Below are positions 1-64,000 of a stretch of DNA of 64,000 nt, in pieces. Under the pieces are notes generated by a model. That model had not been told where the DNA came from, ran no database searches, and saw only the letters and a list, made by a program, of their open reading frames with translations. Every line of letters begins with the position of its first letter. Within the stretch, counting starts at the first letter, position 1. The position numbers and the translations under genes were made by a program. Source of the DNA: Christiangramia crocea (lineage in GTDB: Bacteria; Bacteroidota; Bacteroidia; Flavobacteriales; Flavobacteriaceae); the NCBI RefSeq assembly GCF_022410465.1, contig NZ_JAJSON010000023.1, positions 1 through 64,000 on the forward strand, written 5' to 3'.

Positions 1-1
1 A

Positions 2-2170
2 CGCCTGGAGGAAAGTATCAAAACAGCCATGTATCATGGTGATGATACACTTATGATCCTTGATCATGAAACCGGGAATATCAGATATTTTAGCCGGAAC
101 CTGATGTGTCCCACCACAGGGATAAGTTATCCGAATCCTGAGCCGAACAGTTTTTCTTTCAATTCACCAAAAGGAGCCTGTCCTACCTGTAATGGGATTG
201 GCACCCTCTACCAAGTGAATATCGATAAGATAATTCCGGACAGGTCCAGATCCATAAGGAATGGAGCGCTTGAGCCCCATGGGCCACAAAAGAAAAACTG
301 GATTTTCTCCCAGCTCGAACTCATTTCAGAACGTTTTGAATTCAGTCTTGGAGATCCTGTAGAGAAGATCCCTCAGGAGGCACTCGATATGATACTATAC
401 GGCGGAAAAGAAAGGTTTTCCCGGGAGTCCAAATCCCTTGGCATTACCAGGGATTATAAAATAGATTTTGAAGGGATTGCTAATTTTATTGAGACCACCT
501 ATCGTAATAATGACTCCACCTCGCTCAGACGCTGGGCAAAGGAATATATGGATAAGGTAGTATGTCCCGACTGTGAAGGCTCAAGACTGAAAAAAGAGGC
601 TTTATATTTTAAGATCTACAATAAGAATATCTCAGAACTTTCTGAACTTGATATTACCGATCTAAGCAACTGGTTTGCTGATATCGAAAAACATCTTAGT
701 GAGAAACAACTGCAAATTGCTGAAGAGGTAATTAAGGAAATCAGAACGCGACTACAGTTCCTGTTAGATGTGGGATTAACATACCTTAACCTTAACCGTA
801 GTTCAAAATCCCTGTCGGGAGGTGAAGCCCAAAGGATAAGACTGGCCACACAGATAGGTTCCCAGCTTGTGGGAGTGCTTTACATCCTGGATGAACCAAG
901 TATCGGCCTGCACCAGCGGGATAATGAAAAACTTATCAATTCCCTGGAATCTCTCAGGGATATTGGCAATACAGTGATCGTGGTTGAACATGACAAGGAT
1001 ATGATAGAAAGGGCAGATCATGTAATAGATATAGGTCCCCGCGCCGGAAAACACGGAGGGGAAATTATAAGTGAAGGCACTCCTGCAGAACTGAAGGAAC
1101 ACGAAACACTTACGGCTTATTATCTCAATGGAAAGAAGGAGATCCCGGTACCCAAAGATCGGAGAAAGGGAAATGGGAAAAAAATCGAACTAAAAGGGGC
1201 CACAGGTAATAATCTGAAAAATGTAAATATCTCCATCCCGTTAGGCAAGATGATAGCAGTTACCGGAGTTTCCGGCAGTGGAAAATCCACACTTATAAAT
1301 GAGACCCTCTACCCCATTATGAATGCTCATTACTTTAACGGGGTTAAAAAACCTAAACCCTATAATAGTATAAAGGGACTTGAGCATATAGACAAGGTCA
1401 TAGATATCAACCAGTCTCCAATAGGCCGGACCCCCAGATCTAACCCCGCAACTTATACAGGCGTTTTTTCAGAGATCAGAAGCCTGTTTGCTAAAACACC
1501 CGAGGCACAGATCAGGGGATACAAACCGGGACGCTTCAGTTTCAATGTAAAAGGGGGTAGATGTGAGACCTGCAAAGGAGGCGGACTAAGAGTGATAGAA
1601 ATGAACTTTTTACCTGATGTTTATGTGGAGTGTGAGACCTGCCAGGGAAAAAGGTTTAACAGGGAAACTCTTGAAATAAGGTACAAAGGAAAATCTATTG
1701 CAGATATTCTGGAAATGACCATCAATGAAGCAACCACCTTTTTTGAGAATATTCCCAAGATATACAGAAAACTAAAGACCATTAAGGATGTGGGACTAGG
1801 CTACATCAGTCTTGGCCAGCAATCCACCACACTATCCGGAGGCGAGGCACAAAGGATAAAACTGGCAACAGAACTTTCAAAGCGCGATACCGGAAATACT
1901 TTCTATATATTAGACGAACCAACAACCGGACTTCATTTTGAAGACATCCGGGTCCTGATGGAGGTTCTGAATACCTTAACCAATAAAGGAAATACCGTGC
2001 TTATTATTGAACACAATATGGATGTGATCAAAATGGCCGACTATATTATAGATATAGGTTACGAAGGTGGAAAAGGTGGAGGTAAAGTGGTCGCCAAAGG
2101 CACTCCTGAAGAAATTATTAAGAACAAGAAAAGTTATACGGCTCAATTCCTCAAAAAGGAATTAAACTAA
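2..2170 (+). CDS. uvrA: UvrABC excinuclease subunit A, 5' truncated by window edge
   Basis: DNA-damage recognition ATPase of nucleotide excision repair; loads UvrB on lesions in the cytoplasm. The reading frame is open from base 2, so about 720 C-terminal residues of a protein usually near 940 are present; the first Walker A lies outside the window. Visible: the first ABC signature LSGGEAQRI (nt ~812-838) followed by ILDEPSIGLHQRD, the second Walker A GVSGSGKST (nt ~1265-1291), the four-Cys zinc module CETC...CETC (nt ~1560-1660), and the second signature LSGGEAQRI (nt ~1832) with ILDEPTTGLH. The N-proximal zinc site looks degenerate: the first pair reads CPTT rather than CxxC, while CPTC is intact. 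It is followed after 8 nt by the LOG-family gene, probably co-transcribed. Confidence 0.97.
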   Translation, partial: RLEESIKTAMYHGDDTLMILDHETGNIRYFSRNLMCPTTGISYPNPEPNSFSFNSPKGACPTCNGIGTLYQVNIDKIIPDRSRSIRNGALEPHGPQKKNWIFSQLELISERFEFSLGDPVEKIPQEALDMILYGGKERFSRESKSLGITRDYKIDFEGIANFIETTYRNNDSTSLRRWAKEYMDKVVCPDCEGSRLKKEALYFKIYNKNISELSELDITDLSNWFADIEKHLSEKQLQIAEEVIKEIRTRLQFLLDVGLTYLNLNRSSKSLSGGEAQRIRLATQIGSQLVGVLYILDEPSIGLHQRDNEKLINSLESLRDIGNTVIVVEHDKDMIERADHVIDIGPRAGKHGGEIISEGTPAELKEHETLTAYYLNGKKEIPVPKDRRKGNGKKIELKGATGNNLKNVNISIPLGKMIAVTGVSGSGKSTLINETLYPIMNAHYFNGVKKPKPYNSIKGLEHIDKVIDINQSPIGRTPRSNPATYTGVFSEIRSLFAKTPEAQIRGYKPGRFSFNVKGGRCETCKGGGLRVIEMNFLPDVYVECETCQGKRFNRETLEIRYKGKSIADILEMTINEATTFFENIPKIYRKLKTIKDVGLGYISLGQQSTTLSGGEAQRIKLATELSKRDTGNTFYILDEPTTGLHFEDIRVLMEVLNTLTNKGNTVLIIEHNMDVIKMADYIIDIGYEGGKGGGKVVAKGTPEEIIKNKKSYTAQFLKKELN

Positions 2171-2178
2171 CAATAAAA

Positions 2179-2871
2179 ATGATAAAAAAGCATAGCAGAA
2201 ACAAAGCCTGGAACGAGATAAAGACCAATGACTCCTGGGCGATATTCAAGATAATGGGGGAATTCGTAAACGGCTACGAGAAATTAAGCCAGATAGGCCC
2301 CTGTGTATCGATCTTTGGTTCCGCCAGGACCAAGCCCGATATGAAATATTATAAGCTGGCAGAAAAAGTTGCCAAAAAGATCGTGGACCATGGTTACGGA
2401 GTAATCACAGGAGGTGGCCCTGGAATTATGGAAGCCGGTAACAAGGGAGCTCACCTGGCCGGTGGAACTTCAGTAGGGCTGAATATAGACCTGCCTTTTG
2501 AACAGCACGACAACCCATATATAGACAACGATAAAAGCCTGGATTTCGATTACTTCTTTGTAAGAAAAGTAATGTTCGTGAAATACTCCCAGGGATTTGT
2601 GGTAATGCCAGGTGGCTTTGGAACCCTGGATGAACTTTTTGAGGCGATCACTCTTATCCAGACCCATAAGATTGATAAGTTTCCTATTATCCTCGTTGGC
2701 ACCGAATTCTGGGGAGGACTGGTAGACTGGATAAAGGCTACACTGCTGGATAACTTCAAGAACATTAGTGAAGGAGATATAGATCTTGTACAGGTGGTGG
2801 ATACCGAAGATGAAGTAATTGAAATTCTGGATAAATTCTACGAAGAATATAATTTAAGTCCTAATTTCTAG
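2179..2871 (+). CDS. LOG family protein (TIGR00730 Rossmann fold; putative nucleoside-monophosphate phosphoribohydrolase)
   Basis: A 230-residue protein with the family hallmarks GGGPGIMEAGNKGA (about residues 79-92) and PGGFGTLDE (about residues 141-149), the latter being the PGGxGTxxE motif of lysine-decarboxylase-like/LOG proteins. Characterised members hydrolyse cytokinin riboside 5'-monophosphate or related nucleotides to release the base; the true substrate here is unknown. The N-terminal extension (about 45 residues) is longer than in minimal LOG proteins. It starts 8 nt after uvrA, so it probably shares that transcript, although no functional link is known. Confidence 0.9.
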   Translation: MIKKHSRNKAWNEIKTNDSWAIFKIMGEFVNGYEKLSQIGPCVSIFGSARTKPDMKYYKLAEKVAKKIVDHGYGVITGGGPGIMEAGNKGAHLAGGTSVGLNIDLPFEQHDNPYIDNDKSLDFDYFFVRKVMFVKYSQGFVVMPGGFGTLDELFEAITLIQTHKIDKFPIILVGTEFWGGLVDWIKATLLDNFKNISEGDIDLVQVVDTEDEVIEILDKFYEEYNLSPNF

Positions 2872-2949
2872 TTAATAGCCTTATTGAAGGTATCAAACTT
2901 TGATTATATTTAGCCCTGATAGCTTATCAGCATTAAATTCTTATACTCG

Positions 2950-5760
2950 TTGAAATACCTTCAGTTTTTCCTGATATTTTTTATTGGTTCGGGATGGCTT
3001 TCCGCACAGAATGTCATTAATGTAAATGCACGCCTGGTTGACAGTCTGCATACCCTGGAAATAGATCAGGATATCACCTTCATCAACACCGAAAACAGGG
3101 AGTTGGCAAGCATTTATCTTAACGACTGGAATAATGCATTTAGTTCAAAATCTTCTGCCCTTGCCAAACGCTTCGCTGAAGATTATGCCAGGCGCTTTCA
3201 TTTTGCAAAAGACCAGGAACGTGGCCATACTTATATAGATCATATAAAAGACAGCCTGGAAACAGATCTTGAATGGGACAGACCGGGTGAGGTTCCGGAT
3301 CTTATTAGAGTTCTACTGAAAGAGCCGCTTGCCCCGGGAGATTCTTTAAAGATTAATTTAAAATATAGAATTAAGGTTCCTGATGATAAATTTACCCGCT
3401 ATGGTATAGATCAGGAGGGAAATTATAAATTAAGGTACTGGTACCTTGTCCCTGCTCCCCTGGATAACGGGTGGAAGCTATATACCCATAAGGATCTGGG
3501 ACTGCAGTACGTAAAACCCTATGATATTTTCATTTCCCTGGATATTCCCACGGAATTCTATGCGGCATCCGGCCTTGATCTTTTACGAACCCAAACCAGA
3601 CAGGGCTATAAAACCATCACATTTCGGGGAGAGAACCGGATTGATAGTAAAATGTATATCACAAAATCATACATTTTTGAATCCATCAACGCCAATTCGA
3701 ACCAGGTTATCACCAATATTGAAGATGAAGGCATCCAGTTTGATATCAAAAATACAATACTTGAACGCGTTGTAGGCTTTTTGAATGAAAGACTGGGCGA
3801 ATATCCTCATTACAATCTTTTTGTGACTCAGGAAGATTATTTAAATAACCCTATTTATGGCCTAAACCAGTTACCGGGCTTCATAAGACCTTTTCCCGAT
3901 GGCTTCCAGTATGATATAAAGCTTTTCAAAACCATAACCAGCAATTACCTTCAGAATACTATTCTCATAAATCCACGTACCGAAAAATGGGTCACCGATG
4001 CCATCATGATCTCTCTTATGATGGACTATGTAGATACCTATTATCCAAAAATGAAACTCATTGGTAACCTTAGTAAGATAATTGGGGTTAGATGGTTTCA
4101 TGCGGCCGATCTGGAATTCAATGACCAGTACCAGTTTCTGTACATGAACATGGCCAGACTCAACCTGGACCAGCCGTTAACCACCAGTCAGGATTCCCTT
4201 GTAAAGTTTAACAAGAATATCGCAAACGCATATAAGGCTGGTGTTGGATTAAAATATCTTGAGGATTTTTTAGGAGACCAGACAGTAAAGGAATCTATTT
4301 CAGAATTCTATTCCACCTATAAACTGAGACCTGTAACAGAAGAAGATTTTGCTAATTTACTTCAGAAGAATACAACCAGAGATATCCAATGGTTCTTTGA
4401 TGATTATGTAGGTACCAATAAGAAAATCGATTTCAAAATAAGCGGACATGAAAAAGAACGTGATTCTTTAAATGTAACCATTAAGAACCTTCGAGATAAT
4501 GATATGCCCGTTAGCCTTTATGGCTTGAAAGATGGCGAAGTTGTGTATAAAACCTGGGTAGAAAAGGTACGCGATACCAAAAGCGTTAAGATTCCCAAAG
4601 ACGGGATTCAAAGGCTTGCACTTAATTATGAACAGGAGATACCTGAATTTAATCAGCGTAATAATTATGAGGGGGTTACTAAATTACTGGACAAACCTAT
4701 ACAGTTCAGATTACTTCAGGATGTAGAGGACCCAAGATATCATCAGGTATTTTTTATGCCTGAGTTTGAATATAACCTTTATGATGGCATAGCCATAGGC
4801 CCTAAATTATATAACAAGACCATACTTAGCAAGACCTTTAATTTTGCGATCTCACCAAAATATGGATTCAATAGTGAAACTTTTGTTGGTTCGGCTTCCT
4901 TCTTCAACACTCATCAGTTCGAGAACAAGAAACTATATGCGATTTCTTACGGAATAAGCGGCACCCGGTTTTCTTATGGGTATGATCTTTTCTACGAAAA
5001 ATTCACGCCTTATCTGGGATTTGGTTTTAGGAACTCTTATTTACGAAGTAATGAAAGGCAACGCTTACTTATAAGGAATGTGCATGTTCAAAGAGATCAA
5101 AATCCTACCGTTCCCCTGCCCCAGCCAGACTATAATGTATTTAATGTAAATTACCGTTACAGTAATCCAAATTTTCTTAAACATCTCACTGCTTCACTCG
5201 ACTACCAGCTATCAGATAAGTTCAGTAAAATGTCTGTTAGTGCGGAATATCGCAAACTATTTAAAAACAACCGGCAGATAAACCTGAGATTTTTTGGCGG
5301 AACTTTTCTCTATAATGATGTAAGGTCCAATGATTATTTCAGTTTTGCCCTGGACCGCCCCACAGATTATCTCTTCGACTATAAATATTATGGAAGGAGT
5401 GAAGGCAGTGGACTGTTCAGTCAGCAAATCATCATGGCTGAAGGTGGTTTCAAATCACAGTTACAACCAGAATTTGCCAACCAGTGGCTAATGTCTTTAA
5501 ATGGAAGTACGAACATCTGGAACTGGATCTATGCCTACGGGGATATTGGAATAGTAAAGAACAGAGGGGATAATGGTAAATTACTTTATGATTCCGGAAT
5601 AAGGGTAAGTCTGGTACAGGATTATTTTGAACTGTTCTTCCCTGTTTATTCCAGTATTGGATGGGAATTAGACGATCAAAATTATGACCAGAAAATAAGA
5701 TTCATAGTAGCCTTAGATCTTAATACCCTAATAAGATTGTTTACCAGGCGTTGGTATTGA
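2950..5760 (+). CDS. Secreted M1-peptidase-like protein with C-terminal beta-barrel-like region, catalytic motif missing
   Basis: A 936-residue exported protein. It starts at a TTG codon directly followed by a classical signal peptide (KYLQFFLIFFIGSGWLSAQ). Residues ~20-530 follow the layout of an M1 aminopeptidase: an N-terminal beta domain, then a helical region ending in a DDYVGT-like stretch. However, the HEXXH zinc motif is absent; the equivalent segment reads around WVTDAIMISLMMDYVD, so I expect it to be non-catalytic. Residues ~590-936 alternate short beta strands rich in Y/F/N and end in an aromatic residue, like an outer-membrane barrel. It could be a surface binding or assembly protein. 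There is no obvious operon partner; 172 nt of AT-rich DNA follow. Confidence 0.75.
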   Translation: MKYLQFFLIFFIGSGWLSAQNVINVNARLVDSLHTLEIDQDITFINTENRELASIYLNDWNNAFSSKSSALAKRFAEDYARRFHFAKDQERGHTYIDHIKDSLETDLEWDRPGEVPDLIRVLLKEPLAPGDSLKINLKYRIKVPDDKFTRYGIDQEGNYKLRYWYLVPAPLDNGWKLYTHKDLGLQYVKPYDIFISLDIPTEFYAASGLDLLRTQTRQGYKTITFRGENRIDSKMYITKSYIFESINANSNQVITNIEDEGIQFDIKNTILERVVGFLNERLGEYPHYNLFVTQEDYLNNPIYGLNQLPGFIRPFPDGFQYDIKLFKTITSNYLQNTILINPRTEKWVTDAIMISLMMDYVDTYYPKMKLIGNLSKIIGVRWFHAADLEFNDQYQFLYMNMARLNLDQPLTTSQDSLVKFNKNIANAYKAGVGLKYLEDFLGDQTVKESISEFYSTYKLRPVTEEDFANLLQKNTTRDIQWFFDDYVGTNKKIDFKISGHEKERDSLNVTIKNLRDNDMPVSLYGLKDGEVVYKTWVEKVRDTKSVKIPKDGIQRLALNYEQEIPEFNQRNNYEGVTKLLDKPIQFRLLQDVEDPRYHQVFFMPEFEYNLYDGIAIGPKLYNKTILSKTFNFAISPKYGFNSETFVGSASFFNTHQFENKKLYAISYGISGTRFSYGYDLFYEKFTPYLGFGFRNSYLRSNERQRLLIRNVHVQRDQNPTVPLPQPDYNVFNVNYRYSNPNFLKHLTASLDYQLSDKFSKMSVSAEYRKLFKNNRQINLRFFGGTFLYNDVRSNDYFSFALDRPTDYLFDYKYYGRSEGSGLFSQQIIMAEGGFKSQLQPEFANQWLMSLNGSTNIWNWIYAYGDIGIVKNRGDNGKLLYDSGIRVSLVQDYFELFFPVYSSIGWELDDQNYDQKIRFIVALDLNTLIRLFTRRWY

Positions 5761-5903
5761 TTGGATAAATTCTTATTTTGACATTCCATATCTAAATTTC
5801 ATTATTATCAGGAGAATGTTAATATAGAACTCTTTATTTTAAAAATAAATAATAAATAAAGGTTAAAATTATATTATTATCAATTTTAAAGCGAAAATTT
5901 GAA

Positions 5904-5934
5904 TTGTATTTAATCAGACTTTTCGTTACATTTG
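5904..5934 (+). promoter_or_regulatory. Bacteroidota-type promoter for the E1 gene
   Basis: TTG at 5904-5906, a 20-nt spacer, then TACATTTG at 5927-5934, matching the Bacteroidota TTG / TAnnTTTG consensus. Transcription would start near 5939, which makes the possible TTG start at 5932 unlikely and favours an ATG at 5950 or 5956. The same -33/-7 arrangement with the same 20-nt spacer recurs in the small-RNA modules at 58-62 kb. Confidence 0.7.
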
Positions 5935-5949
5935 TTACCATCCAAAAAC

Positions 5950-8355
5950 ATGTTCATGCAAAGCGAAACACAAACTGAAAATTCTATTTCATTTGATGAG
6001 TTCAAATCTCAGATTCTGGAAGATTACAGAACAGCTGTCACGAGCAGGGAATGTAGTCTTTTGGGTCGGAGAGAAGTACTTACCGGGAAAGCGAAGTTCG
6101 GAATATTTGGAGATGGAAAGGAAGTACCGCAGTTAGCCATGGCAAAAGCCTATAAGAATGGTGATTTCAGGTCCGGTTACTATCGCGATCAGACCTTTAT
6201 GATGGCCATTAACGAGCTTACCCCCGAGCAGTTTTTTGCCGGACTTTATGCCGACACTAACATGGAAAATGAACCTATGTCTGCCGGAAGGCAAATGGGA
6301 GGTCATTTCATGACTCATAGCATTGATGAAAATGGAGAATGGGTGAATTTGATGAAGCAGAAAAATTCCAGTGCTGATATCTCACCAACGGCAGGACAAA
6401 TGCCCAGATTGCTTGGGCTTGCTCAGGCATCAAAGATCTACAGAAATGTTAAAGGAATTGATGCCGAAAAATTCAGTGATAATGGTAACGAAGTTGCCTG
6501 GGGAACCATTGGCAATGCCAGTACCAGTGAAGGTCATTTCTGGGAAACCGTAAATGCCGCAGGAGTATTGCAGGTACCAATGGTATTAAGTGTCTGGGAT
6601 GATGAATACGGAATCTCGGTGCATGCCAAATACCAGACAACCAAAGAAAATATATCAGAGGTTCTTAAAGGTTTTCAGAGAGATGAAAATAATAAGGGTT
6701 ACGAGATCATAGTTGTGGAAGGTTGGGATTACCCCCGACTAATCGACACTTACGAAAAAGCGAGTGAGATTGCCAGAACACAACACTGTCCTGTTTTGAT
6801 CCATGTGGTAGAACTAACGCAGCCACAGGGACATTCTACCTCGGGCTCACATGAAAGATATAAATCTGAAGAAAGACTGAAATGGGAAAAAGAGCACGAT
6901 TGTAACCTCAAGTTCCGAAACTGGATCATTGAGAATGATTTTGCAACTTCCGATCAGCTTGAGGAGCTGGAAAAACAAATAAAAAGGGAAATAAGAGAGG
7001 CAAAACAGAAAGCCTGGAGTGCTTACTTACAACCAACAATTAAAAAGCAGAAAGAACTAATCCAGCTTCTTGAAAATGCAGCGGCATCAAGTTCTAATTC
7101 AAGGTTTATAAATTCAATTAAAAAGGAAGTATCCGGTAACAGAGAGCCATTAAAGAAAGACCTGGTTTCTGCTGCCAGAAGAAGCCTTAGATATTTGATT
7201 GGAGAAGAATCTTCTGAAAAGAAAAGCCTTATTAACTGGCTTGAGACTTTTTCAGAACAAACTGATGAGGAGTATGGTTCACGGCTTTATAAGGAAGAAG
7301 ATATCAGCCTGGAAATTCTTCCAACCTATGATGATCAACCTCATGAAGTTGATGCAAGGATAATTTTAAGAGACAATTTTGACGCAATCTTTAGCCGTCG
7401 TCCCGAAACACTAATTTTCGGGGAGGACTCCGGTGAAATTGGTGATGTTAATCAGGGACTGGAAGGCCTTCAGAAAAAACATGGGAAATTCAGGGTTTCC
7501 GATACCGGGATCAGGGAGACAACGATCATAGGACAGGGAATTGGAATGGCTATGAGAGGGCTGCGACCTATTGCCGAGATCCAGTACCTTGATTATGTAA
7601 TGTACGCACTTCAAACCCTTAGCGATGATCTCTCAACATTACATTATCGAACCAAAGGAAAACAAAAGGCTCCATTAATTGTTAGAACAAGAGGTCACAG
7701 GCTGGAAGGAATATGGCATAGTGGTTCTCAAATGGGCGGATTACTTAATCTCCTTCGCGGAATGTATATCCTGGTTCCAAGAAACATGACCAAGGCCGCA
7801 GGTTTTTATAACGCACTACTAGACCTTGATACACCAGCTATCATTGTTGAATGTCTTAATGGTTACCGTTTAAAGGAAAAGCTTCCAAACAATTTGGGAG
7901 AACTCAAAACGCCAATTGGGGTGACGGAAACCGTTCGTAAAGGAAAAGACATCACTCTTGTTTCTTACGGATCCACCTTAAGAATTGTTGAAGATGTAGC
8001 CAGGGAACTCCTTGAAGTTGATATTGACGCAGAGGTGATAGATGTTCAGTCATTACTACCTTTCGATTTGAACCATGACATTGTAAAAAGCATCGAGAAG
8101 ACCAGCAGGCTATTAGTTATTGATGAAGATGTTCCTGGTGGGGCTTCAGCATACATTATGCAAAAGATACTTGAAGAGCAGAATGCCTACAGGTTCCTGG
8201 ACAGCAAACCTCAAACACTTACTGCAAAGGAACACAGGCCGGCATACGGCACCGATGGAGATTATTTTTCAAAACCTTCACCTGAAGATATTTTTGAAAA
8301 AGTATACTCCGTCATGCATGAAACCGATCCTAATAAATATCCGAAATTAAGATAG
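5950..8355 (+). CDS. Fused E1 alpha/beta subunit of branched-chain 2-oxoacid dehydrogenase
   Basis: Thiamin-diphosphate-dependent decarboxylation of branched-chain 2-oxoacids, feeding the E2 lipoyl core. About 801 residues. The N-terminal half is the E1-alpha domain (GRREVLTGKAKFGIFGDGKE near the start). The ThDP segment reads IGNASTSEG...WDDEYGIS, where two-subunit E1 proteins have GDG...NNGYAIS. The C-terminal half, from roughly residue 460, is the beta domain (IFGEDSGEIGDVNQG, and RTRGHRLEGIWHSGSQMG), followed by a transketolase C-terminal domain. A reading frame extends to TTG 5932, but that overlaps the promoter, so I chose ATG 5950 (5956 is an alternative). E2 and E3 are not in the window. 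The substrate could be other 2-oxoacids; branched-chain acids are the best guess by family. Confidence 0.92.
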   Translation: MFMQSETQTENSISFDEFKSQILEDYRTAVTSRECSLLGRREVLTGKAKFGIFGDGKEVPQLAMAKAYKNGDFRSGYYRDQTFMMAINELTPEQFFAGLYADTNMENEPMSAGRQMGGHFMTHSIDENGEWVNLMKQKNSSADISPTAGQMPRLLGLAQASKIYRNVKGIDAEKFSDNGNEVAWGTIGNASTSEGHFWETVNAAGVLQVPMVLSVWDDEYGISVHAKYQTTKENISEVLKGFQRDENNKGYEIIVVEGWDYPRLIDTYEKASEIARTQHCPVLIHVVELTQPQGHSTSGSHERYKSEERLKWEKEHDCNLKFRNWIIENDFATSDQLEELEKQIKREIREAKQKAWSAYLQPTIKKQKELIQLLENAAASSSNSRFINSIKKEVSGNREPLKKDLVSAARRSLRYLIGEESSEKKSLINWLETFSEQTDEEYGSRLYKEEDISLEILPTYDDQPHEVDARIILRDNFDAIFSRRPETLIFGEDSGEIGDVNQGLEGLQKKHGKFRVSDTGIRETTIIGQGIGMAMRGLRPIAEIQYLDYVMYALQTLSDDLSTLHYRTKGKQKAPLIVRTRGHRLEGIWHSGSQMGGLLNLLRGMYILVPRNMTKAAGFYNALLDLDTPAIIVECLNGYRLKEKLPNNLGELKTPIGVTETVRKGKDITLVSYGSTLRIVEDVARELLEVDIDAEVIDVQSLLPFDLNHDIVKSIEKTSRLLVIDEDVPGGASAYIMQKILEEQNAYRFLDSKPQTLTAKEHRPAYGTDGDYFSKPSPEDIFEKVYSVMHETDPNKYPKLR

Positions 8356-8385
8356 ACCGGAATTTCCAGGACTTATTAAATAAAG

Positions 8386-8415
8386 AAAAAGCCATGAAAA
8401 GTTTCATGGCTTTTT
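8386..8415. terminator. Bidirectional intrinsic terminator between E1 gene and menB
   Basis: A perfect 14-bp inverted repeat (AAAAAGCCATGAAA / TTTCATGGCTTTTT) with a 2-nt loop. It is A-rich on the left and T-rich on the right, so it can stop transcription from both convergent genes. Confidence 0.9.
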
Positions 8416-8474
8416 AAATTATAAAAATCTTCAAACCCTAGCAATCTACAAATAACGAATACTGTTTACTGAGT

Positions 8475-9314
8475 CTAAGGTATCCACTTCTTTTCGAAAT
8501 TCGGCTTTCTCTTTTCAAGGAAGGCATTTCTTCCTTCTTTAGCCTCATCGGTCATATAAGCCAGTCTGGTTGCTTCGCCGGCAAATACCTGCTGCCCAAC
8601 CATACCATCATCAGTAAGGTTCATTGCGAATTTCAGCATTTTTATGGAGGTTGGTGATTTAGCCAGGATCTCCTGTGCCCAATCATAGGCCACATCTTCC
8701 AGTTCATCATGGGCAATCACAGCATTTACCATTCCCATCTCAAAAGCCTCCTGAGCGGAATAATTTCTTCCTAAAAAGAAAATTTCACGGGCTTTTTTCT
8801 GTCCGACCATTTTCGCAAGATAAGCTGAACCGTAACCCGCATCAAAGCTGGTAACATCAGCATCGGTCTGTTTGAAGATAGCATGCTCTTTACTGGCCAA
8901 GGTAAGATCACAAACCACATGAAGGCTATGCCCTCCTCCTACAGCCCAGCCAGGAACAACAGCGATTACCGCTTTAGGCATAAAGCGAATCAGCCTTTGA
9001 ACTTCAAGAATGTTTAATCTGTGATAACCGTCTTCTCCAACATAGCCCTGTTCTCCCCTGGCCTTTTGGTCTCCACCACTACAAAATGCCCATTTTCCAT
9101 CTTTAGATGAAGGGCCTTCTGCCGATAATAAGACAACACCGATAGAAGTATCTTCATGAGCATCATGAAAAGCATCCAGTAATTCAGAGGTGGTCTTTGG
9201 CCTGAAAGCATTTCTGACGTCCGGTCTGTTAAATGCTATCCTCGCCACCCCGTTTGACTTTTTATAGGTAATATCTTCGTATTCCTTTGCTATTTTCCAG
9301 TCTATACTTGCCAT
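8475..9314 (-). CDS. menB: 1,4-dihydroxy-2-naphthoyl-CoA synthase
   Basis: Crotonase-fold enzyme that cyclises o-succinylbenzoyl-CoA in menaquinone synthesis. The 279 residues match the normal MenB length. Diagnostic stretches: FNRPDVRNAFRPKT near residue 30, FCSGGDQKARGEQGY (oxyanion region, ~80-95), GWAVGGGHSLH (~122-132) and TSFDAGYGSAYLAKMVG (~155-172). Together these separate MenB from ordinary enoyl-CoA hydratases. It is monocistronic, convergent with the E1 gene and sharing its terminator. menD and menF lie 2-5 kb away on the same strand. The 273 bp upstream (9315-9587) contain no gene that I can support. Confidence 0.96.
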   Translation of the reverse strand: MASIDWKIAKEYEDITYKKSNGVARIAFNRPDVRNAFRPKTTSELLDAFHDAHEDTSIGVVLLSAEGPSSKDGKWAFCSGGDQKARGEQGYVGEDGYHRLNILEVQRLIRFMPKAVIAVVPGWAVGGGHSLHVVCDLTLASKEHAIFKQTDADVTSFDAGYGSAYLAKMVGQKKAREIFFLGRNYSAQEAFEMGMVNAVIAHDELEDVAYDWAQEILAKSPTSIKMLKFAMNLTDDGMVGQQVFAGEATRLAYMTDEAKEGRNAFLEKRKPNFEKKWIP

Positions 9315-9587
9315 TAAATATATTTTTAGTAAAATTAAGACTTTTAGGTAAGTTGAGAAAGTAAAAAGCCCGCTTAAGAAAGCAGACTGCGAAGTGGATT
9401 CTGAGCATTTTGATTCAGTGTAGCAAGGGCTAAGAAGAGATTGCTTACCGGGTTTTTATTAAAATAAATGTTTTTTAAATTTACTATAAATCTCTTTTTT
9501 AAATAAAACCAGTAATTTTATAGTGTAAAAATTGTGCCCTCATGGCAATTTAGCATCATTTTTGATTTAAAACTGTAAAAATTCCGA

Positions 9588-10037
9588 ATGAAACTCTATT
9601 CTCTTATTTTTTTCCTTTTAATCGGCTTCAGTGCTACAGCCCAGGAATACTGGGACAGGGAAGATTTTGAAATAGGAAACCGTAGTATAGAAAACTCCTG
9701 GAAAGATTATGGTTTTGTCTGGCAGACTGGATCCAGTTTTAATCTGCCTGATGGAAGTTTTTTACATTTAAAGAACGAAGTGCAAAAAAAGCAGATAGAT
9801 ATGCTTGCCATCATCGATAAGACCAATAGAAATAAGATTCAAAGAGAAATTGATCTCGGCTCACCACTTCCGAAATCCAGTAAGGAGAAGAAAATTTTCG
9901 AGGTCTCAGGAGAAGTAAGACCTTATGACCGGAATGATGTCTTTAATAACCCCTATTTCGCCAATCCCTTTCTGCATAATTATAATTCCCGTGGCTTTGG
10001 TGTTAGGAGGTATACTCCGTACCGGTTTATTTACTGA
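9588..10037 (+). CDS. Small secreted protein of unknown function
   Basis: 149 residues. A clear signal peptide (MKLYSLIFFLLIGFSATAQ) is followed by a hydrophilic region with many charged residues and an N/Y/F/R-rich tail (NPYFANPFLHNYNSRG). I do not recognise a family. The 3' end overlaps the convergent S1-domain gene by 7 nt. A periplasmic or surface location is inferred from the signal peptide only. Confidence 0.7.
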   Translation: MKLYSLIFFLLIGFSATAQEYWDREDFEIGNRSIENSWKDYGFVWQTGSSFNLPDGSFLHLKNEVQKKQIDMLAIIDKTNRNKIQREIDLGSPLPKSSKEKKIFEVSGEVRPYDRNDVFNNPYFANPFLHNYNSRGFGVRRYTPYRFIY

Positions 10038-10873
10038 TCTTGATCTGTTAAATGAATTCCGTCTTCTCTGATATCAATTAGACGTTGTTTGTAGAGCGTG
10101 CCTACAGCTTTCTTAAAGCTCTTTTTACTCATTTGAAGTCTATCTTTGATATCATCGGGATCAGACTTATCAGAAACATTCATAAAGCCTCCTGCAGATT
10201 TCAGTTTGTCCAGTATTTTCTGTGCATTGGGCTCAATACTTCGGTAACCCGGACGTTGTAAAATAACATCTATTTTATTATCATCCCGGATCTTCTTAAT
10301 ATAACCTTTCAAAGAATCCCCAATTTTTAAAGGCTTAAAGACATCATCATGGTAAATCAGTCCCAGATGCAACTGATTGATGATAACATTATAACCCAGT
10401 TCAGTCATATTACTCACCAGCAGATTCACTTCTTCAAATGGTTCTACAGTAAGTACTGAATTATCAACAAAGGCATGCACCTTAGATGAAGCTGCCAGTC
10501 GCTCTGTTTCAAGGTCCAGGTAACAGAAAACCAGATAATCTTCCCCTGGCTGCATAGGTATTACCTGCTCTTTAAAAGGAACGAAAAGATGTTTTTCAAG
10601 CCCCCAGTCAAGGAAAGCTCCAAATTTATTCACCTCAACGCATCGAAGTTTCGCAAACTGATCCAGTTTTATTTTCGGTTCCAGGGTGGTGGCAACCGGC
10701 CGCTCTTCATGATCCAGGTAAATAAAGACCTTAATTATATCTCCCTCCTTCCATTCCTGGGGTACATATTTATTAGGAAGCAGGACTTCCTCTCCCTCAT
10801 CATTTTCAAGATATACACCATGGTCGGTTTCCCTTATCATTTTGAGATCATGAAATTCGCCTAACTGAATCAT
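10031..10873 (-). CDS. CvfB/YitL-type S1 RNA-binding protein
   Basis: 280 residues with the CvfB layout: several S1-like OB folds (MIQLGEFHDLKMIRETDHGVYLE at 1-23 marks the first; KLRCVEVNKFGAFLDWG near 70-90 the second; a third near residues 150-205) and a C-terminal winged-helix (~220-280) that sometimes causes mis-annotation as a GntR regulator. CvfB proteins bind RNA and affect gene expression in Gram-positives; the target here is unknown. Probably its own transcript; the upstream gap holds the terminator of the DUF2853 gene. Confidence 0.88.
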   Translation of the reverse strand: MIQLGEFHDLKMIRETDHGVYLENDEGEEVLLPNKYVPQEWKEGDIIKVFIYLDHEERPVATTLEPKIKLDQFAKLRCVEVNKFGAFLDWGLEKHLFVPFKEQVIPMQPGEDYLVFCYLDLETERLAASSKVHAFVDNSVLTVEPFEEVNLLVSNMTELGYNVIINQLHLGLIYHDDVFKPLKIGDSLKGYIKKIRDDNKIDVILQRPGYRSIEPNAQKILDKLKSAGGFMNVSDKSDPDDIKDRLQMSKKSFKKAVGTLYKQRLIDIREDGIHLTDQDQ

Positions 10874-10913
10874 ACTTTACATTTAGCCTACAAAGATACT
10901 TTTATTCAATAAT

Positions 10914-10952
10914 AAAAAAATCCGTTTCAGGTTTTATCCCTAAAACGGATTT
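10914..10952 (-). terminator. Intrinsic terminator after DUF2853 gene
   Basis: Inverted repeat AAATCCGTTT (10918-10927) / AAACGGATTT (10943-10952) with a secondary AGG/CCT pairing inside the loop. On the minus strand it is followed by a run of T, so it terminates the gene ending at 10971. Confidence 0.85.
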
Positions 10953-10970
10953 CCTGCGTTTATATGGATT

Positions 10971-11315
10971 TTATTTAAAAACAGACTCTTTTTTAAAATG
11001 CTTTGTTAAAAGATAATAGATCACAACCCTGTATTTATTCCGGTTTGATTTTCCATATTTCTCAAGTACCTGGTTCAAAGCTTCATTAGCTTTTGATTGA
11101 TCAGAAATACCCAGTTTCTTATCAATGAAATTCCTTTTTACGGTATCCAGTTCAGATTCGCTGGTAGAAGCAACCGTTTCAGCATCGGCATTATAAATGC
11201 TTGGCCCCAGTGATTCTGTGATCTTTCTCAGAAGATCCACATCGGGATCGTTTTCTCCTACTTTCGATTTCAGGTCATCAAGATACTTACCTACTTTTTC
11301 ATCAAGTTTGCTCAT
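10971..11315 (-). CDS. DUF2853 family protein
   Basis: 114 residues, all helical in appearance and highly charged (MSKLDEKVGKYLDDLKSKVG at the start; KYRVVIYYLLTKHFKKE at the end). This matches the DUF2853 family, which is of unknown function and has a compact helical fold. It lies 67 nt downstream of menD on the same strand but ends in its own terminator, so it may be read with the men genes or from a promoter in the short gap. Confidence 0.85.
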   Translation of the reverse strand: MSKLDEKVGKYLDDLKSKVGENDPDVDLLRKITESLGPSIYNADAETVASTSESELDTVKRNFIDKKLGISDQSKANEALNQVLEKYGKSNRNKYRVVIYYLLTKHFKKESVFK

Positions 11316-11382
11316 AATGATTTTTTTAATTCGACATTTTCGAATATAAAGATTAAGAGTCTTAAGAAATGTTAGGCTATGC

Positions 11383-13116
11383 TTAAGATTTCATAAAATT
11401 AAAATACTCAAGCAGCACCTCATCATTGATCTTTCTTGGAGTGAAAATTTCGAGAAGTTTAGGTTGGCCCGATTCATCGAAAAAATCTCTCAGATTTTCA
11501 TGAACCTCTTCCTGGGAGTTAGCCCTGTAATATTCAAAATTATATTGATCACAAATAGGTTTCGCGTTCATATCATGAACGGTCTCAAAATATTTGTCAA
11601 AATTTTCAGTGTTCTTATTTCCTGGAAGAATTCTGAAAATCCCTCCCCCTTGATTGTTCAGAACTATAATCCTGAAATTGGAAGGAATATAATTGTTCCA
11701 TAAAGCATTACTGTCATAGAAAAAACTCAGATCGCCTGTAATCATTAAAACAGGTTCGTCCGAAGTCACCGCCGCTCCCACCGAGGTGGAAACACTCCCA
11801 TCTATCCCGCTGGTGCCGCGATTACAAAACACTTTTAAACTGGGATGCCACTGGAATAACTGGGCATACCTGATCACTGAGCTGTTTCCAAAATGAACTA
11901 TTGTATCCTGCGGGACTTTTGGCACTATCTCCAGCATTGCCTTGAGGTCTGAATATGGAATTTGCGTCATATATTCCTCATGCCTGGCCTGTCTTTTTCT
12001 CCTTACAGCCTTCCAGAACCCACCATATTCACTTTCTGTTCTTTCTGTAAGCGGAAGGAATTCAGAAAAAAAGGAGTTCACATCGGTCTCAAAGTGTTTG
12101 TTCAGGCAAAAGAAAGTATTATAGGCTTTTTTTGAATCTATATGCCAGTGATGCTTTGGATTATTGTTCCTTAAGAAGGATTTTATCTTCTTAGACACTA
12201 TCATCCCGCCGAAAGTAAGTAAGATATCAGGCTGCAGTTTTTTAAAGAGCTCCTGTCGCCTCTCATCCTTTTCAATAGGGCCAATTATCGTATCTATTCT
12301 GGTGAAAAATTCTTCCTGATGAATATTTGAGGTGGTTTCAGTAAAGACAATCACGCTGGGGTCTTCTGCCAGCCTTTCAAGAAATTTTTGTTCTACGGCA
12401 TTTGGCTGGGCAACTCCAACGATCACCATTTTTCGCTTCGCCCTGTTCCATTCTTCAGCATAATATTGCAGCTGTTTTTTGGAATAATGTCTCTCCTTAA
12501 GCTCGGGATAAATTTGAAGCGGCTGTACATCAATATTTTCAACAGTATCATATAAAGGTTCATAAAATGGCACATTAATATGTACAGGTCCCTTCTCTTC
12601 TATCGCCTTATTCAGTGCCAGGTTCACTTCGCGCTCATTATGTTTCTGAGCCTCAAACTGTTTCTGTTGAAGTTTGGGATCGCTGGATTCCTTTTCCAGA
12701 ACCAGTTCTGAATAAAGATTGGCAGAATAAAGTATATGATTCTGAAAGACATTTTTCTGTCTTATGGTCTGCCCGTCTCCAATATCTATTCTTTCTACCG
12801 GCCGGTCTGCAGAAATGATCACTAATGGAATATCACTATAAAAAGCCTCGGCAATTGCCGGATAATAGTTGAGTAAGGCTGAACCCGAAGTGCAGACGAG
12901 GGCTACAGGCTTCCCCAACTGCTGTGCCATTCCCAATGCAAAAAATGCTGCACAACGCTCATCTACAATACTGTAAGGCGTAATTTCAGTATGATGGGTA
13001 AACCCAATGGTCAACGGAGCATTACGGGAACCGGGGGAAATAACAACATGTTTAATATCTTTTGCCGCACACAAGGCCACTACCGAGCGGGCAACGGGAA
13101 TCTTAGAATACTTCAT
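11383..13116 (-). CDS. menD: 2-succinyl-5-enolpyruvyl-6-hydroxy-3-cyclohexene-1-carboxylate synthase
   Basis: ThDP enzyme that condenses 2-oxoglutarate with isochorismate, the first committed menaquinone step. 577 residues, normal length. Visible: the N-terminal substrate motif HVVISPGSRNAPLT (~24-37), the cofactor-activating Glu in VDERCAAFF (~52-60), CTSGSALLNYYPA (~76-88), IISADRP, and the C-terminal ThDP/Mg segment MITGDLSFFYDSNALWNN ... LNNQGGGIF. It lies 50 nt downstream of menF on the same strand, forming thioesterase-menF-menD. Confidence 0.97.
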   Translation of the reverse strand: MKYSKIPVARSVVALCAAKDIKHVVISPGSRNAPLTIGFTHHTEITPYSIVDERCAAFFALGMAQQLGKPVALVCTSGSALLNYYPAIAEAFYSDIPLVIISADRPVERIDIGDGQTIRQKNVFQNHILYSANLYSELVLEKESSDPKLQQKQFEAQKHNEREVNLALNKAIEEKGPVHINVPFYEPLYDTVENIDVQPLQIYPELKERHYSKKQLQYYAEEWNRAKRKMVIVGVAQPNAVEQKFLERLAEDPSVIVFTETTSNIHQEEFFTRIDTIIGPIEKDERRQELFKKLQPDILLTFGGMIVSKKIKSFLRNNNPKHHWHIDSKKAYNTFFCLNKHFETDVNSFFSEFLPLTERTESEYGGFWKAVRRKRQARHEEYMTQIPYSDLKAMLEIVPKVPQDTIVHFGNSSVIRYAQLFQWHPSLKVFCNRGTSGIDGSVSTSVGAAVTSDEPVLMITGDLSFFYDSNALWNNYIPSNFRIIVLNNQGGGIFRILPGNKNTENFDKYFETVHDMNAKPICDQYNFEYYRANSQEEVHENLRDFFDESGQPKLLEIFTPRKINDEVLLEYFNFMKS

Positions 13117-13166
13117 AGAAGCCCAAAATTACAATTTAAAGGAAATTTCATGGGTAGTTTTTGACC

Positions 13167-14318
13167 TTATTTAACAAGAACCGCCTTCATGGTCTGGGAT
13201 TTATTCACGGTTTCCATCCATTCGTCGGCAGCATTAGAATCTTTGGTAATACCTCCACCAATGAATATCCTCGCGTTTCCCTCCTTTAACTTCATACATC
13301 GTAGATTAACATACAGCTCGGTCTTCTTGCTAATAGCTGCAAATTGCTGATTCTCCTGGTTACTGGTATTCGAATTCCTTTTAGTCTCAGTTTTCATATT
13401 CAGCTCCCCAAGGTATCCGGAATAGAATTCCCTTGATATTTTTTCATTTTCAAGGATAAACTGAAGGGCCTTCTGCTTTGGCAAACCACATACGGCAGGA
13501 GTAGGATGAAGTGCCTTGATAAGTTCTCCGAGCTTTTCTGCACTTGCAAGCCTCCCGGTTATATCCGTTCTAATATGAAGTAAATTACCGGCCTTTGCCG
13601 TATAAGGTGCAGAGACTTCTACTGAATTTATATCTGTAATAGAATTAAGAGATTCAAGGATATAATCTGTAACAATAAGCTGCTCCTCTACTTCTTTTTT
13701 CTCCCATTCAACATTGGTTTCTCCTTTAAAAAGCTGAGTTCCGGCAAGGGCCATACTCTTAAAACGATTTCTCTCTGACTTTAAGAGGGTTTCAGGAGTG
13801 GCCCCAAGCCAGCAACCGGTTTCCGGATGAAACCAGATATAAACGAAAGCCTGGGAATATTTGTTTAGCAGTTTTTTGAAGATTCTGATAGGATCCGGAT
13901 CGTGGACCTGAACCCTTTCTGACCTTGCCAGAACAACCTTTTTGAAATCACCTGCCTTAATATGGTCAATCCCCTTCTGAACCAGATTTTCATGGACCTT
14001 CTGATCTTCCTCCATATACTCAAAATCAGTTTCCCAGGAAAGATATTCATAGAGATCACTATCGATCCCATCGGTGGAAATATCCTCAAACTCATAGGTT
14101 TCAGAATGATCATCTGGAATAAACCAGGAGGGATTTTCAGGATTGAAAGCTGCAAAAACAAACCCGCTTTCCTTCATATCTTTCACCCTAAAACTTCCTG
14201 AATCCTTTTGAAGCATGGCTTTTACCATGTTCTCCCCAGGTTTTCGATAAACCACAAAGGGGCTTTGCTCCTTTAAATGGGATTTCAATTTCTGATAAAA
14301 ATCGGCAGCTTTGATCAT
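13167..14318 (-). CDS. menF: Isochorismate synthase
   Basis: Chorismate-binding (anthranilate synthase component I fold) enzyme, 383 residues. It carries ...KVVLARSERV (~125), LGATPETLL (~172-180), KSMALAGTQLFKG, LHPTPAVCGLPKQKAL (~295-310), REFYSGYLG and the C-terminal FIGGGITKDSNAADEW. The context (hotdog thioesterase upstream with a 4-nt overlap, menD downstream) points to menaquinone rather than siderophore isochorismate. The N-terminal ~100 residues are weakly conserved, as usual for the family. Confidence 0.94.
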   Translation of the reverse strand: MIKAADFYQKLKSHLKEQSPFVVYRKPGENMVKAMLQKDSGSFRVKDMKESGFVFAAFNPENPSWFIPDDHSETYEFEDISTDGIDSDLYEYLSWETDFEYMEEDQKVHENLVQKGIDHIKAGDFKKVVLARSERVQVHDPDPIRIFKKLLNKYSQAFVYIWFHPETGCWLGATPETLLKSERNRFKSMALAGTQLFKGETNVEWEKKEVEEQLIVTDYILESLNSITDINSVEVSAPYTAKAGNLLHIRTDITGRLASAEKLGELIKALHPTPAVCGLPKQKALQFILENEKISREFYSGYLGELNMKTETKRNSNTSNQENQQFAAISKKTELYVNLRCMKLKEGNARIFIGGGITKDSNAADEWMETVNKSQTMKAVLVK

Positions 14319-14737
14319 TTCTTTTCTTTTGGAAGAGCAATAGTTGTCAATTTAACAATAGAGATGAGTCGGTCCTCTTCATCAGTAACCCTTATTTCAA
14401 AAAGCTGAGTGGTGCGCCCCTTGTGGATAAAGGATGCTCTGGCAAAAACATAACCTTCTTTCACGCTTTTTAGATGATTGGCAGAAATTTCTATTCCGCG
14501 AACAAAAAATTCCTTTGTATTAAGAAAAACATAACTGGCCATACTGCCAACACTTTCAGCGAGTGCAACAGTAGCCCCGCCATGGAGTACACCATCCGGC
14601 TGATGCACCTTTGGAGAGACCGGCATTTTGGCGATCATATAATCGTCTCCCGCCTCCACAAACTCAATATCAAGAGTTTCCATTAACGTATTTTTGCAGG
14701 CCCTCCGTGAAAGCTCAATAATTTCTTCTTTCGTCAT
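14315..14737 (-). CDS. PaaI/YbgC-type hotdog thioesterase, candidate DHNA-CoA hydrolase (MenI)
   Basis: Chosen start ATG 14737 gives 140 residues (MTKEEIIELSRRACKNTLME); a longer frame to 14881 would overlap the divergent esterase gene and is not family-like. Hallmark HQPDGVLHGGATVALAESVGS (~47-67) has the hotdog catalytic Glu (GGATVALAE) and the HGG motif. It overlaps menF by 4 nt, implying translational coupling. MenI thioesterases release dihydroxynaphthoate from its CoA ester, the step between MenB and MenA, so the genomic position makes this the likely role (inference). Alternatives are phenylacetyl-CoA or other acyl-CoA thioesterases. Confidence 0.88.
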   Translation of the reverse strand: MTKEEIIELSRRACKNTLMETLDIEFVEAGDDYMIAKMPVSPKVHQPDGVLHGGATVALAESVGSMASYVFLNTKEFFVRGIEISANHLKSVKEGYVFARASFIHKGRTTQLFEIRVTDEEDRLISIVKLTTIALPKEKK

Positions 14738-14782
14738 CCTATAAAGATTGGTTACTTTGTAAAAATACAAAACAGTAAAGAG

Positions 14783-15418
14783 ATGAGCACCGAGAAAAGT
14801 GTTTCGTATCAGATTAAAAACAGCTATTCTGTTCTGAATGAACATACTCCAGGGACAAAAAATGTCTGGATGGTCTTTCATGGTATCGGGTACCTAAGCC
14901 GTTACTTTCTGAAATATTTTAAACATCTGGATCCTGAGGAGAATTATATCATTGCTCCTCAGGCTCAATCTAAATATTACCTGAATGGTGAATACAGGCA
15001 CGTTGGTGCTTCCTGGCTAACCCGGGAAAAGCTCGAGGAAGGAATTGAGAATACATTGAGTTACCTTGACGCCGTATATGAAACCGAAAACCTAAAGGGT
15101 GTAAAGAATCTCAATATCCTGGGGTATTCCCAGGGAGTTTCTGTAGCAACCCGCTTTGTTGCAAGACGACAAATTGAATGTGAAAATCTGATCATGCATT
15201 CCGGTAAAGTACCTCAGGAATTAAATTCAGATGATTTCAAATTTCTTGATAATACTAATTTCAGCTTTATCTATGGAACTGAAGATGAATATTTAAAATC
15301 TGGAATTGTAGAAGTTGAAGAAGAAAGGCTGAAGCAAATCTTTCCGCGAAATCTGGAAATCCTGAGATTTAAAGGTGGACATGAGGTAAATACTGAAATG
15401 ATCTCAAAATTTGCTTAA
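14783..15418 (+). CDS. Alpha/beta-hydrolase, putative carboxylesterase
   Basis: 211 residues, a compact serine hydrolase of the phospholipase/carboxylesterase type. Nucleophile elbow GYSQG (~112-116, Ser in the middle), oxyanion loop FHGIGYLSR (~31-39), acid residue in YGTEDEYLKS (~163-172) and His in KGGHEVNTE near the C-terminus form a plausible triad. There is no signal peptide. It is divergent from the men operon, with only 45 nt between the two start codons. Substrate unknown. Confidence 0.85.
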   Translation: MSTEKSVSYQIKNSYSVLNEHTPGTKNVWMVFHGIGYLSRYFLKYFKHLDPEENYIIAPQAQSKYYLNGEYRHVGASWLTREKLEEGIENTLSYLDAVYETENLKGVKNLNILGYSQGVSVATRFVARRQIECENLIMHSGKVPQELNSDDFKFLDNTNFSFIYGTEDEYLKSGIVEVEEERLKQIFPRNLEILRFKGGHEVNTEMISKFA

Positions 15419-15443
15419 TTTAATCCATATTTATTTCTGGATG

Positions 15444-15513
15444 TTGTTGCGAGCCATCCTGGAAAAAGAAGTAATCTCAATTCTTAGATTACTTCGCTCT
15501 GCTCGCAATGACT
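15444..15513. repeat. Palindromic intergenic repeat (REP-like)
   Basis: Nested inverted repeat: outer arms TTGCGAGC (15447-15454) / GCTCGCAA (15501-15508) and inner arms GAAGTAATCT / AGATTACTTC. This resembles the widespread intergenic palindromes ending in CTCGCAATGAC. It supplies a spurious ATG at 15508 in front of the transporter gene. Confidence 0.8.
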
Positions 15514-15537
15514 ATCCGTACAAATGCTAAAGCCTTT

Positions 15538-16797
15538 ATGAAACAAACCTCCTCTACCAAAACCTCCTTCTTAAAAACACTTGGTCCCGGATTTCTGCTG
15601 GCAGGAGCTGCAATTGGGGTTTCCCATCTTGTACAGGCCACCCGCGCCGGGGCCGATTATGGATTCCTTCTTTTGTGGGTTCTTGTGCTCGCCTGTGTAA
15701 CTAAATATCCATTCCTTGAATTCGGACCCAGGTATGCCGCTGCTACCGGAGATCACTTAATTAGCGGCTATCGAAAAATGGGAAAATTCCCTTACTGGAG
15801 CTTTATAATTATAACTATTGGAAGCATGTTTATAATCCAGGCTGCAGTTACCATTGTCACCGCCGGGCTGGCCGAAAGGCTTTTTGGAATGGGCTGGTCG
15901 TCATTTACCTGGAGTTTTGTAATTATTGGAATCTGCATAGCTCTTCTATTAATCGGGAAATACCCTGCTCTGGACAGGACCATGAAGCTTATCGTCTCTG
16001 TGTTGGGCCTTGCTACTTTAACTGCGGTTATCCTCGCCTTTGGCGATGGACGTCTGGAGAATGCAATTACGATGACCCCTCCGGATGTTTGGAATAAAGC
16101 CGGGATCGCTTTTATCATTTCATTTATGGGCTGGATGCCTATTCCTCTGGACGCTTCTGTCTGGCATTCCATCTGGACCAAAGAAAAAGCCATTGGGAAT
16201 AAAAGAAGAACAACTATTAAGGAAGCATTCGCCGATTTTAATGTGGGTTACCTCGCTGCTGCGTTTATAGGTCTACTTTTCTTTTTTATGGGAGCTCTTA
16301 TCATGTTTGGCAGTGGAATAAGTTTTTCGGGCAACGGAGTGGAATTTTCCGGTCAGCTTATAGACCTCTATGGTAAAACACTGGGCGACTGGAGTAAACC
16401 TATAATTGCTGTTGCAGCTTTTATTGCCATGTTCTCCACTACTCTTGCGGTCACCGATGCTTTTCCCCGTGTGATATCCGAAGTTTTTAACGAAAGAGCT
16501 GAAGATAATGATCCAAATTCCAAATGGAAGAATTACCGAATAAGTGTTTTCCTTATCCCATGTCTTTCTTTATTGATCCTCTTCTTTTTTACCGCTTCTT
16601 TTACAGTCCTCATAGATTTCGCCACAGCGCTATCGTTTTTATCTGCTCCATTTCTGGGCTGGTTCAACTATAGGCTTGTTACCGGAAAATATATGCCTGC
16701 AGAAAACAGGCCTGGAAAACCTTATCGTATCTTTTCTGTTATATGCTTTATTATCCTTATAATATTCAATATCATTTACCTTTCCACATTTTTTTGA
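15538..16797 (+). CDS. NRAMP-fold transporter lacking canonical metal-site motifs
   Basis: A polytopic membrane protein with about 11 helices, similar in layout to NRAMP/SLC11. Start chosen at ATG 15538 (MKQTSSTKTSFLK); an upstream in-frame ATG at 15508 lies inside a palindromic repeat and is probably artefactual, leaving 419 residues. The TM1 segment reads GAAIGVSHLVQATRAGADYG where manganese/iron NRAMPs have DPGN, and TM6 reads GWMPIPLDASVW where they have the MPH motif. Both metal-coordinating motifs are therefore missing, and the substrate may not be Mn/Fe. Its gene stands alone; a terminator sits only ~170 nt downstream. Confidence 0.85.
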   Translation: MKQTSSTKTSFLKTLGPGFLLAGAAIGVSHLVQATRAGADYGFLLLWVLVLACVTKYPFLEFGPRYAAATGDHLISGYRKMGKFPYWSFIIITIGSMFIIQAAVTIVTAGLAERLFGMGWSSFTWSFVIIGICIALLLIGKYPALDRTMKLIVSVLGLATLTAVILAFGDGRLENAITMTPPDVWNKAGIAFIISFMGWMPIPLDASVWHSIWTKEKAIGNKRRTTIKEAFADFNVGYLAAAFIGLLFFFMGALIMFGSGISFSGNGVEFSGQLIDLYGKTLGDWSKPIIAVAAFIAMFSTTLAVTDAFPRVISEVFNERAEDNDPNSKWKNYRISVFLIPCLSLLILFFFTASFTVLIDFATALSFLSAPFLGWFNYRLVTGKYMPAENRPGKPYRIFSVICFIILIIFNIIYLSTFF

Positions 16798-16965
16798 TCT
16801 GTACTTTTACCAAATCACCTTTATGGTTAGAAACAATTAGATAACTTTTAAATAAATTTATTTTCATATCTATATGGAAGAAATTTAAAATATTTGAACT
16901 GCTTCCTTTACCTGGGAGTAATTACATAAAATCCGAGAGTTTTTTGTCAACTTAGATTTATGAAT

Positions 16966-16994
16966 GAACCGCTCATGGAGAGCGGTTCTTTTTT
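16966..16994 (+). terminator. Intrinsic terminator in the 287-bp gap before the phosphate operon
   Basis: Perfect 9-bp stem GAACCGCTC (16966-16974) / GAGCGGTTC (16980-16988) with a 5-nt loop, followed by a T-run. It is unusually far (169 nt) from the transporter stop codon, leaving a long 3' UTR or an unrecognised small transcript in 16798-16965, in which I see no convincing ORF. Confidence 0.85.
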
Positions 16995-17015
16995 AAAACT
17001 ATTCTTTGATTTAAT

Positions 17016-17044
17016 CATAACCTGTACTTAACACTGAGGTAACA
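17016..17044 (+). promoter_or_regulatory. Pho-box-like direct repeat upstream of the phosphate porin
   Basis: TTAACA (17028-17033) and GTAACA (17039-17044) are spaced by 5 nt (11-bp period), with a weaker ATAACC one period upstream at 17017. The TTAACA-N5-TTAACA pattern is that of PhoP/PhoB-family response-regulator sites. It lies ~40 nt before the porin start in front of a pst operon, consistent with phosphate-starvation control. The assignment is by pattern and context only. Confidence 0.5.
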
Positions 17045-17084
17045 TTAGAATCGGTTATTTGCATCGACAAAAAACTTACAGGTA

Positions 17085-18290
17085 ATGAAATTATTAAAAT
17101 GGCAACTTTTTGTTGCTCTCCTAGCATTAGGGATGTTTAATGCTAACTCACAGGAAATTACAGAAAGTAAATTCGGAAAAGGATTGGTAAATGTAGTAGC
17201 TAAGGATAGCTCTTTTAGTCTGAAATTTGCTGCCAGATTCCAGTCTCTTTTCACAAGTAACTGGGATTTTCCAGGTAATGAAAACTTACAAAACGGGGAA
17301 TCAAATTTTCTAGTCAGAAGAGCCCGTTTAAAGTTCGAAGGTTTCGCTTATTCTCCAAAACTAAGTTATAAGATGGAGCTGGGTCTTTCAAACAGGGATA
17401 TTTCTGGTGCTTCATACTACACTCATAATGCTCCAAGGTATATTCTGGACGCGGTAATCATGTGGAACTTCTATGATAATTTCGAGTTATGGGTTGGGCA
17501 AACAAAATTACCAGGTAACCGTGAACGAATTGTGTCTTCAGGAAATATGCAAACGGTAGATCGTTCCCTGGTAAACAGCATGTTCAATGTAGACCGTGAA
17601 ATGGGTCTGCAGTTGCACCATGGTTTCGATCTGGGAAATGATTTCCTGGTAAAGGAATCCGTAGCTTTCACTCAGGGTGAAGGTAGAAACGTGACCCGTG
17701 GTAATATTGGAGGTCATCATTTTACCGGAAGAGCGGAGATCTACCCTTTTGGAGATTTTGACGCTTACTCTGGAGCCGACCTGGACAGGGAACAAACTCC
17801 TAAACTGGCCATTGGAGCTGCATACAGCTATAATGCCGATGCAGTAAAAACAGAATCTGTTTCAGGTTCTTATATGGAAAATGATAACGGATTCTACGAG
17901 ACCGACATCAATACCTTCTTTCTGGACGCTATGTTCAAGTATAAAGGATTTAACATATTGACCGAATATGCCGATAGAAATGCAGACGCCCCAATTGCAG
18001 TAAATGCTGATGGAACTCCAACCGGAGATGTCGTAGAGGTAGGAAATGGATTTAATTTCCAGGCAGGTTACTTATTTAAAAACAATTTTGAGGTAGTTGG
18101 AAGATATACCACTATAGACCTGGATGAGAACATCACAGGCGAAGGGGTTCATAACCAGTATACCCTGGGGCTTTCAAAGTATATCGTAGGTCATAAACTA
18201 AAAGTCCAGACCGATGTAAGTCTGAATGATTTTTCAGATAATATGAATAATGACCTTATGTACAGATTACAAGTTGATATTCATTTCTAA
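17085..18290 (+). CDS. Phosphate-selective porin, OprO/OprP family
   Basis: 401-residue outer-membrane beta-barrel with a signal peptide ([21 protein letters not shown]). The mature part has alternating strands typical of the OprP/OprO family ([55 protein letters not shown]) and ends with the C-terminal aromatic signature LQVDIHF. It is the first gene of the porin-pstSCAB-phoU unit, 13 nt before pstS, so it probably admits phosphate or polyphosphate under starvation. Confidence 0.9.
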
Positions 18291-18303
18291 ATAAAAAACA
18301 ACC

Positions 18304-19260
18304 ATGAAAAAAGTATTATTTATCGCAGTAGTGGCATTTACAATGTTTGCCTGCGGAAACAAAAAAGGACAGGACGGGGATGAATCAGGCACCATCAGTG
18401 TTGACGGATCCAGTACTGTATATCCTATCACCGAGGCAGTAGCCGAGGAATTCAGAACCGAAAAACCTAGAGTAAATGTTACTATAGGGGTATCGGGAAC
18501 AGGAGGAGGATTTCAGAAATTCACCCGTGGAGAGACTGATATCTCTGATGCTTCAAGAGAGATCAAAGACAAAGAGGCTGCTTTAGCTAAAGAGAACAAC
18601 ATAGACTATGTTGAACTTGAAGTAGCATACGATGGTCTTGCAGTAGTGATAAATCCTGAAAATGACTGGGCTAAATCTTTCACTGTAGAAGAATTGAAAA
18701 AAATATGGGAGCCTGCTGCTCAGGGAGAGATCATGAAATGGAGTCAGATTAATCCTGAATGGCCAGATGAAGAGATCCATTTATTTGGTCCTGGTGTGGC
18801 ATCAGGAACTTTTGATTATTTTACCGAAGCCATTGTAGGTGAAGGTGGAGCAAGCAGAGGTGATTTTACCGCCAGTGAAGATGATAATGTATTGGTACAG
18901 GGTGTTGCAGGGGATAAATATGGATTAGGTTTCTTTGGCCTGGCATATTATGAAGCAAACTCAGATAAACTGGAACTAGCTGCAGTAGATGGCGGAAACG
19001 GACCAGTAGTTCCTTCTGCTGAAACTGTTAACAATGGAACCTATTCTCCATTGTCAAGACCATTGTTTATCTATGTAAGTAGTACCGCTATTCAGGATCC
19101 AACCGTTGTGGAATTCGTGAATTTCTATCTGGATGAGGCTGGAGCACTGGCAAAAGATGTTGGTTACTTCCCTCTTACCGACAACGAATATGCTGAGCAG
19201 AAGAAAAAGTTTGAAGACTTCGTGGCAAAGTATAAAAAAGAGGATCAGGAGACTAAATAA
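18304..19260 (+). CDS. pstS: Phosphate ABC transporter substrate-binding lipoprotein
   Basis: 318 residues; lipoprotein signal with lipobox ending in MFAC at residue ~17, so it is anchored in the membrane facing the periplasm. Phosphate-binding motifs: [16 protein letters not shown] (~36-51), [20 protein letters not shown] (~63-82) and the conserved [12 protein letters not shown] (~161-172). It captures Pi for PstCA. It sits between the porin (13 nt) and pstC (73 nt gap). Confidence 0.96.
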
Positions 19261-19333
19261 GGTTGAAACATTTAAAGTAACATCAGATTCTCTAATATGG
19301 ATGGATCTGATGTTATTTTTAATTACACTCTAA

Positions 19334-20212
19334 ATGCGAAAACTAAAAGAATTAGTAATTGAAAGGGCCTTGCTGATAAGCTCCCTCATTACTATTGCCG
19401 TTACCATAGGTATCATTTTAGTTTTGTCTATTGAAGCCATCAACTTTTTTAGTGAAGTTTCTATCATAGATTTCTTTACTGATACAGAATGGACACCTTT
19501 ATTTACAGACAAACACTTTGGTATTCTGGCGTTATTATCGGGTACCTTGCTTACCTCATTCATAGCGATCGCGTTTGCGGTTCCGGTTGGCCTATCCATA
19601 AGTATATATCTTAGCGAATATGCTCCAAAAAGCTTTAGAAGAACTATCAAACCATTATTAGAGCTTCTGGCGGCTGTTCCTACTGTAGTTTATGGTTTTT
19701 TTGCTTTAATGGTAGTTACGCCGTTTCTACAATCCATTTTTCCGGAAATTTCAAGTTTTAATTCCCTCTCAGCTGGTATCGTAATGGGAATAATGATAAT
19801 TCCATATATCTCTTCTTTAAGTGAAGATGCGCTTCACGCCGTACCGGACTCCTTAAGGGAAGCAGCTTACGGAATGGGATCTACCAAACTGCAGAACGCT
19901 TTTAAAGTGATGGTTCCGGCAGCTTCGTCAGGAATTGTGGTATCCATAATTCTTGCAATTTCCAGAGCCATTGGAGAGACTATGATCGTTGCCATTGCGG
20001 CGGGACAGCAACCAAGATTCACTTTTGATCCAACAGTACCGGTAGAGACCATAACCGCATATATCGTACAGGTTAGTCTTGGAGACGTTCAACATGGGTC
20101 CTTGGAATACAAGACCATCTTTGCTGCAGGTATTACCCTGTTCATCTTTACTTTCCTGCTGAATACCTTAAGTTACAGGATACGTAAAAAATTCCAGGAG
20201 AAATATGAATAA
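19334..20212 (+). CDS. pstC: Phosphate ABC transporter permease PstC
   Basis: 292-residue inner-membrane permease with six predicted helices. The cytoplasmic EAA loop is visible as DSLREAAYGMGSTKLQNAFK, followed by AISRAIGETMIVAIAAG, the usual PstC pairing. N-terminal region shows an extra loop (TEWTPLFTDKHFG) typical of PstC. Overlaps pstA by 8 nt, indicating translational coupling. Confidence 0.95.
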   Translation: MRKLKELVIERALLISSLITIAVTIGIILVLSIEAINFFSEVSIIDFFTDTEWTPLFTDKHFGILALLSGTLLTSFIAIAFAVPVGLSISIYLSEYAPKSFRRTIKPLLELLAAVPTVVYGFFALMVVTPFLQSIFPEISSFNSLSAGIVMGIMIIPYISSLSEDALHAVPDSLREAAYGMGSTKLQNAFKVMVPAASSGIVVSIILAISRAIGETMIVAIAAGQQPRFTFDPTVPVETITAYIVQVSLGDVQHGSLEYKTIFAAGITLFIFTFLLNTLSYRIRKKFQEKYE

Positions 20213-21059
20213 TATTAGAAAAAACAGGATCAAAGACCAGGCCTTCAAATACTGGGGAATCGCCTGCACATTATTGGGTCTGGTATTACTTGCGATCTTT
20301 ATTGGAAATATTCTCATTGACGGAATAATGAGGATCGACTGGGACTTTATTGTAAACCTTCCATCCAGAAAGGCCGAAAGATCTGGTATCTATACAGCCT
20401 TAATGGGAAGTATCTGGGTCCTGTTGTTAACCACCTTAATTGCTCTGCCCGTTGGTATCGCTGCAGCAATCTATCTGGAAGAATATAACAAAAAGAATAA
20501 GCTCTCAACCATACTGGAAGTGAACATTTCGAATCTGGCTGGAGTACCCTCAGTTATATACGGGCTCCTGGGGCTGGAGGTATTTGTTAGAATTATGGAA
20601 ATGGGATCCAGTGTCCTTGCAGGTAGTTTTACCCTGGCGTTATTGATACTCCCAATCGTAATAGTTTCAACCCGTGAGGCCTTAAAGGCTGTACCAAAAT
20701 CAGTTAGGGATGCATCCTTTGCTATGGGAGCATCAAAATGGCAAACCGTTTACCACCAATTATTACCCGCTTCTTTTGGAGGTATCCTTACCGGAGTGAT
20801 CCTGGCATTATCAAGGGCCGTGGGTGAAACCGCACCTTTGATCGTAATTGGGGCACTTGCTTATGTGCCTTTCGCCCCTTCATCAGCTATGGATGAGTTC
20901 TCTGTATTACCTATACAGATCTTTAACTGGATTACCCGGCCACAACATGGGTTTGTTGAAAATGCAGCAGCAGCAATAATCATATTATTGTTGATTACTT
21001 TTGTAATGAATGGTATAGCTGTATATTTTAGAAATAAGTGGCAGAAAAAATTCAAATAA
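20205..21059 (+). CDS. pstA: Phosphate ABC transporter permease PstA
   Basis: 284 residues, six helices; partner of PstC. Diagnostic stretches: GIAAAIYLEEYN, SNLAGVPSVIYGLLGLEVF, the EAA loop KSVRDASFAMGASKWQTVYH and ALSRAVGETAPLIVIGA. Overlaps pstC by 8 nt and is followed by pstB after 15 nt. Confidence 0.95.
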   Translation: MNNIRKNRIKDQAFKYWGIACTLLGLVLLAIFIGNILIDGIMRIDWDFIVNLPSRKAERSGIYTALMGSIWVLLLTTLIALPVGIAAAIYLEEYNKKNKLSTILEVNISNLAGVPSVIYGLLGLEVFVRIMEMGSSVLAGSFTLALLILPIVIVSTREALKAVPKSVRDASFAMGASKWQTVYHQLLPASFGGILTGVILALSRAVGETAPLIVIGALAYVPFAPSSAMDEFSVLPIQIFNWITRPQHGFVENAAAAIIILLLITFVMNGIAVYFRNKWQKKFK

Positions 21060-21074
21060 CACAAGTGTTATAAA

Positions 21075-21881
21075 ATGATAAAAAAGAAAAAAAAACAGGA
21101 TAGCATCATTGATAGCAGCCTGAAACGTAAATATAAATTACAGGCCAAGAACGTAAAGGTGTGGTATGGAGATTTTCTTGCCATCAAAGGGGTTAGTATG
21201 GATATTAAGCCCAATAAGATCACTGCGTTTATTGGTCCATCTGGTTGTGGTAAGTCAACTTTTTTAAGACTGTTCAACAGAATGAATGATTATGTGGACA
21301 GCTTTAGAATGGAAGGAGAGATCAATATTGATGGTGACAATATCTATGATAAAGATATAAACGTAGAATTGCTTCGAAAGCAGGTTGGAATGGTTTTCCA
21401 AAAACCGAATCCGTTTCCTAAATCCATTTATGAAAATGTAGCTTACGGCCTGAAAATTCAGGGAATAAAAGATAAGAAATTCTTACAGGAACGGGTTGAA
21501 GAATCTCTGAAACAGGTTGGACTTTGGAATGAGGTGGAAGATGATCTGAATAAGTCGGCACTTGCGCTTTCAGGAGGCCAGCAACAGCGACTATGTATAG
21601 CACGTACGCTGGCAGTAGAACCTTCAATTATCCTTATGGACGAACCAACTTCTGCCCTGGACCCTATTTCTACTGCGAAGATCGAAGATCTTATCTATCA
21701 GCTAAAGGAGAAGTATACTATTGTAATTGTAACGCATAACATGCAACAGGCAAGTAGGATAAGTGACAGCACAGCCTTTTTCTATATGGGTGACCTTATA
21801 GAGTATGATAAAACCAATAAGCTCTTCACAAACCCGGAAAAAGAACAAACCGAGAATTATATAACCGGCCGTTTCGGATAA
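21075..21881 (+). CDS. pstB: Phosphate ABC transporter ATPase
   Basis: 268-residue ABC ATPase. Walker [10 protein letters not shown] (~55-63), Q-loop [12 protein letters not shown] (PstB-specific PNPFP), signature LSGGQQQRL (~171-179), Walker [14 protein letters not shown]-loop VTHNMQQA. The N-terminus ([10 protein letters not shown]) is a lysine-rich extension; a shorter start is possible. It energises PstCA in the cytoplasm. Confidence 0.96.
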
Positions 21882-21891
21882 AATACAACAT

Positions 21892-22566
21892 ATGATAAAT
21901 TTAGACGAACATAGAGAGTTGCTTAAACAGCATGGAATGGAAATGTTCAATCTCTGTAGAAAGCAATTAAAGAAATCCAGAGAGGCATTTTTAAATCATG
22001 ATAATGATCTTGCTGAAGATGTACTGCATTCAGAAAACAGGGTAAATAGCCTTGATCTTAGAATTGATAGGGATTGCGAGCGATTCATCGCCCTTCACAA
22101 CCCCGTTGCTGTAGATCTCAGATTTGTACTTGCCCTTAGAAAGATCAATTTCGATCTTGAGAGAGTGGGCGATCATGCTTATGGAATCTCCAAATATATA
22201 GTTGAAGTAGACACTCCGGTAGACAAGAAATTACTTGAAAAATTAAGGTTTGAAGAGATGTATGAGGCTGGGCTCTCAATGCTGGATGATATACAGATAG
22301 CTTTTAGAGATGAAGATGCCAATAAAGCAAGGAAGGTTTTTAAAAAAGATAAACTTTTGAACAAGATCAACCTGAGTGCATTTGGAGTGATCTCAAAAGA
22401 AGTAAAAAAAGATCCTTCACTTATAGAACAGTACCTGCTTCTTTTTTCGGTTATTAAGAAAATTGAGCGTGTAGGTGATCTGATAACGAATATTGCTGAA
22501 GAGATCATCTTTTATATGGAAGCCGAGGTTCTTAAGCACAGTAAGAAAAAAGGCCCTAAGAAATAG
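21892..22566 (+). CDS. phoU: Phosphate-specific transport regulator PhoU
   Basis: 224 residues, two three-helix bundles with PhoU repeats: DLRIDRDCERFIALHNPVA in the first, VIKKIERVGDLITNIAEEI in the second. PhoU couples Pst activity to the PhoR/PhoB signalling state and Pi homeostasis. The C-terminal tail is lysine-rich (KHSKKKGPKK). Last gene of the operon; a strong terminator follows within 30 nt. No phoR/phoB genes are in the window. Confidence 0.95.
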   Translation: MINLDEHRELLKQHGMEMFNLCRKQLKKSREAFLNHDNDLAEDVLHSENRVNSLDLRIDRDCERFIALHNPVAVDLRFVLALRKINFDLERVGDHAYGISKYIVEVDTPVDKKLLEKLRFEEMYEAGLSMLDDIQIAFRDEDANKARKVFKKDKLLNKINLSAFGVISKEVKKDPSLIEQYLLLFSVIKKIERVGDLITNIAEEIIFYMEAEVLKHSKKKGPKK

Positions 22567-22591
22567 TAATTTATTTTTATTGATCCATAAG

Positions 22592-22620
22592 AAAAACCCT
22601 CGCGAATTGCGAGGGTTTTT
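22592..22620 (+). terminator. Terminator of the phosphate operon
   Basis: CCCTCGC (22597-22603) / GCGAGGG (22609-22615) stem flanked by A5 and T5 with a 5-nt loop; a perfect 12-bp arm counting the A/T pairs. Confidence 0.93.
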
Positions 22621-22704
22621 CTTTGCATATAGGTTCACCTTTTGTTGATGCTTAGCTTATGGTTAAGACAAGCGAGAACATAAGGTTTAGCAAAAGAAGA
22701 GCAT

Positions 22705-22737
22705 AAAAAAAGCACGACCTTCTCAGGTCGTGCTTTC
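22705..22737 (-). terminator. Terminator of dnaK
   Basis: AGCACGACCT (22711-22720) / AGGTCGTGCT (22725-22734) stem with loop TCTC. The A-run at 22705-22710 becomes the T-tract on the minus strand after dnaK. Confidence 0.92.
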
Positions 22738-22819
22738 AGTTCTATGTATTTAGTGAAGATCCCTTGTTTTGCCCGGGATAAGCGATTCACTCATTTTGTT
22801 TACCAAAATGGTTCTCTGC

Positions 22820-24748
22820 TTACTTCACTTCTTCAAAATCTACATCTTCTACGTCGTCTCCACTTTTGGTGTCTCCACCTTCAGATCCATCCTGGGCTCC
22901 GGTTGCACCTTGTTGTGGTCCTCCGGCTTGTCCGCCCTGAGCTTCTGCCTGTGCCTTGTACATTTCTTCTGAAGCTGTTTTCCATGCTTCATTGATCTTG
23001 TCAAGGGCCGGCTGAATAGTTTCAACTTCTTTAGTTTCGTAAGCTTTCTTAAGCTCTTCCAGGGCTTCCTCGATTGGCTTCTTCTTATCGTCAGATAATT
23101 TATCACCAAATTCTTTCAACTGCTTTTCAGTCTGGAAGATCATTGCATCAGCTTCATTCAGCTTATCAACTTTCTCCTTAGCTTTCTTATCGGTTTCAGC
23201 ATTCGCTTCAGCCTCTTTCTTCATTTTTTCGATTTCCTCTTCTGTCAATCCTGAAGAAGCTTCAATACGAATATCCTGAGACTTACCAGTTGCTTTATCT
23301 GTAGCACTTACTTTAATGATACCGTTGGCATCAATATCGAAAGTCACTTCAATTTGAGGTGTTCCTCTTGGCGCTGGTGGTATTCCGTCTAAGTGGAATC
23401 TACCAATTGTCTTGTTATCTGCGGCCATTGGACGCTCACCCTGAAGTACGTGGATCTCAACTGATGGCTGATTGTCTGCTGCAGTAGAGAAAGTTTGTGA
23501 CTTCTTGGTTGGGATCGTAGTATTCGCCTCAATAAGTTTAGTGTTCACTCCTCCCATAGTTTCAATACCTAAAGATAGCGGAGTAACATCAAGAAGCAAT
23601 ACATCTTTTACGTCTCCGGTAAGTACACCACCCTGGATAGCTGCACCAATTGCAACAACCTCATCCGGGTTTACACCTTTTGAAGGCTTCTTACCAAAGA
23701 ATGCTTCTACTTCTTCCTGGATCTTAGGGATACGGGTTGATCCACCCACAAGAATTACCTCGTCGATATCACTTTTACTTAGACCTGCATCACTAAGTGC
23801 TTTTTGAACCGGATCCATAGATCTTTTTACAAGTTCATGGGCCAGTTGTTCAAATTTTGAACGTGTAATAGTTTCTACAAGGTGTTTTGGTCCGCTTGCA
23901 GTAGCAGTTACATAAGGAAGATTGATCTCTGTTTGAGTAGAAGAAGATAATTCGATCTTCGCTTTCTCGGCAGCTTCTTTTAAACGCTGAAGTGCCATAG
24001 GATCTTCTCTAAGATCGATATCTTCAGCTTTTTTAAAGTTATCTGCAAGATAATCTATCAGTACTTCATCAAAGTCATCACCACCAAGGTGAGTATCCCC
24101 ATTAGTAGAAAGTACTTCAAATACCCCATCACCTAATTCAAGGATAGAGATATCAAATGTACCACCACCAAGGTCATATACAGCGATCTTCTGATCTTGT
24201 GATTTCTTATCCAGACCGTAAGCCAGTGCCGCAGCTGTAGGCTCGTTGATGATCCTTCTTACTTTAAGACCAGCGATCTCACCAGCTTCTTTGGTTGCAT
24301 GACGCTGAGAGTCATTAAAATATGCAGGTACGGTAATCACCGCTTCGGTTACATCCTGTCCAAGATAATCTTCAGCAGTTTTCTTCATTTTTTGAAGTAC
24401 CATTGCTGAAAGTTCCTGAGGAGTATATAAACGACCGTCCACATCTACACGTGCGGTATCGTTATCACCTTTCTTTACGGTATAAGGAACCCTTTTTGCT
24501 TCTCTTTCAGATTCAGAATACTTATTTCCCATAAAACGTTTTATGGAAGAAATGGTTTTCTGTGGGTTAGTTACTGCCTGACGTTTTGCAGGGTCACCAA
24601 CCTTTATTTCGCCACCTTCCACAAATGCAATAACAGAAGGCGTAGTTCTTTTTCCTTCGGCATTAGGTATCACTGTAGGCTCGTTACCTTCCATTACGGC
24701 AACGCAGGAGTTGGTGGTACCCAAGTCAATTCCAATTACTTTACTCAT
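22820..24748 (-). CDS. dnaK: Molecular chaperone DnaK (Hsp70)
   Basis: 642-residue ATP-dependent chaperone. [20 protein letters not shown] at the N-terminus (phosphate-1 motif), [33 protein letters not shown] (phosphate-2) and [11 protein letters not shown] (adenosine motif) mark the nucleotide-binding domain; the substrate-binding domain and lid follow, with a G/Q/A-rich tail and terminal EDVDFEEVK. dnaJ and grpE are not adjacent, as is common in Flavobacteriia. Upstream 217 bp carry an inverted repeat that may be an operator. Confidence 0.98.
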
Positions 24749-24826
24749 AACTATATAACTTGTTTTTTACGTTAGTTTTTCAATTACAGTCACTAGAAGT
24801 CAATCATTATGCCAGCGCAAATCTTA

Positions 24827-24862
24827 TGACAGGTTGTCACATTTTTTGAAAGCACGTGTCAC
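24827..24862 (-). promoter_or_regulatory. Inverted and direct TGTCA repeats upstream of dnaK
   Basis: TGACA-GGT-TGTCA inverted repeat at 24827-24839, plus a second TGTCAC at 24857-24862, in the gap between dnaK and the divergent sdaA. It does not match the HrcA CIRCE consensus. A heat-shock or stress regulator site is possible; function unproven. Confidence 0.35.
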
Positions 24863-24937
24863 CGGGCCTGATTCAGCCGTTTTGACTTTTATAAATATTA
24901 TTTTTTCAATATTTCATGGACAGCATTAACAATTCCT

Positions 24938-24945
24938 TATTTTTG
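24938..24945 (+). promoter_or_regulatory. Putative -7 box for sdaA
   Basis: TATTTTTG fits TAnnTTTG 20 nt before the sdaA start codon. The -33 region is weak (no clear TTG at 19-21 nt), so this is a modest prediction. Confidence 0.4.
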
Positions 24946-24965
24946 TGAGCAAATTTGTACTCTGA

Positions 24966-26399
24966 ATGCGAAAAAGAGAATGCATTAGCGTTTTTGACAT
25001 GCTCAAGGTGGGTGTTGGACCTTCAAGTTCCCATACCTTAGGACCATGGCGTGCAGCCCAAAGGTGGATTACCGAACTCAAACAAAAAGAAAGGTTCTCT
25101 GAGCTTGAAAAAATACATGTAGATCTGTATGGCTCCTTAAGCCTTACCGGAAAAGGTCATGCAACAGATATTGCAATCCTTCTTGGGTTGCTTGGACATG
25201 ATCCCGTCACCATGGATATTTCAATTATTGATTCTGAAATTGAAAGGATCAGGGAATCAGGCAAGCTATTCCTGAACGGTGAAAAGGAACTAAATTTTAA
25301 TATCAGCGAAGACATTAAATTCAATCGGAAATTTTTAGAATTCCACCCAAACGGAATCACATTCAGGGCTACCTTAAATAATGGCAAAAAGACCTCTTCT
25401 TCATTTTATTCCATAGGAGGTGGATTTGTGGTCAAAAAAGAACGGAAGAATGCCAGTAAGAAAATGAAGAGTTTTCAGGAATTCCCCTTTCCAATTGAGA
25501 AAGCTACTGACCTGGTGCAGTACTGTAAAGCAGAAAATAAAAGGATCTCTGATATAGTTCTTGAAAATGAACGTTCTCTCCGCAGTGATGAGGAAATTGA
25601 TGCAGGCCTGAAACAGATATGGAAAGTGATGCTGGAATCCATGTACACCGGCTGCCATACCGATGGTACACTTCCTGGCGGACTCAATGTAAAACGCAGG
25701 GCTTTCGAAATGCAAGAACGCCTTATAGGTGAAGAGAAATATGAATCTTCTGAAGAGTGGATCGCCGCCATTAGAAACACTGAGGTCAGGTTCCGCCAAA
25801 TACTGAAATGGGTAAGTTGTTTTGCCCTTAGTGTGAATGAGGTGAATGCTTCCCTGGGAAGGGTGGTAACGGCTCCAACCAATGGAAGTGCCGGGACTGT
25901 TCCTGCAGTGCTTATGTACTATATGGTAATCGAAAATCATAAGGCCGGTTTTGAGGAAATAAAAAGGTTCATGCTGGTTGCGGGAGAAATCGGTAGTCTT
26001 TTCAAAAAAGGAGCTACCATCTCGGCAGCAATGGGTGGCTGTCAGGCTGAAATTGGAGTTTCTTCAGCAATGGCAGCAGGTGGACTTACTGAACTCCTGG
26101 GAGGCACCCCGGAACAGGTCCTTATGGCCAGTGAGATCGCAATGGAACATCACCTGGGTCTTACTTGTGACCCTATAGGAGGATTGGTCCAGGTTCCCTG
26201 TATTGAAAGAAATGCAATGGGCGCCATTAAAGCGATAAATGCTGCTGAGATCGCCATGGAAAGTGATGCCAGCCGTGCAAAAGTTCCACTGGATAAAGTT
26301 ATCGAGACCATGTGGGAAACGGCTAAGGATATGAGTACAAAATATAAAGAAACATCTGAAGGCGGACTGGCCGTTAAAGTGAACCTTAGCGATTGCTAA
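24966..26399 (+). CDS. sdaA: L-serine ammonia-lyase, iron-sulfur dependent
   Basis: Converts L-serine to pyruvate and ammonia with a [4Fe-4S] cluster. 477 residues, single-chain form with beta domain (1-~160; motif VGPSSSHTLGPWRAA at 17-31) and alpha domain (~190-477). Cluster Cys candidates lie in YTGCHTDG, MGGCQAEIGVSSAMAAGG, LTCDPIGG and VPCIERN. Divergent from dnaK. 15 nt downstream starts the CPBP protease frame, which could be co-transcribed. Confidence 0.95.
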   Translation: MRKRECISVFDMLKVGVGPSSSHTLGPWRAAQRWITELKQKERFSELEKIHVDLYGSLSLTGKGHATDIAILLGLLGHDPVTMDISIIDSEIERIRESGKLFLNGEKELNFNISEDIKFNRKFLEFHPNGITFRATLNNGKKTSSSFYSIGGGFVVKKERKNASKKMKSFQEFPFPIEKATDLVQYCKAENKRISDIVLENERSLRSDEEIDAGLKQIWKVMLESMYTGCHTDGTLPGGLNVKRRAFEMQERLIGEEKYESSEEWIAAIRNTEVRFRQILKWVSCFALSVNEVNASLGRVVTAPTNGSAGTVPAVLMYYMVIENHKAGFEEIKRFMLVAGEIGSLFKKGATISAAMGGCQAEIGVSSAMAAGGLTELLGGTPEQVLMASEIAMEHHLGLTCDPIGGLVQVPCIERNAMGAIKAINAAEIAMESDASRAKVPLDKVIETMWETAKDMSTKYKETSEGGLAVKVNLSDC

Positions 26400-26414
26400 T
26401 ATTTAATTTTAAAA

Positions 26415-27110
26415 TTGAATGATCTGTCAGTATACGGGAATTGGGCAAAAGTGAAAAACCTGTTGAGGAATTTCACTTTGATGATCGCATGCTACTTTAT
26501 TTTTTTCATTGCCCTTCGTGTTATAGACGTTTTTGTATTCAATTTTGATTTCAATAAATATGAGCAGATCGAATTATTCGAAACCCTTAAAGATCATCCC
26601 TGGAAATTTGTATTTCTTGCCGTGATCGCTGCTCCCCTAATTGAGGAAAGTATCTTCAGGAGCCTTCTTAAGCCATCCCCTTTCAGTCTTAAACTTTTTC
26701 TCTGTGCCATAATATATATGACAGGTGTTTTCATGATTCCTGAACAGGGACACTGGATATTACGCTACTCCTTATTATTTGGCACCATACTTCTTTTTTA
26801 TTACGCAATGGGTAAACTTATCCCCTCAGAATTTTACAAAATAATATGCGCTTGGTTGCATAAATATTACCTCTTTATCTGGATTATGGGAGCTATTATT
26901 TTCGGTTTTGTTCATATATTCAATTATGTTGATAGCTTTAAAATAGACCTGGTGTTATTAATGATGATCTTTCCCCGTATCATCGCCGGATTCTTCTTTG
27001 GAAAAATAAAACTAGAGAACAAAGGCATGATCTGGCCAATACTAATGCATAGCATGAATAATTCCATAGTCCTTTTCTTTCTGTTACCCTATACCCTATC
27101 GCAGTATTAA
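26415..27110 (+). CDS. CPBP-family intramembrane metalloprotease
   Basis: 231 residues, multi-helix membrane protein with the CPBP (CAAX protease/bacteriocin-processing) motifs: EESIFR (EExxxR, ~76-81), FGFVHIFNY (FxxxH, ~157-165) and HSMNNS (HxxxN type, ~214-219). The frame begins at a TTG codon; no ATG at an equivalent position is available. Substrate unknown; members process prenylated or peptide substrates in the membrane. Confidence 0.82.
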   Translation: MNDLSVYGNWAKVKNLLRNFTLMIACYFIFFIALRVIDVFVFNFDFNKYEQIELFETLKDHPWKFVFLAVIAAPLIEESIFRSLLKPSPFSLKLFLCAIIYMTGVFMIPEQGHWILRYSLLFGTILLFYYAMGKLIPSEFYKIICAWLHKYYLFIWIMGAIIFGFVHIFNYVDSFKIDLVLLMMIFPRIIAGFFFGKIKLENKGMIWPILMHSMNNSIVLFFLLPYTLSQY

Positions 27111-27177
27111 CAAAGCCTTAAAATGGTATTGCTTCATGATTTTGTAACTTCTGCATCCTAAAAAAAATTGCAGAATT

Positions 27178-28182
27178 ATGAAAGCAGCATTGATTGAAGA
27201 AAAAGGCGGGGATTTTATCGTTAAGGATATCGATAAACCCACTCCCAATGAAAATGAAGTATTAATTAAGGTAGAAGCCTGTGGAATTTGCCATAGCGAC
27301 AATTTTGTAAAGGCAGGGGCTTTCCCGGGGATCGAATATCCCAGGGTCCCTGGTCATGAGGTGGTAGGTATTATTGAGGAAACAGGAAAATCGGTGAATA
27401 ACTGGAAAATAGGTCAGCGTGTTGGTGTTGGCTGGCACGGCGGGCACTGTTTTGAATGTGAATCCTGCCGGCGTGGTGATTTCATCAATTGTCAAAACGG
27501 AAAAATTAGCGGAATCTCTTATGATGGTGGTTATGCCGAATATATGACAGCTCCCAAGGAGGCGGTTGCCAATGTCCCCGAAGAACTATCCTCTGTTGAT
27601 GCGGCTCCCCTACTCTGTGCTGGGATCACTGTATATAATGCGTTGAGAAATTCCGGAATAAGAGCAGGTGATCTGGTAGCCGTTCAGGGAATTGGAGGTC
27701 TCGGTCATCTTGCCATTCAGTATGCCTCAAAAATGGGAATGCGTACCGTGGCAATCTCAACCAGTGACAGTAAAAAAGAGCTCGCTAAAGAACTTGGAGC
27801 TCACCATTTCATAAATACCGAAAAGCAGGACGCTTCAGAAGAACTGCAGAAACTGGGCGGCGCAAAGCTTATTCTTGCCACTGCTCCTCACAGTGATGCC
27901 ATATCTTCTGTTGTAGACGGACTGGGGATAGATGGAAAACTACTGATGGTAGCTGCCACCGGAGAACCTATAGAAGTCTCTCCAATGCAGTTATTAATGG
28001 GAAGAAAATCGGCTGCGGGCTGGCCAAGCGGTACGGCGATGGATTCTGAAGACACCCTGAACTTTAGTGCCATGACGGGTACAAAACCAATGATAGAGGA
28101 ATATCCCCTGGAGAAGGTGAATGAAGCTTTTGAAAGAATGATGAACAATAAGGCCAGATTTAGAGTTGTATTAAAACCTTAA
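27178..28182 (+). CDS. Zinc-dependent alcohol dehydrogenase (MDR superfamily)
   Basis: 334 residues. Catalytic zinc ligands in CGICHSD (~37-43) and GHEVVG (~60-65); structural zinc Cys4 in CFECESCRRGDFINC (~91-105); Rossmann nucleotide-binding motif GIGGLGHLAIQYA (~170-182). Resembles AdhP/cinnamyl-alcohol dehydrogenase-like enzymes that reduce aldehydes with NAD(P)H. The substrate cannot be told from sequence. Monogenic, followed by its own terminator. Confidence 0.9.
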   Translation: MKAALIEEKGGDFIVKDIDKPTPNENEVLIKVEACGICHSDNFVKAGAFPGIEYPRVPGHEVVGIIEETGKSVNNWKIGQRVGVGWHGGHCFECESCRRGDFINCQNGKISGISYDGGYAEYMTAPKEAVANVPEELSSVDAAPLLCAGITVYNALRNSGIRAGDLVAVQGIGGLGHLAIQYASKMGMRTVAISTSDSKKELAKELGAHHFINTEKQDASEELQKLGGAKLILATAPHSDAISSVVDGLGIDGKLLMVAATGEPIEVSPMQLLMGRKSAAGWPSGTAMDSEDTLNFSAMTGTKPMIEEYPLEKVNEAFERMMNNKARFRVVLKP

Positions 28183-28202
28183 GTTGCCATACTAACCTTT
28201 AC

Positions 28203-28234
28203 AGCCGGAATATCAGCTTTGATTTCCGGCTTTT
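28203..28234 (+). terminator. Terminator after alcohol dehydrogenase
   Basis: AGCCGGAA (28203-28210) / TTCCGGCT (28224-28231) stem with a 13-nt loop and a short T-run. Confidence 0.8.
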
Positions 28235-28247
28235 CTTATAATTGAGA

Positions 28248-28694
28248 CTAGTCACAATCCTGTGTGGTCCTGGTATCTATAAGATACACGATCTTCCACT
28301 TACCATTGAACTGAACAAGCTGAAAACTGTTTACACCGCAATGACTGAAAGCACCATTATAATAAAATGAATAAGGAGTCGTAACCGTTGCCAGTGGTCC
28401 ATTTTCCTCTACTCTGAATTCATGTAGTTTTTCTTCGAATGTAGCATCCGCTGGAATTGAAGCTATTCCTTTCAGGAATTTTGAATAATCACCGGTGATG
28501 AGTTTGGTACTGCCTTCGGCATCAATAGAAACCGATTCTAATCTCGCTCCTTCGTGTGCAAAGGTCTTGAGTTCAGTCGTATCCTGGGCATGAAAAGCTT
28601 CAAAAAAATCGTCCACTAATTCCCTGGGGGTTTGCCTTTGGGCAAAAGCTGACATATTCACAAAAATCAGGGCCAGAAATATTATTTTTTTCAT
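28248..28694 (-). CDS. Secreted NTF2-like (SnoaL-fold) protein
   Basis: 148 residues with signal peptide MKKIIFLALIFVNMSAFAQ. The mature part matches the small cone-shaped NTF2/SnoaL fold: helix ELVDDFFEAFHAQDTTELKTF, then a curved sheet ending in VNSFQLVQFNGKWKIVYLIDTR. Probably periplasmic; ligand or activity unknown. Convergent with the alcohol dehydrogenase gene. Confidence 0.8.
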   Translation of the reverse strand: MKKIIFLALIFVNMSAFAQRQTPRELVDDFFEAFHAQDTTELKTFAHEGARLESVSIDAEGSTKLITGDYSKFLKGIASIPADATFEEKLHEFRVEENGPLATVTTPYSFYYNGAFSHCGVNSFQLVQFNGKWKIVYLIDTRTTQDCD

Positions 28695-28758
28695 TGAAAG
28701 CTAGTTTTGAATGTGGCTCACGAATTTACTACTTTTACTCAAATTTAAATAGAAGCCA

Positions 28759-29577
28759 ATGTCTGTTGCTAAAAAAGAATACAAGCGTATCACTACCAAA
28801 TCTTTAGTAGATATGAAAGCTAATGGTGAAAAGATCGCCATGCTGACTGCCTATGATTTCTCTATGGCTAAAATAGTTGATGGCGCCGGAATAGATGTGA
28901 TTCTGGTGGGTGATTCTGCAAGCAACGTTATGGCTGGTCATGAAACGACCCTGCCTATCACTCTGGACCAAATGATCTATCACGCAACCAGCGTAGTTAG
29001 AGCTATTAACAGGTCTCTGGTGGTGGTAGATCTGCCCTTCGGAAGTTACCAGAGCGACCCAAAGGAAGCCCTTAGGTCAGCAATTAGAATAATGAAGGAA
29101 AGCGGCGCCCATGCCGTAAAACTTGAAGGTGGTAAGGAAGTGAAAGAGTCTATCAAAAGAATTCTACATGCGGGTATCCCTGTAATGGGACACCTGGGAC
29201 TTACCCCGCAATCAATATATAAATTTGGAACTTATACCGTAAGGGCCCGTGAAGAGCATGAAGCTGAAAAGCTGAAAAGCGATGCAAAAATGCTTGAAAA
29301 AATGGGGTGTTTTGCCGTGGTTCTTGAGAAAGTTCCTGCACAATTAGCTAAAGAAGTAGCCGAAAGCATCAGTATTCCGGTAATTGGAATCGGTGCAGGA
29401 AAAGATGTAGACGGTCAGGTACTGGTAATACATGATATGCTGGGAATGACACATGAATTCAATCCACGGTTCCTGAGACGTTATGCTGATCTTCATGCCG
29501 AAATGACCCAGGCTTTTGAGAACTACAGGGACGATGTAAAGAACAAGGACTTCCCATCAGATGAAGAACAATATTAA
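28759..29577 (+). CDS. panB: 3-methyl-2-oxobutanoate hydroxymethyltransferase
   Basis: First step of pantothenate synthesis, using 5,10-methylene-tetrahydrofolate and ketoisovalerate. 272 residues. Motifs: [18 protein letters not shown] (~30-47), [19 protein letters not shown] (metal-binding Asp, ~50-68), [17 protein letters not shown] and [18 protein letters not shown]. Ketoisovalerate comes from the ilv genes further along the window. Followed 65 nt later by a pseudouridine synthase gene, as often seen in Flavobacteriia. Confidence 0.96.
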
Positions 29578-29642
29578 TGGAATGTTGACTGGTTAACATC
29601 TCCTTATTTCTACCGAAACTCTACTAAAAAATTTCCGAAAAA

Positions 29643-30347
29643 TTGGCTTCAGAAAAACTACATTCCAATAAAGAAAACCTGGAAGTTCTTTACGAAGACA
29701 ATCACATCATTATAGTCAATAAAAGACCAGGTGATATCGTGCAGGGAGATAAAACCGGCGATAAGCCCTTAAGCGAGGTAGTGAAATCTTTCCTTAAGGA
29801 AAAATATAACAAACCTGGAAATGTTTATCTGGGGGTGGTTCACCGTCTGGATAGACCTACCAGCGGAATCGTTCTCTTTTCCAAAACTTCAAAGGCACTT
29901 CCCAGACTGAATAAACTCTTTCAGAATAAAGATGCGCAGAAGACTTACTGGGCAGTGGTTAAGCAAAGACCTCCAAAAGATAGTGACAAATTAATACATT
30001 TTCTTAAACGAAATCCCAAGCAGAATAAATCTTACGCTAATATTAAGGAGGTTCCTGAGAGTAAAAAGGCTATCCTTGAATACCGCCTTAAAAAGGAATT
30101 GGATAATTATTATTTGCTGGAAGTAGATCTTCAAACAGGAAGACATCACCAGATAAGAAGCCAGCTTTCGGCTATAGGATGTCCTATAAAAGGAGATCTG
30201 AAATATGGTTTTGATCGAAGCAACAAAGATGCAAGTATCCACCTGCATGCCCGGGAACTCAAATTTGAACATCCGGTGAAGAAAGTGCCTGTTCATATAG
30301 TAGCACCATCTCCTAAAGACGCTATATGGAACTCGTGTCTGGACTAG
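29643..30347 (+). CDS. RluA-family pseudouridine synthase
   Basis: 234 residues from a TTG start (MASEKLHSNKENLEVLYEDN). Catalytic Asp motif HRLDRPTSGIVLFSK (~71-85), typical RluA Arg-Leu-Asp-Arg; later LQTGRHHQIRSQLSAIGCPI. Isomerises uridine in rRNA or tRNA; the particular position cannot be assigned. The 3' end overlaps the convergent DMT gene by 26 nt. Confidence 0.9.
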   Translation: MASEKLHSNKENLEVLYEDNHIIIVNKRPGDIVQGDKTGDKPLSEVVKSFLKEKYNKPGNVYLGVVHRLDRPTSGIVLFSKTSKALPRLNKLFQNKDAQKTYWAVVKQRPPKDSDKLIHFLKRNPKQNKSYANIKEVPESKKAILEYRLKKELDNYYLLEVDLQTGRHHQIRSQLSAIGCPIKGDLKYGFDRSNKDASIHLHARELKFEHPVKKVPVHIVAPSPKDAIWNSCLD

Positions 30348-31215
30348 GCTGTCTTCTCATGCTTCTGCTTATTTCAACAAAAATTGCACAAATAATCAGC
30401 AGGCCTCCTATCACTGTCTCTAAGGCAGGATACTCCCCTAAAAATAACATTCCTATTAATATTCCATAAACCGGCTGTGCACTACTGATTATACTTGCTG
30501 TAGTCACAGAAAAATTTCTGAAACTCATCAGTAACAGGGTATGTCCCAGACTGGTTGTGATGAAGGCCAGAACGAAAATAGGCACTAACTGGGAAACCAC
30601 TTTAGAAAGATCAAAAATGAAAAGGACCGGAAGCAGCAAACAGCTTATTATAACCATCTGGTACATCATAAGTACAGATCCGTTATATTTTTCTATCTCC
30701 TGTTTCATCAAAATATTCCGTAAGGAATAAAAAAATGCGGAGGTTACACCAAGGGCTACCGCCAGGGTCTGATCATTTTTCAAACTGAATTCGGGCACCA
30801 GGAAATATATTCCGAAAAGCACTAAAACCGCCAGTGCCAGATGCATCTTACTAAAACCTGTTTTTAAAAGCAAAGGCTCCAGAAAAGTAGTGATAACAGG
30901 GTAAGTATAAATGCTCAACATCCCGATGGCAACACTTGATAGTTTTAAAGAATAAAAATAGGTGATCCAGTGTATACCCATTAAGCTTCCTCCCAATATC
31001 ACCTTTAATAAATCCCTTCTGTTGGCAATGCTAATTTTGAATGCTTTGTAGCGACAAAACAAATAAAGCACTACACCGGCCATTAAAGCCCTGAACAGAA
31101 TTATTACAAAAGGATCCAGCGTGATATACCGGCCTAATGCACCAGAAGTACTAATTAGTAGTACAGCCAGGTTAAGCTCCAGAATATTCTTAAAATGCTG
31201 GTTTAGATGGGGCAA
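30322..31215 (-). CDS. EamA/DMT-superfamily transporter
   Basis: 297 residues, ten predicted helices as two EamA repeats (~12-140 and ~155-285). Typical stretches: LISTSGALGRYI, LMAGVVLYLF, LGVTSAFFYSLRNILMKQ, SAQPVYGILIGMLFLGEYP. Family members export amino acids or other metabolites; substrate unknown. It starts 9 nt after the large unknown gene upstream, so the two are probably one operon. Confidence 0.87.
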   Translation of the reverse strand: MPHLNQHFKNILELNLAVLLISTSGALGRYITLDPFVIILFRALMAGVVLYLFCRYKAFKISIANRRDLLKVILGGSLMGIHWITYFYSLKLSSVAIGMLSIYTYPVITTFLEPLLLKTGFSKMHLALAVLVLFGIYFLVPEFSLKNDQTLAVALGVTSAFFYSLRNILMKQEIEKYNGSVLMMYQMVIISCLLLPVLFIFDLSKVVSQLVPIFVLAFITTSLGHTLLLMSFRNFSVTTASIISSAQPVYGILIGMLFLGEYPALETVIGGLLIICAIFVEISRSMRRQPSPDTSSI

Positions 31216-31224
31216 AATATATGC

Positions 31225-32769
31225 TTATCTTGAGTATTCCTGATTCTTTTCTTTGATCACCTCCTTTACAGGCCGGTTCTCGATCTTACTTTCCAGCCAG
31301 GAAATAATGTCCAAATATAAGAATGCTCTTTTTTCAAATGGATGATCTTCGAATTTTTTAAGCTTGGAATGTAATTTCCTGAACTCATCTTTAATATTCA
31401 AAGGAGAAACATCTGGCAGATTTCTCAGGAACCTTATCATTTCCTTCTGTACTTCATGCAGATCGTTCATCCTGATCAGGAATTTATAGGTAGATTTTAT
31501 CAGACTATCCAGGTGGTAATCAAGTCCTGCTTCATAATGGGCTACAAGGTTAAGTATCCTGGCAAAACACATAAGATCTTCCCGCATTTCCAGTGACTTG
31601 TTGGTAATGATCTTATTAAGGAACTCGATACACTTTTTATTATTTCCATCACCAAAATAAAGACAGGCGATCTTATAATAGAACACCATAATATGATGTT
31701 CATCCAGTCTTCCCCTGAATTTGCTTATCTTCTGATTGATCTTTTCTACCAGTTCATCAGAATCACCAAACTCACCTTTCATGAATTTTAAATTCAGTTT
31801 ATTGGAATACACATAGAGAAATGAAAGGGCGGCAATATTATCATCATGCGGGATCTTGGCATCACGCAGGGAATCTTCCAGATGCTTCAGGGTTGCCTCA
31901 AACAATTCAGTGTGATTCAGATAAAACAATGACTCCAACAGGTAATGACTGCCCTTCAAATAGGAAACAGGATGAATTGGGATCAAATGATCATATTCCT
32001 TGAACAGATCGTTCCATTTTGTGGAATAACGATAACAACCCAGGAAATCCTGGATTAGGAAACTATACCATAAATGAGCCTTATAAAGCCATAGCTTCTC
32101 ACGGAAACCAAGATCCCGGAAATTATATTCAGGTAATTTTTTTTGAAAATAGTCTTTAATCTCCTTTGCTTCCTCTTCCGTCCGGCTATAACCCATTTTT
32201 AGAAAAATAGAATAAAGTTCCAGGGAAAGATTAGATAACTGTCCTGAAATAAGATTCAGTTTGTTCAGCTCCTCGGTTTGCCGGATAAGTGTTTCAGCCC
32301 TGTTCTTGATACTTCGTGTGATATATTGTGACTCGATTATCTTTTCCAGTTCCAGGATCTCATATGCCACATTTTTCTCTTCATATGTTAGCGCTAGAGA
32401 TTTTACCTTGTCAAGTATTTTCAGACTTTGTTTATACAACCCCTTGTGATAAAGGATATAGGCAAAATCAAGCTGCTCCCTTATTTGTACAGGAATATCC
32501 TGATGAGCAGGATTCAAACGAAGCGAGATAAGTAACTGTTTATAAAGGTGAGCCTTTACATTGGAAAGCTGTTGCTTGCTTACTTTCGTATTCTTTAAAA
32601 TTTCATCCTCGTTATACTTCTTTTGTTTTGAGATGACCTTATAAAGATTCAAAAATTTACTATCGGTATTCACCCCTATTCTTCCCACATAAAGGGAGAA
32701 TTGTCTTTTTTCTGAAGCAGATAAAGATTTAATTAAAGAAAAAAGATTTTCGGTTAAGTCATTGGTCAT
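31225..32769 (-). CDS. Large helical-repeat protein of unknown function
   Basis: 514 residues, rich in Leu/Tyr/Lys, with repeated helix pairs resembling TPR-like hairpins (FAYILYHKGLYKQSLKILDK near residue 110; YKIACLYFGDGNNKKCIEFL near 365). The N-terminal SLIKSLSASEKRQFSLYVGR and KVSKQQLSNVKAHLYKQLL suggest a DNA-binding-like or interaction segment. There is no signal peptide, so it is cytoplasmic. I do not recognise the family; it resembles a large class of uncharacterised Bacteroidota proteins. Co-oriented with the DMT gene. Confidence 0.75.
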   Translation of the reverse strand: MTNDLTENLFSLIKSLSASEKRQFSLYVGRIGVNTDSKFLNLYKVISKQKKYNEDEILKNTKVSKQQLSNVKAHLYKQLLISLRLNPAHQDIPVQIREQLDFAYILYHKGLYKQSLKILDKVKSLALTYEEKNVAYEILELEKIIESQYITRSIKNRAETLIRQTEELNKLNLISGQLSNLSLELYSIFLKMGYSRTEEEAKEIKDYFQKKLPEYNFRDLGFREKLWLYKAHLWYSFLIQDFLGCYRYSTKWNDLFKEYDHLIPIHPVSYLKGSHYLLESLFYLNHTELFEATLKHLEDSLRDAKIPHDDNIAALSFLYVYSNKLNLKFMKGEFGDSDELVEKINQKISKFRGRLDEHHIMVFYYKIACLYFGDGNNKKCIEFLNKIITNKSLEMREDLMCFARILNLVAHYEAGLDYHLDSLIKSTYKFLIRMNDLHEVQKEMIRFLRNLPDVSPLNIKDEFRKLHSKLKKFEDHPFEKRAFLYLDIISWLESKIENRPVKEVIKEKNQEYSR

Positions 32770-32917
32770 TGTAATACATTTATTTGTAAAACCCTGTCTT
32801 ACAAGGCTTTTCTGCTATTATTTTATACTTCAAATATCGTAACACTATGCCTGAACTCCTAACTGATGCATATGTTTTCCAATACTTTAGTTAAAGATAA
32901 AGCAAAAAAAATCTCAT

Positions 32918-34090
32918 ATGAGCACAGAAAAAGTAGAAATTTTTGACACTACCTTGCGCGATGGAGAACAAGTCCCGGGCTGTAAACTTAATACTCAACA
33001 AAAATTAAAGATTGCTGCGAGACTTGATGAACTGGGAGTAGATGTGATTGAAGCCGGTTTTCCGGTATCCAGTCCTGGAGATTTTTCTTCTGTAACTGAG
33101 ATCTCTAAAATTGTTAAAAACGCTGCTGTTTGCGGACTTACGCGGGCGGTTAAAAACGATATTGAAGTTGCCGCAAGAGCATTGAAATATGCCCGGAAAC
33201 CAAGAATCCATACCGGTATAGGGACTTCAGATTCTCACATAAAATACAAGTTCAAAGCTAGCCGTGAGGAGATCATAGAAAGAGCGGCAATTGCGGTTGA
33301 ACATGCAAGACGTTATGTAGATGACGTTGAGTTCTATGCAGAGGATGCAGGTCGTACCAGTAATGAATTCCTTGCCAGGGTATGCAGTGAAGCTGTTAAA
33401 GCCGGCGCTACGGTATTGAATATTCCGGACACTACCGGATATTGCCTTCCTGAAGATTATGGTAGAAAGATAAAATACCTTAAAGATCATGTGGAAGGGA
33501 TTGAAAATGTAATTATTTCATGCCACTGTCACAATGACCTTGGTCTTGCTACTGCCAATGCAATTGCAGGGGTTATGAATGGAGCCCGCCAGATAGAATG
33601 TACCATCAATGGTATAGGAGAGCGTGCAGGAAATACCGCTTTGGAAGAAGTGGTAATGATACTACGTCAGCACCCGACTCTTAACCTTAATACTGATATC
33701 AATCCAAAGCTATTGTTCGATACAAGTAAGATGGTTTCCCGTGAAATGGGAATGTTGGTGCAACCAAACAAAGCCATTGTTGGAGCCAATGCTTTTGCGC
33801 ATAGCTCAGGTATACATCAGGATGGTGTTATCAAGAACCGCGAGACCTATGAGATCATAGATCCTGCCGATGTTGGTGTAACCGAATCTGCAATTGTGCT
33901 TACTGCAAGAAGTGGCAGGGCTGCCCTTGCTTTCAAGGCTAAAAAGATGGGGTACAATTTAACAAAACTTGAATTGGATGTTGTATACGCCGAATTCCTG
34001 AATTTTGCTGATGCTAAAAAGGAAGTGGCCGATGCAGATATACATACCATAATGGAGATCTATAGAAAGAGCTCCAGAGCAATTGCTTAA
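32918..34090 (+). CDS. leuA: 2-isopropylmalate synthase, short form
   Basis: Condenses acetyl-CoA with ketoisovalerate. 390 residues: the HMGL-like TIM barrel is complete ([17 protein letters not shown] at ~9-25; metal-binding [14 protein letters not shown] ~200-213; [11 protein letters not shown]), but the C-terminal leucine-binding regulatory domain (~120 residues) of the ~510-residue LeuA is absent. It may therefore be insensitive to leucine. The order leuA-C-D-B with 6-nt spacing to leuC supports the assignment over citramalate or homocitrate synthase. Confidence 0.92.
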
Positions 34091-34096
34091 ACTTTT

Positions 34097-35482
34097 ATGA
34101 AGAAAAAGACATTATTTGATAAAATATGGGATTCCCATGTGGTGGAAAGTATCCCAAACGGACCTGACATTTTATATATCGATAAACATCTTATACATGA
34201 AGTGACAAGTCCGCAGGCTTTTAATGAATTAAAAGAACGGGATATTCCTGTTTTCAGGCCGGAGCAGATCGTAGCCACGGCCGATCACAATACACCGACA
34301 GAGAACCAGCATCTGCCGGTACAGGACCTTCTTTCAAGAAAACAACTGAAACAGCTTTCCCAGAACTGCGAAGAGAACAATATCACACTTTATGGCCTGG
34401 GACATCCTTATAATGGCATTGTACATGTGATGGCACCGGAATTAGGTATCACCCAACCGGGAATGACCATTGTTTGCGGGGACAGTCACACCTCTACCCA
34501 TGGTGCATTTGGTACCATCGCTTTTGGGATTGGCACCAGCCAGGTTTCACAGGTGTTTGCCAGTCAGTGCCTATTAGTAGAGAAACCTAAAAGACTAAGG
34601 GTTAACGTTAATGGGAAACTGAAAAAAGGAGTGCTTCCTAAAGACGTTATATTATATATCATCAGTAAACTGGGAACCAATTCGGGTACCGGATATTTTT
34701 GTGAATATGCCGGAAATGTATTCGAAGAAATGTCAATGGAAGGCCGGATGACCGTCTGTAATATGAGTATTGAAATGGGTGCCCGAGGTGGATTGATCGC
34801 TCCTGATGAAACTACTTTTGAGTATGTAAAAGGCCGTGAGTTTGCTCCTAAAGGACTTGAATTTGAGAATCAGCTGGAATACTGGAAGACCTTAAAAAGT
34901 GATGAAGGTGCAGAATTCGATAAGGAATATTCCTTCGAGGCTGAGGATATTGAGCCAATGATCACCTACGGAACGAATCCGGGAATGGGGATCAAACTTA
35001 CTGGTTCCATCCCAACTGAAGGTAATAAGAGTGATGCGAAGGCCCTGGCCTATATGGACTTCAAACCAGGGGAAACACTCCTCGAAAAGCCTATCAACTA
35101 TATCTTTATTGGAAGTTGTACAAATTCGAGGATCGAAGATTTCAGGGTTGCGGCTTCCTATATTAAAGGAAAACAAAAAGCAGAGAATGTGAATGCCCTT
35201 ATTGTACCGGGCTCACGTCAGGTAGCGGCTCAGATCAAAGAAGAAGGCCTTGATAAGGTATTTGAAGAGGCTGGTTTTAAACTTCGGCAACCGGGTTGTT
35301 CAGCCTGTCTTGCGATGAATGACGATAAGATCCCGGAGGGTGAATATTGTGTTTCAACCAGCAATCGGAACTTTGAAGGAAGACAGGGACAGGGATCAAG
35401 AACGATTCTTGCCAGTCCACTTACAGCAGCAGCCACAGCTGTGGCAGGAAAGATCACCGACTTTACTAAAAGCCTGAACTAA
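34097..35482 (+). CDS. leuC: 3-isopropylmalate dehydratase large subunit
   Basis: 461 residues, aconitase-type [4Fe-4S] protein. [29 protein letters not shown] and cluster Cys in [12 protein letters not shown] and CSACLAMN are all present. Forms a dehydratase with LeuD that isomerises isopropylmalate. Only 1 nt separates it from leuD. Confidence 0.97.
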
Positions 35483-35483
35483 A

Positions 35484-36098
35484 ATGGAGAAATTCATAAC
35501 ACTTATAGATACTGCCGTACCACTGGATGCTGAAAATGTGGATACCGATCAGATCATCCCAGCCCGCTTTCTAAAAGCGACAGATAAAGCCGGTTTTGGT
35601 GAGAATCTTTTCAGGGACTGGAGGTTTAATAAAGATGGTAGCCCAAACGAAGAATTTATACTGAACGATTCCAATTATAAGGGATCCATCCTTGTGGCAG
35701 GTAATAATTTTGGATGCGGTTCAAGCCGTGAACATGCTGCCTGGGCAATAAAAGCTTATGGTTTTAAAGCAGTTGTTTCCAGTTATTTTGCTGATATTTT
35801 CAAAGGGAATGCACTTAACAACGGTGTCCTGCCTGTGCAGGTAAGCCCCGATTTTCTGCAGGACCTATTTACCGCTATAAACAATGATCCTTCACAGGAA
35901 ATAAAGATCGATCTGGAAAAACAGGAGATAGGAATTTCAGGAACGAACCTGAAAGAAGGTTTTGATATAGATCCGTATAAAAAAACATGTCTGATAAACG
36001 GCTATGACGATATAGATTTTCTGGTTAGCAAACTGGATTCTATAAAGAAATTCGAAAAGAAAAGTGATTCAAAGAAGCACACGGCTGCTCAGATGTAA
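35484..36098 (+). CDS. leuD: 3-isopropylmalate dehydratase small subunit
   Basis: 204 residues with the swivelling-domain motifs [11 protein letters not shown] (~20-30), [16 protein letters not shown] (~73-88) and the LNNGVLPV segment. Partner of LeuC. The C-terminal ~20 residues are lysine-rich ([15 protein letters not shown]), a small extension past the usual end. Confidence 0.97.
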
Positions 36099-36114
36099 TA
36101 CAAATTAGATAGTC

Positions 36115-37230
36115 ATGAAATTAAATATAGCAGTACTTCCCGGAGACGGGATTGGTCCCGAAATCACACAGCAGTCAGTAAAAGTGCTGAAGGCAGTTGC
36201 AGACCGATTTGAACACGAGTTCCATTTTGAAGAGGCCGCCGTAGGTGCGGCAGCAATTGATTTTTGGGGAAATCCGTTGCCGGACGCTACACTGGAACTA
36301 TGTAAAAATTCTGACGCTGTGCTGTTTGGGGCAATTGGTGATCCTAAATATGACAATGACCCTTCGGCTAAGGTAAGACCTGAACAGGGATTGCTGAAAT
36401 TAAGAAAGGAACTTGGTCTTTTTGCCAATATAAGACCTGTAAAGGCTTATGATAAACTGGTAGACCGTTCCCCTTTGAAAGCAGAGAATATCTCGGGAGC
36501 CGATATGGTTATTTACAGAGAGCTTACCGGAGGAATATACTTTGGTGAAAAAAGCACCAGTGAAGATGGGAAAACAGCCTCCGATCTTTGTTCCTATTCC
36601 GTGGAAGAAATTGAAAGGATTGCCCATTTGGCTTTTAAAGCAGCTCAATCCCGAAATAAGAAATTAACGCTTGTAGATAAGGCCAATGTTCTGGAAACTT
36701 CCAGGTTATGGCGCAAGACAGTAACAGAGCTGGGCAAGCAGTATGACGATGTGCAACTGGATTTTCTTTTTGTAGATAATGCAGCCATGCAGATGATTTT
36801 AAACCCAAAACAGTTCGACGTGATCCTAACTGAAAACATGTTCGGGGATATTTTATCTGATGAAGCAAGTGTGATCGGCGGTAGTATCGGGTTGCTGGAA
36901 TCGGCTTCGGTAGGAGAAAAAAGTGCTCTTTTTGAACCAATTCATGGCTCCTATCCGCAAGCGACCGGAAAGGGAATTGCAAATCCCGTAGCTTCCATTC
37001 TTTCAGCAGCCATGCTTCTGGACCATTTCGGACTTGAAAAAGAAGCTGCTGTGGTTAGAAAAGCTGTAGAAGTGAGCATTCAATTTAATGTATGTACCCC
37101 AGATATCAATACAGACAATCATTATACCACTGAAAAGGTTGGAGACTTCCTTGAAAGCGTGATCAGTGATACTGAAAACCATATTATAAATAATGACAAC
37201 TTAAATTTTGGCCAAATGACCATTATTTAA
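36115..37230 (+). CDS. leuB: 3-isopropylmalate dehydrogenase
   Basis: 371 residues. IAVLPGDGIGPEIT at the N-terminus, YRELTGGIYFG (substrate site), DKANVLETSRLWR, ENMFGDILSDE, GSYPQATGKGIANP (NAD site). Oxidative decarboxylation to 2-oxoisocaproate. Last gene of the leu operon; strong terminator at 37254. Confidence 0.97.
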   Translation: MKLNIAVLPGDGIGPEITQQSVKVLKAVADRFEHEFHFEEAAVGAAAIDFWGNPLPDATLELCKNSDAVLFGAIGDPKYDNDPSAKVRPEQGLLKLRKELGLFANIRPVKAYDKLVDRSPLKAENISGADMVIYRELTGGIYFGEKSTSEDGKTASDLCSYSVEEIERIAHLAFKAAQSRNKKLTLVDKANVLETSRLWRKTVTELGKQYDDVQLDFLFVDNAAMQMILNPKQFDVILTENMFGDILSDEASVIGGSIGLLESASVGEKSALFEPIHGSYPQATGKGIANPVASILSAAMLLDHFGLEKEAAVVRKAVEVSIQFNVCTPDINTDNHYTTEKVGDFLESVISDTENHIINNDNLNFGQMTII

Positions 37231-37253
37231 TTTTTTCTTCATTTAAGTTTGGG

Positions 37254-37287
37254 ACCTCCTGGAATTTATTTTTCAGGAGGTTTTTTT
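37254..37287 (+). terminator. Terminator of the leu operon
   Basis: ACCTCCTG (37254-37261) / CAGGAGGT (37274-37281) stem followed by T7. Confidence 0.9.
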
Positions 37288-37331
37288 GTCCCTGATAAGA
37301 ATGAAGACCAATAGCTTTCTAAAGACTGATC

Positions 37332-38606
37332 TTATTTTTTCAGTTTGCTCCTTATCTCGTCTAAAGCCAGGTTGTCCTTACTTCCAAGGTGTGTATGCTT
37401 TTTAGATCCGGAAGGCTTATAAGTATTGTTCTGTACCTGCTCCCCTATTTCCTTATACGCGTCCCTGAATGAATTTCCCTGCATTACAAGATCATTAATG
37501 CTGTCTACCGTAAACAGATATTTATATTTTTCATCATTAAGGTCTACATCCTTGACCTTTATGACCGAAATGGAGTGAATAAAAATATCCAGGATCTCCT
37601 TCATATTTTCCACCGCGTAGATACTGTTCTCTTTAATTAGCTGAAAATCTCTGTGGTATCCACTTGGAAGGTTATTGGTGATAAGGATCATCTCATTTGC
37701 GATGGCCTGAAGTTTATTGCACTTGCCCCTGATAAGTTCAAAAACATCAGGATTCTTCTTATGAGGCATAATGCTGGAACCTGTGGTAAGTTCATCAGGG
37801 AAAGTAATGAAATCAAAATTCTGGCTCATATACAGGCAAACGTCCATGGCAAATCTTGAAAGTGTATTAGCCAGGGAAGAAATATTTGAAGTGACCGTTC
37901 TTTCACATTTTCCACGACTCATCTGGGCAGCCACCACATTGTATTTCAAGTCAGAAAAACCAAGCTCTTTGGTGGTGAATTCCCTGTCTATAGGAAAAGA
38001 TGATCCGTAACCGGCAGCTGAGCCCAGGGGATTCTGATCGACTATCTTCTGCCCTGCTTCCAGTAGATAAATATCATCGATCAGTAATTCGGCGTAAGCA
38101 GAAAACCATAATCCAAAGGATGATGGCATGGCCACCTGAAGATGGGTATAGCCCGGAAGCAGTTTTTCCTTATGCTCTTCGGCCAGTTTTAAAAGTACAT
38201 TAATGAGATCTTCAGTTTTCATGTGAATATCCTTCAGGTTCTCTTTAAAATAAAGCTGCATTGCTACAAGCACCTGGTCATTTCTGGAACGTGCAGTATG
38301 TATCTTTTTACCGGTTTCCCCGAGCTTCTTTGTAAGTTCAAACTCTATTTTTGAATGGACATCCTCAAAGTCTTCCTCGATCACAAAACTTCCTTTCTCC
38401 AGCTGTTCATTCAATTCATCCAGCTCTTTTAATATCTTCTCAACTTCCCCGGCATCCAATATTCCTACCTTTCCCAACATCTTCGCGTGAGCTTTAGACG
38501 CGATGATATCATATTCGGCCAGATGCATATCCAGTTCCCTGTCGTTGCCAACCGTGAACTTTTCTATTTTTTTATCTATTGAAATACCTTTGTCCCAGAG
38601 TTTCAT
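37332..38606 (-). CDS. argH: Argininosuccinate lyase
   Basis: Final step of arginine synthesis. 424 residues; family signature GSSIMPHKKNPD (~278-289), HTARSRNDQV (~103-112) and GYTHLQVAMPSSFG. Somewhat shorter than the usual ~460 residues but with all active-site segments. It is the last gene of the arg operon, separated from argE by a 154-nt gap filled by a palindromic repeat. Confidence 0.95.
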   Translation of the reverse strand: MKLWDKGISIDKKIEKFTVGNDRELDMHLAEYDIIASKAHAKMLGKVGILDAGEVEKILKELDELNEQLEKGSFVIEEDFEDVHSKIEFELTKKLGETGKKIHTARSRNDQVLVAMQLYFKENLKDIHMKTEDLINVLLKLAEEHKEKLLPGYTHLQVAMPSSFGLWFSAYAELLIDDIYLLEAGQKIVDQNPLGSAAGYGSSFPIDREFTTKELGFSDLKYNVVAAQMSRGKCERTVTSNISSLANTLSRFAMDVCLYMSQNFDFITFPDELTTGSSIMPHKKNPDVFELIRGKCNKLQAIANEMILITNNLPSGYHRDFQLIKENSIYAVENMKEILDIFIHSISVIKVKDVDLNDEKYKYLFTVDSINDLVMQGNSFRDAYKEIGEQVQNNTYKPSGSKKHTHLGSKDNLALDEIRSKLKK

Positions 38607-38623
38607 AATCTTTAATTTAAAAT

Positions 38624-38760
38624 CGTCAAGCTGAACTTGTTTGACTTCGTCGAATCTTAGATTTCAGCTTCTCTATAATTCAGACCTCTCGACTTCGCTC
38701 CAGGTGACCATCAGGATATATTTGAGTCCTAACTGTCGCACTGAGCCTGTCGAAGTGCGG
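38624..38760. repeat. Palindromic intergenic repeat between argE and argH
   Basis: Starts CGTCAAGCTGAACTTG, contains CTCGACTTCGCTCCAGGTGA, and ends with the hairpin CGCACT (38737-38742) / AGTGCG (38754-38759). This looks like a composite of the GTCA...CTGAACTTG and CTGAGCCTGTCGAAG palindromes common in flavobacterial intergenic DNA. Possible roles are mRNA stability or processing. Confidence 0.75.
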
Positions 38761-39828
38761 TTATTTAATCGCCTTTTCAAGCAGTTTTATATATTTTTCT
38801 ATTCCTTCTTCAATTTCCTTTACATAAATGAATTCGTCAGCCGAATGTGACCTGGTGGAGTCACCCGGACCCAATTTTAATGATTGACATTTCAGCATGG
38901 CCTGGTCTGACAGGGTCGGCGAACCATAGGTATTCATGCCTAAATCTATTCCCGCTTTCACCAGCTCATGTTCTTTGGGAATAGAAGATGAGTTAAGCCT
39001 TAATGATCGTGGCGTTATCTCATCAACAGGAGCTTTTTCCTGCAGGATATCGTTTATTTCCTCATTGCTGAAACAATCATTTACCCTGACATCTATCACT
39101 AAATCCACCTTTGCCGGCACCACATTATGCTGGTTTCCTGCATTAATTTGCGTTACCGTAAGTTTCACCTCTCCCAGCGCCGCTGACTTCTTCTCAAAAC
39201 TGAAATTCTCAAACCATTCAAGTACTTTAGCCGTTTTATAGATGGCATTATTATTATTGGGATGCGCGGCATGAGATGGCGTTCCCTTTACTACCGCATC
39301 AAAGACCACGAGACCTTTTTCGGCTATTGCAAGATCCATTAAAGTAGGTTCTCCAACAATGGCTACATCTATTTTCGGCATCATCGGCAATAGACTGGCA
39401 ATCCCATTTTTACCATTGATCTCCTCCTCTGCTGAGCCTGCAAAAATAAGGTTATAATTCAGGTCTTCAGAATCAAAAAAGTATGTAAATGTTGCCAGAA
39501 GAGAAACAAGACAGCCTCCCGCATCATTACTTCCTAAACCAAATAATTTTCCATCCTCTACTGCAGCCTGAAAAGGGTTTCTTGTATAAGCCGAATTTGG
39601 CTGAACCGTATCGTGATGTGAATTTAAAAGTAAAGTTGGTTTAGACTTATCGAAATGTTTGTTTACAGCCCATACATTGTTAAGATGTCTGAAAAAAGGA
39701 ATGTTCTTTCTCTTAAACCAGTTTTCCAGGAGTTCTGCTGTGTTATCCTCCTTTCCGGAAAACGACTCTGTTTCTATCAGGTTTTTAAGTAAATCAATAG
39801 CTTCCTTCTGTAAGTCTGAGATCTGCAT
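38761..39828 (-). CDS. argE: M20-family N-acylornithine/N-acylcitrulline deacylase
   Basis: 355 residues, dinuclear zinc peptidase fold. Zinc and catalytic segments: LLLNSHHDTVQPN (~69-81), LFGLGSNDAGGCL (~95-107), AGSAEEEINGKNG (~130-142; catalytic EE), and a C-terminal His in STRSHSADEFI. In a pathway that carbamoylates the N-acylated ornithine, its substrate should be N-acetyl- or N-succinylcitrulline rather than acetylornithine (inference). Overlaps argB by one base. Confidence 0.88.
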   Translation of the reverse strand: MQISDLQKEAIDLLKNLIETESFSGKEDNTAELLENWFKRKNIPFFRHLNNVWAVNKHFDKSKPTLLLNSHHDTVQPNSAYTRNPFQAAVEDGKLFGLGSNDAGGCLVSLLATFTYFFDSEDLNYNLIFAGSAEEEINGKNGIASLLPMMPKIDVAIVGEPTLMDLAIAEKGLVVFDAVVKGTPSHAAHPNNNNAIYKTAKVLEWFENFSFEKKSAALGEVKLTVTQINAGNQHNVVPAKVDLVIDVRVNDCFSNEEINDILQEKAPVDEITPRSLRLNSSSIPKEHELVKAGIDLGMNTYGSPTLSDQAMLKCQSLKLGPGDSTRSHSADEFIYVKEIEEGIEKYIKLLEKAIK

Positions 39829-40604
39829 TATTCTACGATTTTTGTATGAATTGAATTCTTTTGAAGTAATCCTGAATCTCCCAGGTATATTGTGGAAACT
39901 CCATTTTCAAGTGCCTGAAAACAGTTATGCAGTTTTGGCAACATCCCATCGCTAATAATCTTTTTTTCGACCAGTTCCTGATACTTTTCTTTATCCAGAA
40001 CCTCTATAACCGAATCATCATCCTGGGCATCAGCCAGTACACCTTTCTTTTCAAAACAGTAATATAATTCGGTTTCATATTCCCGGCTCATGGCCTTTGA
40101 AATTTCAGCGGCAATGGAATCGGCATTGGTATTAAGGATCTCCCCCTCCTCGCTGTATGATATAGCCGAAAAAACAGGGATAATATCCTGCTCTAAAAGT
40201 GAGCTTATAAAAGCTACATTTATCTCTTCAATATCCCCCACAAAGCCGTAATCCACTTCCTTCACAGGACGTTTCCTCGAAATGACACTTTTCCCATCGG
40301 CACCGCAAAGCCCTACGGCATTGCTTCCCAGTTTTTGAAGACCGGCCACAATATTCTTGCTTATGAGACCGGCGTATACCATGGTTATAACCTGCATGGA
40401 ATTGGCATCGGTGATCCTTCGGCCATCAAGCATTTTTGTTTCATATCCGAGTTTTGTAGCAACTTCAGTCGCGAAATTTCCTCCTCCATGAACCAGGACC
40501 TTAGGCCCCTCCATAGCAGAAAAATCTTTTAAAAATTCCTGAAACCTGGCTTTGTCTTCAATTAACTTACCTCCGGTTTTTACTATTTTCAGTACTGATT
40601 TCAT
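39828..40604 (-). CDS. argB: Acetylglutamate (or succinylglutamate) kinase
   Basis: 258-residue amino-acid kinase. VKTGGKLIED (~9-18), KVLVHGGGNFAT (~35-46) and the ATP-site region. Phosphorylates the N-acylated glutamate. 10 nt after argF' and overlapping argE by one base. Confidence 0.94.
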   Translation of the reverse strand: MKSVLKIVKTGGKLIEDKARFQEFLKDFSAMEGPKVLVHGGGNFATEVATKLGYETKMLDGRRITDANSMQVITMVYAGLISKNIVAGLQKLGSNAVGLCGADGKSVISRKRPVKEVDYGFVGDIEEINVAFISSLLEQDIIPVFSAISYSEEGEILNTNADSIAAEISKAMSREYETELYYCFEKKGVLADAQDDDSVIEVLDKEKYQELVEKKIISDGMLPKLHNCFQALENGVSTIYLGDSGLLQKNSIHTKIVE

Positions 40605-40614
40605 ATTTCTTTAA

Positions 40615-41559
40615 TCATTTACTTTCCAGCAACCTTTTCAGTACAGCCTGTGCGGCATAGGTCCTGTTTCCAGCCTGCTGAATGACTAGAGAGTCCTGGC
40701 TATCCAGAACCTCATCGGCAATAACAACATTCCTTCTCACCGGAAGGCAATGCATCACTTTAGGACTGTTTGAATTCCCGAGTTTATCTTTTGTAAGAGT
40801 CCACTCCCTGTCAGTTTTCAGTACTTTTCCATACTGCTCATAACTGCTCCAGCTCTTTACATATACAAAATCGGCATCCTTTAAAGCTTCCGCCTGATTA
40901 TGGGTCACCGCGGTCTTCTTTGTTATTTCGGGATTAAGGTCATATCCCACTGGATTCGCGATTACCAGGTCCACATTCATCTTTTGCATAACTTCAACGA
41001 ATGAATTAGGCACCGATTGAGGCAGGGCTTTAGGATGCGGAGCCCAGGTAAGCACTACTTTCGGCCTGTCTTTATCTTTAGTTTCAGTTATGGTAATTGC
41101 ATCGGTTAAAGCCTGCAGGGGATGACCCGTCGCACTCTCCAGGTTGATCACAGGAACTGAAGCGTATTTCTTAAAACTATTAAGCACCGTTTCAGCTTCA
41201 TCCTTCTCTTTATCTTCCAGTCCGGGAAAGGCCCTCACAGCTATAATATCACAGTATTGAGAAAGCACAGCTGCCGCTTCCTTGATATGTTCTGCCTTGT
41301 TTGAATCCATCACCGCACCATCTTCAAATTCCAGAGCCCAACCATCTTTATCCACATTCATCGATATCACTTCCATCCCAAGGAGTTTTGCAGCTTTCTC
41401 GGTACTTAAGCGCGTACGCAGACTCGGATTGAAAAACAACATCCCAAGGGTCTTTCCTTTTCCAAGGGTAGGAACGCTATTCTCCTTCTTTAGCTGAAGG
41501 GCTTCATTAATCAATTCATCTAAACTTTCTATATCTGATAATGTGATGTAATTCTTCAT
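40615..41559 (-). CDS. argF': N-acylornithine carbamoyltransferase (acetyl- or succinyl-type)
   Basis: 314 residues. Carbamoyl-phosphate loop FNPSLRTRLSTEKA (~43-56), VRAFPGLED, HPLQALTDA, TWAPHPKALPQSVPNSF and MHCLPVRRN mark the N-acylornithine branch rather than ornithine carbamoyltransferase. The residue that separates acetyl (Glu) from succinyl (Pro, B. fragilis position 90) specificity is Ala89 here, in DSNKAEHI. The general sequence is closer to the Bacteroides enzyme as I remember it, so succinylornithine is a reasonable guess, but unproven. Confidence 0.92.
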   Translation of the reverse strand: MKNYITLSDIESLDELINEALQLKKENSVPTLGKGKTLGMLFFNPSLRTRLSTEKAAKLLGMEVISMNVDKDGWALEFEDGAVMDSNKAEHIKEAAAVLSQYCDIIAVRAFPGLEDKEKDEAETVLNSFKKYASVPVINLESATGHPLQALTDAITITETKDKDRPKVVLTWAPHPKALPQSVPNSFVEVMQKMNVDLVIANPVGYDLNPEITKKTAVTHNQAEALKDADFVYVKSWSSYEQYGKVLKTDREWTLTKDKLGNSNSPKVMHCLPVRRNVVIADEVLDSQDSLVIQQAGNRTYAAQAVLKRLLESK

Positions 41560-41577
41560 CTCTTCTTTCTATCTCTA

Positions 41578-41602
41578 ATTTGTCAAGCTGAACTTGTTCT
41601 AT
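41578..41602. repeat. Short palindromic-repeat fragment between argD and argF'
   Basis: Contains TTTGTCAAGCTGAACTTGTT, the same left end as the repeat at 38624 and at 45803; only a half element is left in a 43-nt gap. Confidence 0.6.
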
Positions 41603-42739
41603 TTATGAGTAATTCTTCAGGGCAATTTTCAATGCCTTGAAAAAAGTATCAAATTGTTCTTTTTTAATATTCAATGGTGGAAGTATTCGCAGTAACTTCT
41701 TATTACTGGCTGCTCCGGTGAAGATCTGATGTCTAAAAAGAAGATCCTTTCTCAATTCGGCAACCTCAAAATCGAATTCAAGACCTATCATCAAACCTCT
41801 TCCTTTCAAATTCTTTATTTGAGGGATCTCCTCCGCTCTTTCCTTAACATACTCGAAAAGGCTTTTTGAGTTCTCAATAAGCTTTTCCTTTTCAATGATT
41901 TCCAGAACCGCAATACCGGCAGCGCAGGCAAGATGATTTCCACCAAAGGTGGTTCCCAGCATTCCGTATTTTGGTTCAATAGCATTATCGATAAGTATTC
42001 CTCCAACAGGAAAACCATTCCCCATCCCTTTTGCAATAGAAATAATATCCGGTCTTATCCCGTGTTTCTGGAATGCGAAGAAATCGCCTGTTCTACCATA
42101 ACCAGCCTGAACCTCATCGGCTATAAGAATCGTATTATGGCTCTTGCACAATTCAGCTGCTTTCAAATAAAATTCTGTGGTGCCTTCATCAAGTCCGCCC
42201 ACTCCCTGAACAACTTCAAAGATCACTGCAGCAACATCGTCTTTCTTTAGCTCCTCCTCTAAGGCTTCAGCATCACCAAATCCAACTTTAGTAGCCTTAT
42301 GTCCAGTATTAAACGGAGATTTTATCGCTTCATTATCTGTCACGGCTACCACGCCGGAAGTCCTGCCATGAAAGGCCTTTTCGAAATAGATCACCCTGTC
42401 CTTTCCGGTATGGAAGGAGGCTAATTTCAAGGCGTTTTCATTTGCTTCAGCTCCCGAATTGCATAAGAAAAGGCTATAATCATTTATTCCGGAAACTTTT
42501 TCCAGTTTACTTGCCAGTTCCTGCTGTAAAGGATTTTTTACCGAATTGGAATAAAAGCCGATCTCCCTTAACTGCTTAGTGAGTGCATTAACATATGCAG
42601 GGTGTGAATGCCCTATGGAGATCACAGCATGTCCTCCGTAAAGATCGAGGTATTTATTGCCATCTTTATCATAAACATAAGAACCCTCTCCTTTTACCGG
42701 GGTAATATCATATAGCGGATATACATCAAATAGATCCAT
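41603..42739 (-). CDS. argD: N-acylornithine aminotransferase
   Basis: 378-residue class-III PLP aminotransferase. NSGAEANENALKLA (~90-103), AFHGRTSG, VIFEVVQGVGG, ADEVQAGYGRTG and the PLP lysine in SIAKGMGNGFPVG (~237-249). Uses N-acetyl- or N-succinyl-glutamate semialdehyde. 2 nt after proC. Confidence 0.95.
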   Translation of the reverse strand: MDLFDVYPLYDITPVKGEGSYVYDKDGNKYLDLYGGHAVISIGHSHPAYVNALTKQLREIGFYSNSVKNPLQQELASKLEKVSGINDYSLFLCNSGAEANENALKLASFHTGKDRVIYFEKAFHGRTSGVVAVTDNEAIKSPFNTGHKATKVGFGDAEALEEELKKDDVAAVIFEVVQGVGGLDEGTTEFYLKAAELCKSHNTILIADEVQAGYGRTGDFFAFQKHGIRPDIISIAKGMGNGFPVGGILIDNAIEPKYGMLGTTFGGNHLACAAGIAVLEIIEKEKLIENSKSLFEYVKERAEEIPQIKNLKGRGLMIGLEFDFEVAELRKDLLFRHQIFTGAASNKKLLRILPPLNIKKEQFDTFFKALKIALKNYS

Positions 42740-42741
42740 AA

Positions 42742-43536
42742 TTACTGATCTGAAATATTATTGATTTTTTTAAATGAAGCCTGAATTCCTTTAATTAATG
42801 ATGAACTCAGACCGTTATGTTCCATTTCATTTAGTCCTTCTATGGTACAGCCGCGTGGAGTGGTCACTTTATCTATTTCCTCTTCCGGGTGCCGGCCAGA
42901 TTCGATTAGAAGACTTGCTGCCCCCAGACAGGTTTGCATAGAGAGTTCCTGAGCGTCTTTCGCGTCAAACCCGAGTTGTACAGCTCCCTGGGTCGTAGCG
43001 CGTATGAGACGCATCCAGAATGCCACTCCACTGGCACATATTACCGTCGCAGCCTGCATTTTGTTTTCATCAATAATGATACTTGTACCTAACCTGTTGA
43101 AAATAGCCTCTGCAATGCCTATGCGTTTCTTTCCTTTTTCGTTACTGCAAAGGCAGGTCATTGATTTTCCTACAGCAATCGCAGTATTAGGCATGGAACG
43201 AATGATAAAATGATCCTCTCCTACGATATTTTCCATTCTCGGGATTTTAAATCCTGTAACCGTGGAAATAAGAACATGCTTATCTGTTAGTTCGTCCTTA
43301 ATCTCCTTCAGAATTCGCTCCAGTTGTGTTGGCTGAACTGAAAAGATCAGAATATCAGAATTCCTCACCGCTTCAAGGTTATCTGAAGTCACCTTAACCT
43401 TGGAATATTCCTCGTAATCGGCAATATCTTCAGTCTTTCTCTTGGTGAGATACAAACTTGTATAAGCATTGCTAAAGATGAGTCCTTTCGCTATGGAAAG
43501 GCCCAGATTACCGGCACCCAGAATTGCTATTTTCAT
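42742..43536 (-). CDS. proC: Pyrroline-5-carboxylate reductase
   Basis: 264 residues; Rossmann motif ILGAGNLGLSIAKGL (~4-18), RSMPNTAIAVGKS (~113-125), and the C-terminal region TTPRGCTIEGLNEME. Last step of proline synthesis; its presence inside the arg operon links proline and arginine, both from glutamate semialdehydes. proA/proB are not in the window. Confidence 0.93.
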   Translation of the reverse strand: MKIAILGAGNLGLSIAKGLIFSNAYTSLYLTKRKTEDIADYEEYSKVKVTSDNLEAVRNSDILIFSVQPTQLERILKEIKDELTDKHVLISTVTGFKIPRMENIVGEDHFIIRSMPNTAIAVGKSMTCLCSNEKGKKRIGIAEAIFNRLGTSIIIDENKMQAATVICASGVAFWMRLIRATTQGAVQLGFDAKDAQELSMQTCLGAASLLIESGRHPEEEIDKVTTPRGCTIEGLNEMEHNGLSSSLIKGIQASFKKINNISDQ

Positions 43537-43568
43537 TTTATTCTATTTTTTGGTCAATTAGTTTTACT

Positions 43569-43632
43569 TGTCATTCCGAAGGAGTAAAGGGACTGAGAAA
43601 TCACAGATCTCTCGACTCTCCTCGAAGTGACT
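43569..43632. repeat. Intergenic repeat between argC and proC
   Basis: TGTCATTCCGAAGGAG ... CTCGAAGTGACTT: imperfect inverted ends (GTCATTCCGA / TCGAAGTGAC) in the 95-nt gap. It belongs to the GTCATTCNGA family of intergenic palindromes. Confidence 0.7.
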
Positions 43633-44597
43633 TAAAAATAACTGGCTTTTAAGTCCAGTCCTAACTTTTCGTCCAGGCCAAACATGAGGTTCATATTCTG
43701 AACCGCCTGTCCCGACGCTCCTTTCAAAAGGTTATCAATGATACTTGTTACCAGCAATTTGTTTCCAAACTTCTGCAGCTTTATTAAACATTTATTTGTA
43801 TTCACCACCTGTTTTAAATGCAGGTCCTCATCTACCACAAAAGTGAAGGCTGCATCTGAATAAGCTTCATTATAGATCTTCTGAGCATCTTCCGGGCTAC
43901 CTGAAAAACTGGTATATGCCGTTGCATGAATTCCCCTTGAAAAATTACCTCTGTTTGGAATAAAGTTCACATCTGCACTATAATCCTCCTGTAACATCTT
44001 TAAACTCTGTCCTATCTCATTAAGATGCTGATGTTCAAAAGACTTATAAGCCGAAAAGTTGTTATCTCTCCACGTAAAATGCGTTGTACTTGATAATGAG
44101 GTTCCTGCCCCCGTCGCTCCGGTCACCGCATTGATATGCAACTCATCTTTCAACAGGTTTTTCTGAGCCAATGGAAGAACAGCTAAGCTGATGGCCGTTG
44201 CAAAACAACCGGGATTAGCGATATAATCTGCGTTGCTTATCTTTTCTTTATGAAATTCAGGTAATCCGTATACAAAGGAATGGTCATTTGCAGCCATTCT
44301 GAAATCGGTACTCAGATCAACAATTTTAGTGTTTTCAGAAAACTGATTTTCCGCCAGAAACTTTTTGGAGTTCCCATGTCCAAGGCAAAGAAATACCACA
44401 TCGGCTTCCTTATTGATCTCTCCGCTGAATTTCAGATCGGTTTCTCCCAGCAGATCCTGATGAACCTGAGCTACAGGTTTCCCTGGCTGGGAAGTGCTGT
44501 AAACAAAATTCAGATTCACTTCGGGATGCCTTAGCAGGATCCTGATAAGTTCCCCTGCAGTATAACCTGCTCCTCCTATTATTCCTGCTTCGATCAT
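43632..44597 (-). CDS. argC: N-acetyl-gamma-glutamyl-phosphate reductase
   Basis: 321 residues; GGAGYTAGELIRILLRHPEV (~8-27), LGHGNSKKF, the catalytic Cys in NPGCFATA (~128-135) and HQHLNEIGQSL. Overlaps argG by 4 nt. Reduces N-acylglutamyl phosphate. Confidence 0.95.
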   Translation of the reverse strand: MIEAGIIGGAGYTAGELIRILLRHPEVNLNFVYSTSQPGKPVAQVHQDLLGETDLKFSGEINKEADVVFLCLGHGNSKKFLAENQFSENTKIVDLSTDFRMAANDHSFVYGLPEFHKEKISNADYIANPGCFATAISLAVLPLAQKNLLKDELHINAVTGATGAGTSLSSTTHFTWRDNNFSAYKSFEHQHLNEIGQSLKMLQEDYSADVNFIPNRGNFSRGIHATAYTSFSGSPEDAQKIYNEAYSDAAFTFVVDEDLHLKQVVNTNKCLIKLQKFGNKLLVTSIIDNLLKGASGQAVQNMNLMFGLDEKLGLDLKASYF

Positions 44598-45781
44598 GCT
44601 TCCTCTTTTACGTGTTGATATATTTTCCCTGAATTGGAAAGGATCTTGATAAATCCTTTAGCATCATCAGCAGTCCAGGCTTTGTTCTCTTCGCCATATT
44701 TTCCAAACCCGGAATTCATAAGATCGTATTGAGATTTTATCCCGTCCAGAGTGAACCTGTATGGATGAAGTGTTACGAACACTTCTCCACTCACCTGCTC
44801 CTGGGAACTTTCCAGGAATGCTTCAAGATCTCTCATTACAGGATCCAGATAAAGCCCTTCATGTAAATGAGTTCCATACCAGTTCGCTATATAATCCTTA
44901 TGCTGTAGTTGCCATTTGCTCAATGTATGTTTTTCAAGAAGATGATGGGATTTGATCGTAATAAGGGCCGCGGCAGCCTCAAAACCTACCCTTCCCTTTA
45001 TTCCAATAATCGTATCTCCCACATGAATATCCCTTCCTATGGCATACTTATTTGCGATCTCTTCAAGTATCTGAATATTCTTCTCGGGATCATTCATTTT
45101 ACCATTCACACCAGTAAGCTCACCTTTAGTAAAACTAAGACTTATCTGTTTTGGATCTTTTTCTTTTAGTTGTGACGGATATGCTTCTTCGGGCAATGGC
45201 TTTTCAGATGTCAGGGTCTCGGCACCTCCAACACTGGTTCCCCAAAGCCCTTTATTCACTGAATACTTTGCCTTTTCCCAGTTCATATCCACACCATTAG
45301 CCTTAAGATAATCGATCTCCTCTTGTCGGCTTAACTGTTTGTCCCTTATAGGAGTAATGATCTTGATCTTAGGTGCAATGGTCTGGAAGATCATATCGAA
45401 TCTTACCTGATCATTTCCCGCTCCGGTACTTCCATGAGCGATATATTCAGCTCCAATCTCCTTTGCATAATTAACGATCTCGATGGCCTGAACTATCCGT
45501 TCCGCACTAACCGAAAGCGGATAAGTATCATTCTTAAGTACATTCCCATAAATGAGATATTTAACCACTTTATCATAAAATGAAGAAACTGCATCGATGT
45601 TCTTATATGTTGCGGCACCTATCTTTTTGGCATTAGAACCTATATTTTCAACTTCTTCTTCTGAAAAACCACCGGTGTTCACGCTTACCGCATGAACTTC
45701 AAAATTTTCCTCTTTCGATAAATATTTTGCACAGTAAGAAGTATCTAACCCACCGCTATATGCTATTACTACTTTTTTCAT
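44594..45781 (-). CDS. argG: Argininosuccinate synthase
   Basis: 395 residues; N-type ATP PP-loop AYSGGLDTSYC (~7-17), HGSTGAGNDQVRF (~116-128), GRDIHVGDTIIGIKGRVGFE. Joins citrulline and aspartate. Overlaps argC by 4 nt; preceded by a 110-nt gap holding a palindromic repeat. Confidence 0.96.
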   Translation of the reverse strand: MKKVVIAYSGGLDTSYCAKYLSKEENFEVHAVSVNTGGFSEEEVENIGSNAKKIGAATYKNIDAVSSFYDKVVKYLIYGNVLKNDTYPLSVSAERIVQAIEIVNYAKEIGAEYIAHGSTGAGNDQVRFDMIFQTIAPKIKIITPIRDKQLSRQEEIDYLKANGVDMNWEKAKYSVNKGLWGTSVGGAETLTSEKPLPEEAYPSQLKEKDPKQISLSFTKGELTGVNGKMNDPEKNIQILEEIANKYAIGRDIHVGDTIIGIKGRVGFEAAAALITIKSHHLLEKHTLSKWQLQHKDYIANWYGTHLHEGLYLDPVMRDLEAFLESSQEQVSGEVFVTLHPYRFTLDGIKSQYDLMNSGFGKYGEENKAWTADDAKGFIKILSNSGKIYQHVKEEA

Positions 45782-45802
45782 TTATAACTTCTTTAATCCA
45801 AT

Positions 45803-45887
45803 TTTGTCAAGCTGAATTTATTTCAGCTTCTCCAGAGATCCTGAAATCTATGATTCGACGAAGTCAAACAAGTTCAGGATGACGACC
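45803..45887. repeat. Palindromic intergenic repeat between the GNAT gene and argG
   Basis: TTGTCAAGCTGAATTT at the left and AAGTTCAGGATGACG at the right, imperfect inverted ends with an internal TTCAGC...CTGAAA. Same family as 38624 and 41578. Confidence 0.75.
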
Positions 45888-45891
45888 TTTA

Positions 45892-46533
45892 TTATTCTTT
45901 TTCAGCCTTTTCCTTTTTATAGAAAAGGGTTTGTTTTATATGTTTCAGCCTTTGAAACGCTTTATCATTAAATTTACTCACCTTATTATTCTTCTTCTTA
46001 GCTTCAGCCTTCTTTTCCGGATCATATAACATACCGGTACAAAGGCACATTTTATGTTCGGTTCTTGTAAGCACATCATAGTTCTTACAGGTCTGGCAGC
46101 CTTTCCAGAAACTTTCATCATCTGTTAATTCGGAAAAAGTCACAGGCTGATATCCCAGTTCGTAATTGATCTTCATTACGGCCAGTCCGGTAGTGATACC
46201 AAAGATCTTTGCATGCGGATATTTCTTTCTTGAATGATCAAAGATCACCTGTTTAATATCTTTTGCAAGTCCCTGTTTTCTGTAATCGGGATGTACGATA
46301 AGTCCGGAATTTGCCACATATTTTTCGTGACTCCAGGTTTCGATATAGCAAAAACCTGCAAATTTTTCCCCGTCCAGGGCGATTATGGCATTCCCTTTCT
46401 CCATCTTATCGATAATATATTCAGGAGTTCTTCGGGCAATACCAGTACCACGTACTTTGGCCGATTCTTCTATGTTTTTACAAATGATCTCTGCGTAAGA
46501 AGCATGAGATTTATTAGCAATGATAATTCTCAT
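45892..46533 (-). CDS. GNAT-family acetyltransferase heading the arg operon, candidate N-acylglutamate synthase
   Basis: 213 residues with one GNAT domain: GFCYIETW, VANSGLIVHPDYRKQGLA (acyl-CoA P-loop region, ~77-94) and YELGYQPVTF. After it comes a Cys-bearing segment (CQTCKNY ... CLCTGML) and a lysine-rich tail. It is the first gene of the arg operon, while no argA or argJ is seen. In Bacteroides a GNAT protein of this type in the arg cluster was assigned by genetics to the first, N-acylating step (from memory). So it probably makes N-acetyl- or N-succinylglutamate; a regulatory or unrelated acetyltransferase cannot be excluded. Confidence 0.8.
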   Translation of the reverse strand: MRIIIANKSHASYAEIICKNIEESAKVRGTGIARRTPEYIIDKMEKGNAIIALDGEKFAGFCYIETWSHEKYVANSGLIVHPDYRKQGLAKDIKQVIFDHSRKKYPHAKIFGITTGLAVMKINYELGYQPVTFSELTDDESFWKGCQTCKNYDVLTRTEHKMCLCTGMLYDPEKKAEAKKKNNKVSKFNDKAFQRLKHIKQTLFYKKEKAEKE

Positions 46534-46865
46534 CTGCTAAGAAATTAAGGTTGAAAAATTGTTTTGATTTTGTCTTTTGAAAGGGGAACCGGACTCACCT
46601 AAGTTCCATAAATATACACACGCACTTACGTGCGGCGCGGGAAAAAGCGGGGCATAGGAGATATGTCAGAAAAAATCCTGATATATAATTTAAATTCTAT
46701 GCTTTTAAAGTGTTTCAAAATGGAAAAAATCAAATAATATTAATACTGAAGAGTCAGGGCCAGCGCTTAGCTGCAGCGGGGCCTGAAATGAAAAGAGGGT
46801 AATATTATTTGTCTGAATGTTTTCACGTGGTAAATGTACATAATATTTTGTTTCACACTAAATTA
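46534..46865. other. 332-bp gap between the arg operon start and ilvA end
   Basis: No credible gene. It holds a short hairpin GCAC-TTAC-GTGC near 46624 (CGCACTTACGTGCG) and an imperfect GC-rich hairpin near 46757-46790 (AGGGCCAGCGCT / AGCGGGGCCT), which lacks a T-run on either strand. The promoter of the arg operon must lie here; I could not identify a clear TAnnTTTG on the minus strand. Confidence 0.5.
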
Positions 46866-48140
46866 TTAAACTAAAAATTGAAATAAATTTGGCTTATCAT
46901 TCAGATATTCCCCATAAAAGTTCTTCTTTTTCATGCGTTCTACCAGGGGTCCAAAATCGGCAGGATCATTTAACTCAATACCCACTACTGCCGGACCGTT
47001 CTCCCTGTGGTGCTTTTTGGAATATTCGAAATGGGTAATATCATCATTAGGCCCAAGAACCTTTGCCACAAATTCTTTCAGGGCTCCAGCTCGTTGAGGA
47101 AAACTCACTATAAAATAATGCTTGATCCCTGCATAGAGCAAGGCTCTTTCTTTAATTTCTGCGGTTCGGGTAATATCATTGTTACTTCCGCTTACTATAC
47201 AAACCACATTCTTACCCTTTATCTCTTCGGCATAACTATCTAATGCTGAGATCGCCATGGCGCCTGCGGGTTCTACCACAATAGCATCCTGATTGTATAG
47301 GTCAAGTATGGTCTGACAGATCTTACCTTCGGGGATGCAGATCATATCATCAAGATTCTCTTTACATATCTCAAAATTGCGGTTCCCCACTTTTTGAACC
47401 GCGGCGCCATCCACAAATCTTTCGATTTCGGAGAGTTCTACCACTTTGCCCTCTTTCAATGAAGAAGTCATGGATGGTGCGCCAGATGGTTCAACCCCAA
47501 TTATTTTCGTATTCGGAGAAAGTCTTTTAAAAACTGTAGAAATACCGGCCAGCAAACCTCCACCTCCCAGTGGGGCGAAAACATAATCTATTGGAGAATC
47601 GGCTTGCTCCAGAATCTCCAGTCCTATAGTAGCCTGGCCTTCGATAACCTTTTCATCATCAAAAGGATGTATAAAAACCAGTCCGAATTTCTCCTTATGC
47701 TTCATGGCGTTCTTAAAGGAATCATCAAAAGTGTCTCCTTTAAGGATCACTTCTACCCATTCACCACCAAACATCTGAGTTTGCTGTACCTTTTGTCGCG
47801 GAGTAGTGATAGGCATATAAATAACACCTTTAGTATGCAGTTTGTTACAGGCAAAAGCCACTCCCTGCGCATGGTTACCGGCACTTGCACAGATAACCCC
47901 TTTTTTTAGCTGATCTTCAGGAAGACTGGATATCTTGTTATAAGCGCCTCTAATCTTATAGGAACGCACCTGTTGAAGATCTTCCCTTTTTAAAAGAATA
48001 CTGGCCTCATAACGTTTGCTATAAGTGAAAGAAGCTGCCAGGGGAGTCTTTAGCACCACCTTCGAGATCCTTTCAGCAGCTTCTTTTACAGCTTCAAGTG
48101 TTGGTTTATATTTTCTATCTTTTTCCAGCAACATATTCAT
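46866..48140 (-). CDS. ilvA: Threonine ammonia-lyase
   Basis: 424 residues, PLP-dependent. PLP Lys in SYKIRGAYNKI (~61-71), SAGNHAQGVAFAC (~83-95), phosphate loop GGGGLLAGIS (~191-200), and a single C-terminal ACT-like domain (~330-424) that permits allosteric control by isoleucine. Makes 2-oxobutanoate for isoleucine. Its ATG follows the ilvC stop codon with no gap. The plus-strand 46.8 kb side has no convincing terminator. Confidence 0.95.
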   Translation of the reverse strand: MNMLLEKDRKYKPTLEAVKEAAERISKVVLKTPLAASFTYSKRYEASILLKREDLQQVRSYKIRGAYNKISSLPEDQLKKGVICASAGNHAQGVAFACNKLHTKGVIYMPITTPRQKVQQTQMFGGEWVEVILKGDTFDDSFKNAMKHKEKFGLVFIHPFDDEKVIEGQATIGLEILEQADSPIDYVFAPLGGGGLLAGISTVFKRLSPNTKIIGVEPSGAPSMTSSLKEGKVVELSEIERFVDGAAVQKVGNRNFEICKENLDDMICIPEGKICQTILDLYNQDAIVVEPAGAMAISALDSYAEEIKGKNVVCIVSGSNNDITRTAEIKERALLYAGIKHYFIVSFPQRAGALKEFVAKVLGPNDDITHFEYSKKHHRENGPAVVGIELNDPADFGPLVERMKKKNFYGEYLNDKPNLFQFLV

Positions 48141-49616
48141 TTATTCGTATATTTTCTTCATTGCGGTCATTGCCTTTCTCAATCTGGCTCCTACCTTTTC
48201 TACAGGATGATTCCTTAAATTGTCATTTACTGCAATCAATTCCTGATTATCCACTCCCGTGTATCCTGTTCCGAATGATTTTCCTGCCACTTCAGGTTCA
48301 AGACCATTTACATAATCTTTGATAAGCGGTTTTGCAGCATGATCAAAAAGATAACATCCATATTCGGCGGTATCTGAGATCACCCGGTTCATTTCGTATA
48401 ATTTCTTTCTTGCAATGGTATTAGCGATAAGCGGAGTCTCGTGCAGTGATTCATAATAAGCCGAATCTTCTATAATACCTGCTTCTACCATAGTTTCAAA
48501 AGCAAGCTCCACCCCAGATTTTACGAAGGCCACAAGTAATACGCCTTTATCAAAATATTCCTGCTCCTTAATTTCTTCGGAAGTGGCCTCTGTTTTTTCA
48601 AAAGCGGTATTCTCGGTTTCAGCTCTCCAGGTCAGTAATTCCTTATCATCATTCGCCCAGTCTTTCATCATTCTGCTACTAAAAGCTCCGGAAATAATAT
48701 CATCCATATGCTTCTGAAAAAGCGGACGCATCTGTCCTTTAAGATCTTCTGCTATCTCGTTGGCCCTTAATTTCGCCGGATTGGAAAGCCTGTCCATCAT
48801 ATTGGTAATACCGCCATGCTTCAAAGCTTCTGTGATGGTTTCCCAACCATACTGGATGAGCTTAGCTGCGTATGAAGCATCCACTCCATCGGCCACCATT
48901 TTATCGAACGTAAGGATCGATCCTGTTTGAAGAACCCCACAAAGGATGGTCTGCTCTCCCATAAGATCAGATTTCACCTCAGCCACGAAAGAAGATTCCA
49001 GAACCCCTGCTCTGTGGCCACCGGTAGCATATGCATACGCCTTGGCCCATTCAAGCCCAATTCCTTGTGGATCATTCTCAGGATGTACCGCAATAAGCGT
49101 TGGAACTCCAAAGCCTCTTTTGTATTCCTCACGAACTTCAGAACCCGGACATTTTGGAGCTACCATGATAACTGTTATATCCTCACGTATCTTCATTCCT
49201 TCTTCCACGATATTGAATCCGTGGGAATAAGAAAGTACCGCTCCTTCTTTAATATGAGGTGCAATTGCCTTAATTACCGGGGTGTGTTGTTTATCGGGCG
49301 TAAGGTTGATCACAAGATCGGCCTGAGGAATAAGTTCCTCATAAGTCCCGACATTAAATTTATTTTCAGTTGCATTTTTCCAGGACTGTCTTTTTTCCTT
49401 GATAGCTCCTTCACGAAGGGCGTAAGAAATATCGAGACCACTGTCTCTCATGTTTAATCCCTGGTTAAGTCCCTGGGCACCACAGCCCACGATAACAATT
49501 TTTTTATCTTTTAAAGCAGTCACTCCTTCACTGAACTCGTCGAGGTCCATAAACCTGCAGGTTCCAAGTTGGGCCAGTTGTTCTCGTAACGGAAGGCTGT
49601 TAAAGTAATTGGTCAT
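48141..49616 (-). CDS. ilvC: Ketol-acid reductoisomerase, long (class II) form
   Basis: 491 residues, the long enterobacterial-type form with a duplicated knotted domain rather than the ~330-residue class I. NADPH motif [18 protein letters not shown] (~39-56), [31 protein letters not shown]. Second step for valine and isoleucine. 2 nt after ilvN and abutting ilvA. Confidence 0.97.
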
Positions 49617-49618
49617 GA

Positions 49619-50155
49619 TTATATTGAATTTGTAGTATTAAATTTTTCTAAGATTCCTGATATTGGCATTTCATTTTTAGTTACCGCAATGGTTCCAGAT
49701 CTAACGAACTGCATAAGCCCATAAGGTTTTAAGGTTTCATATAACTGGTCTACCTCGCTTCGCTTTCCGGTCTTTTCAATGACAAAAAAGCTCTTTGTAA
49801 CGGTCACGATACGGGCATTTGTTTCTTTTATAAAATCCTGGATATTATGATCATCCAGAAATTCTTCAGATTTGATCTTATATAAAGCCGTTTCCTGATA
49901 GATAGTCTCCTCATCGGTATGATAGAATGCCCTGATCACTTCAATCTGCTTTTCGAGCTGACCAATGATCTTCTTGATCTGGTCCTCTGTAACCTCTACG
50001 ATTATTGTAAATCGCATCACTTCGGTAACTTCACTTGGGGAAGCCGTGATGCTTTCAATATTTATATGTCTTTTAAGAAAGATCGCTGCGATCCTGCTTA
50101 GCAAACCAAGATTATTCTCGGTATATATCGAAACTGTAAAACTTTTCTTTTCCAT
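49619..50155 (-). CDS. ilvN: Acetolactate synthase small (regulatory) subunit
   Basis: 178 residues; N-terminal ACT domain ([20 protein letters not shown], ~5-24) and a second domain (~85-178). Confers valine feedback control on IlvB. Shares one base with ilvB (stop/start overlap). Confidence 0.95.
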
Positions 50156-51891
50156 TACTCCAATAATATGTCTGAAACCGCTGCGCCCGTTGGTATCATA
50201 GGGAATACGTTTTCTTCCTGTTCAACTTTCACCTCAAGGAAATAAGCTTCACTGCTCTCCATCATTTCCTTAACGGCGTCTTTCAACTCATTTCTTTCAG
50301 TAACCTTTTTCGCTTTGAGATGATAGCCCTTTGCAATCGTTACAAAATCCGGGTTTATCATTTCGGTAGAAGCGTAGCGCTTATCAAAGAAAAGCTGCTG
50401 CCACTGTCTTACCATTCCAAGGAATCCATTATTAAGCACCACTATCTTTACGGGTACCTTTGTCTGGAAAATGGTTCCAAGCTCCTGTATGGTCATTTGA
50501 TAACCTCCATCCCCAATCACTGCCACTACGTCTCTCTCAGGAGCTCCCATTTTAGCTCCAATTGCAGCAGGCAGAGCAAACCCCATGGTTCCAAGTCCGC
50601 CCGAGGTCACATTACTCCGGGTTTTGTTGAATTTACCATAACGGCAGGCTTTCATCTGGTGCTGGCCAACATCAGAAACGATCACCGCATCACCATTGGA
50701 GAAATTATTGATTTCCTGAATGACTTCTGCCATACCAAGATTTTCTTTACTGGTGTCAAGGTTTCCTTTAATGACCTTTTCGTATTCCGTTTTATACATA
50801 TCCTTGAATTTTTGATGCCATTTCTCATGCTTACTGGGTTTCAAAAATTCAAGTAATACTTTCAAAGATTCTTTTACATCGCCAAGTACAGGATAATCGG
50901 CTTTTACATTTTTGTTCACCTCGGCAGGATCTATCTCAAAATGTATCACTTTAGCCTGTTTGGCATATTGCTCCAGATTTCCGGTAACACGGTCATCGAA
51001 TCGCATCCCAATAGCGATAAGAACATCACATTCGTTCGTGAGCATGTTTGGCCCATAATTGCCGTGCATTCCTACCATTCCAACATTCAAAGGATGATCG
51101 GTTGGCAGTGCAGAAAGTCCCAGAATGGTCCAGGCTGCCGGGATACCAGTCTTTTCAACCACTTCTTTCAGCAGGTCTTCGGCACCACCCAGAATAACTC
51201 CCTGACCAAAGACTATAAAAGGTTTTTTGGCCTTATTGATAATCTCTGCGGCTCGTTCAACCTGAAGAAGATTTAGTTCAGGTACGGGTTTATAACTGCG
51301 TATTCCGGAGCATTTCTTATATTCAAAGTCAAGCGAAGCGAACTGTGCGTCTTTTGTAATATCCACCAGCACGGGGCCCGGTCTTCCTGAACGGGCAATA
51401 TAAAAGGCTTTAGCCATCACTTCGGGAATTTCAGAAGCCTTGGTGATCTGGTAATTCCATTTCGTAATAGGGGTAGAAATACCTACAATATCGGTTTCCT
51501 GAAAAGCGTCGCTCCCCAGTAAATGTGATCCCACCTGACCTGTGATACAGACCATGGGAGTAGAATCTATCTGGGCATCGGCAATACCGGTGACCAGATT
51601 GGTCGCGCCCGGACCCGAAGTAGCCACGGCGACTCCTACTTTTCCACTTACCCTTGCATAACCCTGGGCGGCATGCGTTGCGCCCTGTTCATGCCTGGTA
51701 AGCACATGGTGAATTTTTCCCTGATATTTAAACAATTCATCATAAACCGGCATGATCGCTCCGCCAGGGTAACCGTAGATAGTGTCCACACCTTCCTCAA
51801 GCAAACATTTGATCACCGCTTCAGCTCCTGAAACAGTGGTAGTTTCCTTAGTGGTTACCTTTCCAAAACTTGCTGTTTTTACTTCTTCCAT
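50155..51891 (-). CDS. ilvB: Acetolactate synthase large subunit
   Basis: 578 residues, ThDP/FAD enzyme. GYPGGAIMPVYDEL (~41-54), catalytic Glu in TRHEQGATHAAQGYAR (~64-79), VATSGPGATNLVTGIADA, and the ThDP motif VIGDGGYQMTIQEL ... VLNNGFLGMVRQW (~460-500). Forms acetolactate or acetohydroxybutyrate. Confidence 0.97.
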   Translation of the reverse strand: MEEVKTASFGKVTTKETTTVSGAEAVIKCLLEEGVDTIYGYPGGAIMPVYDELFKYQGKIHHVLTRHEQGATHAAQGYARVSGKVGVAVATSGPGATNLVTGIADAQIDSTPMVCITGQVGSHLLGSDAFQETDIVGISTPITKWNYQITKASEIPEVMAKAFYIARSGRPGPVLVDITKDAQFASLDFEYKKCSGIRSYKPVPELNLLQVERAAEIINKAKKPFIVFGQGVILGGAEDLLKEVVEKTGIPAAWTILGLSALPTDHPLNVGMVGMHGNYGPNMLTNECDVLIAIGMRFDDRVTGNLEQYAKQAKVIHFEIDPAEVNKNVKADYPVLGDVKESLKVLLEFLKPSKHEKWHQKFKDMYKTEYEKVIKGNLDTSKENLGMAEVIQEINNFSNGDAVIVSDVGQHQMKACRYGKFNKTRSNVTSGGLGTMGFALPAAIGAKMGAPERDVVAVIGDGGYQMTIQELGTIFQTKVPVKIVVLNNGFLGMVRQWQQLFFDKRYASTEMINPDFVTIAKGYHLKAKKVTERNELKDAVKEMMESSEAYFLEVKVEQEENVFPMIPTGAAVSDILLE

Positions 51892-51902
51892 AATTCACCG
51901 TA

Positions 51903-53576
51903 TTAAAATTCGTCGGTCACACAGCCGTTGGAGGCTGAAGAAACCGTTCTTGCGTATTTATATAGCACCCCGCCATCGGCTTTTAACGCAGGTGCTTTCC
52001 AGTTCTTTCTTCTTTTTTCGATCTCTTCGGCTGAAAGTTTAACATCCAGCGTATTCGCTTTAGCATTGATCACTATTTCATCTCCATCTTCCAGCAATCC
52101 AATTAGCCCACCTTCCTGAGCTTCCGGAGTAATATGACCAACCACAAAACCATGTGTCCCGCCTGAAAACCTTCCATCGGTAATCAGGGCGACCTCCTTG
52201 CCTAATCCGGCTCCCATGATGGCAGAGGTTGGCTTAAGCATCTCAGGCATTCCCGGGCCTCCTTTGGGACCTTCATAACGAATTACAACAACATCTCCCT
52301 TTTTCACTTTTCCGGCCGAAATTCCGTCATTAGCCTCAAATTCACTATTGAATACTTTAGCTTTCCCTGTAAATTCCAGACCTTCCTTCCCGGTGATCTT
52401 TGCGACAGAACCTTCTTCTGCCAGATTACCATATAGAATCCTGATATGACCTGATTTCTTTATAGGTTTATCCAAGTCATGGATCACATCCTGACCATCC
52501 TCCATATCTGGTACTTCAGCCAGGTTTTCTGCCAGGGTCTTTCCGGTAACGGTTAGGCAATCCCCATTCAGCATGTCATTTTTCAACATATATTTTAATA
52601 CCGCCGGGATTCCACCAATTCGGTGTACATCCTCCATAGCATACTTCCCACTGGGTTTTAAGTCTGCCAGAAATGGGGTGCTGTCGCATATCTTTTCAAA
52701 TTCAGCCAGACCAAAATCCACTTTGGCAGCCTTGGCAATAGCCAGAAAATGCAGCACAGCATTTGTTGAACCTCCCAGGACCGTAAGCAAACGAATAGCG
52801 TTTTCAAGAGACTTCTTGTTTACGATATCCCTTGGTTTTATATCTTTTTCCAGAAGAAGCTTTATCGCTTCACCTGCTTTTTTACTTTCCTCTTTTTTTT
52901 CAGGGCCTACTGCCGGATTTGATGAATTATAAGGCAAACTCATCCCCAGTGCTTCAATTGCCGAAGCCATGGTATTTGCCGTATACATCCCACCACAGGC
53001 TCCTGCCCCGGGACAGGCTTTACGTATCACCTGCTTATATTCTTCTTCGGGCATTTCTCCCGAAACCTTTGCTCCCCAGGCCTCAAAAGCCGAGACCACA
53101 TCCAGTTTCTTTCCATTATGGCAACCAGAAGCTATGGTACCTCCATATACAAGTATTGCCGGGCGATTGATACGAAGCATGGCCATAAGGGCTCCAGGCA
53201 TATTCTTATCGCATCCCACAACGGTGATAAGACCATCATAAGCCATGGCATTCACCACGGTTTCCATTGAATCGGCAATAATATCCCGTGAAGGAAGCGA
53301 AAACCTCATTCCCGGAGTTCCCATTGAAATTCCGTCACTAACCCCAATGGTATTGAATATCAAACCAACAAGGTCTGCCGAAAGTGTTCCTTCTTTAACT
53401 TCCTTTGCCAGATCATTCAAATGCATATTACAGGGATTGCCTTCGTATCCTGTACTGGCAATTCCCACAAATGGTTTTTTAAAATCTTCATCTGTAAGAC
53501 CAATCGCGTGTAACATGGCCTGCGAAGCAGGTTGCGAATCGCTTTGAGTCAGGGTGCTGCTATACTTATTATTCAT
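51903..53576 (-). CDS. ilvD: Dihydroxy-acid dehydratase
   Basis: 557 residues; Fe-S cluster Cys in [16 protein letters not shown] (~117-132) and [16 protein letters not shown] (~187-202), and C-terminal [20 protein letters not shown]. Dehydrates dihydroxyisovalerate and its homologue. First gene of ilvD-B-N-C-A; a 27-codon upstream frame overlaps its start (see the leader feature). Confidence 0.97.
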
Positions 53577-53950
53577 TAATTGATTTTCCTTTATATTCCT
53601 TATAATAGATTAAAATTACCGTCTTAAGATTGCTGCACTTCACCGCATACATGACTCAAATTACTTTCAAAAAAGAAATTAAAATTTCAACTTGTTGATT
53701 TACAGTTACTTAAACCGTTTCTTGTTACGATAGCTGAAGGTTTTTTGAGAAAGTGAAGTAGCACTAAAGACTTTTCAAAATTGATTATATACTAAAGCCA
53801 CTTTTTCATAATGATTTAATCCAAAAGCTTTAAAATCCTTTTTTATCAACAATTAACAGAATAACTATCGATATGATAAAAATGCAGGAAAGGCTTTTAA
53901 AAATAGGAAATTTGACATGACAAGAAAAGATTCCGTCGCTTCCTTCGGAA
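53577..53950 (-). other. 374-bp leader/intergenic region upstream of ilvD
   Basis: AT-rich, no supported gene. A 27-codon minus-strand frame (53652-53569) with a Thr-Val-Ile-Leu-Ile run overlaps the first codons of ilvD and is a possible leader peptide. No T-box, no clear attenuator hairpin and no good TAnnTTTG box were found by eye. Confidence 0.35.
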
Positions 53951-55474
53951 TTACTTCTTGCGCTTCAGAGAGTATAGATCTTTTCTACGGTCTTTTTTAT
54001 TTCGTACGCTTCCATAATTATGAAGCTCTTTCAAAAGATCCAGGTCCACATCAACAAGTAAGGTACTCTCAGTGTTGGGAGTAGCTTCGGCCTTAATTCC
54101 GTTCACAGGAAAGGCAAAATCTGAAGGGGTTAACACAGCGCTCTGGGCGTACTGTATATCCATATTATCCACTTTAGGCAAATTTCCTACTGACCCGGCT
54201 ATCGCCACATAACACTCATTCTCCACTGCCCTGGCCTGTGCGCAGATCTTCACCCGTGAATAACCATTTTGTGTATCGGTCATGAATGGTACAAACAGGA
54301 TATTCATTCCTTCTTCCGCCAGAATTCTGGCTACTTCTGGAAACTCAATATCATAACAGATCAAAACACCAATCTTGCCACAATCGGTATCAAAGGTTTC
54401 CAGTTTATTGCCACCCTTCATTCCCCAGGCGGTCTCTTCAGCAGGGGTAATATGAAGTTTTTCATACCGTTCATAACTACCGTCTCTTCTGCACAAAAAT
54501 CCTACATTATACATATGCTCTCCTTCAGGAAACGGCATACTTCCGGTGATGATATTGATATTATAATTGATGGCGAACTCCCTAAAAGTCTCGAGCAAAC
54601 GTTCTGTATAATCTGAAAGCCCCCTTATCGCCTCCGGTTCGGTTAGATGATTGAACTGGGCCATGAGTGGCGCATTGAATAATTCGGGAAACATGATAAA
54701 ATCACTCTGATAATTGCTCACCGCGTCTACGAAGAACTCTATCTGGGATACCAGGGCTTCATAATCCTTAAAAAGACGCATCTGCCATTGGACGAGTCCG
54801 AGTCTTACAACTGTCTTGGTTGTATTGACCAGTTTTTGAGATTTGGTATAATAGATATTATTCCATTCCATCAAAGTGGCAAATTCCTTACTTTCATAAT
54901 CACCAGACAGATAACCCTTAATGACCTTCTTTACGTGAAAATCATTGGATAGCTGAAAAGAAAGAACCGGATCATGTATCTCCTGAAGCTTTACCTTTTC
55001 GATATACTTTTTAGGCGTCAACTCATCTGCATACTCGGCATAATTCGGAATTCTCCCTCCAAATACGATAGCTTTCAGGTTAAGATGCTCACATAGCTCC
55101 TTTCGGGCTTCGTAGAGACGTCTTCCCAGCCGCATACCCCTGTATTCTGGATGTATAAATACATCAATACCATACAAAACATTTCCGTTCTTAGTATGAG
55201 TGGAAAAATTCTCGCCTCCAAGGATCTCGTCATAGGTATGATTATCATCAAACTTATCATAATCTACTATGATTGACAGGGCACAGCCTGCAATCTTATT
55301 ATCTATGACTATGCATAACTGACCTTCCGGAAATTTATTGATAAGAGTTTTAATCTCACCTTTAGTCCAGTATTCATGGGGCATCGCATGATAACTCTTT
55401 ATCATGGAAACCTTTAGTTCTTCGTAATCCTTAACACGTAAGTTCCGGAGTTCTATTTTAGCGGAGTCGAGCAA
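53951..55474 (-). CDS. GNAT acetyltransferase fused to a carbon-nitrogen hydrolase (nitrilase) domain
   Basis: 507 residues. Residues ~1-200 form a GNAT domain (GIDVFIHPEYRGMRLGRRLY, acyl-CoA loop). Residues ~225-507 are a nitrilase-superfamily domain with the Glu-Lys-Cys triad: Glu in FPELFNAPL, Lys in YEKLHITPAEE, Cys in VLICYDIEFPE. Soluble. The fusion suggests acetylation and amide hydrolysis of a shared metabolite; the substrate is unknown. It lies just downstream of the two-component genes, separated by 81 nt. Confidence 0.92.
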   Translation of the reverse strand: MLDSAKIELRNLRVKDYEELKVSMIKSYHAMPHEYWTKGEIKTLINKFPEGQLCIVIDNKIAGCALSIIVDYDKFDDNHTYDEILGGENFSTHTKNGNVLYGIDVFIHPEYRGMRLGRRLYEARKELCEHLNLKAIVFGGRIPNYAEYADELTPKKYIEKVKLQEIHDPVLSFQLSNDFHVKKVIKGYLSGDYESKEFATLMEWNNIYYTKSQKLVNTTKTVVRLGLVQWQMRLFKDYEALVSQIEFFVDAVSNYQSDFIMFPELFNAPLMAQFNHLTEPEAIRGLSDYTERLLETFREFAINYNINIITGSMPFPEGEHMYNVGFLCRRDGSYERYEKLHITPAEETAWGMKGGNKLETFDTDCGKIGVLICYDIEFPEVARILAEEGMNILFVPFMTDTQNGYSRVKICAQARAVENECYVAIAGSVGNLPKVDNMDIQYAQSAVLTPSDFAFPVNGIKAEATPNTESTLLVDVDLDLLKELHNYGSVRNKKDRRKDLYSLKRKK

Positions 55475-55555
55475 ATCATCAAAATTTAGTATACGAAGAT
55501 AAGGCGCAAAGTGATTTCACGTAAACGGGAGTTGTTAAAATGATCAGAAAAAAGC

Positions 55556-56188
55556 CTAGATCTTATAGATACCTTCCTTAATGGCGAACATCACCAGTCC
55601 TACCCTGCTTTTTACTCCCAGCTTTCCAAAGAGGCTTTCCCTGTAATTATCAACGGTCTTGGGACTAAGAAACATTTCTTCAGCAACCTGTTTATAGGTG
55701 AGTTCACTACAGGCATGATTCAGGAATTCAAGTTCCCTTTCGGTAAGCTCTTCGTATTTCTTTTTTCTTTCTTCGTGGCTTAAAGCGTCTGAGATGGTCT
55801 GGTTTGAATAATATCCATTTCTCTCTATTGCGTTAAGCGCATATTCAAACTCCTCCGGCTCAATATCCTTTAGAAGATAACCCCGACAGCCAAGCCTGAG
55901 CATTTTAATAATGGTCTCATCTTCCTGGTCTACCGTAAGGGTCAAAACTTTCTGATCTGGTTTATTCTCCTTTAGCCATGCCATAGTATCCATCCCGTCC
56001 ATCACGGGCATTCTCATGTCGAGCAGAATGATATCCGGAAGCGGATTACCATCTTCTATGTATTTCACGAGCTCCTCGCCATTCTTGAAACAGTCAATAA
56101 CCTTGAAACCTTCAAAGGAATTCACCAGGATCTGAAGTGATTGTGCAAAAAGCTTATGATCGTCAACGATTATTATCGTCTTGTCCAT
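55556..56188 (-). CDS. NarL/LuxR-family response regulator
   Basis: 210 residues from ATG 56188 (MDKTIIIVDDHKLFAQS); a longer frame to 56239 lies inside the kinase gene and is unlikely. Receiver domain with DDH near residues 9-11, phosphoacceptor Asp in IILLDMRMPVMDG (~52-56) and Lys near residue 105; C-terminal HTH ELTYKQVAEEMFLSPKTVDNYRE (~160-185). Starts 26 nt inside the kinase gene end (translational coupling). Candidate regulator of the adjacent array (inference). Confidence 0.94.
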   Translation of the reverse strand: MDKTIIIVDDHKLFAQSLQILVNSFEGFKVIDCFKNGEELVKYIEDGNPLPDIILLDMRMPVMDGMDTMAWLKENKPDQKVLTLTVDQEDETIIKMLRLGCRGYLLKDIEPEEFEYALNAIERNGYYSNQTISDALSHEERKKKYEELTERELEFLNHACSELTYKQVAEEMFLSPKTVDNYRESLFGKLGVKSRVGLVMFAIKEGIYKI

Positions 56189-56969
56189 TGTTTTTAATCT
56201 TGGTTGGGTACCGTAAAGATAGCGAAGTTCCTTTACCAATCGAAGAATTCAGGTTAAAATCGGTATTGATCATCTCTGCCCTGCTTTGCATATTAAGAAG
56301 TCCTGAGCCTGCATCCTGATGTTCAACATCAAAACCCCTCCCGTCGTCACTAGCCTTGATCTGAAGATAATCTGGTGTATATTCAAAGGTGACCTTAAGT
56401 TTTGAAGCATCGGCATATTTGATCACATTGGAAAAAAATTCCTGCAATATCCTGAACAGGATAATGGCATCTTCCTGTTTTATTTTACAGGAATTCCCTT
56501 TTACTTTAAGCCTGGCATCCAGAACACCCAGCCTGTTAAATCGTTCCATTTCGTTTTCTACCGAACCTTCCAGGCCTTTATAATCTATCACTTCATTATT
56601 AAGAGAACGAGATAGAGCCCTTACTTCAGCCAGCGAATCGGCAACAAGTTTACGTACTTCTTTGAATGCATCCTGATTCTCTTCTACCACGGACTTGGTT
56701 AAAAGGTTGATTTGCATCTTGGCAATAGAAAGCAGCTGACCAATATTATCGTGCAGTTCCCAGCTCACATTCTTAAGGGTGGCTTCCTGTATCTCGAGCC
56801 TGGCATTGGAAAGCTCTGCCCTGAATTTTTGCTCAGCTTCATATTTCTCCTTTAGGATCTTATTCTTCCGCCTTTGGTAGGTAATAAAGAATAAAACGGT
56901 AAAGCCTGCCAGGAATAGTATGACAAGTATAAAATAAACTATAAGTAAGATCTCCTCCTTACGAAGCAT
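56163..56969 (-). CDS. HisKA_3-type sensor histidine kinase without a recognisable sensor domain
   Basis: 268 residues. One N-terminal helix (~8-32, ILLIVYFILVILFLAGFTVL) then a coiled-coil (~35-66) and HisKA_3 dimerisation/phosphoacceptor segment WELHDNIGQLLSIAKMQIN (~70-88, His at ~73), with the HATPase region from ~170 (N box ILQEFFSNVIKYADA; GRGFD; GSGLLNMQSRAE). It has no periplasmic sensor, so a partner membrane protein may provide the signal. Cognate regulator overlaps by 26 nt. Gap to the last seven-helix gene is 92 nt. Confidence 0.93.
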   Translation of the reverse strand: MLRKEEILLIVYFILVILFLAGFTVLFFITYQRRKNKILKEKYEAEQKFRAELSNARLEIQEATLKNVSWELHDNIGQLLSIAKMQINLLTKSVVEENQDAFKEVRKLVADSLAEVRALSRSLNNEVIDYKGLEGSVENEMERFNRLGVLDARLKVKGNSCKIKQEDAIILFRILQEFFSNVIKYADASKLKVTFEYTPDYLQIKASDDGRGFDVEHQDAGSGLLNMQSRAEMINTDFNLNSSIGKGTSLSLRYPTKIKNNGQDDNNR

Positions 56970-57061
56970 AGTATTGGCTGATTAGTCTAACAAGTATACA
57001 TAAAATCGGGCAATTATTTTAAAAGGCTGATTATCTTCGATTTTCTTTCAAATAGTAAACT

Positions 57062-57802
57062 TTACTTCTTATCAATCATTCCTTTTAATTTCAAAGACCT
57101 GTAATCTATATAGAAAGCCAGGGCAAATAGCAAATATAAAATAAGGTTTGCCAGTCTCAGAGTTCCATAGTAAACAGATACAAAAGCCGGGTTTTCTGAA
57201 TTAACGTAAGTAGAGTATATAAATAATGGCATGACGGTAAGGGTCCAGATCATTAAGCCTGCCGCCATATAAAAAGGAAGCTCTCCGAAAGAATCAAGTA
57301 TCCTGGAACTATTCAGCAACTCCATTAGATAGATGCCTGTGCATATTAATAATCCAAAGGCACCAACAATATAAATATAGGCTGAAATAGACTTAAAAAA
57401 ACCTTCCAGGACAAATATGCTTATAATAGCTGAAACTGCATAGAAGGCAGTGACATGTTTAATTATCCTACGTTTTCTTTTGGACTGAAGTTGCATCCTG
57501 AAGAAGCTGTAATAAAAATAATACTGAACGATCTTGAATATATTATACAACCACCAGTTCCGTTCAAAGCTTGAGCCTTCAGTAAAACCAAAAACCTTAT
57601 AATCGGTTACATAGGCGATAAGGGGATATAATCCCAGGATTTCCACCCAGACCACCAGCCATAAAAAATAAACAAAGAGGCGATACGATTTTGGGGTGTG
57701 TGGGTATTTCAACAAATAAATAGAACCAGAGATAGCCGCAATAAATTCAGCGGCATAACCTATATACAACTTGCTTTCAAAAAAATAATCCCAGAAATTC
57801 AT
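57062..57802 (-). CDS. Seven-helix membrane protein, paralog 1 (unknown function)
   Basis: 246 residues, about seven membrane helices by hydrophobicity, N-terminus MNFWDYFFESKLYIGYAAEF. Carries the family pattern AEFIAAISGSIYLLK near the start and SRILDSFGELPFYMAAGLMI followed by PLFI in the sixth-helix region. Together with the next upstream gene it forms a more diverged pair of the five paralogs. It is the gene closest to the histidine kinase. I do not recognise a named family. Confidence 0.8.
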   Translation of the reverse strand: MNFWDYFFESKLYIGYAAEFIAAISGSIYLLKYPHTPKSYRLFVYFLWLVVWVEILGLYPLIAYVTDYKVFGFTEGSSFERNWWLYNIFKIVQYYFYYSFFRMQLQSKRKRRIIKHVTAFYAVSAIISIFVLEGFFKSISAYIYIVGAFGLLICTGIYLMELLNSSRILDSFGELPFYMAAGLMIWTLTVMPLFIYSTYVNSENPAFVSVYYGTLRLANLILYLLFALAFYIDYRSLKLKGMIDKK

Positions 57803-57863
57803 TAATCAATAAGCAGGCAAAGAAATATACCTGTAATTTAATAAGCATTAATATATAATTAGC

Positions 57864-58589
57864 TTACAGCCTTTCTCTAATACACTTATTTCTATAATCC
57901 ACATAAAAACCCACAATATACATGGAATATAAAAATACATTGGCATATCTCATTACCACAGTATCTACCTTCATGAAATAGGGATTCTCAAGACTGAAGA
58001 AATCATCATAAATATCTAAAGGAAGTACACACAGACTCCACAATATCAATCCTACAGATATAAAAAATTTAATACCTCTGTGAAAATGAAGCACCCTGTC
58101 GGATTTTAAAAGCTCAAAATAAAAGTAGCCTATACAGACCAGTACAAAAAATGTCAGCAAGGTGCGAACATACAGGTCTGCTGAATAAAAAAACTCTCCT
58201 GAGGTTATAAAGCGGATGATGCTCCCAATAATAAGAATTATGAGAATAAGATTCAGGTTTCTTCTTATTCTGGCATTACTAAGGTTACGAATGAATAGCT
58301 GCGAAAAACATAAAGCATAAATAATCTGGTTAAAGTTCCCTATCCAGACATTTCTTCTAAAAACAGAATCTTTATAAAAACCCAGGACCTCGTAGTCATT
58401 AACCCAGGCATAGATTGGAATGAAGGCGTAAAATTCAACAAGGACTATGTAAAAAAGGTAGAATATAAAAAGTTTTAATTCCGGAGCGATGTATGGAGAT
58501 TTCTTCCAATAGAGAGTCCCGGCAACTGCTGCCAGTAACTCGAATATAAAATGTATAAACAATTTGGTTTCCTGGAAAAACTCAATCAT
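57864..58589 (-). CDS. Seven-helix membrane protein, paralog 2 (unknown function)
   Basis: 241 residues, about seven helices; MIEFFQETKLFIHFIFELLA, FELLAAVAGTLYWKK, DRVLHFHRGIKFFISVGLIL and VLPLDIYDDF follow the shared pattern. ATG start. The upstream 268 bp are filled by small-RNA module copy 1, with a minus-strand TAATTTTG box (58612-58619) about 22 nt before the ATG that could drive this gene. Followed after 61 nt by paralog 1. Confidence 0.8.
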   Translation of the reverse strand: MIEFFQETKLFIHFIFELLAAVAGTLYWKKSPYIAPELKLFIFYLFYIVLVEFYAFIPIYAWVNDYEVLGFYKDSVFRRNVWIGNFNQIIYALCFSQLFIRNLSNARIRRNLNLILIILIIGSIIRFITSGEFFYSADLYVRTLLTFFVLVCIGYFYFELLKSDRVLHFHRGIKFFISVGLILWSLCVLPLDIYDDFFSLENPYFMKVDTVVMRYANVFLYSMYIVGFYVDYRNKCIRERL

Positions 58590-58611
58590 TTTAAAAGAAT
58601 CAGTGGTTCTT

Positions 58612-58619
58612 CAAAATTA
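58612..58619 (-). promoter_or_regulatory. Putative minus-strand -7 box for paralog 2
   Basis: TAATTTTG on the minus strand (TAnnTTTG), 22 nt before the start at 58589. No convincing -33 TTG at 20 nt. It lies divergent from the plus-strand promoter of small-RNA copy 1, with the GGGG/CCCC palindrome between them. Confidence 0.4.
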
Positions 58620-58657
58620 GACTGAAAATAAGTTAATTCATAAAAAGCATTTGTAAA

Positions 58658-58704
58658 AAGGGGAATTATCCCCTTGATGAGTATTCCTATCCTGCCTACA
58701 TTTG
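58658..58704 (+). promoter_or_regulatory. Palindrome plus promoter of small-RNA copy 1
   Basis: AAGGGGA (58658-58664) / TCCCCTT (58669-58675) inverted repeat; TTG at 58674-58676 overlaps its right arm; 20-nt spacer; TACATTTG at 58697-58704. Same order and spacing as in copies 2 and 3. The palindrome overlapping the -33 element could be an operator that represses or activates both divergent promoters. Confidence 0.75.
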
Positions 58705-58708
58705 ATAT

Positions 58709-58821
58709 AGTCATTTTAGTAAAGCTAAAGTGTTTTGGGGCAAAAAAGTGTCGACCGAGGTTATGTTATAGTTCTGAGTAGGGTCTTTTCTATAACTTTA
58801 ATACCGAGGTGGCACTTTTTT
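58709..58821 (+). ncRNA. Small RNA, array copy 1
   Basis: Predicted start at the A of AGTC (5 nt after the -7 box), end in the T-run at 58816-58821: about 113 nt. 5' hairpin TTTAG (58715-58719) / CTAAA (58725-58729), GGGGC at 58737-58741, then a long hairpin: outer AAAAAAGTGTC / GGCACTTTTTT, GGT / ACC, inner GTTATAG (58765-58771) / CTATAAC (58790-58796), and an 18-nt loop TTCTGAGTAGGGTCTTTT. It ends 36 nt from the stop codon of the convergent seven-helix gene. No coding potential. I do not recognise the family. Confidence 0.72.
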
Positions 58822-58857
58822 ATTTTACTCTTTCTTCAATATATGAACGGAGAGTAT

Positions 58858-59592
58858 TTAGCTTATTGCCTTTTGCCCGGTTCTTTTTATCTCCAGGATC
58901 ATTTTGATAAATCCGAAAGCAAAGACCAAGTACATAAAGATATTTCCCAAATCCAGGGTCCAACCATATACATCACTGAAATCTTCACTTACCTTAATAT
59001 ATTTCTGAAAAATGAATAATGGCGTTATTCCCAGCTGGTAAATAAGGAGGCCAAATGAAATAAAAAGTGGCAACTCTCTTCGAAAATTGAGTATCCTATC
59101 TGTTCTTACTAATTCCAGGTAATATAAAGCTATTGAAATACAAATCAAGAAAGCTCCAAAAATATATACATAAGCTGAAAAGGCATTAAAAAATACATCA
59201 CTTGAGAAAAAATGAATTATTGAACTAAGTATAAAAATTAAGATCAGCCCTACTGTTAATCTTTTTAGTTTATTGTAATGCAATTGCATTACAAAATATA
59301 AAGTGAACATTGAAGATGAAATAAGTGTCAGGACATTGTAAATCCAAAATACACTCCTAAATGGAGTATCCTTTAAAAACTCTATATATTTATAATCATA
59401 GACCATAGTGTACAGCGCATAGATAATACCTGTAAGATCGATTATGAAAATCAAACTCAGACAAGAAACTATAAGCTTGTCTGCCCTGTTAACCGGCTTT
59501 TTTATGATTAGATAAAAGACCCCTGAAATTGCTGCTATAAGCTCAACTATATAAGTCGGATAGAGTCGATTTTCAATAATTATTTCCCACAA
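58858..59592 (-). CDS. Seven-helix membrane protein, paralog 3 (unknown function)
   Basis: 244 residues, about seven helices. Starts at TTG (MWEIIIENRLYPTYIVELIA); no in-frame ATG fits. Family features: ELIAAISGVFYLI, DRILNFRRELPLFISFGLLI, GITPLFIFQKYI, C-terminal MILEIKRTGQ. The 80-nt gap to paralog 4 suggests co-transcription as part of the small protein-7TM-7TM unit. Nearly the same length and motif spacing as paralogs 4 and 5. Confidence 0.82.
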   Translation of the reverse strand: MWEIIIENRLYPTYIVELIAAISGVFYLIIKKPVNRADKLIVSCLSLIFIIDLTGIIYALYTMVYDYKYIEFLKDTPFRSVFWIYNVLTLISSSMFTLYFVMQLHYNKLKRLTVGLILIFILSSIIHFFSSDVFFNAFSAYVYIFGAFLICISIALYYLELVRTDRILNFRRELPLFISFGLLIYQLGITPLFIFQKYIKVSEDFSDVYGWTLDLGNIFMYLVFAFGFIKMILEIKRTGQKAIS

Positions 59593-59672
59593 AATTAATT
59601 CCTGCTTCTTTCAATGTGAATATTAATTTTCCTTAAATTATCGGTGTTATTATAAACCTAATCTCTATTTAG

Positions 59673-60407
59673 TTAGATTAAATTCCTTCGCTGGGATCTT
59701 TTCATTTCCAGGATCATTTTAATAATGCCAAAAGCAAAGACCGAATACATAAATAAATTGGCAAAATCTAAAATATAGCCATATATATCCTCAAAATCAC
59801 TACTTACACTTATATACCTTTGAAACATAAAAAGAGGAGTAATGGCTAACTTGTAAATTAAAAGGCCAATTGAAATATAAATCGCCAACTCAGAACGATA
59901 TTTCAATATCCTGTCCGTCTTTATTAACTCCAGATAATAGATCGCTATCGAAAAACAAATTAAAAAAGCCCCCAAAACATACGGATAGGTGGCTGTAGTG
60001 GTAAAAAAATAATCTGTGAAGAAATAACTTATTATTGATGTAATTAAATAGCTCCCTGTTAAGAAGATAATTATCCTTTGCCAGAACTTGGAATTTAATT
60101 GATAAACAAAATATAAAGTATATGCCGTAGTTGTGATCAATGACAGAATATTAGCAATCCACCAATGGCTGGCAAATCGGGTCCCATTAATAAATTCAAA
60201 ATATCTGAATTCATATACATGCCCGTACAAGGCATAAATAATAGCCATTAGATCAAACACGAAAATAAAAATCAGGTAATAAATCAAAAACCTGTCAGCT
60301 TTTCGAGCATTTCTATCTACATAAAGATAAATACAACCAACTACCGCTGCTATGAACTCAAAGATATAAGTAGGATAGAGGCGATATTCAATAAAAGTTT
60401 CCCACAA
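59673..60407 (-). CDS. Seven-helix membrane protein, paralog 4 (unknown function)
   Basis: 244 residues, about seven helices; TTG start (MWETFIEYRLYPTYIFEFIA), only 14 nt after the stop of the small-protein gene. DRILKYRSELAIYISIGLLI and AITPLFMFQRYI carry the shared pattern. The C-terminus MILEMKRSQRRNLI is basic and probably cytoplasmic. Small-protein/7TM gene pairing is repeated at 61127-62236. Confidence 0.82.
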   Translation of the reverse strand: MWETFIEYRLYPTYIFEFIAAVVGCIYLYVDRNARKADRFLIYYLIFIFVFDLMAIIYALYGHVYEFRYFEFINGTRFASHWWIANILSLITTTAYTLYFVYQLNSKFWQRIIIFLTGSYLITSIISYFFTDYFFTTTATYPYVLGAFLICFSIAIYYLELIKTDRILKYRSELAIYISIGLLIYKLAITPLFMFQRYISVSSDFEDIYGYILDFANLFMYSVFAFGIIKMILEMKRSQRRNLI

Positions 60408-60421
60408 AATTGTTGATATTT

Positions 60422-60850
60422 TTAATAATCGCTAGGTGGCCATTTGGTACTACCGTCATTATAGGCATCTATATTGTAATTAGTTTCATAATTTGTATTT
60501 GCTAGGGCTAAGATAACATCGGAAGATCCTGAACCATTTTGGACCACTGCGTTTTTAGAAGCCGAAGATTCCTTTGTTGCAGCAAGGAAGATTGTGGAAA
60601 GCCCGTCTTTCTTTCCTTCATTATCTTCAGCCGCTAACCAGATACTTATTCCTGGATGCTCTACCCCCTGCTCAGCTGAAAGATCCCGTACGTAGTTTAT
60701 ATATTCCTGAAGTTCGTCCAGGCTGTACCATACTTCACATGAGTCCTGATATTCCTCATTTTCTTCAAATAATTTTCCCCTGGTATCTCTCCATTTCTTT
60801 TGGAGCTTTTTCGCTTTCTCAATCGTAATGCATTTGGCTGGTCGTTTCAT
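60422..60850 (-). CDS. Small soluble protein A, paralog of the 62236 gene (unknown function)
   Basis: 142 residues, no signal peptide or membrane helix. N-terminal helix ITIEKAKKLQKKW, then YQDSCEVWYSLDELQEYINYV, PGISIWLAAEDN, TIFLAATK and C-terminal YNIDAYNDGSTKWPPSDY. The same ordered motifs occur in the 62236 protein (AKKLLENW, ELKAYLEYV, PGVRIYFG, TVFLAPT, DAYNSGGTKFPP). It has a longer acidic/serine linker. Always immediately before a seven-helix gene. Unknown family. Confidence 0.82.
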   Translation of the reverse strand: MKRPAKCITIEKAKKLQKKWRDTRGKLFEENEEYQDSCEVWYSLDELQEYINYVRDLSAEQGVEHPGISIWLAAEDNEGKKDGLSTIFLAATKESSASKNAVVQNGSGSSDVILALANTNYETNYNIDAYNDGSTKWPPSDY

Positions 60851-60923
60851 AATTTAAATATTAAGGTTAGTAATACACTAAAAATAGAAATATTTGAGGT
60901 TAATCCTATAGATCAAAAATAAA

Positions 60924-60970
60924 AAGGGGAATTTCCCCCTTGGTAGCTATACTCTGCTACCTTACATTTG
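60924..60970 (+). promoter_or_regulatory. Palindrome plus promoter of small-RNA copy 2
   Basis: AAGGGGAATTTCCCCCTT palindrome (60924-60941), TTG at 60940-60942, 20-nt spacer, TACATTTG at 60963-60970. On the minus strand, copies 2 and 3 share TTAACC ... CTATTTTTA ... TACTAACCTT before the small-protein genes, a candidate divergent promoter/leader. Confidence 0.75.
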
Positions 60971-60974
60971 ATAC

Positions 60975-61089
60975 AGTCATTTTAGTAAAGCTAAAGTGTT
61001 TTGGGGCAAAAAAGTGTCGACCGAGGTTTTGTTATAGTTCTGAGTAGGGTCTTTTCTATAACTTTAATACCGAAGTGGCACTTTTTTTT
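60975..61089 (+). ncRNA. Small RNA, array copy 2
   Basis: About 115 nt, nearly identical to copy 1: AGTC start, TTTAG/CTAAA hairpin, GGGGCA, long hairpin with GTTATAG (61031-61037) / CTATAAC (61056-61062) and the same 18-nt loop, ending in T8 at 61082-61089. Ends 37 nt from the stop of the convergent 61127 gene. Differences from copy 1 lie mostly in the stem flanks and not in the loop. Confidence 0.72.
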
Positions 61090-61126
61090 ATATTTTAAAT
61101 AGGTGAAATTGAAGAATAATTTAGTT

Positions 61127-61855
61127 TCAGATACTACTTCTGGACATACCCATCTCCAGGATCATTTTAATAAACCCAAAAGCAAAAACCGAATACAAAA
61201 AGAAATTACCCAAATCAACCGTCCACCCGTAGACCGCCTCGAAATCATCACTTTCAACTATATAACGTTGAAAAATAAATAAAGGAGTTATCCCCAGCTG
61301 GTAAATAATGAGCCCTACTGATATATAAAGCGGCAACTCCCTTCGGAAGTTCAGTATACGATCTGTCCGTAACAGCTGCAGGTAGTAGGCTGCAATTGAG
61401 ATGCAAATCAAAAACGCTCCAAAGATATAGACGTAAGCTGAAGTCGTAAGAAAAAATACCTCATTGGTAAAGAAATGAACGATCGAACTTATAATATAGA
61501 TAGCCACTAAAGCTCCTATTGACTTTTTCAATTTTCGGGAATGTGTCTGCATTAAAAAGTAGATGGTAAATAAAGAACCCGTTAATAAAGTCAGGGTATT
61601 ATAGATCCAAAAATGAGTTCTAAATGGAGTTTCTTTTATGAATTCTATATATGCATAATCATACACATAATTATAAACACTATAGGTAGCGCCAAAAAGA
61701 TCTATTAGGAAAATCAAATTTATCGTAAATACTATCAGATAATCTGTCTTAACAGGTTCTTTCTTTGAATACAGATAAAAGATTCCGGAAATTGCCGCTA
61801 TCAATTCAAAGATATAAGTTGGATAGAGGCGATATTCAATAAAGGCATCCCACAC
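61127..61855 (-). CDS. Seven-helix membrane protein, paralog 5 (unknown function)
   Basis: 242 residues, helices near residues 11-29, 38-60, 84-104, 113-131, 141-163, 174-196 and 211-232. GTG start (MWDAFIEYRLYPTYIFELIA). ELIAAISGIFYLY, DRILNFRRELPLYISVGLII and GITPLFIFQRYI are near-identical to paralog 3. It starts 9 nt after small protein B (62236 gene), so they are one transcription unit with the minus-side promoter of module 3. Confidence 0.83.
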   Translation of the reverse strand: MWDAFIEYRLYPTYIFELIAAISGIFYLYSKKEPVKTDYLIVFTINLIFLIDLFGATYSVYNYVYDYAYIEFIKETPFRTHFWIYNTLTLLTGSLFTIYFLMQTHSRKLKKSIGALVAIYIISSIVHFFTNEVFFLTTSAYVYIFGAFLICISIAAYYLQLLRTDRILNFRRELPLYISVGLIIYQLGITPLFIFQRYIVESDDFEAVYGWTVDLGNFFLYSVFAFGFIKMILEMGMSRSSI

Positions 61856-61864
61856 AACTTCTTT

Positions 61865-62236
61865 CTATTGATATGGATCTGGCGGGAACTTTGTTCCTCC
61901 ACTGTTATATGCATCCAAAGAATAATTATTTTGAACCTCATCTAAATTAACGTCAGCTTCTGCATCTCCTCCTCCCTGGGTTGGCGCCAGAAATACGGTA
62001 TTATAACCTTTTTTAGGTCCAGGTCCGGTTCCATAACTTCCAAAATAGATCCTGACCCCTGGATTATCAGAAATATTATTTTCTACGTACTCTAAATACG
62101 CTTTTAATTCAGCTACTGTAAAATAAGTTTCATAAGTATCTTTATAATTTGGACCCATAGTTTTTCCGGGCCCACCCGGTTTTGTCCAGTTTTCTAAAAG
62201 TTTTTTTGCTTCTGAAGGTGAAATTTGTTGCCCCAT
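61865..62236 (-). CDS. Small soluble protein B (unknown function)
   Basis: 123 residues from ATG 62236 (MGQQISPSEAKKLLENWTKP). Pro/Gly-rich N-terminal part (GGPGKTMGPNY), then YETYFTVAELKAYLEYV, PGVRIYFGSYG, NTVFLAPTQGG, an acidic linker and YSLDAYNSGGTKFPPDPYQ. No signal peptide or helix for the membrane. Homologous to the 60850 protein. It appears to be a repeated pair with a seven-helix protein. Not recognised as a known family. Confidence 0.82.
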   Translation of the reverse strand: MGQQISPSEAKKLLENWTKPGGPGKTMGPNYKDTYETYFTVAELKAYLEYVENNISDNPGVRIYFGSYGTGPGPKKGYNTVFLAPTQGGGDAEADVNLDEVQNNYSLDAYNSGGTKFPPDPYQ

Positions 62237-62332
62237 AATTATTTTTTTTTGGAAGGCGATTAATAGCCTTAAAGGTTAGTAGTAAATTAAAAATAGTGAA
62301 ATTTTGGGTTAATTCTACGCACACAAAACAAA

Positions 62333-62379
62333 AAGGGGAATTTTCCCCTTGCTGACATTTAGAGGCCAACATACATTTG
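62333..62379 (+). promoter_or_regulatory. Palindrome plus promoter of small-RNA copy 3
   Basis: AAGGGGAA (62333-62340) / TTCCCCTT (62343-62350), a perfect 8-bp inverted repeat; TTG 62349-62351; 20-nt spacer; TACATTTG 62372-62379. Confidence 0.75.
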
Positions 62380-62383
62380 TTCA

Positions 62384-62496
62384 AGTCATTTTAGTAAAGC
62401 TAAAGTGTTTTGGGGCAAAAAAGTGTCGACTAAGGTTACGTTATAGTTCTGAGTAGGGTCTTTTCTATAACATCACTACCAAAGTGACACTTTTTT
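62384..62496 (+). ncRNA. Small RNA, array copy 3
   Basis: About 113 nt. Same elements as copies 1 and 2. Here GTGTC pairs with GACAC without the U-G wobble of copies 1-2 (where the arm is GGCAC), and a GGGGCA / TGCCCC outer pairing (to 62507) is possible across a 4-5 nt insertion after T6. Inner arms GTTATAG (62440-62446) / CTATAAC (62465-62471) and the 18-nt loop are unchanged. The upstream neighbour to the right is the broken pxpC copy. Confidence 0.7.
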
Positions 62497-62520
62497 ATTT
62501 TTGCCCCATTTAAGAAGTAT

Positions 62521-62638
62521 ATCACTCTAATTTAGTTCAGAATCTCCTAATATTCTAGTTTTCTGAAGATTATTTTTCCTTCTAATTTCTTTTACAAAAG
62601 TGTCTGCTGAGCTTTTTCTTCCAGGAAAAATGGAATAA
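62521..62638 (-). pseudogene. Duplicated 3' fragment of pxpC, broken
   Basis: The plus-strand sequence matches the true pxpC end at 62827-62944 with a constant 306-bp offset over its last ~90 bp (CTCTAATTTAG, CTAATATTCTA and CTGCTGAGCTTTTTC shared). Translated on the minus strand it gives KAQQTLL-stop-KKLEGKIIFRKLEY, compared with KAQQVLAQKMPGEKITFKKVEY in the intact gene, with an in-frame stop replacing Gln. Only the last ~33 codons are present, so it is a remnant of a tandem duplication that also carried a small-RNA module. Confidence 0.8.
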
Positions 62639-62654
62639 CTATTAAGCCTAAAAA

Positions 62655-62702
62655 AAGGGGGATTTTCCCCCTTTTTTTATAATATTTAACCATATAAATT
62701 GG
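62655..62702 (+). promoter_or_regulatory. Degenerate promoter/palindrome of small-RNA copy 4
   Basis: Palindrome GGGGGA (62657-62662) / TCCCCC (62666-62671) flanked by A6 and T7. Instead of TTG there is TTT, then 20 nt and TAAATTGG (62695-62702) in place of TACATTTG. The geometry is kept but both boxes are mutated, so transcription is probably weaker or lost. The palindrome with its T-tract could also act as a terminator. Confidence 0.55.
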
Positions 62703-62706
62703 CAAA

Positions 62707-62820
62707 TCCATTTAGAAACCGAAAAAATTTGGGGCAAAAAATATCGATCACGGTTGTTTTATAGTTCTGAGTAGAGTCTTTTCTATATACATACAACCAA
62801 ACCGAGTCCTTTTTTGCCCC
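62707..62820 (+). ncRNA. Small RNA, array copy 4 (diverged)
   Basis: Diverged copy: the 5' TTTAG/CTAAA hairpin is lost, but the long hairpin is perfect at its base, GGGGCAAAAAA (62731-62741) / TTTTTTGCCCC (62810-62820), with GGTTGT / ACAACC and TATAG / CTATA inside. The 18-nt loop differs by a single base (GAG for GGG). Ends 33 nt from the pxpC stop. The stem is kept while the sequence changed, which supports RNA pairing; with the weakened promoter it may be a pseudo-copy. Confidence 0.55.
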
Positions 62821-62852
62821 ATTGTATTTACTCTAATTTAGTCAAGAATCTT

Positions 62853-63713
62853 CTAATATTCTACCTTTTTGAAAGTTATTTTCTCTCCCGGCATCTTTTG
62901 CGCAAGCACCTGCTGAGCTTTTTCGGAAAGCTGAAGTATCCTGGGATAACCACCGGTAGTCTGGCAATCTTTCATAAGAACAATGAGCCTTCCTGAAGGT
63001 GTTAACTGAACCGTACCGGGAACGACGGGACCAGTGATAATTGGCTCCAGCTCATTCTCAAAATCTTCTTCCAACTGTACTGCCATCCGGTTGCTGTTCT
63101 TACCGGTCTTAAATGAAACGCTAAACAATTTTTGTCTCTGTTGGGCTGACAGTTCTCCGAACTCAGGCCCTGGATAAGTCTCGATCTCTGTAGATCCAAT
63201 ATAATTCAGATCTGTCTTCAGATGTGAATGAGTTTTCCTTTCTTCCATATCCTTAGAAAAAAAGAGCAGTTTCATTCCTTTTCTTAACCTGAAATCATCT
63301 GTAAGACTTTCATACCAACTCTTACTTCCCATCAGCTCCCCGGTTTGAAAGCCTCCCAATATCCCTATATAGGACCTAAAACCAGACTTTCTCGTTCCAA
63401 ATTTCAATACATCCCCACGATGGATAGGAATAATTTCATTAAGACTAACAGGGCTATCGTTAAGGATTGGAGAAAGATCGCCTCCACTGATGCTGATGGC
63501 TGTCGCGGCATTGAATTTCATCTGTGGTCCCTGGAAAGTAATCTCCAAAACCGAAGCATCCTGAGGATTTCCCAGGATAAGATTACATACCCGCATGGCA
63601 TACCTGTCCATCACCCCACTTTGAGGCACTCCATATTTCTGATAACCGAACCGCCCAAGATCCTGGATACTTGAAAATAATCCCGGTTGTAAAACTTCAA
63701 TTTCCGCTTTCAT
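62853..63713 (-). CDS. pxpC: 5-oxoprolinase subunit C (biotin-dependent carboxyltransferase-like)
   Basis: 286 residues. GLFSSIQDLGRFGYQKYGVP (~12-31) and SGVMDRYAMRVCNLILGN (~33-50) are typical of the KipA/PxpC family, together with GGDLSP, GFRSYIGILGG (~110-120) and LMKDCQTTGGYPRIL near the C-terminus. Acts with PxpA and PxpB in ATP-dependent opening of 5-oxoproline. Overlaps pxpB by 17 nt. pxpA is not downstream; the small-RNA array takes that place. Confidence 0.92.
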   Translation of the reverse strand: MKAEIEVLQPGLFSSIQDLGRFGYQKYGVPQSGVMDRYAMRVCNLILGNPQDASVLEITFQGPQMKFNAATAISISGGDLSPILNDSPVSLNEIIPIHRGDVLKFGTRKSGFRSYIGILGGFQTGELMGSKSWYESLTDDFRLRKGMKLLFFSKDMEERKTHSHLKTDLNYIGSTEIETYPGPEFGELSAQQRQKLFSVSFKTGKNSNRMAVQLEEDFENELEPIITGPVVPGTVQLTPSGRLIVLMKDCQTTGGYPRILQLSEKAQQVLAQKMPGEKITFKKVEY

Positions 63714-64000
63714 AAGTTTCAGATTTCAACTCATAATTTCCGTTTTCCACTTCTTCTTTAATCTTAAAAAATTCATCTTTCGAAACCGAATAAAACCTGA
63801 TCTTATCTCCAGCAGAAAAACGAGTTGGAGGATCCATATTTTTATCAAAAAGATCTACCGGACATCTGCCTAAAATCTGCCATCCCCCGGGACTTGATTT
63901 TGGATAAATTCCGGTCTGTTTTTCACCTATTCCTACCGAGCCTTTTTCTACCGATTTTCGTGGTGTTTTCTTTCTCGAAATATGTAGCCTTTCATCCAGC
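63697..64000 (-). CDS. pxpB: 5-oxoprolinase subunit B, 5' part outside the window
   Basis: Minus-strand frame open from the window edge, ending in TGA at 63697-63699 inside the start of pxpC. The ~100 visible residues include GIGEKQTGIYPKSSPGGWQI (the TPGGW motif of KipI/PxpB), GRCPVDLFDK and DPPTRFSAGDKIRFYSVS. Partner of PxpC. The N-terminal half is not visible. Confidence 0.88.
   Translation of the reverse strand, partial: LDERLHISRKKTPRKSVEKGSVGIGEKQTGIYPKSSPGGWQILGRCPVDLFDKNMDPPTRFSAGDKIRFYSVSKDEFFKIKEEVENGNYELKSETYESGN

What the first reader, a model, noticed from the sequence alone, without database searches (positions are those of the whole stretch)
58658..62820. A four-copy, independently promoted small RNA family punctuating a membrane-protein array
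Seen: four copies of one module, three with TTG-N20-TACATTTG (spacer exactly 20 nt in each), a conserved ~113-nt segment beginning AGTC, a TTTAG/CTAAA hairpin, GGGGCA, then a long hairpin with the inner stem GTTATAG/CTATAAC and an 18-nt loop (TTCTGAGTAGGGTCTTTT) that is identical in three copies and one base off in the fourth, ending in T6-T8. Promoter, conserved loop and terminator together suggest a discrete transcript, not a leader. Stem changes keep pairing (GGCAC to GACAC opposite GTGTC). I know no named RNA of this form. An invariant exposed loop suggests base-pairing with, or binding to, a common partner.
Basis: partly seen in the sequence, partly recalled or inferred. Interest (0 to 1): 0.88.

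Follow-up and report, generated by a model that had tools for sequence, protein, structure and literature searches.

The report
Conserved promoter-linked small RNA family, multicopy
This stretch carries several copies of what looks like an uncatalogued small regulatory RNA that a group of marine flavobacteria keep at one fixed chromosomal place, with its own switch-like promoter, next to a two-component signalling system; what it regulates is not yet known.

Summary
Four modules lie at 58709-58822, 60975-61088, 62384-62497 and 62706-62815 (+); no other copy was found in the genome. No Rfam family matches above cut-off. The RNA matches in 24 of 24 genomes of the genus (one only weakly) and in three other Flavobacteriaceae genera, 4 of 237 genera sampled. 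Across 46 copies the fold has compensatory changes, and G-U outnumber A-C cells 118 to 12, favouring the + strand. The "18-nt loop" is really a GUAGGG hexaloop (43 of 46) with closing pairs that differ between genera but stay paired. The predicted start (5 nt after TAnnTTTG) is where conservation begins; a terminator ends it. A GGGG-N6-CCCC palindrome sits exactly 23 nt before the -7 box in 52 of 53 scorable copies (63 tested). That composite is rare elsewhere; in two genera its only other recurrent site precedes a ~35-aa membrane-peptide ORF. All 32 loci examined share synteny: response regulator (usually kinase, 7TM, small protein) - RNA - pxpC. Best reading: a trans-acting sRNA family under a palindrome-binding regulator, plausibly the adjacent NarL/GacA-type response regulator. 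RNA family well supported; transcription, regulator and targets inferred. New RNA family of a known kind.

The parts
58660..58673 (.). palindrome GGGGAATTATCCCC, copy 1 (putative operator)
58674..58704 (+). promoter copy 1: TTG-N20-TACATTTG
   Evidence: TAnnTTTG box at -12 to -5 in F. psychrophilum (PMC9723704, passage)
58709..58822 (+). sRNA copy 1 (predicted start at 58709, terminator at the 3' end)
58778..58783 (+). GUAGGG hexaloop, copy 1
60926..60939 (.). palindrome, copy 2 (one mismatch to GGGGAWWWWTCCCC)
60940..60970 (+). promoter copy 2
60975..61088 (+). sRNA copy 2
61044..61049 (+). GUAGGG hexaloop, copy 2
62335..62348 (.). palindrome GGGGAATTTTCCCC, copy 3
62349..62379 (+). promoter copy 3
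62384..62497 (+). sRNA copy 3
62453..62458 (+). GUAGGG hexaloop, copy 3
62657..62671 (.). palindrome-like GGGGGATTTTCCCCC, copy 4
62706..62815 (+). diverged sRNA copy 4 (loop GUAGAG; no clear -7 box)
61865..62236 (-). small protein 'c1p' (123 aa), divergent from copy 3
60422..60850 (-). small protein 'c1p' (142 aa), divergent from copy 2
61127..61855 (-). seven-helix membrane protein
59673..60407 (-). seven-helix membrane protein paralogue
58858..59592 (-). seven-helix membrane protein paralogue
57864..58589 (-). seven-helix membrane protein paralogue
57062..57802 (-). seven-helix membrane protein paralogue
56163..56969 (-). HisKA_3 sensor histidine kinase
55556..56239 (-). NarL/GacA-type response regulator (REC + LuxR HTH); suggested regulator of the palindrome (the ORF as listed starts at an upstream TTG; true start probably later)
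62853..63713 (-). PxpC-like carboxyltransferase (CT_A_B), conserved flank of the locus

Best explanation
A family of ~112-nt trans-acting regulatory RNAs. Each intact copy is transcribed on the + strand from its own sigma-A-type promoter and ends at its own terminator. A short 5' hairpin, a G-rich linker (UGUUUUGGGGCA) and a long 3' hairpin present a GUAGGG hexaloop as the likely contact element (an mRNA seed or a protein-binding loop). Transcription is probably switched by a dimeric factor on the GGGG-N6-CCCC palindrome 23 nt before the -7 box. The most plausible factor is the NarL/GacA-type response regulator kept beside the RNA in every locus examined. Extra copies probably arose mostly by duplication of an (RNA, small protein, 7TM) unit and would raise dosage. 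Shown by sequence: family, structure, promoter geometry, synteny; supported: strand. Inferred: transcription itself, the regulator, trans action, and the hexaloop as contact.
For: RNA in 24 of 24 genomes of the genus (one, 67% complete, only a weak partial match at E 0.1), and 6 of 6, 15 of 15 (one at E 0.004) and 11 of 16 in three other genera. Structure on 46 copies: 95.4% of 1280 cells paired, 151 cells changed on both sides against 48.8 +/- 7.0 in shuffles, 0 of 500 as high; slid controls at most 57.3%. G-U 118 against A-C 12 cells, favouring the + strand. Hexaloop GUAGGG in 43 of 46; closing pairs GA/UC, UG/UA or UG/CA, AG/CU by genus. Palindrome to -7 box distance 23 nt in 52 of 53 scorable copies. 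Conservation is concentrated in palindrome, promoter and RNA, and falls off just downstream, so there is no conserved minus-strand promoter there. Composite promoter: reversed-pattern control 0 in each genome listed; only 8 of 389 sampled family genomes without the RNA have it. Synteny in 32 of 32 loci with the response regulator always present. In L105 the RNA with its promoter is inverted relative to the genes and remains intact, which argues against a cis or antisense role.
Against: No transcript data. The fold was drawn for the + strand, and 58 of the 118 G-U cells sit in two column pairs, so the strand count is supportive, not decisive; the minus strand folds with similar z-scores. The response regulator is kept together with equally conserved neighbours (amidase-like gene, PxpC), so synteny does not single it out. 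The palindrome alone is not rare (18 sites with at most one mismatch in this genome against 4 for the reversed pattern). The exact composite is missing in 5 of 24 genomes of the genus and in both g101 genomes and one of two g112 genomes of the family sample, where palindrome arms vary; in the three g101 loci examined the kinase is also missing. No conserved target was found near the locus. The G-rich linker is lost in some g112 copies. The hexaloop closing pairs have few states, by lineage, hence few independent events.
Confidence: 0.58

Rival explanations
1. The modules are only terminators or insulators between minus-strand operons: the outer A6...U6 hairpin and the GGGG...CCCC dyad end transcripts from both sides, and no functional + strand RNA exists.
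For: The outer stem is a bidirectional terminator by sequence; the RNA 3' ends lie close to the 3' end of pxpC or a 7TM gene; the minus strand folds well too; terminator-like sites are enriched in the region (20 found, 5.9 expected); GGGG...CCCC dyads also follow two other genes in this genome.
Against: A terminator needs no fixed TTG/TAnnTTTG box with 23-nt phasing, no conserved 5' hairpin and hexaloop, and no excess of G-U over A-C cells. In L105 the element is inverted and intact. In L151 and L160 the palindrome-promoter composite lies next to a gene on the opposite strand, where it cannot be that gene's terminator.
Confidence: 0.08
2. The RNA titrates an RNA-binding protein through GUAGGG and the GGGG linker, working like the Rsm/CsrB decoy RNAs.
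For: Short near-invariant G-rich loop with a freely varying stem; several copies; adjacent GacA/NarL-type regulator; palindrome upstream, as described for rsmX/Y/Z (PMC2375449, one passage); duplicated rsm genes known (PMC7911923, abstract).
Against: No repeated GGA motifs, a single apical loop per long hairpin, and no candidate protein identified. Presence of CsrA in this genome was not tested.
Confidence: 0.25
3. Feedback RNA: the loop pairs with codons ~4-9 of the adjacent histidine-kinase mRNA and represses it.
For: Kinase start region gives the strongest mean pairing of 24 gene/segment combinations (mean z -1.88; 10 of 25 below -2); up to 16 contiguous pairs, -22 kcal/mol; 9 of 24 at p < 0.05 against synonymous recodings.
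Against: Not conserved: L114, L115, L121 and three g32 loci have p 0.57-0.92, although L114 and L115 carry the same loop as the paired genomes; the genomes are related, so the p-values are not independent; the three g101 loci keep the RNA without a recognised kinase.
Confidence: 0.1
4. The transcript encodes a micropeptide (RTG-UUU-UGG-GGC-AAA-AAA, M/V-FWGKK...).
For: RTG in 43 of 46 copies (32 GTG, 11 ATG).
Against: Frame ends after 1 to about 30 codons, shifts in L119/L120, stops within 5 codons in several g112 copies; the RTG purine is explained by the U-G/U-A stem pair.
Confidence: 0.04

Closest known systems
GacA-controlled RsmX/RsmY/RsmZ (and CsrB/C) sRNAs
   Same: multicopy sRNAs (one rsmX copy is 110 nt, PMC7911923 abstract), palindromic upstream site (PMC2375449, one passage), LuxR-HTH response regulator; the regulator here scores with UvrY/SirA/GacA and NarL models, below their cut-offs
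   Different: No repeated GGA motifs; single GUAGGG hexaloop; no CsrA link shown; no match to any Rfam family
Qrr sRNAs of Vibrio (recalled)
   Same: several near-identical copies fed by one phosphorelay
   Different: Qrr use sigma-54 and Hfq (recalled); no Rfam match here
Rfp18 of Flavobacterium psychrophilum (PMC9723704; abstract and passages seen)
   Same: structured, conserved sRNA from the same bacterial family
   Different: Described with a pairing third stem-loop; this RNA has two hairpins.
6S-Flavo RNA (RF01685)
   Same: flavobacterial hairpin RNA of similar length
   Different: The genome has its own 6S-Flavo elsewhere (C14:40220-40350, 99.2 bits); no 6S match here

Membership tests
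Any Rfam 15 family | score above the gathering cut-off | tested here: not met
   0 matches in the whole window; E <= 10 scan of 56000-64000 gives 11 hits, all far below cut-offs; loci from three other genera (L071, L073, L074) give none at E <= 1
6S-Flavo RNA | match to RF01685 | tested here: not met
   the genome's only hit is on contig C14
Rsm/CsrB-type decoy RNA | repeated GGA motifs in loops (recalled) | tested here: not met
   single hexaloop GUAGGG, no GGA in it, by inspection of alignment A6
Rsm/CsrB-type decoy RNA | control by a GacA-type regulator through an upstream palindrome | tested here: inconclusive
   palindrome at fixed spacing and NarL/GacA-class regulator adjacent; binding not testable here
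Qrr sRNA | sigma-54 promoter and Hfq dependence (recalled) | tested here: inconclusive
   promoter fits the sigma-A type TTG-N20-TAnnTTTG instead; Hfq not tested
Rfp18 | sequence homology | not tested
Mobile or dispersed palindrome (REP/MITE-like) | copies scattered in unrelated contexts | tested here: not met
   4 copies found in the genome, all at this locus; same synteny in 32 of 32 loci
trans-acting bacterial sRNA | own promoter and terminator by sequence, independent of neighbouring genes' orientation | tested here: met
trans-acting bacterial sRNA | observed transcript and target | not testable with these tools
   no RNA-seq held; local pairing screen inconclusive

The most novel reading that the evidence does not exclude
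A Bacteroidota counterpart of Gac/Rsm: 7TM membrane proteins and a small partner protein feed a HisKA_3 kinase and NarL-type regulator, which acts on a GGGG-N6-CCCC box to drive one to four copies of a new sRNA (and, in two genera, a ~35-aa membrane peptide). The GUAGGG hexaloop then engages one conserved partner, perhaps an unknown RNA-binding protein. The same box before a different short stretch beside asnS in three other genera would mean that the switch, not the RNA, is the ancestral part.
Probability: 0.22. Interest if true: 0.82.

Novelty: new member of a known kind. Interest (0 to 1): 0.62.

Why it matters
In the papers I could search, one flavobacterial sRNA (Rfp18) had been followed by deletion. 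The RNA here is found in all sampled genomes of its genus (one only weakly), has compensatory evidence for its fold, an exactly phased operator-like palindrome, and a candidate regulator next door. That would make a signal-to-sRNA pathway in a marine flavobacterial group directly testable, including whether a hexaloop of six nucleotides is the functional contact.

Tried and rejected
Rfam at the gathering threshold and at E <= 10 or 1: no match above cut-off for the RNA. 6S-Flavo rejected. Viral contigs: no exact match to the stem-loop pattern. sigma-70 consensus scan uninformative (33 found, 29.4 expected).

Local target screen: the loop with the kinase start stood out, but synonymous recoding and lack of conservation made it a weak lead. 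Duplex energies used exposed segments only, without accessibility; nulls were mononucleotide shuffles or synonymous recodings. Only loci represented in alignment A6 were used. A genome-wide target search was not done. Micropeptide reading rejected. R3 with filters off does not recognise the other palindrome-driven stretches (best E 0.096, in L134 at 1656-1715). The small protein's fold has no significant PDB match (best E 1.9); the 7TM model (pLDDT 90.8) resembles rhodopsin/GPCR bundles only weakly (best E 0.04). Literature: listings (one search returned none) named no paper that I recognised as describing this RNA; only open-licence papers were searchable, I saw listings, one paper's abstract and passages (PMC9723704), one passage (PMC2375449) and one abstract (PMC7911923), and no supplements.

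Rows set aside: 3 of 66 distinct copies had too little upstream sequence and 10 lacked a perfect GGGG-N6-CCCC (7), the -7 box (2) or both (1), leaving 53; the -7 test allowed a relaxed form TAnnTT(T/C)(G/A). Of the nine composite sites outside RNA-bearing genera, displayed seven; L208 and L211 were only printed. Synteny used 32 loci: 20 of 24 genomes of the genus, 3 of 6 in g101, 4 of 15 in g32, and 5 of the 11 RNA-positive (16 searched) in g112. Alignment A6 holds 46 copies that I chose; not every copy known. Gene names asnS, odhB, IlvD, AraC, retropepsin-like and RND-type are my recognition from the translations, not a family search.
Full report
OBSERVATION. The four modules are real. They align over palindrome, promoter, RNA and terminator. 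The loop 18-mer (one position free) occurs four times on the + strand of this contig and, apart from one two-mismatch hit elsewhere, not again in the 3.9-Mb genome. The structural model finds four copies. Rfam gives no match at the gathering threshold and only sub-threshold hits at E <= 10.

DISTRIBUTION. An exact 18-mer scan of genome contigs returned 34 stretches, 16 of them in records titled Christiangramia or Gramella. With the RNA model at E <= 1, those 16 match and the other 18 do not. With model R1, 24 of 24 genomes of the window's genus match, 35 matches, one to four per genome; one 67%-complete genome has only weak partial matches at E 0.1. With model R2, 8 of 397 family genomes match, in 4 of 237 genera. 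Within the three other genera 6 of 6, 15 of 15 (one at E 0.004) and 11 of 16 match. A broader model, R3, found the same 8 of 397. The stricter filters used above 40 genomes may miss distant members. The genus name rests on record titles; the other three genera are unnamed here.

STRUCTURE. On 35 distinct copies (alignment A4, fitted to the model), 13 of 33 pairs show double-sided changes, 0 of 500 shuffles as high. On a plain MAFFT alignment of 46 copies from four genera (A6), my 28-pair structure has 95.4% of 1280 cells paired, 151 double-change cells against 48.8 in shuffles, and a covariation score of 0.366 against 0.147 (0 of 500 each); the number of pairs with double change is less extreme (12 against 9.0; 9 of 500). 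Slid versions reach at most 57.3%. The outer stem hardly varies, so covariation does not test it. The apical stem (7 of 7 pairs) and the two pairs closing the hexaloop (100% paired) vary compensatorily. By genus the closing pairs are GA/UC (g1, g101), UG/UA or UG/CA (g32) and AG/CU (g112) around GUAGGG, so these last changes reflect few events.

STRAND. Read as + strand RNA, 1221 of 1280 cells pair; as minus strand, 1115; G-U cells 118, A-C cells 12. Caveats: the structure was drawn for the + strand; 58 of the 118 G-U cells lie in two column pairs (6/23 and 54/118); single-sequence folding gives similar z-scores on both strands. The promoter evidence points the same way.

PROMOTER. In F. psychrophilum the sigma-A box TAnnTTTG lies at -12 to -5 (PMC9723704, passage). 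Applied here, the starts fall on 58709, 60975 and 62384, where conservation begins. Per-column identity is high in the two palindrome arms (-34 to -53), in parts of the -7 box, and in the RNA; it falls to background further upstream and from a few bases downstream of the terminator. Of 66 distinct copies, 63 had enough upstream sequence; 53 have both GGGG-N6-CCCC and a recognised -7 box, 52 of them with exactly 23 nt between (one 17); 10 lack one or both in that form.

HOW SPECIFIC IS THE PALINDROME-PROMOTER COMPOSITE? The palindrome alone is not: 18 sites with at most one mismatch in this genome against 4 for the reversed pattern. The composite is. In the genus: 30 sites in 19 of 24 genomes, of which 23 precede the RNA; the other 7 precede a short membrane-peptide ORF. 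In g32: 25 sites in 14 of 15 genomes, 14 before the RNA and 11 before the corresponding ORF. A script found the peptide ending (LN...LF) in 17 of these 18 non-RNA sites; in L161 it reported another frame, and I read the ending there by eye. A protease motif lies within the fetched piece in 18 of 18, and a convergent odhB-like gene in 15 of 18. In L151 and L160 an opposite-strand gene lies directly upstream. In the family sample, 8 of 389 genomes without the RNA have the composite, with 9 sites. Four of these, in three genera, lie beside an asnS-like gene and head a different stretch that ends in a terminator-like hairpin by eye; R3 does not recognise them. The reversed composite gave 0 in each genome listed. 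The 7 non-RNA sites in the genus also use 21-22 nt between CCCCTT and the box, although 17-23 were allowed. I read this as a real regulatory element with a very small regulon. Which protein reads it is inference.

NEIGHBOURHOOD. In 32 of 32 loci examined (the window plus 31 fetched) the RNA lies between the response-regulator side and the pxpC operon. Seven-helix proteins occur in 29 loci (50 genes), the small protein in 27 (34 genes), the kinase in 29. The usual order is RR-HK-7TM-c1p on one strand with the RNA divergent from c1p. Multicopy loci mostly repeat a 7TM-c1p-RNA unit; in L106 two RNAs stand together without genes between. Three loci of g101 keep RR and RNA without a recognised HK, 7TM or c1p; tblastn gives only weak hits, among them a 31-33-residue kinase-like stretch in L104 at E 0.16-0.35. 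In L105 the RNA is inverted. Response-regulator orthologues keep the REC aspartate region and the HTH, and the window's one scores with MctR, NarL and UvrY/SirA/GacA models below the equivalog cut-offs. The 7TM model is confident (pLDDT 90.8); the small-protein model is moderate (79.1); neither has a significant PDB match.

MECHANISM. The evidence shows a conserved structured RNA gene with its own promoter and terminator by sequence, maintained at one locus but in either orientation; this fits a trans-acting sRNA. The most constrained exposed element common to the four genera is GUAGGG; the linker GGGG is kept in nearly all g1 copies, in g101, in most of g32 and in part of g112. Whether the loop meets an mRNA or a protein is open. 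The kinase mRNA start is the only local candidate and is not conserved enough to accept.

KNOWN OR NEW. It works most like GacA-Rsm or Qrr systems in layout, but fails the GGA-loop test for Rsm/Csr and has no Rfam match, so it is filed as a new RNA family of a known kind. Rfp18 (abstract and passages seen) is the nearest studied flavobacterial sRNA I found; homology could not be tested.

Noticed in passing
L152 (own genome C7:45182) and 17 orthologous sites: L151, L156, L160, L161, L162, L165, L181, L183, L185, L187, L190, L192, L193, L195, L198, L200, L201: The same palindrome-promoter composite precedes a conserved ORF of roughly 34-44 codons for a single-span membrane peptide; protease motif in the piece in 18 of 18, convergent odhB-like gene in 15 of 18. 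Several orthologues in the window's genus lack an obvious ATG start.
   Followed up: partly
L209, L210, L212, L207 at the composite site: In three other genera the composite heads a different short stretch between asnS-like and RND-type genes; L209/L210/L212 share GUAGGUUUGGGG(G)AACC-like sequence. No Rfam match above cut-off; L212 has a sub-threshold PyrR hit on the same strand (36.5 bits against 54, E 0.12).
   Followed up: partly
L137:1500-1990 (own genome C29:61595): A further GGGGATTATTCCCC 23 nt before TACTTTAG, between an AraC-type gene and two near-identical tandem small ORFs (MTAFSKIIENFSSLNDG...), possibly duplicated peptide genes.
   Followed up: partly
L205 (genus g226): Composite site in front of a c1p-like lipoprotein followed by a multi-helix membrane protein (by eye), suggesting that the small-protein/membrane-protein pair exists without this RNA.
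   Followed up: no
window:57062-61855: Five paralogues of an unnamed seven-helix membrane protein family (no Pfam match above cut-off for the five; one tested against NCBIfam, none), with copy number varying between species.
   Followed up: partly
window:62524-62618 and 62830-62924: A 95-nt direct repeat (77%) whose second copy covers the 3' end of pxpC; probably a remnant of the duplication that made copy 4.
   Followed up: no
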